Below, piece by piece: positions 1 through 64,000 of a stretch of DNA of 64,000 nucleotides. The translations under genes and the position numbers were made by a program. The notes beneath the pieces are model-generated. The model saw only the letters and a program-made list of their open reading frames with translations, was not told the DNA's origin and made no database searches. Numbering within the stretch: the stretch's first letter is position 1; each line of letters starts with the position of its first letter. This stretch comes from Cellulomonas dongxiuzhuiae (lineage in GTDB: Bacteria; Actinomycetota; Actinomycetes; Actinomycetales; Cellulomonadaceae). The stretch is from positions 2,914,001 through 2,978,000 of the forward strand of contig NZ_CP076023.1 in NCBI RefSeq assembly GCF_018623035.1, in the 5' to 3' direction.

Positions 1-20
1 ACACCGATGAGACGTGCCAT
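1..20 (-). CDS. rpsM: 30S ribosomal protein S13, 5' end only
   Basis: Only the first codons lie in the window. Read on the minus strand from position 20 they give MARLIG, the usual start of bacterial S13, a small-subunit head protein that contacts the P-site tRNA and the B1 bridge. The place directly downstream of rpmJ matches the conserved infA-rpmJ-rpsM order. The rest of the gene lies outside the window. Confidence 0.85.
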
Positions 21-192
21 GTGCCTGGTGGCTCCTGTACTGCACTCGGAGGTCTGCCGCACCGTCCTCCCGCAGTCCCTGCGGGCCCCAGCCTCCGAGC
101 TGGGGGTTCACCGTGACCTGGGCCTCAGCCGTGGTCACGGGCGGCGGTGCGCTTGCTGCCCCCGGGAAGGGGGCGGTGGCGGTGCTGGCTGC

Positions 193-306
193 TCAGCCCT
201 GGCGCTGCTTGTGGCGCAGGTTCTCGCAGATCACCTGGACGCGACCGTGCCGGCGGATCACCTTGCACTTGTCGCAGATCTTCTTGACGCTCGGCTTGAC
301 CTTCAT
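193..306 (-). CDS. rpmJ: 50S ribosomal protein L36
   Basis: A 37-residue basic protein, the normal length for L36. It binds 23S rRNA near the base of the L7/L12 stalk. Cys11, Cys14, Cys27 and His32 form the CCCH zinc site, so this is the zinc-binding (C+) version. The ATG at 306 follows infA by 68 nt. Longer readings of this frame run into infA and lack L36 character. Confidence 0.97.
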
Positions 307-374
307 CGCGTTCGTTCCTCCGCCGCCGCGCCCGGGCCACGTGGGTCCGACCGACGGCGTCTCGATGGTGGTGG

Positions 375-596
375 TTACTTGTAGCGGTAGACGATGCGCC
401 CGCGGGACAGGTCGTACGGGCTGAGCTCGACCACCACACGGTCCTCGGGGAGGATCCGGATGTAGTGCTGGCGCATCTTGCCTGAGATGTGCGCGAGCAC
501 CTTGTGGCCGTTGGCCAGCTCCACGCGGAACATCGCGTTGGGCAGCGCTTCGACCACGCTGCCCTCGATCTCGATGACGCCGTCCTTCTTGGCCAT
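375..596 (-). CDS. infA: translation initiation factor IF-1
   Basis: The 73-residue protein is a single S1/OB-fold domain of normal IF-1 length. It binds the 30S A site and helps IF-2 and IF-3 select the initiator t[15 protein letters not shown] at the start and the [17 protein letters not shown] segment are typical. The ATG at 596 is preceded by about 200 nt without a gene, so infA probably heads its own unit (infA-rpmJ-rpsM) and is not read only from map. Confidence 0.99.
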
Positions 597-748
597 GTCC
601 TCCGCTAACTGTCGTGCTCGACTTGTCCTGCCGGTGGTCGTACCACCCCTGAACCCGTCCGCAGGACATGCCGGACCCGCACGAGATCGTGCGGCCTGAT
701 CATGGGGTGACTGGTCGCCGAACTAACGGCGCACACAACCAACGAGCA

Positions 749-777
749 ATCATACGGCATCCTGACACCGCTCGGTA
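749..777 (-). promoter_or_regulatory. putative promoter of infA-rpmJ-rpsM
   Basis: On the minus strand TATGAT (749-754) matches the sigma-A -10 consensus at five of six positions. The hexamer 17 nt upstream (772-777, TACCGA) is a poor -35. The site lies in the 166-nt map-infA gap and would give a leader of roughly 145 nt. Only the -10 is convincing. Confidence 0.45.
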
Positions 778-805
778 CCGGCAGTCGGCTGCCCCGGCCG
801 CCGAC

Positions 806-1639
806 TCAGAGCGTGGCGACGTCGACGCCGAGCGCGCGCAGCCGAGCGGCACCGCCGTCCCGCGCGGTGAGCACGACGATGCCGTCCTCGAGCAGCGCGA
901 CGGTGTGCTCCCAGTGCGCCGCCCGGGAGCCGTCGTCGGTGACGACGGTCCAGTCGTCGGTCAGGGTGTGGTTCGCCTGGTCACCACGGACCAGCATCGG
1001 CTCGACCGCCACGCACAGCCCCGGCCGGAGCTTGAGCCCGCGGTCGCGGGTCCGGAAGTTCGGGACGTCGGGCGGCTGGTGCATGGCCGTGCCGATCCCG
1101 TGGCCGACGTAGTCCTCGACGATGCCGAACGGGTCTGCCGCACCGCGCGCGGCGGCGGCCTCGACGACCTCCTCGACGGCCTCCCCCACCGCGCCCAGCC
1201 GCTCCCCCGTGGCGAGCGCCGCGATACCGGCCCACATGGCGTCCTCGGTCGCGTTCGCGAGCTCGACGTCCGCGGGATCGGCGGGGTCGAGGACGACGGT
1301 GAAGGCGGAGTCGCCGTGCCAGCCGTCGACGATCGCGCCGCAGTCCACGGAGACGACGTCACCGGGCTGGAGCACGCGCGAGCCCGGGATCCCGTGGACG
1401 ATCTCGTCGTTGACGGAGACGCACAGCGACGCGGGGTACCCGTGGTAGCCGAGGAAGGACGGCGTGGCACCGGCGGACGTGATGACGTCCTCGGCCACGG
1501 CGTCGAGCCGGGCCGTCGTCACACCCGGCGCCAGGGCGGTACGGACGGCGTCGAGCGCGTCCGCCACGACCAGGCCGGCACGCCGCATGACGGCGACCTG
1601 CTCCGGGGTCTTGTACTCGACGCGCTCGCGTCCGAACAC
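806..1639 (-). CDS. map: type I methionine aminopeptidase
   Basis: This 277-residue enzyme removes the initiator Met from nascent proteins in the cytoplasm. The five pita-bread metal ligands are present: Asp99 (SVDCG), Asp110 (HGDSAF), His180 (VGHGIG), Glu213 (VEPML) and Glu244 (HWEHT). His82 in VHGIP is also conserved. The GTG start at 1639 has a GGGGAG ribosome-binding site. The stop of adk lies 11 nt upstream, so map is the last gene of secY-adk-map. Confidence 0.98.
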   Translation of the reverse strand: MFGRERVEYKTPEQVAVMRRAGLVVADALDAVRTALAPGVTTARLDAVAEDVITSAGATPSFLGYHGYPASLCVSVNDEIVHGIPGSRVLQPGDVVSVDCGAIVDGWHGDSAFTVVLDPADPADVELANATEDAMWAGIAALATGERLGAVGEAVEEVVEAAAARGAADPFGIVEDYVGHGIGTAMHQPPDVPNFRTRDRGLKLRPGLCVAVEPMLVRGDQANHTLTDDWTVVTDDGSRAAHWEHTVALLEDGIVVLTARDGGAARLRALGVDVATL

Positions 1640-1650
1640 GGCCGCTCCCC

Positions 1651-2229
1651 CTAGGAGGCGGACGTGCTCAGCACGGCGAGGAGCCGAGCCGTCACGTCGT
1701 CGACCTCGCCCAGCCCGTCGACCTGCACGAGCACGCCGCGGGCGGCGTAGACCTGCGAGATGGGCGCCGTCTGCTCGGCGTACACGCCGAGCCGGTGCCG
1801 GACGACGTCCTCGGTGTCGTCCGCGCGCCCCTCGATCTGTGCACGCTTCGTCAGCCGGTCGACGACGACCTGCGGGTCGACGGTGAGCTCGACCGCGAGG
1901 TCGAGCTCGTGCCCCGCGGCAGCCAGGATCTCGTCGAGCGCCGCGACCTGGGCGACGTTGCGGGGGTACCCGTCGAGCAGGAACCCCTCGACCGCGTCGG
2001 CCTGGGCGAGCCGGTCACGGACGAGCTCGTTGGTGAGCTCGTCCGGGACCAGCGCACCGGATGCCGTGATGTCCTGCACGCGTCGCCCGAGCTCCGTGCC
2101 GTTCTTGATGTTGGAGCGGAAGATGTCGCCCGTCGAGATGGCCGGGATGCCCAGCTTCTCGGCCAGGCGGGCGGCCTGCGTTCCCTTGCCCGCACCGGGA
2201 GGGCCGAGCAGGACCAGACGTGAACTCAA
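1651..2229 (-). CDS. adk: adenylate kinase
   Basis: Catalyses ATP + AMP to 2 ADP. The 192-residue protein begins MSSRLVLLGPPGAGKGTQ, a P-loop at residues 9-16. It carries the GDIFR and GYPRN motifs of the AMP-binding region and a short, zinc-less LID, as in other actinobacterial enzymes of this length. The start is a TTG at 2229 that overlaps the secY stop (2226-2228). No ATG or GTG fits upstream of the P-loop, and the overlap implies translational coupling. Confidence 0.97.
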   Translation of the reverse strand: MSSRLVLLGPPGAGKGTQAARLAEKLGIPAISTGDIFRSNIKNGTELGRRVQDITASGALVPDELTNELVRDRLAQADAVEGFLLDGYPRNVAQVAALDEILAAAGHELDLAVELTVDPQVVVDRLTKRAQIEGRADDTEDVVRHRLGVYAEQTAPISQVYAARGVLVQVDGLGEVDDVTARLLAVLSTSAS

Positions 2230-3521
2230 CGCAAGAACCCTTCGTAGTGCCGCTGCTGCAGCTGCGACTCGATCTGCTTGACGGTCTCGAGGCCGACGCC
2301 CACCACGATGAGGATCGACGCCCCGCCGAACGGGATGTTGGCACCGACGCCGAGCACGATGAAGGCGATCATCGGGATCAGCGCGACGAGGGCGAGGTAG
2401 AGCGAGCCCGGCGTCGTGATGCGCGTGATCACGTAGTCGAGGTACTCGGCCGTCGGCCGGCCGGCCCGGATGCCCGGGATGAAGCCGCCGTACTTCTTCA
2501 TGTTGTCCGCGACCTCGTCCGGGTTGAACGTGATCGCCGTGTAGAAGAAGCAGAAGAAGATGATGAGGACGATGTAGATCGCCATGTGCAGCGGCGCGGC
2601 CGGGTCGGCCACGTTCACGCTGATCCACTGCACCCAGCCCGCGGTCGCGTCACCGAACTGCGCGATCAGCGTCGGCACCGCGAGCAGCGAGGACGCGAAG
2701 ATCACGGGGATGACGCCGGCCATGTTGATCTTGATCGGGATGTAGGTGCTCGACCCGCCGTACATGCGGCGCCCGACCATGCGCTTCGCGTACTGCACCG
2801 GGATGCGGCGCTGCGACTGCTCGACGAACACGACCAGCCCGATGACCAGCACCACGATGGCGAGGACCGCGACGAACTTGCCGACACCGTTGTTTCCGCC
2901 GGCGATCGACCACAGGGCGCCGGGGAACGACGCGGCGATCGACGTGAAGATGAGCAGCGACATGCCGTTGCCGACACCGCGCTCGGTGATGAGCTCGCCG
3001 AACCACATGATCAGGCCGGTACCCGCGGTCATGGTGATGACCATGATCAGCAGCGTCAGCGGCGTGTCGTTCGGGATGACCTCGAGCGTGCAGCCCTGGA
3101 ACAGGTTGCCGCTGCGCGCGAAGGTGATGATCGTCGTCGACTGCAGGATCGCCAGGCCGATGGTCAGGTACCGCGTGTACTGCGTGAGCTTCGCGGTGCC
3201 GGACTGCCCCTCCTTGTGGAGCTCCTCGAACTTGGGGATCACCACGCGCAGGAGCTGCACGATGATGCTCGCCGTGATGTACGGCATGATCCCGAGCGAG
3301 AAGACGGACAGCTGCAGGAGCGCGCCGCCACTGAACAGGTTGACGAGGCCCAGGAGGTCGTTGTCGGCGGTCTGCTCGATACAGGCCTGGACGTTGGGAT
3401 AGCTCACCCCGGGGGTCGGCAGGAACGACCCGACGCGGAAGAGCACCATCATCCCGATGGTGAAGAGCAGCTTGCGCCGCAGGTCGGGCGTCCTGAACGC
3501 CCGAGCGAATGCACTGAGCAC
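2226..3521 (-). CDS. secY: protein translocase subunit SecY
   Basis: The 431-residue protein is the channel subunit of SecYEG and spans the membrane ten times. The first segment, LLFTIGMMVLFRVGSFLPTPG, is the SecY signature, and the cytoplasmic C-terminal loop (QQRHYEGFLR) is conserved. The GTG start at 3521 has AGGAGG 7 nt upstream. It is separated from rplO, its usual upstream partner, by about 6 kb of unrelated genes. A TAGTCT hexamer at 3594-3599 on the minus strand could be a -10 box, but no good -35 accompanies it. Confidence 0.99.
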   Translation of the reverse strand: MLSAFARAFRTPDLRRKLLFTIGMMVLFRVGSFLPTPGVSYPNVQACIEQTADNDLLGLVNLFSGGALLQLSVFSLGIMPYITASIIVQLLRVVIPKFEELHKEGQSGTAKLTQYTRYLTIGLAILQSTTIITFARSGNLFQGCTLEVIPNDTPLTLLIMVITMTAGTGLIMWFGELITERGVGNGMSLLIFTSIAASFPGALWSIAGGNNGVGKFVAVLAIVVLVIGLVVFVEQSQRRIPVQYAKRMVGRRMYGGSSTYIPIKINMAGVIPVIFASSLLAVPTLIAQFGDATAGWVQWISVNVADPAAPLHMAIYIVLIIFFCFFYTAITFNPDEVADNMKKYGGFIPGIRAGRPTAEYLDYVITRITTPGSLYLALVALIPMIAFIVLGVGANIPFGGASILIVVGVGLETVKQIESQLQQRHYEGFLR

Positions 3522-3596
3522 CTGTCGTCCTCCTGCTGTGTGGGCCGTCCTCCGACCCCGTCGCCGTCGATGAGCGGGACGGACCGCCGGTAGAGA

Positions 3597-4409
3597 CTAC
3601 CCCGCGGACGGCGTCGTGCCGGACCCGCCCGGGTTCTGGACGTCGCGACGTCGTCGAGCGGCGCCGAGGAGGGTCGATCCGACGCCGATGGCCACGACCG
3701 CGAGCAGGGCCGCGCGGAGCGCGTCGAGGCCGGTGAGGGCGAGGGCGGCGGTGCCGGCGTCCGAACCCGCCTCGCTCGCGGGGCCCGTGGCCGAGGAGCC
3801 GGCGGAAGGAGGGGTACCCTCCGACGCCGGCGGCGTTCGCCCGTCGAGCCGCAGGAGGACCTCGTAGGTCGCCTCGCGCGGCGCGACGTTCGCGCGGTTG
3901 CCGGAGGTCGCGGTCAGAGGCAACGCGGTCACCACGGTGACCTGCGTGCTCGCCCCGCGCGCCAGGGGGACGTCGACGACCTGGGTCGCGCCCGCAGCTG
4001 CGAGCTGCCGGAAGGACGAGCGCCCCTCGCTCGACGCGGTGCTCCACGCGAGCGTCAGGTCCGCGTAGAAGTCGCCCTGCGGTACGCCGGTGGAGTGGTA
4101 GATGTCGAGCGCGTCGGGATCAAGCAGCGTCACGTCCTGCACCCAGCCGCGCAGGGTCGCGTCCGTCGGGCCGTGGTTGGTCACGGTGATGGTGCGGCCC
4201 TGCATGTCGCCCGGCACGACGACGGGCGTGCCGGAGAACGACGAGGAGTCCGTCGTGTACGACGACCCGTCCCAGGCCAGGTTGACGGTCGGGCCGTCCC
4301 ACGTGGTCACGAGCGCCTCGCCGTAGCCCGCGGCGGCGGCCGGCGAGGCGAGGAGTGTCGCGACGACGCCGGCGACGAGGACCCCGAAGGCCCGGGCCGG
4401 GCGCCTCAC
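3597..4409 (-). CDS. exported membrane-anchored protein with LAxTG-like sorting motif
   Basis: Function not recognised. The 270-residue protein starts at GTG 4409, overlapping the previous gene as GTGA. An N-terminal signal peptide ends near SPAAAAG, and an Ig-like beta-rich ectodomain follows. Near the C-terminus LALTG is followed by a hydrophobic stretch (ALLAVVAIGVGSTLLG) and RRRR, the layout of a cell-wall sorting signal. LAxTG is the motif read by class E sortases of Actinobacteria. No sortase gene lies in the window. As the last gene of the SipW-type cluster it may be the base or anchor of the surface structure. Confidence 0.8.
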   Translation of the reverse strand: MRRPARAFGVLVAGVVATLLASPAAAAGYGEALVTTWDGPTVNLAWDGSSYTTDSSSFSGTPVVVPGDMQGRTITVTNHGPTDATLRGWVQDVTLLDPDALDIYHSTGVPQGDFYADLTLAWSTASSEGRSSFRQLAAAGATQVVDVPLARGASTQVTVVTALPLTATSGNRANVAPREATYEVLLRLDGRTPPASEGTPPSAGSSATGPASEAGSDAGTAALALTGLDALRAALLAVVAIGVGSTLLGAARRRRDVQNPGGSGTTPSAG

Positions 4410-5122
4410 TGACCCGGCCTGAAGGTCGTGAACGCGAGTCTGAGGCGGTGCGTCGGCTCGTTCGCGGGCACGAAGGTCTTGCGGACCTGCGCGCTCCAGC
4501 TGCTCTGCGCGCCCACACGCTCGGACGTGGTGCCGCCGGACGTCGTGACGCCGGCGTCGACGGACGCGGTGTTGCCGTACGACCCCTTCAGCTGCTCGAA
4601 CGTGGCGATGAGGCACCAGTACTCGCTGGTGAGCGCCTTCGTGGTGCTGTAGGTGGAGGGGACCGGCGTCGACGTGCTCGCGTCCGGCCCGGACGCGGTC
4701 GCGGTGCAGGCAGCCGCGCTGGTCACCTTGACCAGCCGCACGGTCGAGTCACCGAAGACGCCACCACTGATCTGGCGGGTCACGGTGTACCGCAGGCCGC
4801 GGTGGCCCTGCGCGAGCGCGTCGACCTGGAAGAGGAGCGCGACCGAACCTGTCGTGTAGAGCGTCGCGGCCGCGGCGGACCCGAACGTGAAGTCGACGGT
4901 GTCGGTGGCGCTCGTCGCGTAGTCCGTCTGAGCAACCGGTGCGGACGCCCGCACGCCGAAGGCGACCACGCCGGAGGGCATGCTGGCGGACACCGTCTCG
5001 ACGTCGCGCCACAACGCCAGCGTCCCGCCACCGACCATGCCCACGAGCGCGGCGATCCCGACGGCGAGCGCCAGCACCGCGGCAGTAGGCAAGCTGACGA
5101 GCCGCTCTCGAAGGCCGCTCAT
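4406..5122 (-). CDS. alternate-type (SipW-dependent) signal peptide protein
   Basis: A 238-residue exported protein of unknown role. Its hydrophobic N-terminal segment (residues 13-31) runs into GGGTLALWRD and then a GVVAFGV strand. This is the layout of TasA-like proteins cut by a SipW-type signal peptidase. Two Cys residues in the C-terminal half (AAACTA and EYWCLI) may pair. The ATG at 5122 overlaps the upstream stop as ATGA, and the gene's own stop overlaps the next start as GTGA, so the genes are translationally coupled. It is the most diverged of the three putative peptidase substrates. Confidence 0.78.
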   Translation of the reverse strand: MSGLRERLVSLPTAAVLALAVGIAALVGMVGGGTLALWRDVETVSASMPSGVVAFGVRASAPVAQTDYATSATDTVDFTFGSAAAATLYTTGSVALLFQVDALAQGHRGLRYTVTRQISGGVFGDSTVRLVKVTSAAACTATASGPDASTSTPVPSTYSTTKALTSEYWCLIATFEQLKGSYGNTASVDAGVTTSGGTTSERVGAQSSWSAQVRKTFVPANEPTHRLRLAFTTFRPGQ

Positions 5123-5703
5123 CGCACCTGCTCCAGGTCGAGCTGCAGCGTCCCGCTGGCCGAGGTGGTGGGCTGGTCGGGCAGCGCTGAGGGCGCGACG
5201 ACACGGTCGGTGCCGTTCCACTGCAGAGTCGCGACGAGTGTCCACTCCCCCGTGCCGCTGGGCAGGCTCGCCGGTTGCAGCGTCATGGGCGCGCCGAGCC
5301 GCGTCGGGCCGCTGGTCACGCCGGACGGAGACGTCACCACGAACGTGCCGTCGACACCCGCCGGGACGGAGGTACCGGCCAGCCAGCGCACCGTGAGCCG
5401 AGCGCGCAGGTTGTCGCCCTCCAGGGTCGTCCGGAAGCGCTGCGTCAACGTGAACGAGTCGCCCGGGACCGCGAGGTGGTCGGCGGTGCCACCGGTACCC
5501 GTGGCGATCACGTGGCCGGTGAGCCCGGGGGACGTCTCCGCCCACTGGACGCCACCGACGAGCTCGAGGTCGAGATTGCCGGTGCGCAGCACGCCGATCG
5601 CCGCCTCGGCGTCGCTCGACCACATGGCGTAGGTCGTCCCGGACGCCAGCGTGGCCGTCAGCACGGCGGCCAGCGCGATCGCGGCAAGGCGGCGGCGCGT
5701 CAC
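5119..5703 (-). CDS. TasA-like SipW-dependent exported protein
   Basis: This 194-residue protein starts at GTG 5703, overlapping the stop of the signal peptidase gene. A short basic, hydrophobic N-terminus ends in TTYAMWSSDAEA, the alternate-type signal peptide pattern, followed by LRTGNLDLEL. It shares VPGD, LEGDNL and a C-terminal LEQVR with the 215-residue protein encoded at 6430-7077, so the two are paralogues. Known TasA/camelysin-family members form extracellular fibres. That role is inferred here. Confidence 0.82.
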   Translation of the reverse strand: MTRRRLAAIALAAVLTATLASGTTYAMWSSDAEAAIGVLRTGNLDLELVGGVQWAETSPGLTGHVIATGTGGTADHLAVPGDSFTLTQRFRTTLEGDNLRARLTVRWLAGTSVPAGVDGTFVVTSPSGVTSGPTRLGAPMTLQPASLPSGTGEWTLVATLQWNGTDRVVAPSALPDQPTTSASGTLQLDLEQVR

Positions 5704-6338
5704 GAGGCGACCTTGTCGCTCGAGGCGCGCTGCTCGGCGGTCGCGTCGGCGTCCGTGGGGTCCTCCGCGAGGCCCACGGCCGGGTCGGCTGCAGCGTCGC
5801 GGGCGGCCCGGCGGGCGCGGTCGGGGCTGAGCACCATCCACGCACCGTAGACGACGAGCGCGATGGCGGCGCCCACGACGATGGTGGAGCGGTGCTGGCC
5901 GGCCGCCAGCGTCACGTGCCCGACGTAAGGCACGTGGTAGACGACCTCGGCCTTGATCTGCTGGGCCTGCAGGGGCTCGTCATCGGCGCCGTTCGCGTCG
6001 CCGCGCGTGACCCAGCGCGGGCCGTCCGCCGTCGAGCGGAAGGACACGACGCGGTGGGTGACGAGCGTCGGGTCGTCCGGCAACGGCTGGAACGACACGA
6101 CGTCTCCGACACGGACCTCGGTCGCGGCGTCCTTGACGCCACGCACGACGACCACGTCGCCGGGGTCGTAGGTCGGCACCATCGAGCCCGTCAGCACGGT
6201 CAGCGCCGCGCCGTCGAGCATGCGCGGCACGACCGTCAGCGCCACCGCGAGCACCAGCACCGCGAGGACGAGGGCCGTGGTGACGGCCGACAGGACGCCC
6301 GACGACCAGCTGTCGCGCGGTGCGCGGGTGGCGGTCAT
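5700..6338 (-). CDS. sipW: SipW-type (ER-type) signal peptidase I
   Basis: The 212-residue membrane protease has an N-terminal membrane segment (about 15-37), catalytic Ser52 in LTGSMVPTYDPGD, His95 in LVTHRVV where ordinary bacterial SPase I has Lys, and the GDAN box near 113-116. A second membrane segment lies near 155-172. The Ser/His type is the SipW/Sec11 class, which processes TasA-like precursors in Bacillus. The ATG at 6338 has AGGAGG 5 nt upstream. It lies between three putative substrate genes: one upstream and two downstream. The symbol names the family, not proven orthology. Confidence 0.9.
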   Translation of the reverse strand: MTATRAPRDSWSSGVLSAVTTALVLAVLVLAVALTVVPRMLDGAALTVLTGSMVPTYDPGDVVVVRGVKDAATEVRVGDVVSFQPLPDDPTLVTHRVVSFRSTADGPRWVTRGDANGADDEPLQAQQIKAEVVYHVPYVGHVTLAAGQHRSTIVVGAAIALVVYGAWMVLSPDRARRAARDAAADPAVGLAEDPTDADATAEQRASSDKVAS

Positions 6339-6388
6339 GGCGTCCTCCTGGTCGTGGGTCGCGGGGTGGTGGCGGTACGGACAGTGGT

Positions 6389-6422
6389 GCGCGGGGGCCG
6401 GGCGGTCGGCCGGCCCCCGCGC
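6389..6422 (-). terminator. hairpin between TasA-like gene and signal peptidase gene
   Basis: A perfect 13-bp GC stem (6389-6401 with 6410-6422) and an 8-nt loop fill the 91-nt gap between the substrate gene (stop at 6430) and the peptidase gene (start 6338). There is no U-tract. It may be a partial terminator or RNA stabiliser that makes substrate mRNA more abundant than peptidase mRNA. Confidence 0.6.
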
Positions 6423-6429
6423 GGGCCGG

Positions 6430-7077
6430 TCAGAAGCCGGCGCCCGTGCGGACCTGCTCGAGGCTGACGCCCACGTCGGTGAGGTCGGCCACGACAGTCT
6501 GCACGCGGTCCCGGTCCTCGAGCGTGTCGGGGAACGTGACCTCGACGACGACGGTCACGTCCGCCGTCGTCTCGGTGTCGTCCAGCTCGGTGCGGGTGAT
6601 CGCCGCGCCGCCCAGGTCGCTCGCACCGTCGGCGCCCCGCAGGCGGATCAGGTTGCCCGTGGCGGGCGTGATCTCGGTACCGGCGGCGTTGAACACCTTG
6701 TAGTCGACGGTCGCGCCGTTCCCCTCGAGGGCCTCGATGTCGGTGAGGTCGATGTTGGCGACGAGGTTGTCGCCCTCGAGCGCGACCGCGAAGCCGAACT
6801 CCGCGACGGCGGTGTCGCCCGGCACGATCCGCCAGTTCGCGTCCACGACGTGGCCGTTGCGGCCCGTGAGGAGGCCGGCCAGGTCCGCACCGTCGGTGCG
6901 GTCGCTCGAGACGTCGTACCAGGTGGGCGTGCCGACGGGCGCGACCTCCAGGTTGCCGGACGTGATCGTGCCGCCGTCCTGCGTGGCGTCGTCGCTCCAC
7001 TCCGCGAACGTCGCACCGCCCGTGAGCAGCGCGATCCCGGCGGTGCCGGCGAGGATGCCCTTGGTCTTCTTGTTCAT
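6430..7077 (-). CDS. TasA-like SipW-dependent exported protein
   Basis: The 215-residue protein begins MNKKTKGILAGTAGIAL and continues LLTGGATFAEWSDDA, a textbook alternate-type signal peptide with cleavage expected close to Phe-Ala-Glu-Trp. GTITSGNLEV follows, then a beta-rich body with LEGDNL and a C-terminal SLEQVRTGAGF. There are no Cys residues and no C-terminal anchor. It stands just upstream of the peptidase gene with a good ribosome-binding site (AGAAAGG) at ATG 7077. It is the likely major fibre or matrix subunit, by analogy with TasA. Confidence 0.87.
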   Translation of the reverse strand: MNKKTKGILAGTAGIALLTGGATFAEWSDDATQDGGTITSGNLEVAPVGTPTWYDVSSDRTDGADLAGLLTGRNGHVVDANWRIVPGDTAVAEFGFAVALEGDNLVANIDLTDIEALEGNGATVDYKVFNAAGTEITPATGNLIRLRGADGASDLGGAAITRTELDDTETTADVTVVVEVTFPDTLEDRDRVQTVVADLTDVGVSLEQVRTGAGF

Positions 7078-7190
7078 GGTCGTACCTTTCTGCTGGGTCC
7101 GCCCGGAGGCGCGATCTGGGACGTCCGGGCGGGCGTCCCGAGGGGTTGTGGAAGTCGTGGGTCGGGCGTGCAGATGTGTGGCATGAGGTG

Positions 7191-9047
7191 TCACAGCACC
7201 CCCGATGCCTGGCATCGGATCTCCTGGCCGGGTGCCAGGGTGGGGATGGTCACGGTGGTGCCGGCCGCGATGTCGGGGCGGCCCGGGCACGAGATGGACG
7301 CGAAGCCGTTGGTCGTCCCGGCTCCGTTCGTCGTGACGGTGGTCGCGTCGCGCAGGAGGATGCCCGACAGGGTCGTCTGGCCCGTGTTGCGCACGGTGTA
7401 CCGCCACACCAGCGCCGTGCCGGCGTCGCGCGGCTGCGCGGCGGCGAGCGGCGTGGTGAACCCGGTGTCGCTCGCGAGGAACGCCTGCTTGACGAGGCTC
7501 ACCCCCGGGCGCAGGTTGAGCACGGTGCACGTGTAGCTGCGGCCACGCTCGAGCGTGAGGTCGAAGTGGTTCGCCGTGACCGCGACCGGGACGACGCTCT
7601 GGTCGCTGCGGCGGCAGCTCACGCGGTCGAGCACGTAGCCCGCCTGCACGGTCTCGGTGACACGCACGGAGCGGGTCGGGCTCGGGACGTCGATGGTCCC
7701 GACGGCTGATCCGGCGGCACCCGCCGTCACCAGCGGTCCCCCGAGCCCGTCCGCCGTGAACGACCAGCCCGCGGTCGGGACCGCCGTCGTGCCGCTCGGG
7801 ATGGTGGTGCTGACGAGCGTGAGCGTCGTCGGCGCGACGTAGGTGCTGAGGAAGGTGCAGGTGATGGGGGCTGCGGGAGCAGAGGTCGCCTCGGGGACGT
7901 TCGCGAGGGTCACGCTGCGGCTGGCCAGGTTGATCTCCAGGCCGGACGGGATTGCAGCGTTCAAGCCGTCACGGCAGGTGATCGAGGACAGCTCCCAGCT
8001 CGCGGCCGGCGCGTGCTCGGTCAAAGTGACGCTCTCGCCCGTCACCTGGAAGTCGCGGGCCGCCAGCGCCACGCTGCTGCCGACCGCGGCCGGCGTGAGC
8101 GCGAAGTCGGGAGCGAGCCACGGTGAGGTCGGCACGCTCGACCTCGACGTGAACGTCGAGGCGGGGATCGTGGAGGTGCTGTCACCGACCGCCGCGGCCT
8201 GCTTGACGACCGTCAAGGGACGAATCTGGTCCAGCCTGCCCCACAGGCAGTTGACGCTGACGGCGCTCTCAACCGTGGTGACTGTCTCGGTGAACGTGCC
8301 CGTCGAGCTGTTCGCGCAGCTACCGCTGCTGGCTGCAGGCTTCAAGCCCTGGACGCTCAGCCGGTACTTCATGCCGTTGAGCGTCACCGTCTCCGTGCGC
8401 ATCAGACCCGCGACGTTCACCGTGCCGGCTGTCTCGTTCAGGACGTAGTCCGTCGAGAGGACGTTTCCGCCGACGCGGAGTTTCAGTGCACCCCGGAAGA
8501 ACGGGGTTCCCGTCGTGACCCGGTTGTTGTGGTGCCTGAGGGTACCGAGTAGGAAAGAGCCGCCGTTCGGGACGTCGGCCGTCGGCCCCGGCGTCAGGCC
8601 GATGACACTTTGGCCTGGCGCCTGTTCCTGGGTGAGGAGACCGATGCTCCTGGGGCCGTATCCGGCCGCGTCGAGCGTGGCGGGGCACGGGGGGTTGCTG
8701 TCGTCGTCCCAAGCGAACCACCCGAAGATCCAGTACCGAGTCTGGCGGATCGGACGTCCGTGCGCCGCGCGTACCTCCGTGGACGACCAACGGTCGGCGG
8801 AGGGCGAGGTCGGGTCGAACCGGACGCAGTTGTTGGACTCGGAGCCGGCAGGTCCGCCGGTCGCGTCGGTCCCGCGGTGGTTGCTGAGATTGGCGTCGAT
8901 GGCAACACCGGTCGCAGCCGCGGCGGGGGTCGCCGCCAGGACGCCCACGACCGGCGCGAGCCCCAGACCAAGCACGAGTGCGGCCGCTGCGCCGACGGCG
9001 GCACGACGTGTGCCCGCCCTGCGCTGCCTGCTCGCAACTGCGCCCAT
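7191..9047 (-). CDS. large secreted surface protein with DUF11/prealbumin-like domains
   Basis: A 618-residue protein with an ordinary Sec signal peptide (RRAAVGAAAALVLGLGLAP, cut near ATPAAAATG). The ectodomain contains Cys pairs, prealbumin-like segments (VRVTETVQAGYVLDRVSC) and a final DUF11-like domain (WRYTVRNTGQTTLSGILLRD). It ends soon after that domain at CQASGVL, with no LPxTG, LAxTG or membrane anchor. The ATG at 9047 is preferred because it starts directly before the signal peptide. An AAGGGG lies 10 nt upstream. It is the first gene of the SipW-type cluster and may be its adhesin or cap. Confidence 0.82.
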   Translation of the reverse strand: MGAVASRQRRAGTRRAAVGAAAALVLGLGLAPVVGVLAATPAAAATGVAIDANLSNHRGTDATGGPAGSESNNCVRFDPTSPSADRWSSTEVRAAHGRPIRQTRYWIFGWFAWDDDSNPPCPATLDAAGYGPRSIGLLTQEQAPGQSVIGLTPGPTADVPNGGSFLLGTLRHHNNRVTTGTPFFRGALKLRVGGNVLSTDYVLNETAGTVNVAGLMRTETVTLNGMKYRLSVQGLKPAASSGSCANSSTGTFTETVTTVESAVSVNCLWGRLDQIRPLTVVKQAAAVGDSTSTIPASTFTSRSSVPTSPWLAPDFALTPAAVGSSVALAARDFQVTGESVTLTEHAPAASWELSSITCRDGLNAAIPSGLEINLASRSVTLANVPEATSAPAAPITCTFLSTYVAPTTLTLVSTTIPSGTTAVPTAGWSFTADGLGGPLVTAGAAGSAVGTIDVPSPTRSVRVTETVQAGYVLDRVSCRRSDQSVVPVAVTANHFDLTLERGRSYTCTVLNLRPGVSLVKQAFLASDTGFTTPLAAAQPRDAGTALVWRYTVRNTGQTTLSGILLRDATTVTTNGAGTTNGFASISCPGRPDIAAGTTVTIPTLAPGQEIRCQASGVL

Positions 9048-9578
9048 GTCCGGTGTCCCCTTGATCCTGCGGTGGCTGTCGTGCCGCTCTCCTGACGAGT
9101 GCGACGTGGTCCGACATCCGCTTGCAGGTTCAAGTAGGTCATTCGTCCAAGACGGCCGTCCATTACGACACAAAGGTCACACCACGCCACACCCGGATCT
9201 ACGGGCGCACAACGACGGGTGCTACTCCCCAGGTCGCCGATCTGTTTCACCCGGTCGCTCGAAAGTTGAACTCGTTGCCATCGCCGGTCATGACAACCTC
9301 GCGCCGCGTCACCCGTTTGATGCCGAGGCGCAGGTCACAGACGGCAACCGTTCGCCAGAGCGATCGACGGTGCCCCGGCGCCCGCGGCCATCTACCGTGC
9401 CGACGCCTGCGTCGCGGGGCCCGACCGCCGTGCCGCACCGGACAAGGCGCCCATCCCGGGACCCTGTCGGCGGCGACGTCGACCGACTTTCGGAGATGCA
9501 GAGCCCACTTTCGTCACCGACCAGGCCCGGCGGCGCACCGACATGTGCGCCGGCCGGACCGGACGTGCCGACAACGAC
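9048..9578. other. non-coding region upstream of the SipW-type cluster
   Basis: About 530 nt without a convincing gene. The stretch 9121-9180 has only 31 G/C of 60, well below the neighbouring genes. This suggests a regulatory or recently acquired segment. The promoter of the cluster must lie here, read toward lower coordinates, but no -35/-10 pair was convincing. No known riboswitch could be matched by eye. Confidence 0.6.
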
Positions 9579-9620
9579 GCAGCGGGCGGCCCCGGGATCT
9601 CTCCCGGGACCGCCCGCTGC
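9579..9620 (-). terminator. terminator after rplO
   Basis: A 19-position stem with one mismatch (9579-9597 with 9602-9620) closes on a 4-nt loop, 33 nt beyond the rplO stop. It has no U-tract, as is common in high-GC actinobacteria. It marks the end of the S10-spc ribosomal transcript before the inserted surface cluster. Confidence 0.85.
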
Positions 9621-9653
9621 GTGTGGTCCGACCGTGCGGACGTCTGCGGGGCG

Positions 9654-10367
9654 TCAGCCCTGCGCGACACTCCCGCCGGCGGCCTCGATCTTGTCCTTCG
9701 CCGATGCGGAGCACTTGTCCACGTCGACCGAGACCTTGACCGTCAGCTCGCCGTCGCCCAGCACCTTGACGCGGTGGCCCTTGCGGACCGCGCCCTTGGC
9801 GACCAGGTCGGCGACCGTCACGTCGCCACCGTCGGGGTACAGCGCCGAGAGCTTGTCCAGGTTGACGACCTGGTACTCGACGCGGAACGGGTTCTTGAAG
9901 CCACGGAGCTTGGGCAGCCGCATGTGCAGCGGCATCTGCCCACCCTCGAAGCGGTCCGGCACCTGGTACCGGGCCTTGGTGCCCTTGGTACCACGGCCGG
10001 CCGTCTTGCCCTTGGACGCCTCACCACGACCCACGCGGGTCTTGGCGGTCTTGGCGCCCGGGGCCGGACGCAGGTGGTGCACCTTGAGGGTGCCCCCCGC
10101 GCCGGGCTGGGCAGCGGCCTCGGCAGCGGCCTTGGCGGCAGCCGTCGGGGCCTTCTTCTTCGCCGGGGCCTTCTCGGCCTTCGCGGAGGACTCAGCCGTG
10201 GAGGAGTCGGCCTTGGCGGACGAGGCCGCCTTGGTCTTCTTCTCCGCAGCCGGAGCGGACTCCGTCTTGGCGGTGGCCTTCTTCGCCGGGGCCTTCTTGG
10301 CAGCCTTGGGCGCCTCGGTCACCGTCGTGTCGTCGGCCTTCTTGTCAGCCTTCTTGTCGTCGGCCAT
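9654..10367 (-). CDS. rplO: 50S ribosomal protein L15 with long disordered N-terminal extension
   Basis: The L15 domain begins near residue 92 ([22 protein letters not shown]) and carries the usual glycine-rich GRG and G(F/Y)KNPF elements. It is preceded by about 90 residues rich in Lys, Ala and Glu ([13 protein letters not shown]-like), so the protein is 237 residues against about 145 for typical L15. The ATG at 10367 has AGGAGG 10 nt upstream. A GTG at 10373 overlapping the rpmD stop is the alternative. It is the last gene before a strong terminator. Confidence 0.96.
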
Positions 10368-10369
10368 GG

Positions 10370-10552
10370 TCACTCGACCTCCTCGACCGCGACCAGGTGC
10401 GTCACCGTGTTGACCATGCCGCGGATCTCAGGGCGGTCCTCCTTGACGACGACGTCGCCGATCCGCTTCAGGCCCAGGGTGCGCAGCGTGTCGCGCTGGT
10501 TCTGCTTACCGCCGATGGCGGAACGGGTCTGGGTCACCTTGAGGCGGGCCAT
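10370..10552 (-). CDS. rpmD: 50S ribosomal protein L30
   Basis: The 60-residue protein [14 protein letters not shown]... has normal L30 length and the GLKRIGD and [10 protein letters not shown] segments. The start at 10552 shares one base with the rpsE stop (TGATG). A second ATG three bases upstream would add one Met and overlap by four. It is coupled to rpsE upstream and rplO downstream. Confidence 0.98.
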
Positions 10553-11190
10553 CATGCACCTGCCTTCGCGGCCGCAGCGGCACGGCCCTCGGCCTGCGCG
10601 CGCAGCAGCGCGTGCGGCGCGACGTGGTCGAGCGGCAGCCCACGACGGGCGGCCACGGCCTCGGGCTCCTCGAGGGAGCGCAGGGCCTCGACCGTCGCGT
10701 GCACGATGTTGATCGCGTTGGTCGACCCGAGCGACTTGCTGAGCACGTCGTGGATCCCGGCGCACTCGAGCACCGCACGCACCGGACCACCGGCGATCAC
10801 ACCGGTACCCGGCGACGCGGGGCGCAGGAAGACGACACCGGCGGCCTTCTCACCCGTGACGGGGTGAGGGATGGTGCCCTGGATACGGGGGACGCGGAAG
10901 AAGCTCTTCTTCGCCTCCTCGACACCCTTGGCGATCGCCGCGGGCACCTCCTTGGCCTTGCCGTAGCCGACGCCGACCGTGCCGTCGCCGTCGCCCACCA
11001 CGACGAGCGCGGTGAAGCTGAACCGGCGGCCGCCCTTGACGACCTTGGCGACACGGTTGATCGTCACGACGCGCTCGACGAACGCGCTCTTCTCGGGGGC
11101 GTCACGCCGCCCGCCGTCACGACGGCCGCCGTCCCGGCGGTCGCCGCCGGTGCCACCGGCACCGGTGTTGCTGCGCTGAGGAGCAGCCAT
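10552..11190 (-). CDS. rpsE: 30S ribosomal protein S5
   Basis: The 212-residue protein has a double-stranded RNA-binding-like S5 domain ([20 protein letters not shown]) and the C-terminal S5 domain ([17 protein letters not shown]). The first 34 residues are a Gly/Arg/Asp-rich tail with repeated DGGRR. S5 helps shape the decoding centre and mRNA entry. It follows rplR by 34 nt. Confidence 0.99.
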
Positions 11191-11224
11191 CAGAGAGTCC
11201 TCTTCTTCGATGCGGAGTTCGTCG

Positions 11225-11596
11225 TCACAGGTTCAGACCGCCCTCACGGGCGCCGTCGGCGACCGCAGCGACCCGACCGTGGTACTTGTTGCCGCCACGG
11301 TCGAACACGACGGCCTCGACGCCAACAGCCTTGGCACGAGCGGCCACGAGCTCGCCGACCTTGCGGGCCTTGGCGGTCTTGTCGCCGTCGTCGCCACGCA
11401 GGTCGACCTCGAGGGTCGACGCAGACGCGAGCGTCTTGCCGATCGCGTCGTCCACGACCTGAGCGGTCATGTGCCGCGCGGAGCGCGTCACGACGAGGCG
11501 GGGACGAGCAGCCGTACCGACCACCTTCTTGCGCAGGCGCAGGTGACGACGCCGACGTGCGACGGTCGTGCCCTTGCCTCTGATGCCGATAGCCAT
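11225..11596 (-). CDS. rplR: 50S ribosomal protein L18
   Basis: A 123-residue protein that binds 5S rRNA in the central protuberance. The basic N-terminus ([19 protein letters not shown]) and the [12 protein letters not shown] motif near the C-terminus are diagnostic. It starts 2 nt after the rplF stop. Confidence 0.99.
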
Positions 11597-11598
11597 GG

Positions 11599-12138
11599 CT
11601 ACTTCCCAGCCTTTCCGACCTTGCGGCGCACGTTCTCGCCCGCGTACCGCACGCCCTTGCCCTTGTAGGGCTCCGGCTTGCGGATCTTGCGGATGTTCGC
11701 GGCGACCTCGCCCACCTGCTGCTTGTCGATGCCCTGGACCGAGAACTTCGTCGCGGACTCGACCGCGAACGTGATGCCGGCCGGGGGCTCGATGACCACA
11801 GGGTGGCTGAAGCCGAGTGCGAACTCGAGGTTGTCACCCTTCGCCAGCACGCGGTAACCGGTGCCGACGATCTCGAGCTTCTTGGTGTAGCCCTCCGTCA
11901 CGCCGGTGACCAGGTTGGCCAGCAGCGTGCGGGTCAGGCCGTGCAGCGAGCGCGAGTTGCGCTCGTCGTCGGGACGCGACACCACGAGGGCGCCCGCGTC
12001 GTCGCGGTCCACCGTGAGGGGCGCCGCGATGGTGTGGCTGAGCGTTCCCTTGGGACCCTTGACCGTCACCACGCGGTCGTCGATGGCGACATCGACGCCT
12101 GCCGGCACCGGGACGGGGATCCTGCCGATTCGAGACAT
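11599..12138 (-). CDS. rplF: 50S ribosomal protein L6
   Basis: The 179-residue protein starts [15 protein letters not shown] and ends with the conserved [13 protein letters not shown] segment. It has two tandem L6 folds contacting 23S rRNA near the GTPase centre. The ATG at 12138 follows the rpsH stop by 25 nt. Upstream in-frame extensions read into rpsH antisense-like sequence and were rejected. Confidence 0.99.
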
Positions 12139-12163
12139 GGCTGTTCTCCTCTCCGTCTCGGAC

Positions 12164-12562
12164 TTACCAGACGTAGGCGAGGACTTCCCCACCCACGCCC
12201 TTCTTGGCGGCCTGCTTGTCGGTGAGCAGCCCCGAGGACGTGGACAGGATCGCCACACCCAGGCCGCCGAGCACCTTCGGCAGATTGGTCGACTTGGCGT
12301 ACACGCGCAGGCCCGGCTTGGACACGCGCTTGACGCCGGCGAGCGCACGCTCGCGGTTGGGGCCGTACTTCAGCGTGATCGTGAGGTTCTTGCCCACAGG
12401 GGCGTCCTCGACGGTCCAGCCGGAGATGTAGCCCTCGGCCTGCAGGATCTCGGCGACGTGGCTCTTCAGCTTCGAGAACGGGATCGTCACCGTGTCGTGG
12501 TGCGCCGAGTTGGCGTTGCGCAGACGAGTCAGGAAGTCTGCGATCGGGTCGGTCATGGTCAT
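12164..12562 (-). CDS. rpsH: 30S ribosomal protein S8
   Basis: The 132-residue protein ([15 protein letters not shown] start, [17 protein letters not shown] near the end) has normal length. S8 binds 16S rRNA helix 21 and in E. coli represses the spc operon. Two ATGs are possible (12562 and 12556). The first is better placed 10 nt from AAAGGG. A strong hairpin stands between this gene and rpsN. Confidence 0.99.
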
Positions 12563-12590
12563 CGGGCGTCAGCCCTTTCTCGCCGGGGTA

Positions 12591-12618
12591 TCCGCGGCCC
12601 TGTGTTCAGGGCCGCGGA
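12591..12618 (-). promoter_or_regulatory. strong hairpin between rpsN and rpsH
   Basis: A perfect 12-bp GC stem (12591-12602 with 12607-12618) with a 4-nt loop lies in the 94-nt gap between rpsN and rpsH, inside the spc operon. It could be a partial terminator, an RNA-processing site or a ribosomal-protein binding site. The sequence alone cannot decide. Confidence 0.65.
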
Positions 12619-12656
12619 CCTACCGACGTCAGGAGGGTGTTACCAGCAGCGCTGGA

Positions 12657-12842
12657 TTACCAGCTGCTCTTCGTCACGCCGGGGAGCTCGCCACGGTGGG
12701 CCATCTCCCGCACGCAGATCCGGCACAGGCCGAACTTGCGGTACACCGAGTGCGGACGTCCGCACTTCTGGCAACGCGTGTAACCGCGGACCGCGAACTT
12801 GGGCTTCGCAGCCGCCTTGTTGATGAGGGCGGTCTTCGCCAT
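12657..12842 (-). CDS. rpsN: 30S ribosomal protein S14, zinc-binding type Z
   Basis: At 61 residues this is the short zinc-ribbon S14. Cys24, Cys27, Cys40 and Cys43 form two CxxC pairs. It sits in the 30S head. The gene lies at the normal spc position, after rplE with a 1-nt gap. Confidence 0.98.
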
Positions 12843-12843
12843 G

Positions 12844-13416
12844 TCAGTTCTCCTTGAACGGGAAGCCGAGGAGCTTGAGGAGCGCGCGGCCCTCGTCGTC
12901 CGTCGTCGCGGTGGTCACGATCGTGATGTCCATACCGCGGACACGGTCGATCTTGTCCTGGTCGATCTCGTGGAACACGGACTGCTCCACGAGGCCGAAC
13001 GTGTAGTTGCCGTGACCGTCGAACTGCTTGGGCGACAGGCCGCGGAAGTCGCGGATGCGCGGCAGCGCGGTGGAGAGCAGACGGTCGAGGAACTCCCAGG
13101 CACGGTCGCCGCGCAGCGTGACGTGCGCGCCGATCGGCATGCCCTCGCGCAGCTTGAACTGCGCGATCGACTTGCGAGCCTTGGTGACCTGCGGCTTCTG
13201 GCCCGTGATCTGGGTCAGGTCGCGGATCGCGCCCTCGATGAGCTTGGAGTCCTTCGCGGCGTCACCGACACCCATGTTGACGACGACCTTGACGAGTCGC
13301 GCCACCTGGTTGATGTTCTCGTGGCTGAACTGCTCGAAGAGCGCCGACCGGATCTCGTCGTTGTAGCGCGTCTTGAGCCGCGGCAGAGCCGGGGCCTCGA
13401 TGGTGGTCTCGGTCAT
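12844..13416 (-). CDS. rplE: 50S ribosomal protein L5
   Basis: The 190-residue protein binds 5S rRNA and contacts S13 in bridge B1b. [14 protein letters not shown] and the C-terminal [10 protein letters not shown] segments are conserved. The ATG at 13416 shares one base with the rplX stop (TGATG). Confidence 0.99.
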
Positions 13417-13757
13417 CAGATGTCCTTACCGGAGCGCTTGGCGACGCGGACGCGCACGTTGCGCGTGCGCCCGTCGCGCTCGACCTGCTCGGTGCGGTAG
13501 CCGACCCGGGTGCCCTTCTTGGTCTCCGGGTCCACGAGCATCACGTTGCTGATGTGGATGGGGGCCTCGATCGTCTCGATGCCACCGGTGCGGGTGCCGC
13601 GCGAGGTCTGGCCGGCCTTCGTGTGCTTCTGCACACGCTGGACGCCCTCCACCACGACACGCTGCGTCTCGGGGAGCACCTCGAGGACGCGTCCCTGCTG
13701 GCCCTTGTCGCGGCCCGAGATCACGAGGACGAGGTCGCCCTTCTTGATCTTCGCCAT
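13416..13757 (-). CDS. rplX: 50S ribosomal protein L24
   Basis: A 113-residue KOW-domain protein ([20 protein letters not shown] at residues 4-23), one of the two assembly initiators of the 50S subunit. Two nt separate it from rplN upstream. Confidence 0.99.
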
Positions 13758-13759
13758 GG

Positions 13760-14128
13760 TCAGATCACCTCCGGAGCGAGCGAGATGATCTTCATGAACT
13801 TCTTGTCACGCAGCTCCCGGCCCACCGGGCCGAAGATGCGCGTGCCACGAGGCTCGCCGTCGTTCTTGAGGATCACAGCCGCGTTCTCGTCGAACTTGAT
13901 GTACGAGCCGTCGGGGCGCCGACGCTCCTTGCGGGTGCGGACGATGACCGCCTTGACGACGTCGCCCTTCTTGACGTTGCCGCCGGGGATGGCGTCCTTC
14001 ACGGTGGCGACGATGACGTCACCGATGCCCGCGTACCGGCGGCCGGAGCCGCCGAGCACACGGATGCAGAGGATCTCCTTGGCACCCGTGTTGTCGGCGA
14101 CACGCAGTCGCGACTCCTGCTGGATCAT
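13760..14128 (-). CDS. rplN: 50S ribosomal protein L14
   Basis: The 122-residue protein starts [18 protein letters not shown], the L14 signature. It lies at the subunit interface and binds L19 and the silencing factor RsfS in other bacteria. The AGGAG before ATG 14128 is good. In E. coli rplN opens the spc operon. Here a 163-nt gap with a hairpin separates it from rpsQ. Confidence 0.99.
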
Positions 14129-14213
14129 CTACCTACTCCTGTCGTCTGGCGGGTTCTCGCTCGCGCGATGGCGGCGAGCCTGGCCATCCGGATGGTTGCC
14201 GTGGTGCACACGC

Positions 14214-14236
14214 CGCGGGCGGGAGACCCGCCCGCG
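14214..14236 (-). terminator. hairpin at the S10/spc operon junction
   Basis: A 10-bp perfect stem (14214-14223 with 14227-14236) and a 3-nt loop lie between rpsQ and rplN. Flanking GTTGCC and GGCAAC segments could lengthen the structure. It coincides with the classic boundary between the S10 and spc units, so it may be a terminator or attenuator. Confidence 0.55.
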
Positions 14237-14291
14237 TCGTGGGCAACTGTCGTCGTGCTGTGCTGCGCAGGCCTCGCGGCCGGCGGCAGGA

Positions 14292-14582
14292 TTACTTGGC
14301 CTTCTGGAGGATCTCGACGAGCCGGAAGTGCTTGGCTGCCGACAGCGGCCGGGTCTCCATGATCTCGACCAGGTCGCCGACGCCGGCGGCGTTCAGCTCG
14401 TCGTGCGCCTTGACCTTGCTGGTCCGGCGGATGACCTTGCCGTACAGCGGGTGCTTGACGCGGTCCTCGACCTCGACCACGACCGTCTTGTCCATCTTGT
14501 CGGACACGACGTAGCCGCGGCGGGTCTTGCGGTCCGCGCGGGGCTCCGACGTCGCCGTCGTCTGCTCGTGCTTGGTGGTCAT
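14292..14582 (-). CDS. rpsQ: 30S ribosomal protein S17
   Basis: The 96-residue protein is an OB fold ([20 protein letters not shown], then [13 protein letters not shown]). It is a primary 16S rRNA binder. The ATG at 14582 sits 7 nt from the rpmC stop. An in-frame upstream start lies inside rpmC and was not used. Confidence 0.99.
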
Positions 14583-14589
14583 GATTGCC

Positions 14590-14826
14590 TCACTCCGCGC
14601 TCGGGGCGGTACGGATGCCGAGCTCACGCTCGCGCAGGATCGTGTAGATGCGCGCGATGTCGCGGCGGACGGCCTTGAGCCGTCCGTGGCTCTCGAGCTG
14701 ACCGGTCGCGGACTGGAAGCGGAGGTTGAACAGCTCCTCCTTGGCCTTCTTCAGCTCGGCGACCAGCTTCTCGTCGTCGAAGGTGTCCAGCTCCGTGGGA
14801 GCCAGCTCCTTGGTTCCGATAGCCAT
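14590..14826 (-). CDS. rpmC: 50S ribosomal protein L29
   Basis: A 78-residue two-helix protein near the polypeptide exit tunnel, where trigger factor and SRP dock. [15 protein letters not shown] and [10 protein letters not shown] are conserved. It shares one base with the rplP stop. Confidence 0.98.
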
Positions 14827-15242
14827 CAGTTACCACCCTCGCGCACGATGAAACGTGTCTTCATCGGGAGCTTGTGCTGCGCGCGACGCATGGCCTCGCG
14901 CGCGAGCGGCTCCGGGACACCGGCGAGCTCGAACAGAACTCGGCCCGGCTTGACGTTGGCGATCCACCACTCGGGCGAGCCCTTGCCGGAACCCATGCGG
15001 GTCTCGGCGGGCTTCTTCGTCAGGGGACGGTCCGGGTAGATGTTGATCCAGACCTTCCCCCCACGCTTGATGTGGCGGGTCATGGCGATACGTGCAGCCT
15101 CGATCTGCCGGTTGGTGACGTAGGCGGGCTCGAGAGCCTGGATGCCGTACTCACCGAACGAGATCGTGGTGCCACCCGTCGCGGCGCCGGAGCGCCCCGG
15201 GTGGTGCTGCTTGCGGTGCTTCAGCCTGCGCGGGATCAGCAC
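14826..15242 (-). CDS. rplP: 50S ribosomal protein L16
   Basis: A 138-residue protein beginning [19 protein letters not shown]. The L16 motif [15 protein letters not shown] lies near residues 82-96. It organises the A-site region and is needed for late 50S assembly. Three nt separate it from rpsC. Confidence 0.99.
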
Positions 15243-15245
15243 GGC

Positions 15246-16100
15246 TCAGGCCTCCGTTCCGGACTCGGTGGGCGCCGGCGCCGCGGGTGCCTGCTCGGCA
15301 GCCGGGGCGGGGGCGTCCTGACGCTCGGGACGACGGGCCCCGCCGGTGCGAGGACCACGGTCACCACGGTCACCACGGTCACCACGGTCACCACGGTCGC
15401 CGCGCGGGCCACCGCGGGAAGGACGGGGAGCCTGCGAGGCCTGCTCGCGCGCCCACTCCTTCTCCGTCATGTCGCCCTTGTAGACCCAGACCTTCACGCC
15501 GATGCGGCCGAAGGTCGTGCGGGCCTCGAAGAAGCCGTAGTCGATGTTCGCGCGCAGCGTGTGCAGCGGCACACGACCCTCGCGGTAGAACTCCGTACGG
15601 CTCATCTCAGCGCCACCGAGGCGGCCGGACACCTGCACACGGATGCCCTTGGCACCCGCACGCTGGGCCGACTGGATGCCCTTGCGCATGGCGCGGCGGA
15701 ACGAGACACGGCTCGCCAGCTGCTCGGCGATGCCCTGGGCGACCAGCTGAGCCTCGATCTCGGCGTTCTTGACCTCGAGGATGTTCAGCTGGACCTGCTT
15801 GCCCGTGAGCTTCTCGAGCTCGCCGCGGATGCGGTCGGCCTCCGCGCCACGACGCCCGATGACGATGCCCGGGCGGGCGGTGTGGATGTCGACGCGCACA
15901 CGGTCACGCGTGCGCTCGATCTCGACCTTGGCGATGCCGGCGCGCTCGAGACCCGTGCTCATGAGCTTGCGGATCTGCACGTCCTCACGGACGTAGTCGC
16001 GGTAGCGCTGACCCGGCTTCGTCGAGTCCGCGAACCACCGCGAACGGTGATCGGTCGTGATGCCCAGGCGGTACCCGAGCGGGTTGACTTTCTGTCCCAC
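15246..16100 (-). CDS. rpsC: 30S ribosomal protein S3 with repeat-rich C-terminal tail
   Basis: The 284-residue protein has the KH domain ([15 protein letters not shown]) and the S3 C-terminal domain ([20 protein letters not shown]). Beyond residue about 215 comes a disordered tail containing five Gly-Asp-Arg repeats and Pro/Ala-rich sequence. S3 forms the mRNA entry channel and helicase. The ATG at 16100 shares one base with the rplV stop. Confidence 0.99.
15354..15398 (-). repeat. five tandem 9-nt units inside rpsC
   Basis: The 9-base unit ACCACGGTC (plus-strand sense) is repeated five times without change. It encodes the Gly-Asp-Arg repeats of the S3 tail. The frame-preserving unit makes copy-number change by slippage possible without loss of the protein. 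Confidence 0.9.
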
Positions 16101-16468
16101 TATCGGGCCCGTCCCTTCGTCTCACGCTCAGCGACGACCACGGTGATGTGGCTCGTGCGCTTGAGGATCTGGCTGGCCCGACCCTGCGCCCGCGGACGGA
16201 ACCGCTTGAGCGTCGGACCCTCGTCGACGAAGACCTCCGAGATGAAGAGGTCTGCCTCGTCGAGTCGCTCGCTGTTGCGCTTGGCCCCCTCGACCGCATT
16301 GGCGACCGCGGACTGCACCGTCTTCAAGACGGGCTCCGCCGCGGCCTGCGGCGCGAACTTCAGCACCGCCACGGCCTCCGCCGCCTGCTTGCCACGGATG
16401 AGGTCCACGACGCGGCGGGCCTTCTGGGGCGTGACGCGGACGAACCGCGCCTTCGCCTTGGCTTCCAT
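16100..16468 (-). CDS. rplV: 50S ribosomal protein L22
   Basis: The 122-residue protein lines the exit tunnel. [20 protein letters not shown] at residues 8-27 and the C-terminal [16 protein letters not shown] loop region are typical. No insertion of the kind that gives macrolide resistance is evident. Confidence 0.99.
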
Positions 16469-16523
16469 CGCTGTCCTGCTCTCTTGTCTCTGCCGTCAGG
16501 GCGTCACCAGGCTGACCCGGGGG

Positions 16524-16805
16524 TCAGCGGCGACGGCCCTTACGGTCGTCCTTCTCGTGGCCGCGGAACGTCCGCGTCGGGGCGAACTCGCCGAGCTTGT
16601 GCCCGACCATCGACTCCGTCACGAAGACCGGGGTGTGCTTGCGGCCGTCGTGCACCGCGAACGTGTGGCCGAGGAAGTCCGGCGTGATCATCGAACGACG
16701 AGACCACGTCTTGATGACGTTCTTCGTACCGGCCTCGTTCTGCGCGTCGACCTTCTTCTGCAGGTGGCCGTCGACGAACGGGCCCTTCTTGAGGCTGCGA
16801 GGCAT
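16524..16805 (-). CDS. rpsS: 30S ribosomal protein S19
   Basis: A 93-residue protein starting [15 protein letters not shown]. HNGRKHxPV-type and [13 protein letters not shown] motifs are present. It pairs with S13 in the 30S head. The spacing to rplB is 15 nt. Confidence 0.99.
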
Positions 16806-16820
16806 TCTCTCGGGCTCCTA

Positions 16821-17657
16821 TCAGCGCTTCTTGCCGGTGCGCCGACGGCGCACGATGAGCTTGTCGCTCGGCTTGTTCGGACGACGGGTGCGGCCCTCGG
16901 ACTGGCCCCACGGGCTGACGGGGTGACGTCCACCGGACGTCTTGCCCTCGCCACCACCGTGCGGGTGGTCGATCGGGTTCATGGCGACACCACGGACGGT
17001 CGGGCGCTTGCCCTTCCAGCGCATGCGGCCGGCCTTGCCCCAGTTGATGTTGGACTGCTCGGCGTTGCCCACCTCGCCGACCGTCGCGCGGCAGCGCAGG
17101 TCGACGTTGCGGATCTCGCCGGACGGCATGCGCAGCTGCGCGTACGGCCCGTCCTTCGCGACGAGCTGCACCGAGGCACCAGCCGAACGTGCGATCTTCG
17201 CGCCGCCGCCGGGCTTGAGCTCGATGGCGTGGATGACCGTACCGGTCGGGATGTTGCGCAGCGGGAGGTTGTTGCCGGGCTTGATGTCCGCCCCGGCACC
17301 TGCCTCGAGCATGTCGCCCTGCGACACCTTGTTGGGGGCGAGGATGTACCGCTTCTCGCCGTCCGCGTAGTGCAGCAGCGCGATGCGCGCGGTGCGGTTC
17401 GGGTCGTACTCGATGTGCGCGACCTTGGCCGGCACGCCGTCCTTGTCGTGACGACGGAAGTCGATCACGCGGTAGGCGCGCTTGTGCCCGCCGCCCTGGT
17501 GACGCGTCGTGATGCGGCCGGTCGCGTTACGACCGCCGGTCTTGTGCAGCGGACGGACGAGCGACTTCTCCGGCTGCGAGCGCGTGATCTCGACGAAGTC
17601 GGCGACGCTCGAGCCGCGGCGGCCAGGCGTCGTCGGCTTGTACTTGCGGATTCCCAT
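16821..17657 (-). CDS. rplB: 50S ribosomal protein L2
   Basis: The 278-residue protein is essential for peptidyl-transferase centre architecture and subunit joining. It begins [18 protein letters not shown]. The signature [18 protein letters not shown] holds the conserved histidine near residue 229. The ATG at 17657 follows the rplW stop by 25 nt. Confidence 0.99.
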
Positions 17658-17682
17658 GAAAGTAAGTCCTCTTCGCTCTCGG

Positions 17683-17985
17683 TCAGCCGACCGGTCCGCC
17701 GAAGATGTCGATCGAGCCCTCGCGGAGGGTGACGATCGCACGCTTCGTGTTCTTGCGGCGGCCGATGCCGAAGCGGGTCCGGCGGGCCTTGCCCTGACGG
17801 TTCGCGGTGTTGACCGACTCGACCTTGACGCCGAAGACGTGCTCGACGGCGATCTTGATCTCGGTCTTGTTGGCCCGCGGGTCGACGAGGAAGGTGTACT
17901 TCCCCTCGTCGAGCAGGCCGTAGCTCTTCTCCGAGACGACCGGCGCGATCAGGATGTCGCGCGGGTCCTTGCCGACGTCGGTCAC
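17683..17985 (-). CDS. rplW: 50S ribosomal protein L23
   Basis: A 100-residue protein at the tunnel exit that docks trigger factor and [22 protein letters not shown] and the [16 protein letters not shown] segment identify it. The GTG start at 17985 overlaps the rplD stop as GTGA. Confidence 0.98.
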
Positions 17986-18668
17986 TTCGTCTCCTCGTTG
18001 GCCTCGGACTCGGAAGCGACAGCCTTCGCGCCCTTGACGGGGCCGGCGAGGAACGCGTCGAGCGCGCCCTGCGTGAAGACCACGTCGTCCGAGATGAGGA
18101 CGTCGTAGGTGTTGAGCTGGTCGGCGACGAGCAGGTGGACCCGCTCGACGTTCCGCAGCGACTTCCAGGTGATCTCGTCCTGACGCTCGACGACCACGAG
18201 GACGTGCTTGCGACCGGAGAGGTTGTCGAGCACCGCGATGGCGGACTTGGTCGACGGGACCTCGCCCGGGGCGAAGCCCGTGACGACGTGGACGCGACCG
18301 GCACGCGCGCGGTCCGAGAGAGCACCGCGGAGCGCCGCGGCCTTCATCTTCTTCGGGGTCCGCTGCGAGTAGTCACGCGGGGTCGGGCCGTGGACGACGC
18401 CACCGCCGGCGAACTGCGGCGCACGGGTCGAGCCCTGACGGGCGCGGCCGGTGCCCTTCTGCTTGTACGGCTTCCTGCCACCACCGCGAACCTCGCCGCG
18501 GCTCTTGGTGTCGTGGGTGCCCTGCCGCGCGGCGGCGAGCTGGGCGACGACGACCTGGTGGATCAGCGGGACGTTCGTCGTTGCGTCGAAGACGTCACCG
18601 GGCAGGTCGGCCGTTCCGGCCTTCTTGCCCTTCTCGTCGAGGACGTCGACGGTCAGCGTGTCGCTCAT
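17982..18668 (-). CDS. rplD: 50S ribosomal protein L4
   Basis: The 228-residue protein lines the exit tunnel through its [15 protein letters not shown] loop. In E. coli L4 represses the S10 operon. The ATG at 18668 gives [13 protein letters not shown] at 18677 overlapping the rplC stop would add three residues and is also plausible. Confidence 0.98.
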
Positions 18669-18673
18669 CGAGG

Positions 18674-19333
18674 TCACGCACCCTTCGCAGCGGAACGCAC
18701 GACCACGACGCCGCCCTTGGGGCCGGGAACTGCGCCCTTGACGAGCAGCAGACCCCTCTCGACGTCGATCGCGTGCACGGTCAGGTTCTGGGTGGTCTGA
18801 CGGGCGACGCCCATCCGACCGGCCATCTTGATGCCCTTGAACACGCGCGACGGCGTCGATGCGCCACCGATCGAGCCGGGCTTGCGGTGGTTGCGGTGCG
18901 CACCGTGGGAGGCGCCGACGCCGTGGAAGCCGTGACGCTTCATCACACCGGCCGTGCCCTTGCCCTTGGTGGTACCGGTGACGTCCACGACCTGGCCGGG
19001 CTCGAAGGCGCCGGCCGTGATCTCCTGCCCGAGCGTGTACTCGGCAGCGTTGGACGTACGGATCTCGGCCACATGCCGACGGGGGGTGACCCCCGCCTTC
19101 TCGAAGTGGCCCTTGAGCGGCTTGGTGACCTTGCGCGGGTCGATCTGGCCGTAGGCCAGCTGGACCGAGCTGTAGCCGTCGCTCTCAGCGGAGCGGACCT
19201 GCGTCACGACGTTCGTACCCACGGCGACGACGGTGACGGGAACGAGGCGGCCTGCCTCGTCCCACACCTGCGTCATGCCGAGCTTGGTGCCGAGCAGCGC
19301 CGTGACGGGGCGCGCGTTCTGCTGGGTAACCAT
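18674..19333 (-). CDS. rplC: 50S ribosomal protein L3
   Basis: The 219-residue protein is an early 50S assembly factor. [14 protein letters not shown] at the N-terminus and the [19 protein letters not shown] loop that reaches toward the peptidyl-transferase centre are diagnostic. The ATG at 19333 stands 25 nt from the rpsJ stop. Confidence 0.99.
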
Positions 19334-19358
19334 GAAGATCAGTCCCTTCCCAGCGGTA

Positions 19359-19667
19359 TCAGAGCTTGATCTCGATGTTCACGTCCGCAGGCAGGTCGAG
19401 ACGCATGAGCGAGTCGACGGCCTTCGGCGTGGGATCGATGATGTCGATGAGCCGCTTGTGCGTACGCATCTCGAAGTGCTCGCGGCTGTCCTTGTACTTG
19501 TGGGGCGACCGGATGACGCAGAAGACGTTCTTCTCCGTCGGCAGCGGCACCGGACCCACGACCGACGCACCAGCGCGAGTCACCGTGTCGACGATCTTGC
19601 GCGCCGAGCTGTCGATGACCTCGTGGTCGTAGGACTTGAGCCGGATGCGGATCTTCTGTCCCGCCAT
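19359..19667 (-). CDS. rpsJ: 30S ribosomal protein S10
   Basis: The 102-residue protein [19 protein letters not shown] is the first gene of the S10 operon. S10 also binds NusB/NusG in transcription antitermination. The ATG at 19667 was chosen because upstream in-frame sequence has no S10 character. Confidence 0.99.
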
Positions 19668-19994
19668 GGCGTCGTCTACTTCTCTCTCTCGAAATACCGG
19701 TCCGTCCGACCCCCGCACTCGGGCGTGTCGCTCTGCGCGACGCACCTCTGTGCTGCGTTCCGTTTCCGGAAAAGGGGCCGTGGTTGTCGTCGAGCGCCCC
19801 CCACCGGGTGACCCCGGGGTCCGAGCGTTCGCCACGTCTGTTCGCCCAGCCGATAGGCGCGCGTGAACGCACACCCCGGCGGGCAACCCCGACAGTCTGC
19901 CAGACACGACGACGAAAGGGCAACTCGGTCCCGGTCACACACCCTCACGCCCGCGCCCGAGGACGCCGACGAGCTCAGGGACGGTGGTCGACCG
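19668..19994. other. S10 operon leader and promoter region
   Basis: About 327 nt without a gene precede rpsJ. The region should hold the S10 promoter and an autoregulatory leader. A 10-bp palindrome (TTTCCGGAAA, 19763-19772) is visible. No -35/-10 pair with good matches was found by eye. Confidence 0.5.
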
Positions 19995-20276
19995 TCACAC
20001 CGCCGTGGCGGCGTGGGTGGCCGTCGCGTCGTCCCCGGCAACCCGCACGTCGAGCAACGCACCCGCGGGAGCGACGTCGGTGATCAGGATCCGGCCCGCC
20101 CGGGCGTCCAGCGCGAGCGTGGCCGCGTCACCGCTCCCCCGCGGCACGCGGACCTGCGCGTCCCGGCCGGCCCCGGCGTCGCCCCGCGGGCGCACGACCA
20201 GCGCGACGGCGACGGCGACGAGCACGCCGCCCGCCACCACGGCCCACCCGGTCCGTCGCTGCCGGTTCGCGACCAT
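19995..20276 (-). CDS. small single-pass membrane protein of unknown function
   Basis: Not recognised. From the ATG at 20276 (GAGGG about 8 nt upstream) the 93-residue product has a basic start (MVANRQRRTG), one hydrophobic segment at about residues 10-28 and an extracytoplasmic tail of about 60 residues with alternating hydrophobic strands (ILITDVAPAGALLDVRV). It lies alone between the tuf terminator and the S10 operon. Codon third positions are GC-rich like its neighbours, which supports a real gene, but no family was identified. Confidence 0.5.
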   Translation of the reverse strand: MVANRQRRTGWAVVAGGVLVAVAVALVVRPRGDAGAGRDAQVRVPRGSGDAATLALDARAGRILITDVAPAGALLDVRVAGDDATATHAATAV

Positions 20277-20396
20277 GCCGGGACCCTCGTGTCGCTGTCG
20301 TCCGTGCTCGTCCACCGCGCGACAGCGGCGGCGCACGCTCGTGCGCGCTCGGGGACGAGGCGACCCGGAGCGACGTGCCCGGGCCCGACGAACGAC

Positions 20397-20430
20397 GCAG
20401 GGCCCGGGAGCCGAAGCTCCCGGGCCCTGC
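20397..20430 (-). terminator. terminator after tuf
   Basis: A perfect 14-bp stem (20397-20410 with 20417-20430) with a 6-nt loop begins 29 nt beyond the tuf stop. It closes the rpsL-rpsG-fusA-tuf unit. No U-tract follows. Confidence 0.88.
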
Positions 20431-20458
20431 GTGGTGGATCAGCCCCGAGGGGCCGGGA

Positions 20459-21652
<1,194 letters not shown>

Positions 21653-21774
21653 TGGGTGTCCTCCTCAGGACTTGGTAGAGATTGCCCGACGGCAGCCACC
21701 TGACGGTACCTGCCCGACGTGCGGTCCTACGGGTCGGATGTGTAGCTGGAACTGCAGGGTTCGACCTGTGGGAC

Positions 21775-23877
<2,103 letters not shown>

Positions 23878-23921
23878 GTGGTAGCCCCTTGTCGGTTGGC
23901 TTGAGGTGGGTGCCGTTCGCG

Positions 23922-23962
23922 TCGCCGCGGGCCTGACCGTCAGTCGGACGGGCCCGCGGCGA
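23922..23962 (-). promoter_or_regulatory. hairpin between rpsG and fusA
   Basis: A perfect 12-bp stem (23922-23933 with 23951-23962) encloses a 17-nt loop in the 94-nt rpsG-fusA gap. In E. coli this gap carries the S7 autoregulatory site, so a similar role is possible. A partial terminator is the alternative. Confidence 0.5.
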
Positions 23963-23971
23963 GCGCCGGGG

Positions 23972-24442
23972 TCACCAGCGGTAGTGCGCGAACGCCCGGT
24001 TGGACTCGGCCATCTTGTGCATGTCCTCGCGACGCTTCACCGCGGCACCCAGGCCGTTGGACGCGTCGAGGATCTCGTTCATGAGGCGCTCGGTCATGGT
24101 CTTCTCGCGACGGGCGCGCGAGAAGTCCGTGAGCCAGCGCAGCGCCAGCGTCGTGGCACGCACGGGGCGCACCTCGATCGGCACCTGGTAGGTGGCGCCA
24201 CCGACGCGACGGGACTTGACCTCGATGGAGGGACGCACGTTGTCCAGCGCGCGCTTGAGCACGACGACCGGGTCGGACTGCGTCTTGTCACGGACGCCCT
24301 CGAGCGCGCCGTAGACGATGGCCTCGGCGACGGTCTTCTTGCCGTCGAGGAGGACCTTGTTGATGAGCTGCGTGACCACCGGCGAGCCGTAGACGGGGTC
24401 GACGATCAGCGGCCGCTTCGGAGCGGGACCCTTGCGAGGCAT
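23972..24442 (-). CDS. rpsG: 30S ribosomal protein S7
   Basis: The 156-residue protein is the primary assembly protein of the 30S head and lies at the E site. [20 protein letters not shown] and [13 protein letters not shown] are typical. The ATG at 24442 is 5 nt from the rpsL stop. Confidence 0.99.
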
Positions 24443-24447
24443 CTGTC

Positions 24448-24816
24448 TCAGCCCTTCTTCGCGCCGTAGCGGCTGCGTGCCTGCTTGCGGTTCTTGACGC
24501 CCTGCGTGTCGAGCGCACCGCGCACGATCTTGTAGCGGACGCCGGGGAGGTCCTTCACACGACCGCCGCGCACGAGCACGATGGAGTGCTCCTGCAGGTT
24601 GTGGCCGACGCCCGGGATGTACGCCGTGACCTCGATGCCCGAGGAGAGGCGCACGCGCGCCACCTTGCGCAGCGCCGAGTTCGGCTTCTTCGGGGTGGTC
24701 GTGTAGACACGGGTGCACACACCGCGTCGCTGGGGGGAGCCCTTGAGGGCAGGCGTCTTCGACTTGTTCGTCTTCGCCTGCCGGCCCTTGCGGACCAGCT
24801 GCTGGATCGTAGGCAC
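24448..24816 (-). CDS. rpsL: 30S ribosomal protein S12
   Basis: The 122-residue protein of the decoding centre starts with GTG at 24816 ([12 protein letters not shown]). The two positions that mutate to streptomycin resistance carry the sensitive residues, Lys43 (TPKKPNS) and Lys88 (GRVKDLPG). First gene of the str operon, with a roughly 280-nt leader after its promoter. Confidence 0.99.
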
Positions 24817-25101
24817 TACGTCTCCGTCTGTCGGTGTTCTCTGGTCTGACCGGCACCCGTCACCCTGGACGGCCGGCTCGGCCCGGATCGTCGCCCGTCG
24901 CGCGACTACCCCGGAGGTCTCGAGTCCCGAACCGACCCCCGCGCCCGGGCGTGTCGCCCCGGCCCTCCGCACGGCGACCGTCCCGTACGGGACCGTTCCG
25001 GTAGAGGTGGGAGCCACCCGGTGCATCCCGGACGCACCCCGTCAAGGGGGCGGGCGACCGAGTGCACGCGCAAGGGCCCGACGGCGCGGGCACGGTGTCC
25101 T

Positions 25102-25130
25102 ACGCTACCCGCCGTCGCCGGGCGCGTCAA
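25102..25130 (-). promoter_or_regulatory. sigma-A-type promoter of the str operon
   Basis: On the minus strand TTGACG (25125-25130) is followed after exactly 17 nt by TAGCGT (25102-25107). This is a strong housekeeping promoter for an actinobacterium. It points to rpsL, and transcription should begin near 25095. The region 24817-25101 would then be an untranslated leader with no gene. Confidence 0.8.
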
Positions 25131-25216
25131 AGGCCGAGGTGCGGGGCGGGAGCCGACCCCGGCAGTACCTCGGCACGACGGAGGCCGACCCGGCGCAGGC
25201 CGGTGACGGCCGGTCG

Positions 25217-25561
25217 TCACCCGGCGGGCAGCACCCAGGCCTGGCCGCTCTCCTCGACGACGTCGTCGCCGGAGCCCTCGACCTCGACCTTCACGAGCTC
25301 GAAGCTCTTCCCCTTGACCTCGCCCGACCGCCCGACGGTGAGGTCGACCGCGTCGTCGAAGTCCTGGCCGTCCGAGGCGATCAGTGAGATGCTGTCCTCC
25401 CCGAAGTTGGCTGCCGTGAGCGTGAGTCCGTCGACCTCGACCGGCTCCCCCGCCTTCAGGTGCACCGCACCCTCGGGCACGTCCTGACCGCCGCAGGCCG
25501 CGAGCAGGGCGACCAGCCCGACGACCAGAGCACTCCGGAACCCTCGTCCGCCTCGTCCCAC
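25217..25561 (-). CDS. small lipoprotein, paralogue of the neighbouring lipoprotein
   Basis: The 114-residue product has a lipoprotein signal peptide (GLVALLAAC, Cys23 expected to be lipidated). The beta-rich domain (VPEGAVHLKAGEPVEVDGL ... SFELVKVEVEG ... AWVLPAG) aligns along its length with the 115-residue lipoprotein encoded at 25711-26058. Shared positions include the VP-AV-L start, the ED-DG middle and the final AWV. Family and function are not recognised. The start is GTG 25561. Confidence 0.75.
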   Translation of the reverse strand: MGRGGRGFRSALVVGLVALLAACGGQDVPEGAVHLKAGEPVEVDGLTLTAANFGEDSISLIASDGQDFDDAVDLTVGRSGEVKGKSFELVKVEVEGSGDDVVEESGQAWVLPAG

Positions 25562-25710
25562 CGGGCGACCTCATCTCGTCTCGACGCGTCTCGGTGCGCG
25601 GTGCGTGCCGACCGGCGCGGGACCGCGGCCCGATGGTAGCGGCTCGCGCGTGCAGCACGGGCGGTTTGTCCGTCTGTGGACGCACGGCGAGCACCCCGGC
25701 CCCACCCGGC

Positions 25711-26058
25711 TCAGTCCTGCTCGACGACCACCCACGCGACCGCGTCGGGCAGGTCGCCCCGGTCGTCCCCGCCCACGTCGGTCGCGACCAGGGTGAACGA
25801 CACGCCCAGCGCCTCGACCGTCTCACCCACGCGGGCGTCGAGCACGGTCGCCGGCGACGTCCCGTCCGCGACGCTCAGCACGGCCCGGTCCTCCTCGACG
25901 TTGCCGGCCACGACGCTCAGCCCCGCGACGTCGGTCGGGATGTTCGCGCGCAGCCGCACGGCGTCGTCCGGCACCGGCTCCTCCTCCGTGCTCGTGCATC
26001 CGACCAGCAGCCCCGCCACGGTCACCGCGACCAGCGCGGACCGCCGACCGCCCCTCAC
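25711..26058 (-). CDS. small lipoprotein coupled to a calpain-like protease gene
   Basis: The 115-residue product starts at GTG 26058, overlapping the protease stop as GTGA. Its lipoprotein signal (VAGLLVGC, Cys21) is followed by a beta-rich domain (VPDDAVRLRANIPTDVAGL ... SFTLVATDVGG ... AWVVVEQD). Translational coupling suggests a partner of the protease: an inhibitor, immunity protein or chaperone. That is inference. A diverged copy lies immediately downstream. Confidence 0.78.
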   Translation of the reverse strand: MRGGRRSALVAVTVAGLLVGCTSTEEEPVPDDAVRLRANIPTDVAGLSVVAGNVEEDRAVLSVADGTSPATVLDARVGETVEALGVSFTLVATDVGGDDRGDLPDAVAWVVVEQD

Positions 26059-27542
26059 GGGTGCACCTCGTTCACGCGGACCTGCCGGAACGACGCGTCG
26101 AAGTCCTCGATCGTCATCGTGATCGGTGGGTACGAGGCGGTTCCCCACGGGTTGACCACGGTCACCGTGCCCTTCTTGGTGTCGACGGCGCTCACATAGT
26201 AGGCGTGGCCCCGGTGGAGCATGTCGGTCCCGGCCTGCGCCTGGTACGTGGACAGCCCCGTGCCCTCACCCTTGGCCATGGCCGACAGGCCGATGGCGCC
26301 GCCGTCCTCGATGATGCCGGCGAGCTCGTCGATGCTCAGGCCGCCCGGGTCGTGGTTCGTCGACGGCACCCCGGTCAGGATCTCCAGGCCCACGTCGGCG
26401 GTCCCGCCCTCGGTCTTCTCGTAGTCGCCGTAGTGCAGCGCCAGCGCCTTCTCCATCACCAGGGGCCACAGCTCGTACCCCGTCGTCCGGTCGTCGCCCA
26501 GCAGGTACTGCGGCGACCGCGCCAGCGCCGGCGCACCGTCCACGAGCACCATCTCCGGGGTGACCGTGACGTGGACGGGCGAGCCGTCGTCGTAGAGACG
26601 GACCGTGTAGGAGCCGTTGGCGTTGGACGTGATCGCGCCCTCGATGACGCCCGGGTCGGCCTGGGCGACCGCGCCCAACGAGGCCATCCACCAGCAGTTG
26701 CCGATGGACCCCTGGTCGACGTCGTTCGGGTCCACGCCCTGCACGAACAGGTCGTGCGGCACCTCGCCGTACACGCCGGCGTTGGCCGGGCTGTCCGGCT
26801 CGGCCTGGGCGTCGTCGCCGCCCACCGTCGAGAACGACGGCTGCAGCTCGTCCGTGAAGCCCGCCAGCCGGTCCAGCGTCTCCTTGGACGCCTGTCCCGC
26901 CATCAGCTCCCACAGCTCGCGACGCTCGTCGCGGGACCAGCCGCTGAAGGCCCAGCCGTCCTCCATCTGGTCGACCCAGTGCTCGAGCTCGTCGTCGCTC
27001 ATCGCGGCGACGAGGGCGTCGATCTCGCGGCCGTTGAGCTGCTCGACCGCCTCGCGGGCGTCGGCGAGGTCGCCGCTGCGCACCCCCCAGAACCCGCCGT
27101 CGAGGGCGTCCCGCACGTCGTCCAGCGCCTCGTCGACGCGCTCCTGGTCCGCCGCGGGCCGCGTGTCGTCCGCGTTGACGAAGTCGGGACCGCCGCCCGT
27201 CGCCCCGGTGTCGGCCGTCGTGGGGGCTGCGGGCTCCTCGGCCCGGTCCGGGCCCGTGGCCGCACCGTCCTCGCCCTCCGCGACGGGCGGGGGCGCCGTG
27301 TCGTCACCCCCGTAGTACGTGGGCGTGTCCTCACCGCCGCAGTCACCCGCCTGGGTGCCGATCGAGCGCACCGCGCACGTGACGCGCTCGGCGAGCGTCG
27401 TCCCGACGTCGGAGACGCGCGCGGCGGCGATGACACCGGCGACGATGATCACCACGACGATGACGACGCCGAGGTACTCGACGGATCCGGCGCCGCGGTC
27501 GGACGTCTCGTGCGCACGCGCGCGCGTCCTCAGGGTGGCCAT
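26055..27542 (-). CDS. calpain-family (C2) cysteine protease with Tad-pilin-like N-terminus
   Basis: The 495-residue protein has the calpain catalytic set: Cys283 in DQGSIGNCWWMASLG, His436 in RGHAYYVSAV and Asn464 in VVNPWG. The N-terminus (residues 17-41, GAGSVEYLGVVIVVVIIVAG) resembles Flp/TadE pilin-type signals, which would anchor or export it. Residues about 70-130 are an acidic, Pro-rich linker and 130-250 are mostly helical. The ATG at 27542 places the hydrophobic segment correctly, and longer starts add no homology. It overlaps a lipoprotein gene. The target is unknown. Confidence 0.85.
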   Translation of the reverse strand: MATLRTRARAHETSDRGAGSVEYLGVVIVVVIIVAGVIAAARVSDVGTTLAERVTCAVRSIGTQAGDCGGEDTPTYYGGDDTAPPPVAEGEDGAATGPDRAEEPAAPTTADTGATGGGPDFVNADDTRPAADQERVDEALDDVRDALDGGFWGVRSGDLADAREAVEQLNGREIDALVAAMSDDELEHWVDQMEDGWAFSGWSRDERRELWELMAGQASKETLDRLAGFTDELQPSFSTVGGDDAQAEPDSPANAGVYGEVPHDLFVQGVDPNDVDQGSIGNCWWMASLGAVAQADPGVIEGAITSNANGSYTVRLYDDGSPVHVTVTPEMVLVDGAPALARSPQYLLGDDRTTGYELWPLVMEKALALHYGDYEKTEGGTADVGLEILTGVPSTNHDPGGLSIDELAGIIEDGGAIGLSAMAKGEGTGLSTYQAQAGTDMLHRGHAYYVSAVDTKKGTVTVVNPWGTASYPPITMTIEDFDASFRQVRVNEVHP

Positions 27543-27653
27543 GCCCGAACTCTCGCGTGCCCGGCGGACCGCGTGGCAGTGCCCCTGGTCCCCGTCGCGT
27601 GGGCCCATGGGCCCAGCAAGGACACCCGGGTGCGCCCGGGTGCGCCCGGGACG

Positions 27654-27692
27654 CCCGAGGGGCCCGTCGGTCGAACCGACGGGCCCCTCGGG
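27654..27692 (-). terminator. terminator after rpoC
   Basis: A perfect 18-bp stem (27654-27671 with 27675-27692) with a 3-nt loop lies 25 nt beyond the rpoC stop. It separates rpoBC from the protease-lipoprotein genes that follow on the same strand. Confidence 0.9.
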
Positions 27693-27716
27693 GGTCGTGC
27701 TGGGAGGTGGTCGACC

Positions 27717-31586
<3,870 letters not shown>

Positions 31587-31704
31587 GGGGGTCCTACTTC
31601 CTTCGCTTGCCGGTTTCGAGAACCAGCGGAACGGAAATCGTGCTGAGGGGTGCGGGCGCCCGGTCCGGCATCACGGATGTGTGCAGCCGGACCGGGGCTC
31701 GACG

Positions 31705-35211
<3,507 letters not shown>

Positions 35212-35356
35212 GAGGGGTCCTTCCCTGCGGATCGTGGCACGCTGCGCCGCCTGGCGAGGCGCAATCCCCGGCCACGACACGAGGTTCGACGCGCACGTAC
35301 GTCGGAACCGGAGTCGGGATATCTGAGATCGCGGGCACAGGCCAGCGCAAAGCGCT

Positions 35357-35385
35357 AGCGTACGCACCTTCGTAGGCTCCGTCAA
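35357..35385 (-). promoter_or_regulatory. sigma-A-type promoter of rpoBC
   Basis: On the minus strand TTGACG (35380-35385), a 17-nt spacer and TACGCT (35357-35362) form a strong promoter. Transcription would start near 35350, giving an untranslated leader of about 140 nt before rpoB. The rest of 35212-35548 holds no gene. rpoBC can therefore be expressed separately from rplJL, which ends in its own terminator. Confidence 0.82.
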
Positions 35386-35548
35386 GTCAGCCCACGCGAA
35401 GGGTCCTACGGGCCACACCGCCCGTACCGGCGACCTCGTCGTCGCCGCGTGACATGGTGGCACACGCTGCGCCGCGGGGGAAACGCAACGCCCGTGCGCG
35501 GCCGCCGACGGCCGCCGTGGCCGTCCCCCCTGCGCCGGTCCCCGGGTA

Positions 35549-35586
35549 CGACGAAGCCCGCACCCCGAGGGGTGCGGGCTTCGTCG
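35549..35586 (-). terminator. terminator after rplL
   Basis: Inverted repeat of up to 18 bp (35549-35566 with 35569-35586), with a very tight loop, about 60 nt beyond the rplL stop. It separates rplJL from the rpoB promoter. Confidence 0.85.
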
Positions 35587-35643
35587 TGCGTGGGTGGCCC
35601 CGGCGGTCGCCCGACTCGCGTCAGGCGGCCGACCGGGCCCGGA

Positions 35644-36033
35644 TCACTTGAGGGTGATCGTCGCGCCGGCGCCCTCGAGGGCAGCCTTGGCCTTCTCGGC
35701 CGTCTCCTTGTTGACACCCTCCAGGACCGGCTTCGGCGCGCCGTCGACGAGGTCCTTGGCCTCCTTCAGGCCGAGGCTCGTGAGCGTGCGCACCTCCTTG
35801 ATGACCTGGATCTTCTTGTCACCGGCGGCCTCGAGGACGACGTCGAACGAGTCCTTCTCCTCCTCGACCTCGGCCTCGGCGCCACCGCCGGCCGGGCCGG
35901 CGACGGCCACGGCGGCGGGAGCAGCGGCGGTGACCTCGAAGGTCTCCTCGAACGCCTTCACGAAGTCGGACAGCTCGATGAGCGTGAGGTCCTTGAACGC
36001 GTCGATGAGCTCGTCGGTGGTGAGCTTCGCCAT
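35644..36033 (-). CDS. rplL: 50S ribosomal protein L7/L12
   Basis: The 129-residue stalk protein has the N-terminal dimerisation helices ([22 protein letters not shown]), an Ala/Gly hinge at about 47-62 and the C-terminal factor-binding domain ([20 protein letters not shown]). It recruits EF-Tu, EF-G and IF-2. It follows rplJ by 94 nt. Confidence 0.99.
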
Positions 36034-36127
36034 GGTGGCGGTTCCTTCCGTTCGGACCCGCCGCCCGGTGGTCGGGCGGTGGGAGGTGCTGGGGTTGCTA
36101 CGAGAACGTGCGGCCGGAGCGTCGGGC

Positions 36128-36658
36128 TCAGGCTGCGGCGTCGGACTCCTCGCGCTTGACGCGCAGGGCCTCGACGGTGCGCACGGCCTGCGAGGCAGGA
36201 GCCGTGAACAGGTACGCGGCCTGGTAGAGCTTGGCCTTCATGACGCCTGCGGCCTTGGCCAGCAGGACCTCGCGGGACTCGAGGTCCGCGAGCTTGGTGA
36301 TGTCCGCAGCGGTCACGGGGCGGCCGTCGACGACGCCCGCCTTGATGACCAGTGCAGGGTTCGCCTTGGCGAAGTCACGCAGTCCCTTGGCCGCCTCGAC
36401 CGGGTCACCGGTGACGAAGGCGATCGCCGACGGGCCCTCGAGCACGTCGTCGAGGCCCTCGAGGCCGGCTTCCTTGGCCGCGATCGCGGTCAGCGTGTTC
36501 TTCACCACGGCGTAGTTCGCGTTGCCGCTGAGCGCCTTGCGCAGGGTCTTGAGCTGCGCAACGGTGAGCCCGCGGTACTCGGTCAGCACGGCCGCGTTCG
36601 AGCCGCGGAAGCGCTCCGTCAGCTCCGCGACAGCGGCAGCCTTGTCCGGCCTCGCCAT
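36128..36658 (-). CDS. rplJ: 50S ribosomal protein L10
   Basis: The 176-residue protein forms the base of the L7/L12 stalk. [17 protein letters not shown] and [14 protein letters not shown] are typical, and the C-terminal helix binds L12 dimers. L10-L12 complexes normally repress their own mRNA by binding the leader. The leader here (36659-36880) contains a strong hairpin. Confidence 0.98.
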
Positions 36659-36717
36659 GGCATTCCTTCCGATGGTGGTGCCACCGGGCGTCTTCCGTCA
36701 CGACGCAGGAACGACAA

Positions 36718-36741
36718 GAGCCCCGCGCAGGCGCGGGGCTC
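36718..36741 (-). promoter_or_regulatory. attenuator-like hairpin in the rplJL leader
   Basis: A perfect 10-bp stem (36718-36727 with 36732-36741), with a 4-nt loop, stands 59 nt upstream of the rplJ start and downstream of the rplJ promoter. On the transcript it is followed by a U-containing stretch (UUGUCGUU). It looks like a terminator that the L10 leader could switch. Confidence 0.65.
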
Positions 36742-36882
36742 GGACACGGGCGTCCGCCCGGGCCGGGGCCACGGGCAGCACGTTGACGTGCGACGAACTC
36801 TCACCTGCGCAGGCCCCCGCGTCATGCGGAGCTTCGGCCGGTCCGACGAGCGGACCGACGACCGGCGGTCTTGGGCGCGCCC

Positions 36883-36912
36883 ACAGTACGACACACCCCG
36901 GGGTGCCTCCAA
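36883..36912 (-). promoter_or_regulatory. putative promoter of rplJ-rplL
   Basis: On the minus strand TTGGAG (36907-36912) is followed after 18 nt by TACTGT (36883-36888). It lies in the gap after the CHAT gene stop (36958) and points to rplJ, giving a leader of about 220 nt. Confidence 0.65.
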
Positions 36913-36957
36913 ATCACGGGGACGTCGACCGGCCCCCGAGACACCCGCCACCGAGCG

Positions 36958-39624
36958 TCACGCCGCGCCGTGGGCGCTGAACGTGCACCAGTTGACGAAC
37001 CCCGCGGGGGTGTCCCGGTCGATCTCTCCCCGCGCGCCGTGCAGCGCCCTCGCCATGGTCTGCCCCACCGCGAGCCGCCGGTGCAGCGCGAGCATGAGGT
37101 CGACGACCTCGACGTCCGGCACCGCGGCGATCGACGCGACGACGCCCGCGGTCCCCCGCGACAGCATGGCTGACACCAGCCCGAGCACCTCGTCGCCCTC
37201 GTACGCCACGTCCGCGCCGGAGTGGCACGAGGCGAGCACCAGGCGCCGCGGGGCGACCCCGGCCCGGTGCAGCTCCTGCACCGTGACGGGCCCGTCGGCC
37301 AGCACGACCGACGAGAACATGGGGTTGTCCGAGCGCAGCGCGCCATGACAGGCGAGGTGCGCCAGCTCGGCGCGTCCGATCTCCGCCACCACGGCGTCGG
37401 CACGGCTCTGCGCCGCGCCCAGGACACGGACCGCCGGGTGCAGGGCACGCAACGCCTCGACCTCGTCCCCCGCACCCCGCAGGTCCGGCCCGGCCACCAG
37501 GACCACCGGCATCCCCGGGTCGGGTGCGCGTGCCAGCGTCCGCATCCACGCGGTCGCCGACGGCGCGAGCGCCACCGGTCCGTCGTGCAGCGCGGACCAG
37601 GGCGCGCCGTGCAGGACGCCCACCGGCACGACGACGAGCTCGTCGTCGTGCCGCACGCCGAGCGGCGCGACCAGCACCGCCCGCAGCTGCGCGATGCGCA
37701 GGTCGGCGCTCGCCCGCGCCGCCTCGGCCGCCGCGCGGCTGCTGGGGTCGACCATGCGACGCAGCGCGAAGACGAGCGCCTGCAGGGTGCCGGCGACGAG
37801 ACCCGCGACGGTGCCGAGGTCCACGACCCGGGCACGCGCGGCGTCGACCACGACCGCGACCACGCGGTCCCCGTACCGCCCGTACTCGACGAGGACCCGC
37901 CCGCCCAGCGCGCGCCGGACCGTGCCGAGGCCGGGCACCAGGGTCGCGGACCCCCCGGAGGACACGTCCTCGAGCCACGCCGAACGACGGGTGTCGGCCG
38001 CGAGGTCGTCGTCCGCGACGATCACGGATCCCCGACGGGCCGGGCCCGGACCGGGCACCTCACGGGGCGCCCGCGCCGCAGGTCGCGACACGTGGACCGG
38101 CGTGCCTGCCCCCGCCGGGACGAGCTCGAGCGCCGCCCCACGGGTCTGCTCCATCCAGCGCAGGACGGCCGCCGGTGACCCGCGACGCACGACCACGTCG
38201 AGCCCGAGCTCTCCGAGCTCGGCGCCGTGGCCCGACGCGAGCGCCCGCAGCTCCATCGTCGGCAGCGTGGCCCGGTGCCGCGCCAGGTCGCGCAGGCCCG
38301 CGCGGCACTCGGCGAGCAGGGCGTCGTCCAGGCCCCGGAGCCGGGCCGCGAGCGCGGCTGCGATCCTGCCCCGCAGCCGCACCGACAGCGGCCCGCCACG
38401 CGCGAGGTCGGCCGCGGCGTCGTACCGAGCGACCGCGCGACGGTGCGCGCCGAGCGCGGCCGCGACACGCGCCCCGACGAGGTGCGCGTCGGCACCCTGG
38501 GCCAGCTCGCCCGACCGCGTGAGCCGCATCGCCGCACGCTGCACCGACGCCAGCTCGGGGGCTCCCGCGCGACCCAGCCGCGTGAGCGCCTGCACCGACA
38601 CCAGGACCGCGCGGTCGTAGGCCCCGGGACGTCCCTGCCGTCGGGCGCGCTCACGCACGACCGCGGCGTGCTCGGCGGCCTGCTCGGCGTCACCCGCGAG
38701 CAGCAGGGTCTCCGCGAGCGAGATCCGCGCGTCGACCTCGAGGAGGTCCGCACCCGCACCCACGATCTCCTCGAGCGCGCGGCGCCCGGCGGCCGCGGCC
38801 TCGGGCAGCAGCCGCAGCTCCCGCATGGTCTCGGCGTACTGGAGGTAGTACTCCCCCGGCGACTGGCCGGCCTCCTGCAGAGCCCGCGCCGCCGCGTCGA
38901 GGTCCCGCAGGCCCTGGGCCAGCCGCCCGGTGTGGACCTCGATGAGCGAGCGGGTGAGGTACGGCCACGACCGCAGCGCGGGCCCGAGCCTGGCCGCGCC
39001 GTCGACCGCGGCCTGGGCCCAGAGCAGCGCCTCGGAGTACTCGGCACGACCCACCAGCACGAGAGCGAGGTTGTTCGCGGCCCGGACGAGGTCCGCGCTG
39101 TCGGCCGCCGCCTCGCGCGCGACGGTCCGGTAGCGCTCCTCGGCGTGCGTGAGCCGCCCCGAGTTGTGGTCCATGACGGCGAGCTGCAGCTGGAGCCGCA
39201 GGTGGAGACCGACCAGGTCCGGGTCGTTCCCCCCGCGCTCGTCGACCACACGCAGCGCCGCCAGCGCGTCCGACCGCGACTGCGCCGTCCGCCCCAGCTC
39301 GAGCCGGGCCACGGACCTGCTCGCGAGCAACCAGGCGCCCACCACGGGCAGGTGCGCGCGACGCGCGACACGTATCGCCTCGCCGAGGATCGTCTCCGCC
39401 GCGGCCGGGTCGCCGTCGTGCCGGTGCAGCACGGCCAGGGCACGCAGTCCCCAGGCGAGCGGCTCCGGCTCGCGCAGGGCCCGGGCGGTGGCGACGACGC
39501 GCGTGGCATCGGGCCGCGCACCGGCGGGGTCCTTGTCGAGCGCGTCCCGCAGCGCCCGCGCGTCCTGCAGCAGGCCCGCGCGCACCTCACCGTCGGACGG
39601 CCCCGCCGGTGTCTCGTGCTGCAC
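36958..39624 (-). CDS. TPR-CHAT domain caspase-like protease
   Basis: The 888-residue cytoplasmic protein has no signal peptide. Residues about 15-480 are helical TPR-like repeats. The C-terminal CHAT peptidase domain (about 600-888) carries the dyad His760 (LAHLACHGALRSD) and Cys800 (LVLASCHSGAD), plus SDNPMFSSVVLAD and GLVSAMLSRGTAGVVAS strands typical of the family. CHAT proteases include the type III-E CRISPR effector and gasdermin-activating enzymes. Start: GTG 39624. It diverges from a subtilase and sigma factor gene, which points to a joint proteolytic module. The substrate is unknown. Confidence 0.9.
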   Translation of the reverse strand: MQHETPAGPSDGEVRAGLLQDARALRDALDKDPAGARPDATRVVATARALREPEPLAWGLRALAVLHRHDGDPAAAETILGEAIRVARRAHLPVVGAWLLASRSVARLELGRTAQSRSDALAALRVVDERGGNDPDLVGLHLRLQLQLAVMDHNSGRLTHAEERYRTVAREAAADSADLVRAANNLALVLVGRAEYSEALLWAQAAVDGAARLGPALRSWPYLTRSLIEVHTGRLAQGLRDLDAAARALQEAGQSPGEYYLQYAETMRELRLLPEAAAAGRRALEEIVGAGADLLEVDARISLAETLLLAGDAEQAAEHAAVVRERARRQGRPGAYDRAVLVSVQALTRLGRAGAPELASVQRAAMRLTRSGELAQGADAHLVGARVAAALGAHRRAVARYDAAADLARGGPLSVRLRGRIAAALAARLRGLDDALLAECRAGLRDLARHRATLPTMELRALASGHGAELGELGLDVVVRRGSPAAVLRWMEQTRGAALELVPAGAGTPVHVSRPAARAPREVPGPGPARRGSVIVADDDLAADTRRSAWLEDVSSGGSATLVPGLGTVRRALGGRVLVEYGRYGDRVVAVVVDAARARVVDLGTVAGLVAGTLQALVFALRRMVDPSSRAAAEAARASADLRIAQLRAVLVAPLGVRHDDELVVVPVGVLHGAPWSALHDGPVALAPSATAWMRTLARAPDPGMPVVLVAGPDLRGAGDEVEALRALHPAVRVLGAAQSRADAVVAEIGRAELAHLACHGALRSDNPMFSSVVLADGPVTVQELHRAGVAPRRLVLASCHSGADVAYEGDEVLGLVSAMLSRGTAGVVASIAAVPDVEVVDLMLALHRRLAVGQTMARALHGARGEIDRDTPAGFVNWCTFSAHGAA

Positions 39625-39630
39625 TCTCGG

Positions 39631-39636
39631 ATCTTA
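39631..39636 (-). promoter_or_regulatory. -10 element for a leaderless CHAT transcript
   Basis: TAAGAT on the minus strand ends 6 nt before the GTG at 39624. Transcription would begin at, or one base from, the start codon. No Shine-Dalgarno sequence is visible, which fits a leaderless mRNA. No -35 consensus accompanies it, so an alternative sigma factor is possible. Confidence 0.4.
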
Positions 39637-39710
39637 GGGTCCGCGATGTATCAGGTGGGCGCCGGGGCGACTCTGCAGCGTGAGACCGACCGAGGACGAG
39701 GAGCACTGAC

Positions 39711-41153
39711 GTGACACGATTCCGGGACCGCGGAGCCGGGCAGCCGTTCGGCGCGGAGTACGAGCAGCGCCTGACCGGAGGCTCGCCCCCGAGGCGCGGG
39801 GCCGAGAGCGCGCCGCGCGGCACACCACGTCCCGTCGTCGGCTACGCCGAGCGCCTGCGCGCCGACCTGTCCCCCGGCGGGGGCGGACCGGACGTCCTGG
39901 CACGCCGGGACGCTGTCGTGGGCCGCCTGCAGGAGGGCTGGTCGAGCCGTGGTGGGGAGCTCGACGTCGTGCGCAACCGCCACGGGTCCGACGTCTTCCC
40001 GGTGGTCGGCGAGCTGCTGGTCGCGCCGTCGACGTGGCAGGACGTCCGCGCGGAGGTGGAGGCGGCCGGGCTCGAGCAGGTCGACCTCGGCCACCCGGAG
40101 CTCGAGGGCCGGATCGTCCGCCTGCGGGCCACCGACCCTCGCCGCGCACGCCGCCTGACGGGCCTCGTCAGCTCGCTGCGGTCGCGGGGGCACGCCGTCT
40201 CACCGTCCTACGTGACGCCGCTGGGCGGCGGACCGATCATGAAACCCACGTCGGGGGCGTTCGCCCCGCAGGTCGCGTCCTTCCGCGAGTACGAGGCGTC
40301 CACCTCCCCACACGGCCAGGGCGTCGTCGTCGCCGTGATCGACACCGGCGTGACGGCCGAGCAGCGCACCGACGGCTGGCTCGGGACCGTGGCGCGCGTG
40401 GCCGTGGACGACCCCACGGACCACGGCGACCAGTCCAACATCGACCCGCTCGACGCCGAGCCGCGGGACGGCTACCTCGACGTCTACGCCGGCCACGGCA
40501 CGTTCGTCGCGGGCATCGTGGCCCAGGTGGCGCCTGCGGCCGAGATCCGCCTGTACAAGGCCGTCGGCCCCGGCGGCGCGGGCAGCGAGCTCGACGTCGC
40601 CTGTGCGCTGATCCGTGCCGTCCGCGACGGCGCGCACGTCGTCAACCTCTCGCTCGGCACGCAGACGCTGTTCGACGAGCCGTCCCTCGCGCTGGGCATC
40701 GCCCTCGACGTGGTGCGCGAGATCGAGGACGAGCGCGGCTGGCCGAGCGTCCTGGTGTCGTCCGCGGGGAACTACGGCGACGACACCCCGACCTGGCCGG
40801 CCGCGTTCGGCCGCGTCATCGCCGTCGGGGGCCTGACCGCCGACCTGCGACCGACCGACTGGTCGAGCAGGGGCTCCTGGGTCGACTTCTCCGCCGTCGG
40901 CGAGGGGGTGCTGTCCACGTTCGTCCGTGGCCGGCAGAACCCGGTGTTCGGCTCCGACCCGCAGGACTTCGGCGCGAACGCCTTCGCCCAGTGGGTGGGC
41001 ACGTCCTTCGCCGCCCCCCAGGTCGCCGGGGCGATCGCACGCACCATGACCGAGCTCGGGGTCGACGGGCCGCAGGCCGTCCACGCTCTTCTCGCCGCCG
41101 GCAAGCCCGTCGCAGGCTTCGGCCGGGCCCTGCAGATCCTCCCGGGAGCCTGA
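39711..41153 (+). CDS. intracellular S8-family subtilisin-like serine protease
   Basis: The 480-residue protein has the complete triad: Asp211 (VVAVIDTGV), His262 (GHGTFVAG) and Ser432 (GTSFAAPQVAG), with oxyanion Asn354 (SSAGNYGDD). There is no signal peptide and no recognisable I9 propeptide. Residues 1-200 form a distinct N-terminal region with an alpha/beta stretch that may regulate it. Start: GTG 39711 with GAGGAG 8 nt upstream. It diverges from the CHAT gene with an 86-nt shared promoter region and precedes a sigma factor gene. Confidence 0.92.
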   Translation: MTRFRDRGAGQPFGAEYEQRLTGGSPPRRGAESAPRGTPRPVVGYAERLRADLSPGGGGPDVLARRDAVVGRLQEGWSSRGGELDVVRNRHGSDVFPVVGELLVAPSTWQDVRAEVEAAGLEQVDLGHPELEGRIVRLRATDPRRARRLTGLVSSLRSRGHAVSPSYVTPLGGGPIMKPTSGAFAPQVASFREYEASTSPHGQGVVVAVIDTGVTAEQRTDGWLGTVARVAVDDPTDHGDQSNIDPLDAEPRDGYLDVYAGHGTFVAGIVAQVAPAAEIRLYKAVGPGGAGSELDVACALIRAVRDGAHVVNLSLGTQTLFDEPSLALGIALDVVREIEDERGWPSVLVSSAGNYGDDTPTWPAAFGRVIAVGGLTADLRPTDWSSRGSWVDFSAVGEGVLSTFVRGRQNPVFGSDPQDFGANAFAQWVGTSFAAPQVAGAIARTMTELGVDGPQAVHALLAAGKPVAGFGRALQILPGA

Positions 41154-41226
41154 CGTGCTGGGCACCTGCCTCGTCGAGCGTCATGATGGCCTTCGGGATA
41201 AACCCGACAGGCGAAGGAGCCGTGCC

Positions 41227-41868
41227 GTGAGCAGCCGAGAACAGCTGGGCAGACCGTACGGCGAGCGCACCGCGACACAGCTCGTGGCGGGGGCGCTCAC
41301 GGGCGACGAGGGGTCGTGGTCGGAGATCGTGCGTCGGCACACCAACCTCGTGATGTCCCGGGTCCGGCAGTTCCGGCTCACCCCGCAGCAGGCGGAGGAC
41401 GTCGCGCAGACCGTGTGGCTCAACCTCCTGGAGCACCTGGGGGACCTGCGCGAGCCGGAGGCGCTGCCGGGGTGGATCTCCACCGCGACCCGGCACGAGT
41501 GCATCCGCATGTCGAACCTCGCGCGACGGTCGATCCCCGTCGACCCGACGACCGGGCGGCTCGACGCCCAGGACGACGCCGAGCTCGACGACGAGCTGCT
41601 GCGCGGCGAGCGGCACGCGGCGCTGCGGGCCGCGCTGGCCGAGCTGCCGGCGCACCAGCGGGACCTGCTGCTCCTGCTGTCGACGGACCCGGCGCCCAGC
41701 TACCAGGAGGTGTCCGCACGGCTGGGCATCCCCGTGGGGTCCATCGGTCCCACCCGGCAGCGCGGACTGGCCCGGCTCCGTCAGACGGAGGCCATCCGCA
41801 CCTACCTCGCGACGCCGTCCGGCGCCGTGCTCGGCGAAGGAGGCCACGATGTCCTGGCACTCGGATGA
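41227..41868 (+). CDS. ECF-like sigma-70 family factor
   Basis: The 213-residue factor contains only region 2 (RRHTNLVMSRVRQF, then QQAEDVAQTVWLNLLEHL) and region 4 (LPAHQRDLLLLL ... SYQEVSARLGIPVGSIGPTRQRGLARLR). GTG 41227 with AGGAG 7 nt upstream is preferred over an upstream in-frame start that lacks a ribosome-binding site. The distance from the protease stop is 73 nt. It probably directs transcription of this locus. No classic zinc anti-sigma gene is adjacent. The overlapping next gene takes that position. Confidence 0.9.
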   Translation: MSSREQLGRPYGERTATQLVAGALTGDEGSWSEIVRRHTNLVMSRVRQFRLTPQQAEDVAQTVWLNLLEHLGDLREPEALPGWISTATRHECIRMSNLARRSIPVDPTTGRLDAQDDAELDDELLRGERHAALRAALAELPAHQRDLLLLLSTDPAPSYQEVSARLGIPVGSIGPTRQRGLARLRQTEAIRTYLATPSGAVLGEGGHDVLALG

Positions 41869-42373
41869 CGTGAGCCTCCCGCAGCCACGCCCCGCGAACG
41901 CGTGGGAGGACGACGACGCGCTCGCCGCGGACCTCGTCCAGGCGGTCGCGGAGGAGGACGTGCTGCGCCGGGTCACCGCCGCGGCGTCGACGGCGTTCCA
42001 CGCCCACCGCGGCATGCTCGCCCTGCGCGACGAGCTGGCGACGGACCTGCTGCTGCTCTCCCTCGTCCACGACTCGTGCACCGCGGACGAGCCGGCGGGC
42101 GTCCGTGACCGCAGCGGCCAGCCGTCGCGCACCCTCGTGTTCGAGGGTGAGGGCGTCGGGGTCGAGGTCGAGGTGTCCGACGGCGTGATCGAGGGCCAGC
42201 TCATCCCGGCGCGGCCCGGTCGCGTCGTGCTGCGCCGCCCCGACGGCGACGTCGCGGGTGTCGACACCGACGAGGTGGGGTACTTCCGCCTCGCCGCCCG
42301 CCCCGAGGGGCCGGTGCGGCTGGTCTGCGAGAGCGCGGACGGCACGTGCGTGACCGAATGGCTGCCCTGGTGA
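41849..42373 (+). CDS. small protein with carboxypeptidase-regulatory-like beta domain, coupled to the sigma factor
   Basis: The 174-residue cytoplasmic protein starts at ATG 41849, inside the last 20 bases of the sigma gene, with GAAGGAGG upstream. Residues about 20-75 are helical. From about 95 on, strands (RTLVFEGEGVGVEVEVSDG, GQLIPARPGRVVLRRPDGD, GYFRLAARPEGPVRLVCE) look like a transthyretin/CarboxypepD_reg fold. It has no zinc motif and no membrane segment. Its place suggests an anti-sigma or sensor role, which is inference. Confidence 0.7.
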   Translation: MSWHSDDVSLPQPRPANAWEDDDALAADLVQAVAEEDVLRRVTAAASTAFHAHRGMLALRDELATDLLLLSLVHDSCTADEPAGVRDRSGQPSRTLVFEGEGVGVEVEVSDGVIEGQLIPARPGRVVLRRPDGDVAGVDTDEVGYFRLAARPEGPVRLVCESADGTCVTEWLPW

Positions 42374-42408
42374 GGGGCTGACCGTCACGGCACGTCCGTG
42401 GCGGTGCG

Positions 42409-42441
42409 CAGGGCCCGGTCCGCAGGGGGGACCGGGCCCTG
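42409..42441 (+). terminator. terminator of the subtilase-sigma factor genes
   Basis: A perfect 13-bp stem (42409-42421 with 42429-42441) with a 7-nt loop lies 36 nt beyond the stop at 42373. It faces a second, separate hairpin that serves rplA from the other side. Confidence 0.8.
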
Positions 42442-42485
42442 TCGCGCCTGCGGGCGCGGGACGCACCGGCGACGGCCCGGGACGC

Positions 42486-42523
42486 ACGACGGCCCGGCAC
42501 CCTCGCGGGTGCCGGGCCGTCGT
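42486..42523 (-). terminator. terminator after rplA
   Basis: A perfect 17-bp stem (42486-42502 with 42507-42523) with a TCGC loop lies 21 nt beyond the rplA stop. It ends the tRNA-Trp-secE-nusG-rplKA region. Confidence 0.9.
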
Positions 42524-42543
42524 CGCGGTGGTGGAGGCGACCG

Positions 42544-43260
42544 TCAGGCGGCCTCGTCCTCCGTGAGGTTGCGGGTCTTGCTCTGGTCCAGCGGGATGCC
42601 GGGGCCGTTCGTGGTCGACAGCGTCGCCTTGGCGATGTAGCGACCCTTCGACGACGCCGGCTTCAGACGCAGGATCTCGTCCAGCGCGGCGGCGTAGTTC
42701 TCCACCAGCTGGGTCTCCGAGAAGGAGGCCTTGCCGATGATGAAGTGCAGGTTCGCGTGCCGGTCGACACGGAACTCGATCTTGCCGCCCTTGATGTCGG
42801 ACACGGCCTTGGCCACGTCCATCGTCACGGTGCCGGTCTTCGGGTTCGGCATGAGGCCGCGCGGGCCCAGCACCTTGCCCAGTCGACCGACCTTGCCCAT
42901 GAGGTCCGGCGTCGCGACGGCGGCGTCGAAGTCGGTCCAGCCGTCCGCGACCTTGGCGATGAGGTCGTCGCCGCCGACCTCGTCGGCGCCGGCGGCGCGG
43001 GCCTGCTCGGCACGCTCACCGTTCGCGAACACGATGACGCGGGCCGTCTTGCCGGTGCCGTGGGGCAGGTTGACGGTGCCGCGGACCATCTGGTCGGCCT
43101 TGCGGGGGTCGACACCGAGACGGAACGCGACCTCGACGGTCGAGTCGTACTTGGTGGTCGAGGTCTCCTTGGCGAGGCGCACGGCCTCGAGCGGCGTGTA
43201 GATCCGGTCCGCCTCGAGCTTCTCGGCGGCGGCGCGGTACGCCTTGCTGTGCTTGGGCAT
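42544..43260 (-). CDS. rplA: 50S ribosomal protein L1
   Basis: The 238-residue protein forms the L1 stalk that handles E-site tRNA and represses rplKA translation in E. coli. [14 protein letters not shown] and the signature [21 protein letters not shown] are present. ATG 43260 is used because the preceding in-frame codons lie in the intergenic gap and show no L1 character. Confidence 0.99.
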
Positions 43261-43377
43261 CTGCCTGTGTCTCCTTGTGTCAGCAGTCGTGGTCATCCGG
43301 GCCGCACACGGGCCCTGCCACCTGTCGGCGAGCGCAGGTCGCGCTCGCCGACACGTCTTTCAGGACGGAGCGGACGC

Positions 43378-43809
43378 TCAGCCCTCGACCTTGATGCCCA
43401 TCGACCGGGCGGTGCCGGCGATGATCTTCTCGGCCGAGGCCAGGTCGTTCGCGTTGAGGTCCTCGAGCTTGGTGCTGGCGATCTCGCGCACCTGGTCGGC
43501 CGACAGCGTGCCGACCTTGACGGTGTGCGGCGTCGGCGAGCCCTTGGCCACGCCCGCGGCCTTCTTGATGAGCTCGGCGGCCGGCGGCGTCTTCGTGATG
43601 AAGGTGAACGAGCGGTCCTCGTACACCGTGATCTCGACGGGGATGACGTTGCCGCGCTGCGACTCGGTCGCCGCGTTGTACGCCTTGCAGAACTCCATGA
43701 TGTTGACGCCGTGCTGGCCCAGCGCGGGGCCGATCGGCGGCGCGGGGGTCGCGGCACCGGCGTTGATCTGGAGCTTGATCAGCCCGGTGACCTTCTTCTT
43801 GGGGGGCAT
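43378..43809 (-). CDS. rplK: 50S ribosomal protein L11
   Basis: The 143-residue protein binds the GTPase-associated centre of 23S rRNA and is needed for stringent activation of Rel. [18 protein letters not shown] and the proline-rich [14 protein letters not shown] motif are conserved. Confidence 0.99.
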
Positions 43810-43889
43810 GATGCCTTCCGTTCGTGTCGTGGGCCGACGCCGTGGGCGATGACCCGGTTGCAGTACCCCGCGGGGCGGGGATCAGCAGG

Positions 43890-44783
43890 TCAGATCTTGG
43901 AGACCTGGCTGAAGGACAGCTCGACCGGGGTCTCCCGGCCGAAGAGCGAGACGAGGACCTTGAGCTTCTGGTTCTCGGGGTTGATCTCGGAGATCGTCGC
44001 CGGCAGCGTGTCGAACGGCCCGCCGTCGGTGACGGTGACCGACTCGCCGACCGTGAAGTCGACCTCGACCGGCTTGCTCGACGCCTTGGCGGCCTGCTGC
44101 GCCGGGGACTTCGCCTCGATCGCGGGGGCCAGCATCGAGAAGACCTCGTCGAGCGTGAGCGGCACGGGCTGGTGCGTGTGGCCGACGAACCCGGTGACGC
44201 CCGGCGTGTGGCGCACGGCGCCCCACGACTCGTCGGTCAGGTCCATGCGGACGAGGACGTAGCCGGGGATCCGCACGCGCTTGACGACCTTGCGCTGCGC
44301 GTTCTTGATCTCGACGACCTCCTCCATGGGGACCTCCACCTGGTGGATGTAGTCCTCCATGTTGAGGCTCTGCGTGCGCGACTCGAGGTTCGCCTTCACG
44401 CGGTTCTCGTACCCCGCGTAGGAGTGGATGACGAACCAGTCGCCGGGCATGCGGCGCAGCTGGGCCTTGAACGCGGCGACCGGGTCCTCGTCGGGGTCGA
44501 TCTCGTCGTCCCCCGCCGCGGTGTCCTCGGCGGCGACGTCCTCGGCAGCGGTGTCCTCGGCGGCGACGTCCTCGGCCGCGGTGTCCTCCTCGGCGGCGTC
44601 CTCCGCGGCGGCGACGTCGTCCTCGGCGTCGTCCTCGGTGGCAACGGCGGCGGCGTCGCCATCGACCGTGTCGGCGAGCTCGTCACCCGCGCTCGCCTCG
44701 ACGGCCTCGACGGACGCGAGGGCGTCCGCGAGCTCGGCCTCGGCGCCCGACGTGGGCTCCTGCGACTCCTGCGACACGTGCAA
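43890..44783 (-). CDS. nusG: transcription antitermination factor NusG with acidic N-terminal extension
   Basis: The NGN domain (about residues 112-225, [17 protein letters not shown]) and a C-terminal KOW domain ([15 protein letters not shown]) link RNA polymerase with Rho or S10. The first roughly 100 residues are Ala/Glu/Asp-rich with [10 protein letters not shown]-type repeats. The protein is 297 residues against about 180 in E. coli. Start: TTG 44783 (GGAG 8 nt upstream). A GTG at 44777 is nearly as likely. Confidence 0.98.
44521..44580 (-). repeat. two 30-nt tandem repeats inside nusG
   Basis: Two 30-base units, 44521-44550 and 44551-44580, differ at one base. They encode the acidic [10 protein letters not shown] repeats of the NusG extension. 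Related shorter units continue on both sides. Confidence 0.85.
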
Positions 44784-44877
44784 CCTGCTTTCTCCGTTGT
44801 GGACCGGCGCGTGGCCGGTGCGTGCGCGGCCGTGAGCCGCGCGGGTGGGGTGAGGCGTCGGCGTCAGCCGGCGGACG

Positions 44878-45159
44878 TCACCCGAAGACCCAGAACGTCA
44901 GCTTCCCGATGCCCAGGTCGATCAGCGTCACGAACAGCATGACGACGGTGACGAACACGAGCACGACGCTGGTGTACGTGACCAGCTCCTGGCGGGTGGG
45001 CCGGACGACCTTCTTGAGCTCGGCGACGACCTGACGGACGAAGAGCGCGATGCGCGCGAACAGCCCGCGCTTCTCCTCGCCGCGACGCGGCGTGTGCTCG
45101 CTCCTGCTGGCAGCCGAGCCCTCGGCGTCGGACGCCGCGGCGGCAGCGGTATCGCTCAC
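44878..45159 (-). CDS. secE: protein translocase subunit SecE
   Basis: The 93-residue protein has the SecE amphipathic helix ([20 protein letters not shown], then TRQELVTYT) followed by one membrane segment ([19 protein letters not shown]). It clamps SecY. The GTG start at 45159 has AGGGG about 7 nt upstream. The long disordered N-terminus is usual in actinobacteria. It stands between tRNA-Trp and nusG, the conserved order. Confidence 0.95.
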
Positions 45160-45316
45160 GTCTGGCCCCTGTCTGGTCGTCGGTGCAGCGCCCGGGACGG
45201 GTGCCGCTGTCGAGGACGGACGGACTGGCCGACGCGACGCGCCGGACCGACCGGCGGTCCTGCTCACGACACCGACCCGGACCTCGGGAGTCCCGAGGCC
45301 GAGCCGGTCGCGTGCG

Positions 45317-45389
45317 CAGGGCAGACAGGACTCGAACCTGCAACCTGCGGTTTTGGAGACCGCTGCGCTACCAATTGCGCCACTGCCCT
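45317..45389 (-). tRNA. tRNA-Trp (anticodon CCA)
   Basis: The 73-nt cloverleaf folds fully: acceptor AGGGCAG/CTGCCCT, D-arm with AATTGGTA, anticodon stem GCGGT/ACCGC around CTCCAAA, and T-arm GCAGG-TTCGAGT-CCTGT with discriminator G. CCA is not encoded. It lies directly before secE. Confidence 0.96.
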
Positions 45390-45608
45390 ACGACGGCCGG
45401 GTCACCACGACTCCGCGACCACCGCCCGACCTGCCCGAACATCTCGGGCTCGACCTGAAGGCGTGCTTCATCATGGCGGACGTCAACCGCCGGTGGACCA
45501 CTGTACGCGACGCGAGGCCGTACGGTCGAACCGCTCGCGCGCGGGGCCTCGTACCACGTCGTGATATCCCGTGGCCGCGGACCCTGGAGCCTCTGCGAGG
45601 ATGTCCGC

Positions 45609-46853
45609 GTGACCGACCACAGCGCACCGACGACGACGTCCACCCGCGCCCGGGTCTCCGCCCGGGTCGCCGCGATCGCGGAGTCCGCGACCCTCGCGGT
45701 CGACGCGAAGGCGAAGGCGCTCAAGGCGGCCGGCCGTCCCGTGATCGGGTTCGGGGCCGGCGAGCCCGACTTCCCGACGCCGGACTACATCGTGGAGGCC
45801 GCGGTGCGCGCCGCGCAGGACCCGGTCAACCACCGCTACTCCCCCGCGGCCGGCCTGCCGGTGCTGCGCGAGGCGATCGCCGCCAAGACGCTGCGCGACT
45901 CGGGCTACGAGGTGCGGCCCGCGGACGTGCTGGTGACCAACGGGGGCAAGCAGGCCGTCTTCCAGGCGTTCGCCGCGATCCTGGACCCGGGCGACGAGGT
46001 CCTGCTGCCCGCGCCGTACTGGACGACCTACCCCGAGGCGATCCGCCTGACGGGCGCCGAGCCCGTCGAGGTGTTCGCGGGCGTGGACCAGGGCTACCTG
46101 GTCACCGTCGAGCAGCTCGAGGCCGCGCGCACGCCGCGCACCAAGGCGCTGCTGTTCAACTCGCCGTCCAACCCGACGGGCGCGGTGTACTCCCCCGAGC
46201 AGACCGAGGAGATCGGCCGCTGGGCGCTGGAGCACGGCATCTGGGTCGTCACCGACGAGATCTACGAGCACCTGACGTACGACGACGCCGTGTTCACGCC
46301 GATCGTGCGGGTCGTCCCGGAACTCGCCGACACCACGATCGTGCTCAACGGCGTCGCGAAGACCTACGCGATGACCGGGTGGCGCGTCGGCTGGATGATC
46401 GGCCCGACGGACGTCATCAAGGCCGCGACCAACCTGCAGTCGCACCTGTCGTCCAACGTCGCCAACGTCTCGCAGCGCGCGGCCGTGGCCGCGCTGACGG
46501 GCGACCTGTCCGCCGTCGAGACGATGCGCGCGGCGTTCGACCGCCGCCGCCGCACGATGGTCGGCATGCTCGAGCAGATCGACGGCGTGCGCTGCCCCGC
46601 GCCGCAGGGCGCGTTCTACGCGTACCCGTCCGTGGAGGGCGTCCTCGGGCGCACCATCCGGGGCGTCACGCCCAGGACCTCGGCGGAGCTCGCGTCACTG
46701 ATCCTCGACGAGGTCGAGGTCGCGGTCGTGCCCGGCGAGGCGTTCGGGCCCAGCGGCTACCTGCGGCTGTCGTACGCCCTGGGCGACGACGACCTGGCCG
46801 AGGGCGTGGGCCGCATCCAGTCGCTGCTGGCGGAGGCGGTCCCGGGCGCCTGA
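45609..46853 (+). CDS. aspC: class I pyridoxal-phosphate aminotransferase, aspartate type
   Basis: The 414-residue enzyme has the fold-type I motifs: Gly-rich [29 protein letters not shown], the PLP lysine Lys251 in [16 protein letters not shown] and a C-terminal substrate Arg in [13 protein letters not shown] 45609 with GAGGA 7 nt upstream is preferred. It most likely transfers the amino group of aspartate to 2-oxoglutarate. Specificity within this subfamily (Asp, Ala or prephenate) cannot be fixed from sequence. The gene at this position next to secE is often annotated aspC. Confidence 0.9.
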
Positions 46854-46940
46854 CGCCCACGGCTGACGCCGGGGTCCACCCGCCGCGCAGTTCGGCGCGG
46901 CGCTGATCTTCGCGGTGGTCCTCGGGCTGTGGGGATCGGG

Positions 46941-47069
46941 CGTGAGCTGTTCATCACGGAGGCCACGGTCAAGACGCACCTGCTGCGGGCGTTCGCCAAG
47001 CTCGGGGTCGACGACCGCACGCACGCCGTGACCGTCGCGATCGCGCGGGGGATCCTGCCGGGCGCATGA
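46941..47069 (+). pseudogene. C-terminal remnant of a LuxR-type response regulator
   Basis: The frame reads RELFITEATVKTHLLRAFAKLGVDDRTHAVTVAIARGI and stops at 47067-47069. This is the last two helices of a NarL/LuxR HTH domain, with the receiver domain and first helices missing. Just before it another frame (46889-46942) reads QFGAALIFAVVLGLWGSG, a membrane-segment-like piece. No start codon or ribosome-binding site fits, so this looks like a deletion scar. Confidence 0.75.
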
Positions 47070-47130
47070 CCCGTGGGCGGCTCCCGACCGGCGCTCGGAC
47101 GGGCCTACTGCCGCGGTGGACGCGCGACCA

Positions 47131-47136
47131 TACTGT
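47131..47136 (+). promoter_or_regulatory. -10 element for a leaderless kinase transcript
   Basis: TACTGT ends 5 nt before the ATG at 47142, so transcription would start on the A of the ATG. No Shine-Dalgarno is present between them. A -35 is not obvious. Confidence 0.5.
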
Positions 47137-47141
47137 CCCCC

Positions 47142-48683
47142 ATGCGGAGCGGGCCGACGACGGGGCACGCCCTCGTCGTGCCCCCCGAGGCCGCCCGCCG
47201 GCCTGCGTCACGGGTCACCGTCCGCGGTCGGCTCATGACCGCGGTCGTCGCGCTGACCGCGGCCGCCATGACGATCTCCGGCGTCACGGGCCTCGCGCTG
47301 CAGCTGCGCGCGACGGACGCCCGCATCGACGACTCGTTGACGCGCGCCGTCAGCGCGCTGCGCACCGCGCAGGTCGAGGGCGAGGCGCAGCCCGACGGCT
47401 CACGCGTCCCCTGGTCGTCCGTCGAGCGGCTGCTGCTCAAGGCCGTGGAGGCGCGCGTGCCGGGTGAGCACGAGGGTGTGCTCTCGACCCTCGACGGGAC
47501 GTTCTTCGTGCGGCCGGCCGACGAGACGCGCGCCGTCCGCCTCGACACCGACGAGGAGCTCATGGCGTGGCTCCGCGCGCTGCCCGCGGACGACGCGCTC
47601 GCCGGCTTCCCCCGCACCGTGCGCACGTCCGTCACCGAGTACCGGCTCGTCGCGGTGCCCGTACGGCTCGCGGCGGACCCCGACGTCGCGGGCATGTTCG
47701 TGGTCGCGTCCGACCGCACCGCGCAGAACGCGGGCGTGTGGCGCATCTTCCTGACGTACTCCGCGGTCGGGGCAGCCGCGCTGGTCGTCACGTCGCTCGT
47801 CGCGTGGTTCGTCGTGGGCCGCATGCTGCGACCCGTGCGGGTGCTGCGCGACACCGTGCGCCGCGTCACCGAGTCGGACCTGTCCGAGCGGATCGAGGTG
47901 ACCGGCAATGACGACCTCGCCGACCTGGCCGCATCGGTCAACTCGATGCTCGAGCGTCTCGAGCGCGCGTTCGGCTCGCAGCGTGAGCTGCTGGACGACG
48001 TCGGGCACGAGCTGCGGACCCCCCTGACGATCGTGCGCGGCCACCTCGAGCTGCTCGACCCGGGCGACGAGACCGACGTGCGCGCGACGCAGTCGCTCGC
48101 GCTCGACGAGCTCGACCGCATGCAGCGCCTCGTCGACGACCTCGTGACCCTGGCCACCGTGGACCGGCCCGACTTCGTGCGTCGGGCGCCGGTCGACGTC
48201 GGACGCCTGACGGACGATGTGCTGGAGAAGGCCCGGGGCCTGGGCGAGCGTCGGTTCGTCGTCGTGTCGCGCGCCGACGTCGTCGTCGACCTCGACGCGC
48301 AGCGCGTCACGCAGGCGTGGCTGCAGCTGCTCGCGAACGCCGTGCGCTTCTCCGCACCCGGTGCCCTCGTGCGCCTCGGCAGCGAGGTCGCGAACGGCCG
48401 CCTGCTGGTCTGGGTCCGGGACGAAGGACCGGGCGTCCCCCGTGAGGAGGAGGACCGGATCTTCGAGCGCTTCCACCGGGGCCAGGCCGACCGCGTGCAG
48501 CACGGCGCCGGCCTGGGCCTGCCGATCGTCGCGGCCATCGCCGCCGCCCACGGGGGACGCGTGTTCCTCGAGCACCCCCCTCCCGGCGCCGGTCCCGGCG
48601 TCGGGTTCGTCCTCGACCTGCCTGCCGTCGGCCTCGTCGACGGCGAGGCCGAGTCGTTCGATCTCGTGGAGCCCCACAGATGA
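47142..48683 (+). CDS. sensor histidine kinase
   Basis: The 513-residue kinase has two membrane segments (about 32-53 and 211-226) enclosing an extracytoplasmic sensor of about 155 residues. HAMP follows (VGRMLRPVRVLRDTVRRVTESDL), then the HisKA box with His289 (LLDDVGHELRTPLTIV) and an ATPase domain with N (LLANAVRF), DEGPGVP and GAGLGLPIVAAIA boxes. ATG 47142 is preferred because a -10 box lies directly before it. It overlaps the regulator gene by 4 nt (ATGA). The signal is unknown. Confidence 0.93.
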   Translation: MRSGPTTGHALVVPPEAARRPASRVTVRGRLMTAVVALTAAAMTISGVTGLALQLRATDARIDDSLTRAVSALRTAQVEGEAQPDGSRVPWSSVERLLLKAVEARVPGEHEGVLSTLDGTFFVRPADETRAVRLDTDEELMAWLRALPADDALAGFPRTVRTSVTEYRLVAVPVRLAADPDVAGMFVVASDRTAQNAGVWRIFLTYSAVGAAALVVTSLVAWFVVGRMLRPVRVLRDTVRRVTESDLSERIEVTGNDDLADLAASVNSMLERLERAFGSQRELLDDVGHELRTPLTIVRGHLELLDPGDETDVRATQSLALDELDRMQRLVDDLVTLATVDRPDFVRRAPVDVGRLTDDVLEKARGLGERRFVVVSRADVVVDLDAQRVTQAWLQLLANAVRFSAPGALVRLGSEVANGRLLVWVRDEGPGVPREEEDRIFERFHRGQADRVQHGAGLGLPIVAAIAAAHGGRVFLEHPPPGAGPGVGFVLDLPAVGLVDGEAESFDLVEPHR

Positions 48684-49354
48684 CCCACATCCTGATCGCC
48701 GAGGACGAGGAGCGCATCGCCGCCTTCGTCGCCAAGGGCCTGCGCGCCCACGGGTACGAGGCGACCGCCGTGCTGACCGGTGAAGCCGCCCTCGAGCACG
48801 TCGAGGCCGGTGGGGTCGACCTGCTCGTGCTCGACCTGGGCCTGGGCGACATGGACGGCTTCGACGTGCTGCGCTTCCTGCGCGCCGAGGGGTACGAGCT
48901 GCCGGTCATCGTGCTCACCGCGCGGTCGTCCGTGACCGACACCGTCACGGGCCTGGAGTCGGGCGCCGACGACTACATGGCCAAGCCCTTCCGGTTCGAG
49001 GAGCTGCTGGCGCGGGTCCGGCTGCGGCTGCGCAGCCAGCCCGCCGCGACGGCCCGCGGCAACGTGCTCGCGCACGGCCGGCTGCAGCTCGACCTGCGCA
49101 CGCGGCGCATGCGTGTCGACGACACCGAGGTCGACCTGTCCGCGCGCGAGTTCGCGCTCGCGGAGACGTTCATGCGTCACCCCGGGGACGTGCTGACGCG
49201 CGAGCGCCTGCTCTCCGAGGTGTGGGGCTACGACTTCGACCCCGGCTCCAACGTCGTGGACGTGTACGTCCGGTACCTGCGACGCAAGCTCGGTGCGGAG
49301 CACTTCGACACGATCCGCGGGGTCGGCTACCGGCTGGTGGACGCGCAGGCGTGA
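48680..49354 (+). CDS. OmpR-family response regulator
   Basis: A 224-residue protein. The receiver domain has acidic AEDEE near residues 8-12, phospho-acceptor Asp52 (LLVLDLGLGDMDG) and Lys in YMAKPFRFEEL. A winged-helix DNA-binding domain follows (ARGNVLAHGRLQLDLRTRRM ... NVVDVYVRYLRRKLG). It is translated from the ATGA overlap with the kinase. The kinase-first order is the reverse of the commoner regulator-first arrangement. Confidence 0.95.
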   Translation: MTHILIAEDEERIAAFVAKGLRAHGYEATAVLTGEAALEHVEAGGVDLLVLDLGLGDMDGFDVLRFLRAEGYELPVIVLTARSSVTDTVTGLESGADDYMAKPFRFEELLARVRLRLRSQPAATARGNVLAHGRLQLDLRTRRMRVDDTEVDLSAREFALAETFMRHPGDVLTRERLLSEVWGYDFDPGSNVVDVYVRYLRRKLGAEHFDTIRGVGYRLVDAQA

Positions 49355-49414
49355 CGCCGCGCCCGCGACGCACCGCCGCGCGACCGGTGACGCCGGCCTG
49401 GCAGACTGGCAGCG

Positions 49415-50446
49415 ATGCGTGACCTGAACCTGCTCCCCAAGGCGCACCTGCACCTGCACTTCACCGGTTCGATGCGCGTCGGGACGCTTGCCGAGCTCGC
49501 GGAGCGCCACGGCATCCGGCTCCCCCAGGTCCTGCTCGACGACGACCCGCTGATGGTCCCCGCGGGTGAGCGCGGGTGGTTCCGGTTCCAGCGCATGTAC
49601 GACGCGGCGCGCGCGTGCGTGCGCTCGGAGGCGGACATGCGCCGGCTCGTGGCGGAGGCGGCCGCGGACGACGCCGCCGAGGGGTCGGGCCGCCTCGAGA
49701 TCCAGGTCGACCCGACGTCGTACGCGCCGTTCGTCGGGGGCCTGACGCCGGCGCTGGAGATCGTGCTCGACGAGGCACGTGCCGCGCAGGCGGCGACGGG
49801 CGTCGAGATCGGCGTCGTCGTGGCCGCGTCCCGCATGCGGCACCCGCTGGACGCGCGCACTCTGGCGAGGCTCGCCGCGAAGCACGCGGGCGACGGCCCG
49901 GGGCAGGTCGTCGGGTTCGGGCTGTCCAACGACGAGCGGCGCGGCTCGACCGCCGACTTCGCGGGTGCGTTCGCGATCGCCCACCGCGCGGGCCTGCTGT
50001 CCGTCCCGCACGGCGGCGAGCTGCTGGGGCCCGCGCACGTCGAGGAGGTGCTCGAGCACCTGCGGCCCGACCGGCTCGGGCACGGCGTGCGCAGCGCCGA
50101 GGACCCCCGGGTCCTGGCACGCGTCCTCGAGGACGACGTCCCCCTCGAGGTCTGCCCCGCCTCCAACGTGTCGCTGGGCGTGTACGCCGCCCCGGGCGAC
50201 GTGCCGCTGCGCACCCTGGTCGACGCGGGCGCACGCGTGGCGCTCGGCGCGGACGACCCGCTGCTGTTCCGCTCCCGCCTCGTCGACCAGTACCGCATCG
50301 CCCGTGACCACCACGGGTTCACGGACGCGGAGCTGGCCGACCTCGCCCGGGCGTCCATCACCGCGAGCGCCGCGTCCCCGGGCGCCCGGGCCCGGCTGCT
50401 CGCCGGTGTGGACGCGTGGCTCGCGACGGAGCCCGCGGCCGCCTGA
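49415..50446 (+). CDS. add: adenosine deaminase family protein
   Basis: The 343-residue amidohydrolase has the zinc HxH motif (KAHLHLHFTGSM, His11 and His13), a third ligand and catalytic Glu in SVPHGGELLG, DRLGHGVRSAED, the CPASNVSLG segment and Asp in ALGADDPLLF. It should hydrolyse adenosine or a related purine (adenosine and adenine deaminases share these motifs). The ATG at 49415 begins directly at the domain. It is 60 nt after the regulator gene and ends at a bidirectional terminator. Confidence 0.85.
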   Translation: MRDLNLLPKAHLHLHFTGSMRVGTLAELAERHGIRLPQVLLDDDPLMVPAGERGWFRFQRMYDAARACVRSEADMRRLVAEAAADDAAEGSGRLEIQVDPTSYAPFVGGLTPALEIVLDEARAAQAATGVEIGVVVAASRMRHPLDARTLARLAAKHAGDGPGQVVGFGLSNDERRGSTADFAGAFAIAHRAGLLSVPHGGELLGPAHVEEVLEHLRPDRLGHGVRSAEDPRVLARVLEDDVPLEVCPASNVSLGVYAAPGDVPLRTLVDAGARVALGADDPLLFRSRLVDQYRIARDHHGFTDAELADLARASITASAASPGARARLLAGVDAWLATEPAAA

Positions 50447-50457
50447 CGGCGCGGGAC

Positions 50458-50486
50458 GGGGGCCCGGCCGTCGTGGCCGGGCCCCC
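50458..50486. terminator. bidirectional terminator between convergent genes
   Basis: A perfect 12-bp stem (50458-50469 with 50475-50486) with a 5-nt loop fills the 63-nt gap between the stops of the deaminase (+) and hydrolase (-) genes. Confidence 0.8.
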
Positions 50487-50509
50487 ACCCTCATGCGTCG
50501 CTCACGACG

Positions 50510-52318
50510 TCACGACGTGCGCGGCTCCGCACCCGGCACCGGCGGCACCACCGGCGGCAGGGCGCGCGGCTGGGCGCCGCGGGACATCGGCTGGTCGACG
50601 AACGGCTGCACGTCGCCCGTGCACCGCGTGCCCTCGGCCGGCAGCTCGACGCCGACGAGGTAGCGGTCGATGGCGTCGGTGGCGCACGCGGACGTGCCGT
50701 ACGCCGTGTGCCCCCAGCTGTCCGACGACAGCAGGCGGCTGTTCGGGAGCACGTTCGCGGCCGCGACGGCACCCTCGTAGGCGGTCGCCGGGTCCCACAG
50801 GTTGCCGACGACGAGCACCGGCGAGGAGGTGCGGGCGTCGAACCGGCTTGTCCACGCGTCCTCGTCGCGCGCGGTCCACGCCTTGCTCGCGCACTGCGCC
50901 GAACCCCACGTCCACAACGGCCCGAAGCCCGGCGCGAGCGCGTCCTGCCGGGCGGAGGCCGCGATCCAGTCCTCCGGCCGCCGGGGGTTCACGGAGTCGG
51001 TGCAGAGCACCGCCGAGAACGCCTCGGTGCCGTTGTAGTACGGGAACGCGAACCCGAGCTCGGACGCCCGCTCCGTGCGGGTGGCGGCGTGCTCCGCGGC
51101 GACCAGCTGCTGTGCGCGCTCGTAGCCCACCAGGGACGCCAGCGCCTCGGCGCGGATCTCGGCGTTCTCCGGCGTCTCCGGCTGGAGCAGCCAGTGGATC
51201 GCCCACGTGAGCGCGTCGACGCTGAGGTACGCGTCCGGCGCGTACAGCGTCCCGAGCACGGTGCTGACGAACACCGGCCAGTCGACCGTCACGATCAGCT
51301 CGTCGGTCTCCGGGTCGCGCAGCTCGACCGGTGTGGCGCGCAGACCTGCGGCCACGCCGTCCCACACGGCCCGCGGCTCACCGATCCCGGCCGTGCGGCA
51401 CAGGTCGGGCCCGGCCTGCTCACAACGGTCGAGGATCTCCTGCGTGGCGCGCCAGGCAGCGGTCCCGGACGCGAGGCGCTCGGTCACCGGGATGTTCGCG
51501 GTGCCGCGGGTACCCGCCCATGCGAGCGGGTCGAGGACCCCGTCGATCGTGACCGCACGCACACGGTCGGGGAACATGTTGGCGTACACCTGGCCCAGGT
51601 AGCTGCCGTACGAGAAGCCCAGGAACGTCAGCCTCTCGTCGCCGACGGCCCGCCGCACGACGTCCATGTCACGCGCGACCTGGGCGGTCGACATGGACGC
51701 GCTCAGCGGCGCGCCCGTCGTCGAGCACGCCTTGCCGAGCTTCCAGGCCGAGTCGACGAACGCCGCGGTCTGCTCCTGCCCCTGCGGGAACGGCACGTAC
51801 ATGCCGGACAGCGCGGCGTCCTGCTCGCCGACGTCGCGGAAGCACCGCACGTTCGACGAGTAGTTGGTGCCGCGCGGGTCGAGGCCGACGACATCGAACT
51901 TCGCCAGCACCTCGGGCGACAGGAAGTACGGTGCGAAGGCCGCCATGTCCACGCCGGAGCCCCCCGGCCCGCCCGGGTTGACGAACAGCGACCCGATCCG
52001 CTGGGCAGGGTCCGTGGCCCGGACCCGCAGCAGCGCCACCTCGGTGGTGCCCTTGCGCGGCTGGTCGTAGTCGAGCGGGAGCTCGACGGTGCCGCACTCG
52101 CTGCCCGGCAGGAAGATGGACGAGCAGTCGTACCAGCCCGGGTCGGGCGTCGGCACCCGGTCGACGCGCGCGGCCTCCGCGCGGCTCGTGCGGTCGTGGC
52201 CGGCGCCCGGCCTGCCGTGCGCGGTCGCGCCCGTCGCCGTGAACGCCGTGACGGTCGTGGCCAGACAGGCCGCGACGGTCGTCACGGCGAGGGCACGGCG
52301 GAACTGTGCTTTCGTCAT
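50510..52318 (-). CDS. secreted tripeptidyl-aminopeptidase-like alpha/beta hydrolase
   Basis: The 602-residue protein has a Sec signal peptide (about 1-33). The alpha/beta-hydrolase core carries oxyanion NPGGPGGSG and nucleophile Ser236 (LGFSYGSYLG). The TAP-like C-terminal part supplies the Asp (GNLWDPATAYEGA) and His (SDSWGHTAYG). It resembles the Streptomyces mycelial tripeptidyl aminopeptidase and related esterases, so it probably trims extracellular peptides. ATG 52318 starts the signal peptide. Upstream in-frame extension has no such character. Confidence 0.87.
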   Translation of the reverse strand: MTKAQFRRALAVTTVAACLATTVTAFTATGATAHGRPGAGHDRTSRAEAARVDRVPTPDPGWYDCSSIFLPGSECGTVELPLDYDQPRKGTTEVALLRVRATDPAQRIGSLFVNPGGPGGSGVDMAAFAPYFLSPEVLAKFDVVGLDPRGTNYSSNVRCFRDVGEQDAALSGMYVPFPQGQEQTAAFVDSAWKLGKACSTTGAPLSASMSTAQVARDMDVVRRAVGDERLTFLGFSYGSYLGQVYANMFPDRVRAVTIDGVLDPLAWAGTRGTANIPVTERLASGTAAWRATQEILDRCEQAGPDLCRTAGIGEPRAVWDGVAAGLRATPVELRDPETDELIVTVDWPVFVSTVLGTLYAPDAYLSVDALTWAIHWLLQPETPENAEIRAEALASLVGYERAQQLVAAEHAATRTERASELGFAFPYYNGTEAFSAVLCTDSVNPRRPEDWIAASARQDALAPGFGPLWTWGSAQCASKAWTARDEDAWTSRFDARTSSPVLVVGNLWDPATAYEGAVAAANVLPNSRLLSSDSWGHTAYGTSACATDAIDRYLVGVELPAEGTRCTGDVQPFVDQPMSRGAQPRALPPVVPPVPGAEPRTS

Positions 52319-52452
52319 GGTGATCCCCCTGGATCGCGCCCGCCGGTGCCCCTGCGACCCGGCCGTCGGCGCACCTCCACCCTGGCGGCCCCACGGGGGG
52401 CAGGACGTCGGCCGCAGGGCGGACACCGGTGCCCGACCTGCGGCGGTTGTCC

Positions 52453-52468
52453 CGATCCGTGCGGATCG
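52453..52468. promoter_or_regulatory. inverted repeat upstream of the hydrolase gene
   Basis: CGATCCG-TG-CGGATCG (7-bp arms, 2-nt spacer) lies in the 195-nt gap between murB and the hydrolase start, about 135 nt upstream of the latter. It may be an operator. A GC hairpin at about 52478-52507 next to it may be the murB terminator. Confidence 0.35.
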
Positions 52469-52513
52469 CTAGATTCCCGCGCGCGCGACCCACCGGGGCC
52501 GCGCGCGGCCGCC

Positions 52514-53659
52514 TCAGAGGGTGACGCCGACCAGCACGGGCTCGGGCTCCAGGACCACGCCGAACCGCTCCCGGACGCCGTCGCGGACCTCGCGGGCCAG
52601 CGCGAGGAGGTCGTCGGCGCGCGCCCCACCACGGTTCGTCACCGCGAGCGTGTGCTTCGTCGAGAGCGTCGCCGGGCCGGGAGCGCCGAACCCGCGGCCG
52701 AAGCCCGCGTGGTCGATGAGCCACGCCGCGCTCGTCTTGACCGAGCCGTCGGGCAGCGGCCAGCGGGGCGCGTCGGCGGGCAGCGCGCCCGCGTCCGCGG
52801 CCGCGACGACGGGGTTGGTGAAGAACGACCCCGCGCTCCACGTGTCGTGGTCGGCAGGGTCGAGCACCATGCCCTTGCGCGCCCGCAGCGCGAGCACCGC
52901 CGCCCGCACGTCGGCGAGCGGGGCGCGCTCCCCCACGGCGACGTCGAGCGCCCGCGCGAGCTCCGGGTACGCCACGGGTGCCGACAGCGAGCCCTCCCTG
53001 ACCTGGAACGTCACGTCCAGGACGACGTACCGGGGCGTCGGGCCCCAGGGCGCGGCGGGGTCGGCCGGGTCGGGACGCATCGAGCGCTTGAGGACCGACG
53101 TGCGGTAGCCGAAGCCGAGGGACACGAACGGCAGCGTGCGCACCCGTGCGCGGCCGCGGTCCCACACGCGCACCTGCGCGACGGTCTGCGCGACCTCCTG
53201 GCCGTAGGCCCCGACGTTCTGCACGGGCGTCGCGCCGGTCGACCCGGGGATGCCGGACAGCGCCTCGACGCCGACGAGCTCGTGCGCCACCGCGTAGGCG
53301 ACCACGTCGTCCCACACGGTGCCCGCGGGCACCGTGAGCGTGATCCCGCCGCACGCGGACGCGTCGGGCACCTCGACGCCGCCGCGCACGTCGCGCACGA
53401 CGACCCCGGGGAAGCCGTCGTCGGCGACCAGGACGTTCGAGCCGCCGCCGAGGACGAGCAGCGGCTCACCGGCCTCGTCCGCGGCACGCACGGTCGCGAC
53501 GAGCTCCGCCTCGGACGTCGTCTCGACGTAGCGCCCGACGGGCCCGCCGACGCGCAGCGTCGTCAGGTCCGCGAGCGCGGGCGTGCCGGGGTAGGTCGGG
53601 ACGGGCGGGTGCGCCGACGCGGGGGCCGGGCCGGGCAGGGCGCAGGTGTCGGGCTCCAC
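52514..53659 (-). CDS. murB: UDP-N-acetylenolpyruvoylglucosamine reductase
   Basis: The 381-residue flavoenzyme reduces UDP-GlcNAc-enolpyruvate to UDP-MurNAc with NADPH. The FAD-binding LGGGSNVLVADDGF motif, PGSTGATPVQNVGAYGQE, the type I GFGYRTSVLK segment and the active-site Ser loop (AGSFFTNPVV) are present. GTG 53659 stands only 9 nt from the stop of an MFS gene, so it is probably read from the transporter promoter as well. This is an unusual arrangement for a cell-wall gene. Confidence 0.97.
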   Translation of the reverse strand: MEPDTCALPGPAPASAHPPVPTYPGTPALADLTTLRVGGPVGRYVETTSEAELVATVRAADEAGEPLLVLGGGSNVLVADDGFPGVVVRDVRGGVEVPDASACGGITLTVPAGTVWDDVVAYAVAHELVGVEALSGIPGSTGATPVQNVGAYGQEVAQTVAQVRVWDRGRARVRTLPFVSLGFGYRTSVLKRSMRPDPADPAAPWGPTPRYVVLDVTFQVREGSLSAPVAYPELARALDVAVGERAPLADVRAAVLALRARKGMVLDPADHDTWSAGSFFTNPVVAAADAGALPADAPRWPLPDGSVKTSAAWLIDHAGFGRGFGAPGPATLSTKHTLAVTNRGGARADDLLALAREVRDGVRERFGVVLEPEPVLVGVTL

Positions 53660-53668
53660 GCGTCCAGG

Positions 53669-54949
53669 CTAGACCGCGGGCGGCGCGGCACGGTCCGCGG
53701 CGCTCGGCACCGCGGCGCCCGCGGGCGGCCGGGCCGCGCCGGTGACCAGCAGACCGAGCACGACGGGCGCGAGGATGGCCAGCAGCGCGTGCCGGTAGCC
53801 GACGTGCTCCGCGAGCAGGCCGAGCAGCGGGGGGCCCGCGAGGAAGGCCGCGTAGCCGACCGTCGAGACGACCGCGACGCGCGGCGCGGCGCGCTGCGGG
53901 TCGTCGGCGGCCGCGCTCATCCCGACGGGGAAGCCCAGCGCGGCGCCCGCACCCCATGCGGCGACGCCGACGAGCGCGAGCCACAGCTGGTCCGCCAGAC
54001 CGAAGACCAGCAGGCCGGCGCCGGCCAGCCCGACGCACAGCCGCAGCACCGCGACACGGCCGTAGCGGTCGAGCAGCGCGGTGCCGAACATCCGCATCGC
54101 CGTCATCGCCGTGACGAACAGCCCGAAGGCGACGGCTCCGGTCGCGTGCGCGGTGCCGAAGCCGTCGACGACCGCGAGGCTCACCCAGTCGTTCGCGGCG
54201 CCCTCGGTGAGCGCGGCGGCGAGCACCACGAGACCCAGGAGCAGGGTCCTCGGCTCGAGCCACGCACCGAGCGCACCGCGCGCACCGCCGGCAGGCCGTG
54301 CGGCGCGTGGGCCGTCCCCGTCGACGATCGCGTGGGCACCGCGGGGTGCCGGGTCGGCGAGGAACGCGCGCACGGCCACCACGACGGCGGTCGTCGACAG
54401 GACGAGGACCACGGGCAGGTGCACCTGGACGGGCACGTGCAGCGCCGCCGCGCCCGCGGCGACGCCGGCGGCTGCCATCGTGCCGAGCGAGAAGCCCGCG
54501 TGGTAACGCGGCATGACGGTCCGGCCCAGCCGCTGCTCGACCACCGCCCCCTCGATGTTCATCGCCGCGTCCCAGACGCCGGCACCGGCCCCCGCGAGCA
54601 CGAGCCCGACGCCCACGAGGACGACGTGGCCCGTGGTGACGCCGAGGGCGGCCAGCGCGAACCCCGACGCGTTGACGCACGCGAACCCGAGCACGGTGCG
54701 GCGCGCGCCCCAGCGCTCGACCACGAGCCCGGACAGCGGCAGCGAGACGAGCGAGCCGGCGGCGCCGATGAGCAGCAGGACGCCCATCCGCTCGGGCGTC
54801 AGGCTCAGCGCGTCGCGCACGGCCGGGAGCCGGGCGGCCCAGGAGGCGAAGTTCACCCCCGAGAGCAGGAAGACGGCGAACACGGCCGCCGACGCGAGCC
54901 GGACGTCGCGCGGCGCGGGTGCGGGGCGGACGTCGGCCACGCCGCTCAT
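53669..54949 (-). CDS. MFS transporter (first of the pair next to murB)
   Basis: The 426-residue protein has about twelve membrane segments. MFS signature features are GSLVSLPLSGLVVERWGARR between helices 2 and 3 and GTALLDRYGRVAVLR in the second half. It is a paralogue of the upstream gene, with the same PRTLLLG/VVLAAALTEGAANDWVSLAVVDGF block. It overlaps that gene by 4 nt (ATGA). The substrate is unknown. Sugar or peptidoglycan-fragment efflux is conceivable given murB and the LacI regulator. Confidence 0.9.
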   Translation of the reverse strand: MSGVADVRPAPAPRDVRLASAAVFAVFLLSGVNFASWAARLPAVRDALSLTPERMGVLLLIGAAGSLVSLPLSGLVVERWGARRTVLGFACVNASGFALAALGVTTGHVVLVGVGLVLAGAGAGVWDAAMNIEGAVVEQRLGRTVMPRYHAGFSLGTMAAAGVAAGAAALHVPVQVHLPVVLVLSTTAVVVAVRAFLADPAPRGAHAIVDGDGPRAARPAGGARGALGAWLEPRTLLLGLVVLAAALTEGAANDWVSLAVVDGFGTAHATGAVAFGLFVTAMTAMRMFGTALLDRYGRVAVLRLCVGLAGAGLLVFGLADQLWLALVGVAAWGAGAALGFPVGMSAAADDPQRAAPRVAVVSTVGYAAFLAGPPLLGLLAEHVGYRHALLAILAPVVLGLLVTGAARPPAGAAVPSAADRAAPPAV

Positions 54950-56370
54950 CGTGCACCTCCGCGTGCGCCGGGTCGACCGGCCCGTGGCCGTCGGCGCAGC
55001 CGGACCGCGCGGACCGACGGCAGGTGGCGGCGGGCCCGGACGAGGTGGTCGAGGTCGGCGGACGCGACCGGGTCGCCACCGAGGCGGGGCGGCCCGTCAC
55101 CGGGCGTGGCAGGACCCGCACCTCCCGGCGCGGGCACGTCGGACGTCTGCGGGGCGACGGCCGGGGCGACCACGACGCTCGCGACCATGGCGGCGACGAT
55201 GAGCACGAGAGCCTGGCGCGCGCCGACGGACTGCGCGGCGAGCCCCAGCACGGGCGGCGCGACGAGCGACGCGACCGACGCGAACGCCGAGACCACCGCG
55301 ACGCGACCTGCGGCCCGCACGGGGTCGTCGGACGCGGCGGCGATGCCGACGGGCACCGCGAGGGCGGCGCCGGCGCCCCACAGGACCACGCCCGCGCACG
55401 CGAGCGCGAGGCTCGGCGCGAAGCCGAAGAGCAGCAGGCCGACGACCGACGCACCACCGGACGCGCGCAGCACGGCGACACGCCCGTACCGGTCGATGAG
55501 CCGCGTCCCGAGCAGGCGCACGACGGTCATCGAGGCGACGAAGAGGCCGAGCACCGCGCCGCCGACGGACTCCGAGCGGGCGAAACCGTCGACGACCGCG
55601 AGCGACAGCCAGTTGTTGGCGGCGCCCTCGGAGAACGCGGCGGACAGCACGACGACGCCGACGAGCAGCGTGCGCGGCTCACGCCACGCGTCGAGCGCCG
55701 TCGCGAGGCGTCGTGCGCCGCGCCGTGCGCGCGAGACCGGGGGCGCCGCGACGGGCGGGGCCGCCGCCCGCGCAGCCGCGGCCACGACGGGTGCCGGCAG
55801 CACCACGCCCCGCAGCGACGCCAGGCGCCACACCACGACGACGACCGCGGTGAGCGGCAGCTGCACGCCCACGGGCACGCCCGCCGCGGAGGCGACGGCT
55901 CCCGCACCCGACCCGACGACCGCACCGATCGAGAAGGCGGCGTGGAACTGCGGGATGACGGTGCGCCCCAGGGCACGCTCGATGCGGGCCGACTCGACGT
56001 TGATCGCGACGTTGCCGAGCGCGACCGCGACGCCGTTGAGGAAGATGCCCGCGGCGAGCAGCGCACGGGAACCCACGGTCGGGCCGACGCCGAGCAGCAC
56101 GAGCGCGGTGGCGAGCACGAGGGTCGAGACGAGCAGCACGCGACGGCTGCCCAGACGCTGCACCAGGGCGCCTGCCGTGGTGACCGTCAGCAGGGAGCCG
56201 ACCGACCCGACGAGCAGCAGCAGCCCGAGGTCGGCCGTGCTGAGGTCCAGGAGGTCGCGGACGGTGGGGATGCGCGCGAGCCAGCTCGCGAAGGCGAGGC
56301 CGGCGAGGGCGAAGAGCCCGACGAGCAGGAGGCGCGCGCGGGAGACGACCGACGGGGCGTGCGGGGACAC
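54946..56370 (-). CDS. MFS transporter (promoter-proximal)
   Basis: From GTG 56370 (GGAG about 8 nt upstream) the product has 474 residues with about twelve membrane segments. Motifs include GSLLTVTTAGALVQRLGSRR and EGAANNWLSLAVVDGFARS. The hydrophobic core ends near residue 425 and a basic Arg-rich tail follows. It shares most blocks with its downstream neighbour, so the pair arose by tandem duplication and may work as two transporters or a heterodimer. It diverges from the LacI-family gene. Confidence 0.88.
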   Translation of the reverse strand: MSPHAPSVVSRARLLLVGLFALAGLAFASWLARIPTVRDLLDLSTADLGLLLLVGSVGSLLTVTTAGALVQRLGSRRVLLVSTLVLATALVLLGVGPTVGSRALLAAGIFLNGVAVALGNVAINVESARIERALGRTVIPQFHAAFSIGAVVGSGAGAVASAAGVPVGVQLPLTAVVVVVWRLASLRGVVLPAPVVAAAARAAAPPVAAPPVSRARRGARRLATALDAWREPRTLLVGVVVLSAAFSEGAANNWLSLAVVDGFARSESVGGAVLGLFVASMTVVRLLGTRLIDRYGRVAVLRASGGASVVGLLLFGFAPSLALACAGVVLWGAGAALAVPVGIAAASDDPVRAAGRVAVVSAFASVASLVAPPVLGLAAQSVGARQALVLIVAAMVASVVVAPAVAPQTSDVPAPGGAGPATPGDGPPRLGGDPVASADLDHLVRARRHLPSVRAVRLRRRPRAGRPGARGGAR

Positions 56371-56443
56371 AGAGGGGCTCCGGGTGGGCAGGGGCCGGGG
56401 GTGCGGACGCGAGGTCCGGGGGCACGCCGTGGCGGCGCACCTC

Positions 56444-56465
56444 ACCCTCGAATCGATTCGAGGGT
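56444..56465. promoter_or_regulatory. LacI-type operator palindrome
   Basis: A perfect 22-bp palindrome with half-site ACCCTCGAATC and central CG lies between the divergent transporter (start 56370) and regulator (start 56542) genes. It is near the -35 region of a TACGCT -10 box (56484-56489) that reads toward the regulator. Central CpG and this symmetry are typical of LacI-family operators, so autoregulation and control of the transporters are expected. Confidence 0.75.
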
Positions 56466-56541
56466 TCCCCTCCATGGTGCGGGTACGCTGACCGCGACGT
56501 CAAACGTCCCCTGACCGCCTCGCCGGCCCCGGAGGTCCGCC

Positions 56542-57609
56542 CTGTCCGCGCAGCGCACCACCCTGGCCGACGTCGCCGCGAGCGCAGGTGTGTCGGTCTC
56601 GACCGCCTCCCTCGCGTTCTCCGGCTCGGGACCCATCGCGGACGCCACGCGCTCACGCGTCCTGGCGGCCGCCCGCGCGCTCGGGTACGCGGGCCCCAAC
56701 CCCCTCGGACGTCAGCTGCGTCGCGGACGGTCCGGGATCGTCGGCGTGATCATGGGCGACGCGCTGCGGCGTGCGTTCCGCGACCCGGTCGCCGTGCAGG
56801 TCCTCGACGGCCTGACCGGCACGCTCGGACCGCTCGGCCTCGGCGTGCTGCTGATCCCCGGACCGGACGACCCGTCGCAGCCGGCGGTCGACCCGCTGCT
56901 GGAGTCGGCAGCCATGGACGTCGCCGTGCAGATGTGGGGCGGCACCACCGACGACCCCGTCCTGGAGATGCTCCGCCGCCGAGGCACGCCGACCGTCCTG
57001 GTCGAGGGCACGCCGCAGCCCGACGTCGCGGCCGTGGGCATCGACGACCACGGCGGGATGATCGAGCTCACCCAGCACGTGCTCGGCCTCGGCCACACCC
57101 GCATCGCGACCGTGACCATGCCGTTCGACCGGGACCGCTCGGAGGGCGCCGCCGACCCCGTGCGCCTCGCCGGCATCTCCTGGGAGATCACGCGGCGGCG
57201 GCTCGCGGGCGTCACCGACGCGGGCGTCACGCCCACGGTCGTCTGGGAGACGCCCGCGTCGCTCGTCGAGAACGGTGCGGCCGCCGGGCGCGCGCTCCTG
57301 TCGCGACCCGACCGGCCCACCGCGATCGTGTGCCAGTCGGACCTGCTCGCGTCGGGCGTCGTGCTGGCGGCGCGCGAGCTCGGGCTGCGGGTGCCGCAGG
57401 ACGTGTCCGTCGCCGGGTTCGACGGCCTGGATCTGCCCTGGCTGGCGCCCGACGTGCTGACGAGCGTCGCCCAGCCGCTCGCCGAGAAGGGCGCGGCCAT
57501 CGGCGAGGCCGTCGCGGAGCTGCTCGCGGGCCGCACGCCGGAGCCGCGCGTGCTGCCGGTGCAGCTGCGCATCGGCACGACGACCGGGCCGGTCCCACCG
57601 GGCGCCTGA
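56542..57609 (+). CDS. LacI-family transcriptional regulator, CTG start
   Basis: The 355-residue repressor has the LacI HTH at residues about 6-26 (TTLADVAASAGVSVSTASLA), the hinge region and a periplasmic-binding-like effector domain (GIVGVIMGDALRRAF, VGIDDHGGMIELTQHVLGLGH, SVAGFDGLDLPWL). The HTH begins upstream of the first GTG (56590). No ATG, GTG or TTG lies between the preceding stop and that GTG, but CTG 56542 has GGAGG 6 nt upstream. CTG is therefore called as start. The effector is unknown. Confidence 0.88.
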   Translation: MSAQRTTLADVAASAGVSVSTASLAFSGSGPIADATRSRVLAAARALGYAGPNPLGRQLRRGRSGIVGVIMGDALRRAFRDPVAVQVLDGLTGTLGPLGLGVLLIPGPDDPSQPAVDPLLESAAMDVAVQMWGGTTDDPVLEMLRRRGTPTVLVEGTPQPDVAAVGIDDHGGMIELTQHVLGLGHTRIATVTMPFDRDRSEGAADPVRLAGISWEITRRRLAGVTDAGVTPTVVWETPASLVENGAAAGRALLSRPDRPTAIVCQSDLLASGVVLAARELGLRVPQDVSVAGFDGLDLPWLAPDVLTSVAQPLAEKGAAIGEAVAELLAGRTPEPRVLPVQLRIGTTTGPVPPGA

Positions 57610-57626
57610 CGCGCGGCGGCGGCGGC

Positions 57627-58061
57627 TCAGACGAGGCGGACGACCGCCTGTGCCTTGCCCAGGACACGCACGCCCTCGACGCTCACCGTGAGGTCGAGCC
57701 GGACCGTGCCCGCGTCGGCGTCCAGCGCGCCGACCGTGGCGACCACCTCGACGGAGGCCTCACCGGGGTCCGGGACGGGCACGGGACGCGTGAAGCGCGT
57801 CCGGTAGTCGACGACGGCGCCGGGGTCCCCCGCCCAGTCCTCGACCACCGCGGCGGCCGCACCCATCGTCCACATGCCGTGCGCGATCACACCGGGCAGC
57901 CCGACGGACGTGGCCACCCGCTCGTTCCAGTGGATGGGGTTGAAGTCGCCGGAGGCGCCCGCGTACCGCACGAGGCGCGCGCGGTCGACGGCGATGGTGC
58001 GCCGGGCGACCTCCTGGCCGACCGCGAGGTCGCCCGCCTCGGGCCGGGTGCCCGCGGTCAC
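57627..58061 (-). CDS. hadB: MaoC/HotDog dehydratase subunit, HadB-like
   Basis: The 144-residue HotDog protein carries the hydratase-2 motif ASGDFNPIHWNERVATSVG with catalytic Asp and His, and GVIAHGMWTMG. In mycobacteria HadAB dehydrates 3-hydroxyacyl-ACP in FAS-II. Organisms without mycolic acids keep this pair, with unclear substrate. The GTG start at 58061 overlaps the partner gene as GTGA. Confidence 0.85.
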   Translation of the reverse strand: MTAGTRPEAGDLAVGQEVARRTIAVDRARLVRYAGASGDFNPIHWNERVATSVGLPGVIAHGMWTMGAAAAVVEDWAGDPGAVVDYRTRFTRPVPVPDPGEASVEVVATVGALDADAGTVRLDLTVSVEGVRVLGKAQAVVRLV

Positions 58062-58510
58062 GCGTCGTCCTCGGGTCGCACGGCGAGGGTCGAGACGACG
58101 GTCGCGACGGGCTCCCCGGCCGCGTCGGCGATCTCGCACCGGGTGGTGATCATCGACAGCCCCGCACGCTGCGTGACGGCGTCGACGTGCAGCGTGGTCC
58201 GCAGGTGGTCCCCGGCGCGGATGGGCCGGTGGTGCCTGAACCGCTCGTCGGCGTGCACGACGCGGCTGAAGTCGACGCCCGCGGCGGGGTCCTCGACGTA
58301 CTGCGCCTCGGCGCGCTGCGCGACCACCACGGCGAACGTGGGCGGCGCGACGACGTCGGGATGCCCCAGGGCACGGGCTGCGTCCACGTCCGTGTGGGCC
58401 GGGTGCGTGGCACCCGTCGCCTCGGCGAACTCCCGGAGCTTCTCACGGGAGACCACATACGTGTCGCCGGGCGGGTAGACCCGCCCGGCGAACGTGGTGT
58501 CGACCGGCAC
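58058..58510 (-). CDS. hadA: FAS1-like dehydratase subunit, HadA-like
   Basis: The 150-residue HotDog protein (VYPPGDTYVVSREKLREFAEA, ATHPAHTD, PPTFAVVVAQ) lacks the full catalytic DxxxxH of its partner, as the stabilising HadA subunit does. GTG 58510 gives a product of normal length, although no clear ribosome-binding site precedes it. It lies between rpmG and hadB, the order known from mycobacteria and relatives. Confidence 0.82.
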   Translation of the reverse strand: MPVDTTFAGRVYPPGDTYVVSREKLREFAEATGATHPAHTDVDAARALGHPDVVAPPTFAVVVAQRAEAQYVEDPAAGVDFSRVVHADERFRHHRPIRAGDHLRTTLHVDAVTQRAGLSMITTRCEIADAAGEPVATVVSTLAVRPEDDA

Positions 58511-58542
58511 GTCAGCTGGTCGGTCGGCTGCCGTGGCCCGCG

Positions 58543-58713
58543 TCAGCGGGTCTCGCGGTGCACCGTGTGCTTGTTGTCCCGCGGGCAGTACTTCTTCATC
58601 TCGAGCCGGTCGGGGTTGTTCCGACGGTTCTTCTTGGTGATGTAGTTCCGCTCCTTGCACTCCGTGCAGGCGAGAGTGATCTTGGGGCGGACGTCCGCGC
58701 TCTTGCTGGCCAT
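58543..58713 (-). CDS. rpmG: 50S ribosomal protein L33
   Basis: The 56-residue protein ([20 protein letters not shown] ... [17 protein letters not shown]) has normal actinobacterial L33 length. Cys16, Cys19 and Cys43 of the zinc ribbon are present, but the position of the usual fourth Cys (CPxC) is Asp46. The zinc site is therefore altered or uses Asp/His. ATG 58713 lies about 100 nt downstream of tRNA-Met. Confidence 0.95.
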
Positions 58714-58810
58714 GTTCGTGTCACCTCTCGCGCCCCGCGGGGGCTGCGTTTCTTCTCCTGGCGCGCGCCGGCCGACGCGCGCTGCTGCGACGGATCTTCG
58801 CCGGACGTGG

Positions 58811-58884
58811 TAGCGGGAGCGGGATTCGAACCCGCGACACCACGATTATGAGCCGTGTGCTCTAACCACCTGAGCTATCCCGCC
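58811..58884 (-). tRNA. tRNA-Met (anticodon CAT), elongator type
   Basis: The 74-nt cloverleaf has acceptor GGCGGGA/TCCCGCT, D-arm AGCTCAGGTGGTTAGAGC, anticodon loop CTCATAA and T-arm GCGGG-TTCGAAT-CCCGC. The first acceptor pair and the D-arm exclude the initiator form. An Ile2 tRNA with modified CAT cannot be excluded by sequence alone. Confidence 0.93.
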
Positions 58885-58942
58885 ACAGCGGTCATGTCCC
58901 GGGCCGACCGTCTGAGGACGACCGGCCCGTGACACACCACAG

Positions 58943-59015
58943 AGCCCCGAAAGGGAATCGAACCCTTGACCTTCTCCTTACCATGGAGACGCTCTGCCGA
59001 CTGAGCTATCGGGGC
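58943..59015 (-). tRNA. tRNA-Thr (anticodon GGT)
   Basis: The 73-nt cloverleaf has acceptor GCCCCGA/TCGGGGC, anticodon stem TCTCC/GGAGA around ATGGTAA and T-arm AAGGG-TTCGATT-CCCTT. It stands 58 nt upstream of tRNA-Met in the same direction. Confidence 0.95.
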
Positions 59016-59175
59016 AGCGCGGACCAGAGTACACGCGCAGCGGGGTGCCCGTGAAATCGTCTCCGCAGAGCCCCCTCGAGCCCGCGGCCGGGCCCGCCGG
59101 TACGGCTCCTGGAGCACCCTGCCGAAGCGTTTCAGTTCGTCGCGGGCGGCCGCCTCGCGTGCCACGATCCGGCGC

Positions 59176-59601
59176 ATGCGCACCCCCCGTCACCGTCGCG
59201 TCCGCACGGCCGCCGCCGTCCTGTCCGTCGCCGCCCTGCTCACCGTCGCCGCCTGCAGCGGCGACGACGGCGTCGACCCCTCCACCGCCGAGTGGCCGGA
59301 GGCGATCACGCCCGCGGACGCCGACGGCGAGTTCTTCGTCGTGTGGACCGCCATCGCCGAGAACGGCGACGACCCCGCGCTCGCCACCGAGGTCGGCCGC
59401 CTCGCCGAGGAGGGCTACGAGGTCGAGCCCTGGTCCCCCGGCTGCCAGAGCGGTGCGCAGGAGCAGCTCTCGGGGCTCACCGGGTACGCCGAGCCGGTGG
59501 GCGTCGGGGTGTCCTTCGCGTCCGAGGAGGACGCCGGGATCTTCGACACGCGCGACGAGGGCACCACGGTGTCGCTCACCCAGGGCACCTGGACCTGCTG
59601 A
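59176..59601 (+). CDS. small putative lipoprotein
   Basis: The 141-residue product has a basic N-terminus, a hydrophobic run and lipobox LLTVAAC with Cys27. The mature part has two more Cys residues (SPGCQS and the C-terminal WTC) that may pair. The domain is not recognised. It is the only gene on this strand among the tRNA genes and is followed by a bidirectional hairpin. Confidence 0.7.
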   Translation: MRTPRHRRVRTAAAVLSVAALLTVAACSGDDGVDPSTAEWPEAITPADADGEFFVVWTAIAENGDDPALATEVGRLAEEGYEVEPWSPGCQSGAQEQLSGLTGYAEPVGVGVSFASEEDAGIFDTRDEGTTVSLTQGTWTC

Positions 59602-59635
59602 CGCACGGGCACCGCGACCCCGCCCCCGGGGACGA

Positions 59636-59667
59636 CGAAGGGGACGTCCGGCAGGACGTCCCCTTCG
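59636..59667. terminator. bidirectional terminator
   Basis: A perfect 14-bp stem (59636-59649 with 59654-59667) with a GGCA loop lies between the lipoprotein gene (+) and tRNA-Tyr (-), so it can serve both. Confidence 0.85.
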
Positions 59668-59672
59668 GTGCG

Positions 59673-59754
59673 TGGCGGGTGAGGGATTCGAACCCCCGTA
59701 GGCGTTGCCAGCTGATTTACAGTCAGCCCCCTTTGGCCACTCGGGTAACCCGCC
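59673..59754 (-). tRNA. tRNA-Tyr (anticodon GTA)
   Basis: The 82-nt class II tRNA has acceptor GGCGGGT/ACCCGCC, anticodon loop CTGTAAA, a long variable arm and T-arm GGGGG-TTCGAAT-CCCTC. Discriminator A; CCA is not encoded. Confidence 0.94.
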
Positions 59755-59993
59755 AAGGGGCGCGCGGCCGCGTCGTCGGCGTCGTCCCCTGCGTACGAGA
59801 GCTCGTACGACGGGGGCGGCGCGTCCGCGCGAACGGCGTGCGGATGGAAGGATAGCAACTCCGAGAGGGGGCTCGTGCACATCGCCGCGTCGCGACACGT
59901 GGACCACGTCCCGCGCCCCGCGCGCCACGGTCCCGCACGGCCCCCCTCCGCCGGACCGCAGACGCACCCGCACGGGTGCAGGGAGGGAGCAGC

Positions 59994-60491
59994 ATGGCGA
60001 GCGAGTCGTCGTTCGACGTCGTCAGCAAGGTCGACCGCCAGGAGGTCGACAACGCGCTGAACCAGGCCGCGAAGGAGATCACGCAGCGCTACGACTTCAA
60101 GGGGGTCGGTGCGTCCATCGCCTGGAGCGGAGACAGCGTCCTGATGGTCGCGAACTCCCCCGAGCGGGTGCTCGCGGTGCTCGACGTCTTCCAGACCAAG
60201 CTCATCAAGCGCGGCATCTCCCTCAAGGCCCTCGACACGGGCGAGAACGAGCCGCAGCCGTCGGGCAAGGAGTACCGGCTGTCCGGGGCCATCAAGGAGG
60301 GCCTGAGCACCGAGATCGCCAAGAAGCTCGCGAAGATCGTGCGCGACGAGGGGCCCAAGGGCGTCAAGACGCAGATCCAGGGCGACGAGCTGCGGGTGAC
60401 CGCGAAGAGCCGGGACGACCTGCAGACGGTCATCGCACTGCTCAAGGGCGCCGACGTCGACGCCGCCCTGCAGTTCGTCAACTACCGGTAG
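59994..60491 (+). CDS. YajQ family cyclic di-GMP-binding protein
   Basis: The 165-residue protein ([20 protein letters not shown] start, [33 protein letters not shown]) matches the UPF0234/YajQ family of two RNP-like folds. Members in Xanthomonas bind c-di-GMP. Nucleotide and RNA binding has been reported for others. ATG 59994 with GGGAGGGAG upstream is better than a GTG 18 nt earlier. Confidence 0.93.
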
Positions 60492-60526
60492 GACGTATCC
60501 CGCACGACGTCCGCGTGCTCCTCGAT

Positions 60527-60557
60527 GGTGCCGGCCACGACGGCCGGGGCCGGCACC
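60527..60557 (+). terminator. putative terminator after yajQ-family gene
   Basis: A 10-bp stem (60527-60536 with 60548-60557) closes an 11-nt loop 36 nt after the stop. It ends just before the ribosome-binding site of the next gene, so read-through control is also possible. Confidence 0.5.
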
Positions 60558-60570
60558 CCGGGGGGACGTC

Positions 60571-61602
60571 ATGCCGCTGGACCGCTTCACCGTCGCGACC
60601 GTCAACCTGTTCAACCTGCAGCTGCCGGGCCGGCCCATGAACCCGGGCCAGGCGCCGTGGACCGAGAGTGAGTACGCCCGCAAGACCGCGTGGCTCGCCG
60701 AGCGGCTGCGCGACCTGCGGGCCGACGTGGTCGGCCTGCAGGAGCTGTGGCACCGCGACGCGCTCGTCGCGGCCCTGGAGCGCGCCGATCTCGACGACGA
60801 CTACGACGTCGTCGCGGACACGGCGACGGGCGGACGCATCACGTGCGCCGCGCTCGTGCGGCGCGGGCTGCTGCACGGCACGCCGCAGTGGGTCGCGGAC
60901 TTCCCGTCCGCCGTCCGGCTGCACGCCTCGGACACCCACGACCCGCAGGCACCCGAGATCGACGTGCGCGTCCGGCGGTTCTCACGCCCCGTGCTGCGGT
61001 TCGCGGTGGCCCCGCGCGCGGACCGTCCGCCCGTGGAGGTCGCGGTCGTGCACCTCAAGTCCAAGGTCCCGACGCGGGTCGACCGCGAGGCCTGGTACCG
61101 CGACGACCCGGACACGTTCAGCCCGCACGTCGAGGCGCTCGGCGCCGCGATCTCGACGATCCGCCGGACCGCGGAGGCGGCGGCGCTGCGGGTCGTCCTC
61201 ACCGACCTCATGAAGGGCAGCGACACGCCCGTGGTCGTGCTCGGCGACGTCAACGACGGCCAGCACAGCAACACGGTGAACATCCTCACGGGCCAGCCGC
61301 GCTACCTCGTCGGCGACGCCCGTGGCGGCACCGACGCCGGGCTCTACACCGCCCAGACGCTCCAGGAGTACCGCGACACCCGCGACGTGTACTACACCCA
61401 CGTGCACGAGGACCTGCGCGAGTCGCTCGACCACGTCCTGGTCAGCGAGCAGCTCTACGACAACAGCCGGCGCCGGGTGTGGCTGTTCGACGGCCTCACG
61501 ATCGTCAACGACCACCTGAGCGCGCCCGACCACCGCGCGGACGGCTCCGGCGACCACGGCCTGGTGCGCGTGGCGTTCCGGTGGGCACCCGCCGCCGCGT
61601 GA
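60571..61602 (+). CDS. endonuclease/exonuclease/phosphatase family protein
   Basis: The 343-residue protein has the EEP-fold catalytic elements in order: NLFNL (Asn), VVGLQELW (metal-binding Glu), AVVHLKSK (His), VVVLGDVNDG (Asp and Asn) and a C-terminal SGDHGLVRV (Asp-His). It has no signal peptide. The family hydrolyses phosphodiesters in DNA, RNA or phospholipid head groups, and the substrate cannot be told. It ends 9 nt from the convergent htpX stop. Confidence 0.85.
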   Translation: MPLDRFTVATVNLFNLQLPGRPMNPGQAPWTESEYARKTAWLAERLRDLRADVVGLQELWHRDALVAALERADLDDDYDVVADTATGGRITCAALVRRGLLHGTPQWVADFPSAVRLHASDTHDPQAPEIDVRVRRFSRPVLRFAVAPRADRPPVEVAVVHLKSKVPTRVDREAWYRDDPDTFSPHVEALGAAISTIRRTAEAAALRVVLTDLMKGSDTPVVVLGDVNDGQHSNTVNILTGQPRYLVGDARGGTDAGLYTAQTLQEYRDTRDVYYTHVHEDLRESLDHVLVSEQLYDNSRRRVWLFDGLTIVNDHLSAPDHRADGSGDHGLVRVAFRWAPAAA

Positions 61603-61611
61603 GCGCGCGAC

Positions 61612-62481
61612 TCAGTACCGCGTGATCCCGCCGCCCGCCATCGCCTCGAGGCGCGCGATGCGCTCGGGCATCGGGGGGTGCGTCGCGAAGATCCGCGCCA
61701 GCCCGGCGCCGCGGAACGGGTTCGCGATCATGAGGTGCGACACGTCGACGAGCTCCCGGTCCTGCGGCAGGGGGCGCGCGTTCGTGCCCGCCTCGAGCTT
61801 GCGCAGGGCCGACGCGAGGGCCAGCGGGTCCCCGGTGAGCCGGGCGCCGTCCTCGTCGGCGTCGAACTCCCGCGTGCGCGAGATCGCCAGCTGGACCGTC
61901 GTCGCCGCGAGGGGCGCCAGGAAGACCATCAGCAGGGCCGCGAGCGGGTTGCCGCCGTCGCGTCGGTCCCCGCCGCCGAGGTACAGCGCCAGGTGCGCCA
62001 GCGAGGTGATGATGCCCGCGACCGCGGCGGCCACCGACGACGTGAGGATGTCCCGGTTGTAGACGTGCATGAGCTCGTGGCCCAGGACGCCGCGCAGCTC
62101 GCGCTCGTCGAGGATCGCCAGGATGCCGTCGGTGCAGCAGACCGCGGCGTGCTGCGGGTTGCGCCCCGTGGCGAACGCGTTCGGCGCCATCGTCGGCGAC
62201 ACGTACAGCCGAGGCATGGGCTGGCGGGCCGCCGTCGACAGCTCACGCACGATCCGGTACATCACCGGCTGCTCGAGCTCGCTGACGGGCCGCGCGCGCA
62301 TCGCGCGGATCGCGATCTTGTCGGAGTTCCAGTAGCTGTACGCCGTCATCGCCACGCCCAGCAGGGCGAAGAGCCACAGGTACCGTGCGCCCCCGACGAG
62401 CCACCCGATCCCGAGCAGCACCACCCACAGGGCGCCGAACAGCGCCGCCGTCTTCAGCCCGTTGTAGTGCCGGTGCCCCAT
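61612..62481 (-). CDS. htpX: membrane zinc metalloprotease HtpX
   Basis: The 289-residue protein has two N-terminal membrane segments (about 11-29 and 33-50) and the zinc site HELMH at residues 135-139. Two further membrane segments follow, and the third ligand Glu lies in SRTREFDADEDGA. It degrades misfolded membrane proteins. The ATG at 62481 starts the typical MGHRHYNGLKTA sequence of actinobacterial HtpX. Confidence 0.96.
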   Translation of the reverse strand: MGHRHYNGLKTAALFGALWVVLLGIGWLVGGARYLWLFALLGVAMTAYSYWNSDKIAIRAMRARPVSELEQPVMYRIVRELSTAARQPMPRLYVSPTMAPNAFATGRNPQHAAVCCTDGILAILDERELRGVLGHELMHVYNRDILTSSVAAAVAGIITSLAHLALYLGGGDRRDGGNPLAALLMVFLAPLAATTVQLAISRTREFDADEDGARLTGDPLALASALRKLEAGTNARPLPQDRELVDVSHLMIANPFRGAGLARIFATHPPMPERIARLEAMAGGGITRY

Positions 62482-62586
62482 GTGCGTTCCTCGTCCTCCC
62501 CCACGTCCCACGTCGAGCGTGACATGCCTACCGGCAGAACGCCCGGTGCCCCGCGGACGTTCCCGTGCGGACGGCGCGTGGGCGCA

Positions 62587-62631
62587 GCACGCAGGCCCCC
62601 GGACGGGCGGACCGTCCGGGGGCCTGCGTGC
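62587..62631 (-). terminator. terminator after the ferredoxin-NADP reductase gene
   Basis: A stem of about 20 bp (62587-62606 with 62612-62631) with a 5-nt loop begins 8 nt beyond the stop at 62639. It is the longest perfect hairpin in this part of the window. Confidence 0.9.
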
Positions 62632-62638
62632 GACGTGC

Positions 62639-64000
62639 TCAGTCCTGCGGGACCTCGCGCCCCAGCGCGACCGCGACCATGTGCTCGCGCGGGACGACCT
62701 TGACGCGCTCCCGGCCGTGGGGCTCGCCCAGGGACCGCTCGTACGCGTCGAGGAGCTCCCAGCCGGACCACTCGATGGTGTCCGCTCCCCGCTGCGCGAG
62801 GAAGTCGAGCACCGCCTGCGGGTCGCGCTCGGTCGCCGTGTAGAACGCCTCCCCCGCCGCCGCGACGTCCTCGCCGAGGTGACGGATCGTCTCCGAGGCG
62901 TCCGACTTGGTGTGGCCGATGAGCCCGACCGGGCCGCGCTTGATCCACCCGGTCGCGTACACGCCCGGCAGGTGGTCGCCGTCGACGTCGAGGACGCGGC
63001 CCTCGCGGTTGGGGATGACCCCGGCGACGTCGTCGAACGGGATGTCCACGAGCGGCGAGCCGAAGTACCCGACCGCGCGGTAGACGGCCTGGACGGGCCA
63101 CTCGTGGAGCTGGCCGGTGCCGGTGACGTTGCCGTCGCCGTTGAGCGCCGTGCGCTCGGTGCGCAGGCCGACGACGTGGCCGTCCTCGCCGAGCACCTCG
63201 ACCGGCTTGTGCAGGAAGTGCAGGTGGATGCGGCGCGAGGCCGTGAGGTCCTCGGGCTCCTTGAGGGTCCAGTCCGTGAGCGTCTTGACGACCTGCTTGG
63301 TCTGGTTGCTCGAGTGGATCGCGGCCATCGAGCCCTCGTCGAACTCGAAGTCCTCGGGGTAGACGACCGTGTCGACGTCCGGCACGTGGCCGAGCTCGCG
63401 CAGCTCCAGCGGCGAGAACTTGGCCTGGGCCGGGCCACGACGCGCGAAGACGTGGACGTCGGTGACCGGGTTCGCCTTGAGGATGTCGTAGACGTTCTGC
63501 GGGAGCTCGGTGGGCAGCAGGTCGTCGGCGTGCTTGGCCAGGATGCGGGCCACGTCGAGCGCGACGTTGCCCGCGCCCAGCACGGCGACCTGCGTGGCCT
63601 CCAGGGGCCACGTGCGCGGCACGTCGGGGTGCCCGTCGTACCAGGAGACGAAGTCGGCGGCACCGTAGGAGCCCTCGAGGTCGATGCCCGGGATCGGCAG
63701 GTCCGCGTCGCGGATCGAGCCCGTGGAGAAGATGACCGCGTCGTAGAAGGTGCGCAGGTCGTCGAGCTTGAGGTCGGTCCCGTAGTCGACGTTCGCGAGC
63801 AGGCGGATGTCACCGCGCTCGAGCACCTTGTGCAGCGCGACGATGATCTGCTTGATCCGCGGGTGGTCGGGGGCCACGCCGTAGCGCACGAGGCCGAACG
63901 GTGCCGGGAGCCGCTCGAACAGGTCGATGCTGACGTCGAGGTCGGTCTTCGACAGGATGTCGGCCGCGTAGATGCCGGCCGGACCGGCGCCGACGATCGC
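62639..64000 (-). CDS. fprA: ferredoxin/adrenodoxin-type NADP reductase, FprA-like, 5' end missing
   Basis: A 453-residue C-terminal part lies in the window. It begins at the FAD motif (IVGAGPAGIYAAD) and continues with LPAPFGLVRYGVAPDHP. The NADP motif (VAVLGAGNVALDVARIL), RRGPAQAKFSPLELRELG, and the FAD-contacting GYFGSPL and GVYATGWIKRGPVGLIGHTK segments follow. FprA passes electrons between NADPH and ferredoxin. Only a few N-terminal residues should lie beyond 64000. The open frame runs off the edge without a stop. Confidence 0.93.
   Translation of the reverse strand, partial: AIVGAGPAGIYAADILSKTDLDVSIDLFERLPAPFGLVRYGVAPDHPRIKQIIVALHKVLERGDIRLLANVDYGTDLKLDDLRTFYDAVIFSTGSIRDADLPIPGIDLEGSYGAADFVSWYDGHPDVPRTWPLEATQVAVLGAGNVALDVARILAKHADDLLPTELPQNVYDILKANPVTDVHVFARRGPAQAKFSPLELRELGHVPDVDTVVYPEDFEFDEGSMAAIHSSNQTKQVVKTLTDWTLKEPEDLTASRRIHLHFLHKPVEVLGEDGHVVGLRTERTALNGDGNVTGTGQLHEWPVQAVYRAVGYFGSPLVDIPFDDVAGVIPNREGRVLDVDGDHLPGVYATGWIKRGPVGLIGHTKSDASETIRHLGEDVAAAGEAFYTATERDPQAVLDFLAQRGADTIEWSGWELLDAYERSLGEPHGRERVKVVPREHMVAVALGREVPQD

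Follow-up and report, generated by a model that had tools for sequence, protein, structure and literature searches.

The closest worked example for the locus described here is the CASP-sigma precedent of type III-E CRISPR systems, in which the TPR-CHAT protease Csx29 cleaves Csx30, a protein that inhibits a sigma factor of ECF-like type (PMC10028731). In addition, genes for CHAT, subtilase, and carboxypeptidase proteins are known as neighbors of the ECF54 sigma factors from a 2022 review, which cites Huang et al. 2015 and Casas-Pastor et al. 2021 for this group (PMC8999054). Here, we compare these systems with a locus in a 64,000-nucleotide stretch of the Cellulomonas dongxiuzhuiae genome (the window; contig NZ_CP076023.1, positions 2,914,001 to 2,978,000). 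A sequence-only reading had considered the layout of this locus to be undescribed and had made no mention of the cleavage of Csx30 by Csx29; the gene neighborhood itself is already in print for ECF54, and what is added here is a candidate promoter, an exchangeable second protease, and peptide repeats. No description of these three features was found in the literature searched, and the primary ECF54 papers may contain them.

A conserved unit of four genes

The four neighboring frames of the locus were confirmed from the open reading frames of the window and are listed here with the sequence elements between them:

36958..39624, minus strand: TPR-CHAT protease, 888 aa, with a TPR-like N-terminal part, a CHAT domain at residues 646-880, and catalytic His760 and Cys800
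39647..39653, plus strand: -35-like element TGTATCA of a candidate promoter for the module sigma factor, pointing at the S8 gene
39671..39674, plus strand: -10-like element CTCT of the same candidate promoter, after a 17-nt spacer
39711..41153, plus strand: S8 subtilase (second protease), 480 aa, with an N-terminal part of about 200 residues and a catalytic domain at residues 202-456 (D211, H262, N354, S432)
41156..41189, plus strand: second element upstream of the sigma factor gene, TGCTGGGCAC ... CATGATGG, kept in most Cellulomonas loci compared, with one exact match in the genome
41227..41868, plus strand: ECF-type sigma factor, 213 aa from the GTG at 41227; a longer listed frame starts at 41155
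41849..42373, plus strand: small protein SML, 174 aa, with predicted helices at residues 22-34 and 36-62 and a predicted beta-sandwich at 94-169; candidate anti-sigma factor

The first protein matches Pfam CHAT at 1.7e-28; its TPR assignment is weaker, as TPR_12 matched at 5e-5, under the cut-off. Its catalytic pair H760 and C800 is unvaried in all 44 alignable relatives (of 51 fragments) and in 46/46 CHAT proteins of a second alignment. The subtilase matches Pfam Peptidase_S8 (2.5e-29) and has all of the catalytic Asp, His, and Ser as well as the oxyanion Asn, which are likewise unvaried at the alignable positions of its relatives (Asp 41/41, His and Asn 47/47, Ser 46/46). Thus, the catalytic residues of both proteases are complete, as previously claimed. 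Neither protein has an N-terminal hydrophobic stretch, in agreement with the proposed lack of signal peptides, but a cytoplasmic location is only likely, as the CHAT protein contains one 19-residue stretch at residue 603 (mean hydropathy 1.87 on a crude scale) that could be a membrane segment.

The complete set of four genes is present in 109 of the 140 loci, with 13 arrangements and without correction for relatedness among the loci. Among the loci found with CHAT (the best 80 of 328 CHAT relatives), 64 contain all four genes and eight lack one gene. In the remaining eight, only CHAT is seen, and the 5' end of the gene lies about 550 bases or less from a contig end in every case. Complete sets were also present in all same-family loci found with SML (20/20) and in 25/40 of the others. 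This frequency of co-occurrence is more than expected by chance, and on the evidence of gene neighborhood CHAT, S8, sigma factor, and SML form one conserved module in actinobacteria. Neither scattering of the four genes nor loss of catalytic residues in homologs, the two outcomes that had been named as speaking against a single unit, was observed. In six SML loci without CHAT, ten neighboring proteins were scanned and proved to be mostly housekeeping enzymes. The exceptions were a protease-like protein in L140 and, in L080, a further sigma factor.

The sigma factor, its small partner, and a candidate promoter

The sigma factor has regions 2 and 4 of an ECF-type protein (Pfam Sigma70_r2, 1e-9; NCBIfam sigma70-ECF, 1.7e-16, over the cut-off), and the GTG at 41227, picked by a custom codon-based gene caller, is a likelier start than 41155. 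The SML frame overlaps the stop of the sigma factor gene by 20 bases. SML of the window alone matched no significant Pfam family, but CarboxypepD_reg was matched at E <=0.01 by 20 of 50 aligned SML members, which bears out its description as a beta-domain protein. Comparison with Pfam, NCBIfam, PADLOC, and both the sequences and the folds of the PDB yielded nothing beyond a weak likeness to a carboxypeptidase-regulatory-like beta-sandwich; the fold comparison with the PDB gave 1111 matches at E 10 or better and none at 1e-3. Known anti-sigma families were matched neither by sequence nor by fold, and Csx30 was absent among the four PDB profile matches and the 50 fold matches listed of the 1111, both being weak tests.

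The association of SML with the sigma factor is seen in its gene position, as 116 of 136 SML matches lie directly downstream of a sigma factor gene on the same strand. Furthermore, among the pairwise distance correlations over 94 loci, which may arise from linkage alone, that of sigma factor and SML is the highest (r 0.884, partial 0.606), followed by S8 and CHAT (partial 0.490 vs. 0.003 for sigma factor and S8). Adjacency and distance correlation together indicate a sigma-SML pairing, as had been proposed, and make SML a candidate soluble anti-sigma factor.

Upstream intergenic regions of the module are enriched in the motif GTATCA (64 of 140 loci vs. 5.8 in shuffles). When 41 non-redundant sites upstream of sigma factor, S8, or SML genes were chosen by this first block alone, a second block CTCC emerged 16 nt downstream (30, 28, 30, and 25 of the 41 sites), yielding the candidate ECF-type promoter consensus [CT]GTATC[AT] - 15-18 nt - CTC. 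A 16-nt spacing of the two blocks is ECF-like. Both blocks were found upstream of the sigma factor or S8 gene in 33/70 CHAT-found and 29/55 SML-found loci, the strict match being absent in the remaining 37 and 26, respectively, and upstream of CHAT in none (0/70 and 0/48). A mirrored control pattern gave 0 matches. The lack of a strict match in about half of the loci speaks against the promoter, as does a separate genome scan, in which 8 of 11 SML-bearing genomes had the module site. The position of the element before the sigma factor or subtilase gene and never before CHAT points to self-amplification. We infer that the TGTATCA-type element is read by the module's own sigma factor, and on this promoter evidence the earlier suggestion that the sigma factor induces the locus is probably correct. 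The second element at 41156-41189 was rejected as a module promoter, since it was unseen in the other genera examined and its hexamers resemble those of a housekeeping promoter, which it possibly is.

The same data bear on the published proposal for ECF54 that the sigma factor is controlled by proteolysis without an anti-sigma factor (PMC8999054, section 3.3). Under this explanation, which we consider unlikely for the module, the proteases would hold the sigma factor low by degradation, and SML would be an adaptor or protease cofactor. This would fit three loci (L115, L117, L136) with CHAT, S8, and SML and no sigma factor gene in the stretch, and two (L052, L060) in which extra SML genes adjoin duplicated CHAT-S8 genes. 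However, the tightest pair is that of sigma factor and SML, which also occur with neither CHAT nor S8 beside them (L057, L058, at a contig end, L062, L063, L067, L087, and L088), and the candidate promoter places the second protease under the sigma factor, so that degradation would amount to negative feedback.

The predicted regulon is essentially the module itself, at least within the family. The 38 same-family genomes with SML contain 44 TGTATCA-N16-17-CTC sites, of which 26, spread over 26 genomes, are no more than 3 kb away from SML; the remaining 18 are no excess over the control, which gave 28 matches (summed counts). A wider regulon in the C. dongxiuzhuiae genome was set aside, as GTATCA-N15-18-CTCY gave three sites vs. 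two control matches, with one of the three sites at the module. The other two lie seemingly inside a helix-turn-helix gene and before a secreted-looking protein. In a set of seven genomes, a looser pattern gave 100 sites vs. 40 in the control, indicating either more targets there or a control that is too low. Where sigma-SML lacks an adjacent CHAT, CHAT and S8 genes may form a divergent pair at a remote locus, and the site was found in the gap of such pairs, facing S8, in L278, L279, L280, and L287 (the genomes of the last two carry an additional complete set); in L281 it points at a trypsin-like gene. Two results speak against the proposed circuit: no site was found at the remote or extra CHAT-S8 loci L284, L285, L286, and L288, and among seven genomes whose sigma-SML pair has no adjacent CHAT, one (G535) showed no CHAT at all.

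Such a narrow regulon would also suit a stress-proteolysis or developmental program, in which the circuit is a positive-feedback switch and the second protease clears damaged or stage-specific proteins. The module is present in putative Streptomyces genomes (by likeness to the named locus L138), where a LuxR-type gene follows an additional site in L072, L075, L078, and L138, in agreement with such a role. However, the distribution is patchy, as 46 of the 396 genomes sampled from the phylum matched the SML profile, and we regard this reading as somewhat unlikely.

Exchangeable second proteases and their repeats

In 7 of 11 other Cellulomonas genomes, a trypsin-like protease is encoded at the equivalent site behind the candidate promoter. 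By this comparison, the second protease of the module is exchangeable between a subtilase and a trypsin-like enzyme, which suggests 'a serine protease' as the output. The occurrence at one site, within a genus, of two versions whose second proteases are unrelated is also reminiscent of rapid-exchange sites, as might be expected of an abortive-infection or cell-death system in which CHAT is the sensor, the sigma factor the amplifier, and the second protease the killer. Craspase/Csx29 chains are indeed among the nearest solved homologs of CHAT (reached by its profile at 5.8e-9 to 8.9e-5). Yet the window copy lies inside an apparent ribosomal-protein cluster, judging from its flanking genes, and PADLOC matched only subtilase/IetS models, leaving such a system very unlikely in our view.

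Tandem proline-aromatic repeats, with units such as PFTE, HPFTQS, NPAYQG, and PHYQ, are encoded by each of the 11 distinct trypsin-like genes found and are present in 21 of the 109 subtilases; the subtilase of the window has none. The shared repeats offer a concrete handle on what links the parts. It is conceivable, if doubtful, that unrelated output serine proteases of a CRISPR-free caspase-sigma circuit converged on like arrays, which would be a ladder at which a shared partner (TPR-CHAT or SML) docks or is cleaved, or a store of short peptides freed by proteolysis. If so, the output protease would report back on the sensor or set free peptide signals. In one lineage (L054), the repeats contain Thr and Cys and have kinase-, HopA1-family, and LanC-like genes as neighbors, so that even a modification in the manner of lanthipeptides may take place.

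A proposed switch and its relatives

We propose, with a probability of roughly 45%, that the module is a protease-controlled ECF sigma switch, in which SML restrains the sigma factor, CHAT relieves the restraint, and the sigma factor makes the second protease. The genome comparisons support the four-gene unit, the sigma-SML pairing, the promoter-like element with its targets, and the second-protease exchange as its framework. In the resting state, the sigma factor would be bound and held by SML, and CHAT production would, in the arrangement of the window, be independent of the module sigma factor. On sensing a signal through its TPR part, the CHAT protease would become active and then cleave SML or make it let go of the sigma factor. 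The free sigma factor could act at [CT]GTATC[AT]-N15-18-CTC before the second protease gene or its own operon, so that the amounts of sigma factor and SML would rise and the second protease, the S8 subtilase in the window, would be made in a burst. This output protease may also hasten the removal of SML. The anti-sigma function of SML, its cutting by CHAT, the trigger, and the substrates of the second protease are parts that we infer.

If this switch is real, sigma factor control by a caspase-related protease would be a widespread bacterial signaling circuit and no speciality of CRISPR systems, and the candidate promoter would provide a reporter and a list of predicted targets as well as a route to the trigger of a caspase relative.

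A protease-released sigma factor is also known from CalpL-type systems (CalpT/CalpS), whose protease belongs to a different family from those of the window module. In the RseA/DegS pathway, proteolysis of the inhibitor similarly frees the sigma factor, but the protease families differ and RseA is a membrane protein (as cited in PMC10028731). The EACC2-caspase systems combine a caspase-fold protease with an ECF sigma factor, and both activation by proteolysis and a transcriptional output have been proposed for them; they include EACC2, TRADD-N, and DUF1822 TPR proteins (PMC8195603), none of which was matched here by Pfam. With ECF54, the module shares an ECF sigma factor neighbored by the conserved carboxypeptidase-like, subtilase, and CHAT genes, a likeness based on sigma factor type and gene neighbors; section 3.3 of the review, with its proteolysis model, is silent on a promoter, a trypsin-like replacement, and repeats (PMC8999054). 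Type III-E CASP systems have in common with the module a TPR-CHAT protease, here with both the catalytic His and Cys, together with a partner protein and a sigma factor of ECF-like type (PMC10028731). In contrast to these systems, the window module adds a second serine protease, and its CHAT protein scores far under the cut-off of the Csx29 model (NCBIfam NF041237, 17.2 bits vs. 300).

The four-gene module and its conservation

The window spans 2914001-2978000 in a single-contig genome of 3.98 Mb, and the four module genes sit in it between the presumed rplJ-rplL and rplA-rplK genes:

35644-36658, minus strand, flanking genes that we read as rplJ-rplL
36958-39624, minus strand, TPR-CHAT protease (CHAT)
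39711-41153, plus strand, subtilase (S8), the second protease
41227-41868, plus strand, ECF-type sigma factor
41849-42373, plus strand, small protein (SML), a candidate anti-sigma factor
42544-43809, minus strand, flanking genes that we read as rplA-rplK

The sequence-only reading was right about these four genes and their place, and about the complete catalytic residues of both proteases. H760 and C800 of CHAT, and D211, H262, N354, and S432 of S8, are present in the window and invariant wherever alignable in relatives from loci L032-L091 (44/44 for CHAT; 41/41, 47/47, 47/47, and 46/46 for the S8 residues, respectively), and the CHAT pair is kept in 46/46 proteins of the CHAT alignment A4. 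The window CHAT is the sole CHAT-domain match found in a search of its genome. Among named relatives of this genome, those closest at the locus belong to Cellulomonas and share 86 to 69% identity in the CHAT part.

The window SML had matches in 45 of the 150 same-family genomes searched, and an SML profile built from 14 members had matches in 46 of 396 genomes drawn from the phylum; 20 and 40 SML-found loci, respectively, were fetched from these sets. With the window proteins as queries, tblastn recovered the complete set in 17 of the 20 same-family loci, the remaining three ending inside CHAT, and profiles built from the fetched loci recovered it in 20/20 same-family and 25/40 phylum loci. 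In a second sample chosen by CHAT only (80 named loci, the best 80 of 328 relatives), 64 loci hold four genes, eight lack one gene, and eight have CHAT alone, in all of which the CHAT 5' end lies at most about 550 bases from a contig end. Joint conservation of the four genes, on which the sequence-only reading had staked its refutation, is thus seen in 109 of 140 loci overall, in 13 arrangements, of which the window's accounts for 50; these samples are unthinned, so that near relatives remain in them, as does at least one duplicate pair (L151 = L152). Because the unit persists through so many rearrangements, this argues for a shared function of the module genes and not mere common descent of one block.

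Variants of the module were also observed. Loci L052 and L060 have duplicated CHAT and S8 genes and extra SML genes with a single sigma factor in the stretch, and L095, from a named Cellulomonas MAG, combines a module of the window type with an additional sigma-SML-CHAT set and a trypsin-like gene.

Sigma-SML pairing and the candidate promoter

In alignments of 14 and of 50 members, the SML family is helical in its N-terminal and beta in its C-terminal part. The predicted model of the 174 aa window protein (mean pLDDT 85.3, pTM 0.65) places helices at residues 22-34 and 36-62, with most strands falling within 94-169. The Pfam family CarboxypepD_reg is matched by 20/50 members with E-values of 0.01 or lower, the lowest being 2.7e-7; a fold search of the predicted model against the PDB gave no match at 1e-3 or better. 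The sigma gene lies immediately upstream on the same strand for 116/136 SML matches. Distance correlations, which rank gene pairs, prove no contact, and could be produced by linkage alone, are highest for sigma-SML (0.884, partial 0.606; 94 loci, one copy each), followed by S8-CHAT (partial 0.490), with sigma-S8 at partial 0.003. In L080 (7176-8111), the module sigma is missing and the SML gene adjoins another type of sigma factor that has a SnoaL-like part.

GTATCA is enriched in the upstream intergenic parts of the loci (64/140 vs. 5.8 expected from shuffles). When 41 non-redundant of 65 sites upstream of sigma, S8, or SML (CHAT excluded) were lined up, picked on [CT]GTATC[AT] only, a second block, CTC[CT], appeared 16 nt downstream. 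Strict searches for both blocks (spacer 15-18, at most 300 bases before a gene) found sites before sigma or S8 in 33/70 CHAT-found and 29/55 SML-found loci, compared with 0/71 and 2/58 before SML, 24/904 and 10/449 before unlabelled neighbour genes, and 0/70 and 0/48 before CHAT; a mirrored control pattern gave zero matches in the same search. Roughly half of the loci lack a strict match, which counts against this candidate promoter. The window site (TGTATCA 39647-39653, 17 nt, CTCT 39671-39674, plus strand) is aimed at S8, and a CHAT outside promoter control in this arrangement fits a sensor that is needed beforehand; where the genes are colinear (e.g. L045, L048-L050), CHAT may be co-transcribed. 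Before the window sigma gene, TGCTGGGCAC...CATGATGG (41156-41189) is kept in most Cellulomonas loci compared, with one exact match in the genome.

Among 38 same-family SML-bearing genomes, TGTATCA-N16-17-CTC occurs at 44 sites, 26 of them (in 26 genomes) at most 3 kb from SML; as the other 18 do not exceed the 28 mirrored-pattern matches (our sum), no wider regulon was seen in these genomes. In 25 further genomes, the module site was found in 8/11 that carry SML according to the two SML searches above, and several other sites also occur. Two pairs of these off-module sites, each pair similar in sequence between two species (L181 and L192, from genomes G115 and G102; L187 and L204, from G483 and G395), are possible further targets.

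Seven genomes have sigma-SML lacking an adjacent CHAT, which is encoded elsewhere in six. For a test in trans, CHAT was searched in nine genomes and found in eight, and twelve stretches were then fetched. The bipartite site lies between a divergent CHAT-S8 pair and is aimed at S8 in L278, L279, L280, and L287, and it is aimed at a trypsin-like gene in L281. L278 and L279 are the cleanest cases; L280 and L287 come from genomes in which another complete set is present (L286, L081), and in the genome of L281 sigma-SML sits at a contig end (L058). In L282 a site precedes a different subtilase, itself a weak match, and in L284, L285, L286, and L288, which have CHAT and S8, the strict site was not found. 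A looser pattern gave 100 sites in the seven trans-test genomes vs. 40 control matches.

Other genes also lie near module-type sites. In eight Nocardioides-type loci (L112, L113, L124, L125, L129, L139, L148, L157), a divergent gene of ~130 aa (MTW..E..PWREEW) upstream of sigma carries its own GTATCA-CTC site; two members scanned had zero Pfam matches. In L072 (13413-15353), L075, L078, and L138, the gene next to CHAT encodes a LuxR-type regulator whose AAA-like part fell below cut-off in the two members scanned; this gene starts 34-55 nt from the start of a GTATCA-CTC site. In L179 (G020), a TGTATCA-N16-CTC site lies 87 nt from the start of a gene for a MoxR-type AAA ATPase. The genes after CHAT in L142 are DUF58 and transglutaminase genes, by Pfam, and, as judged by eye, a MoxR-like gene. 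In L140 (4983-5273) and L137 (2164-2505), module-type sites precede short genes in which CPxC-type motifs were seen by eye.

Exchange of the second protease and its repeats

In 7/11 other genomes of the genus, the same rplA-rplJ interval is occupied by sigma-SML-CHAT together with a trypsin-like protease gene in divergent orientation (L294-L300). In L301 rplA adjoins rplJ and a module lies elsewhere in the genome (L051), and the fetched pieces L291-L293 contained neither module nor rplA. By these gene contents, the second protease is exchangeable at one genomic site. Trypsin-like genes were found in 12 loci, 11 of them distinct (L070 = L140 in sequence); their Pfam matches, to Nal1_C, Nal1 N-terminal, or trypsin models, are uniformly weak, and the bipartite site is upstream of 10 of the 11.

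A repeat script flagged 23/109 S8 gene models (a number equal to that of the four-gene loci by coincidence). Two (L084, L133) were discarded as low-complexity stretches, and 21 have near-perfect tandem repeats, mostly of six or seven residues, ahead of the catalytic domain (e.g. NPAYQG, HPMYAG, HPFTQS, HPFWGG). The window S8 was not flagged, and its gene contains no such array, also on inspection by eye. All 11 trypsin-like genes have repeats (by eye): PFTE in eight (L095, L294-L300), PHYQ (L140), PYYQ (L281), and PVTRDP (L054). Within one gene, the repeat copies are frequently separated by synonymous base changes with the peptide constant (mean differences of 0.33 to 2.67 in 15 arrays), a pattern suggestive of selection on the repeat peptide; some arrays, nearly identical in DNA, may be young.

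In L054 (10971-15974), a trypsin-like gene with Thr/Cys repeats stands behind its own module-type promoter and is followed by APH, HopA1, and LANC_like Pfam matches, a trio that we take to resemble a class V lanthipeptide synthetase set. The full trio was seen in this locus only; by eye, L089 likewise has an APH-like start.

Comparison with known systems

The sequences support the four-gene unit, the pairing of sigma with SML, a promoter-like element with its targets, and the protease exchange. By analogy with Csx29, which cleaves Csx30 and is thought thereby to relieve an ECF-like sigma factor (PMC10028731), CHAT would act on SML. The closest solved CHAT chain is 8rot (4.8e-12), named only 'CHAT domain-containing protein'; Craspase/Csx29 chains are among the nearest solved relatives (5.8e-9 to 8.9e-5), but the window CHAT fails the NCBI Csx29 model (17.2 bits vs. 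a cut-off of 300). Another published caspase-ECF sigma association, with EACC2 (PMC8195603), has parts that differ from those of the window module.

In the literature searched, which covered the primary ECF54 papers as cited in PMC8999054, we did not find the promoter with its tight module focus, the second-protease swap at one site, or the shared repeats. For ECF54, conserved carboxypeptidase, subtilase, and CHAT neighbours have led to the proposal that control is proteolytic and involves no anti-sigma factor (PMC8999054, section 3.3, citing Casas-Pastor 2021 and Huang 2015). As the same kinds of neighbours surround the window sigma factor, the module is very probably ECF54, judged by its neighbour genes. 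The layout, which the sequence-only reading suggested may lack a described mechanism, is real and conserved, and was in part described before, as the ECF54 neighbours in PMC8999054.
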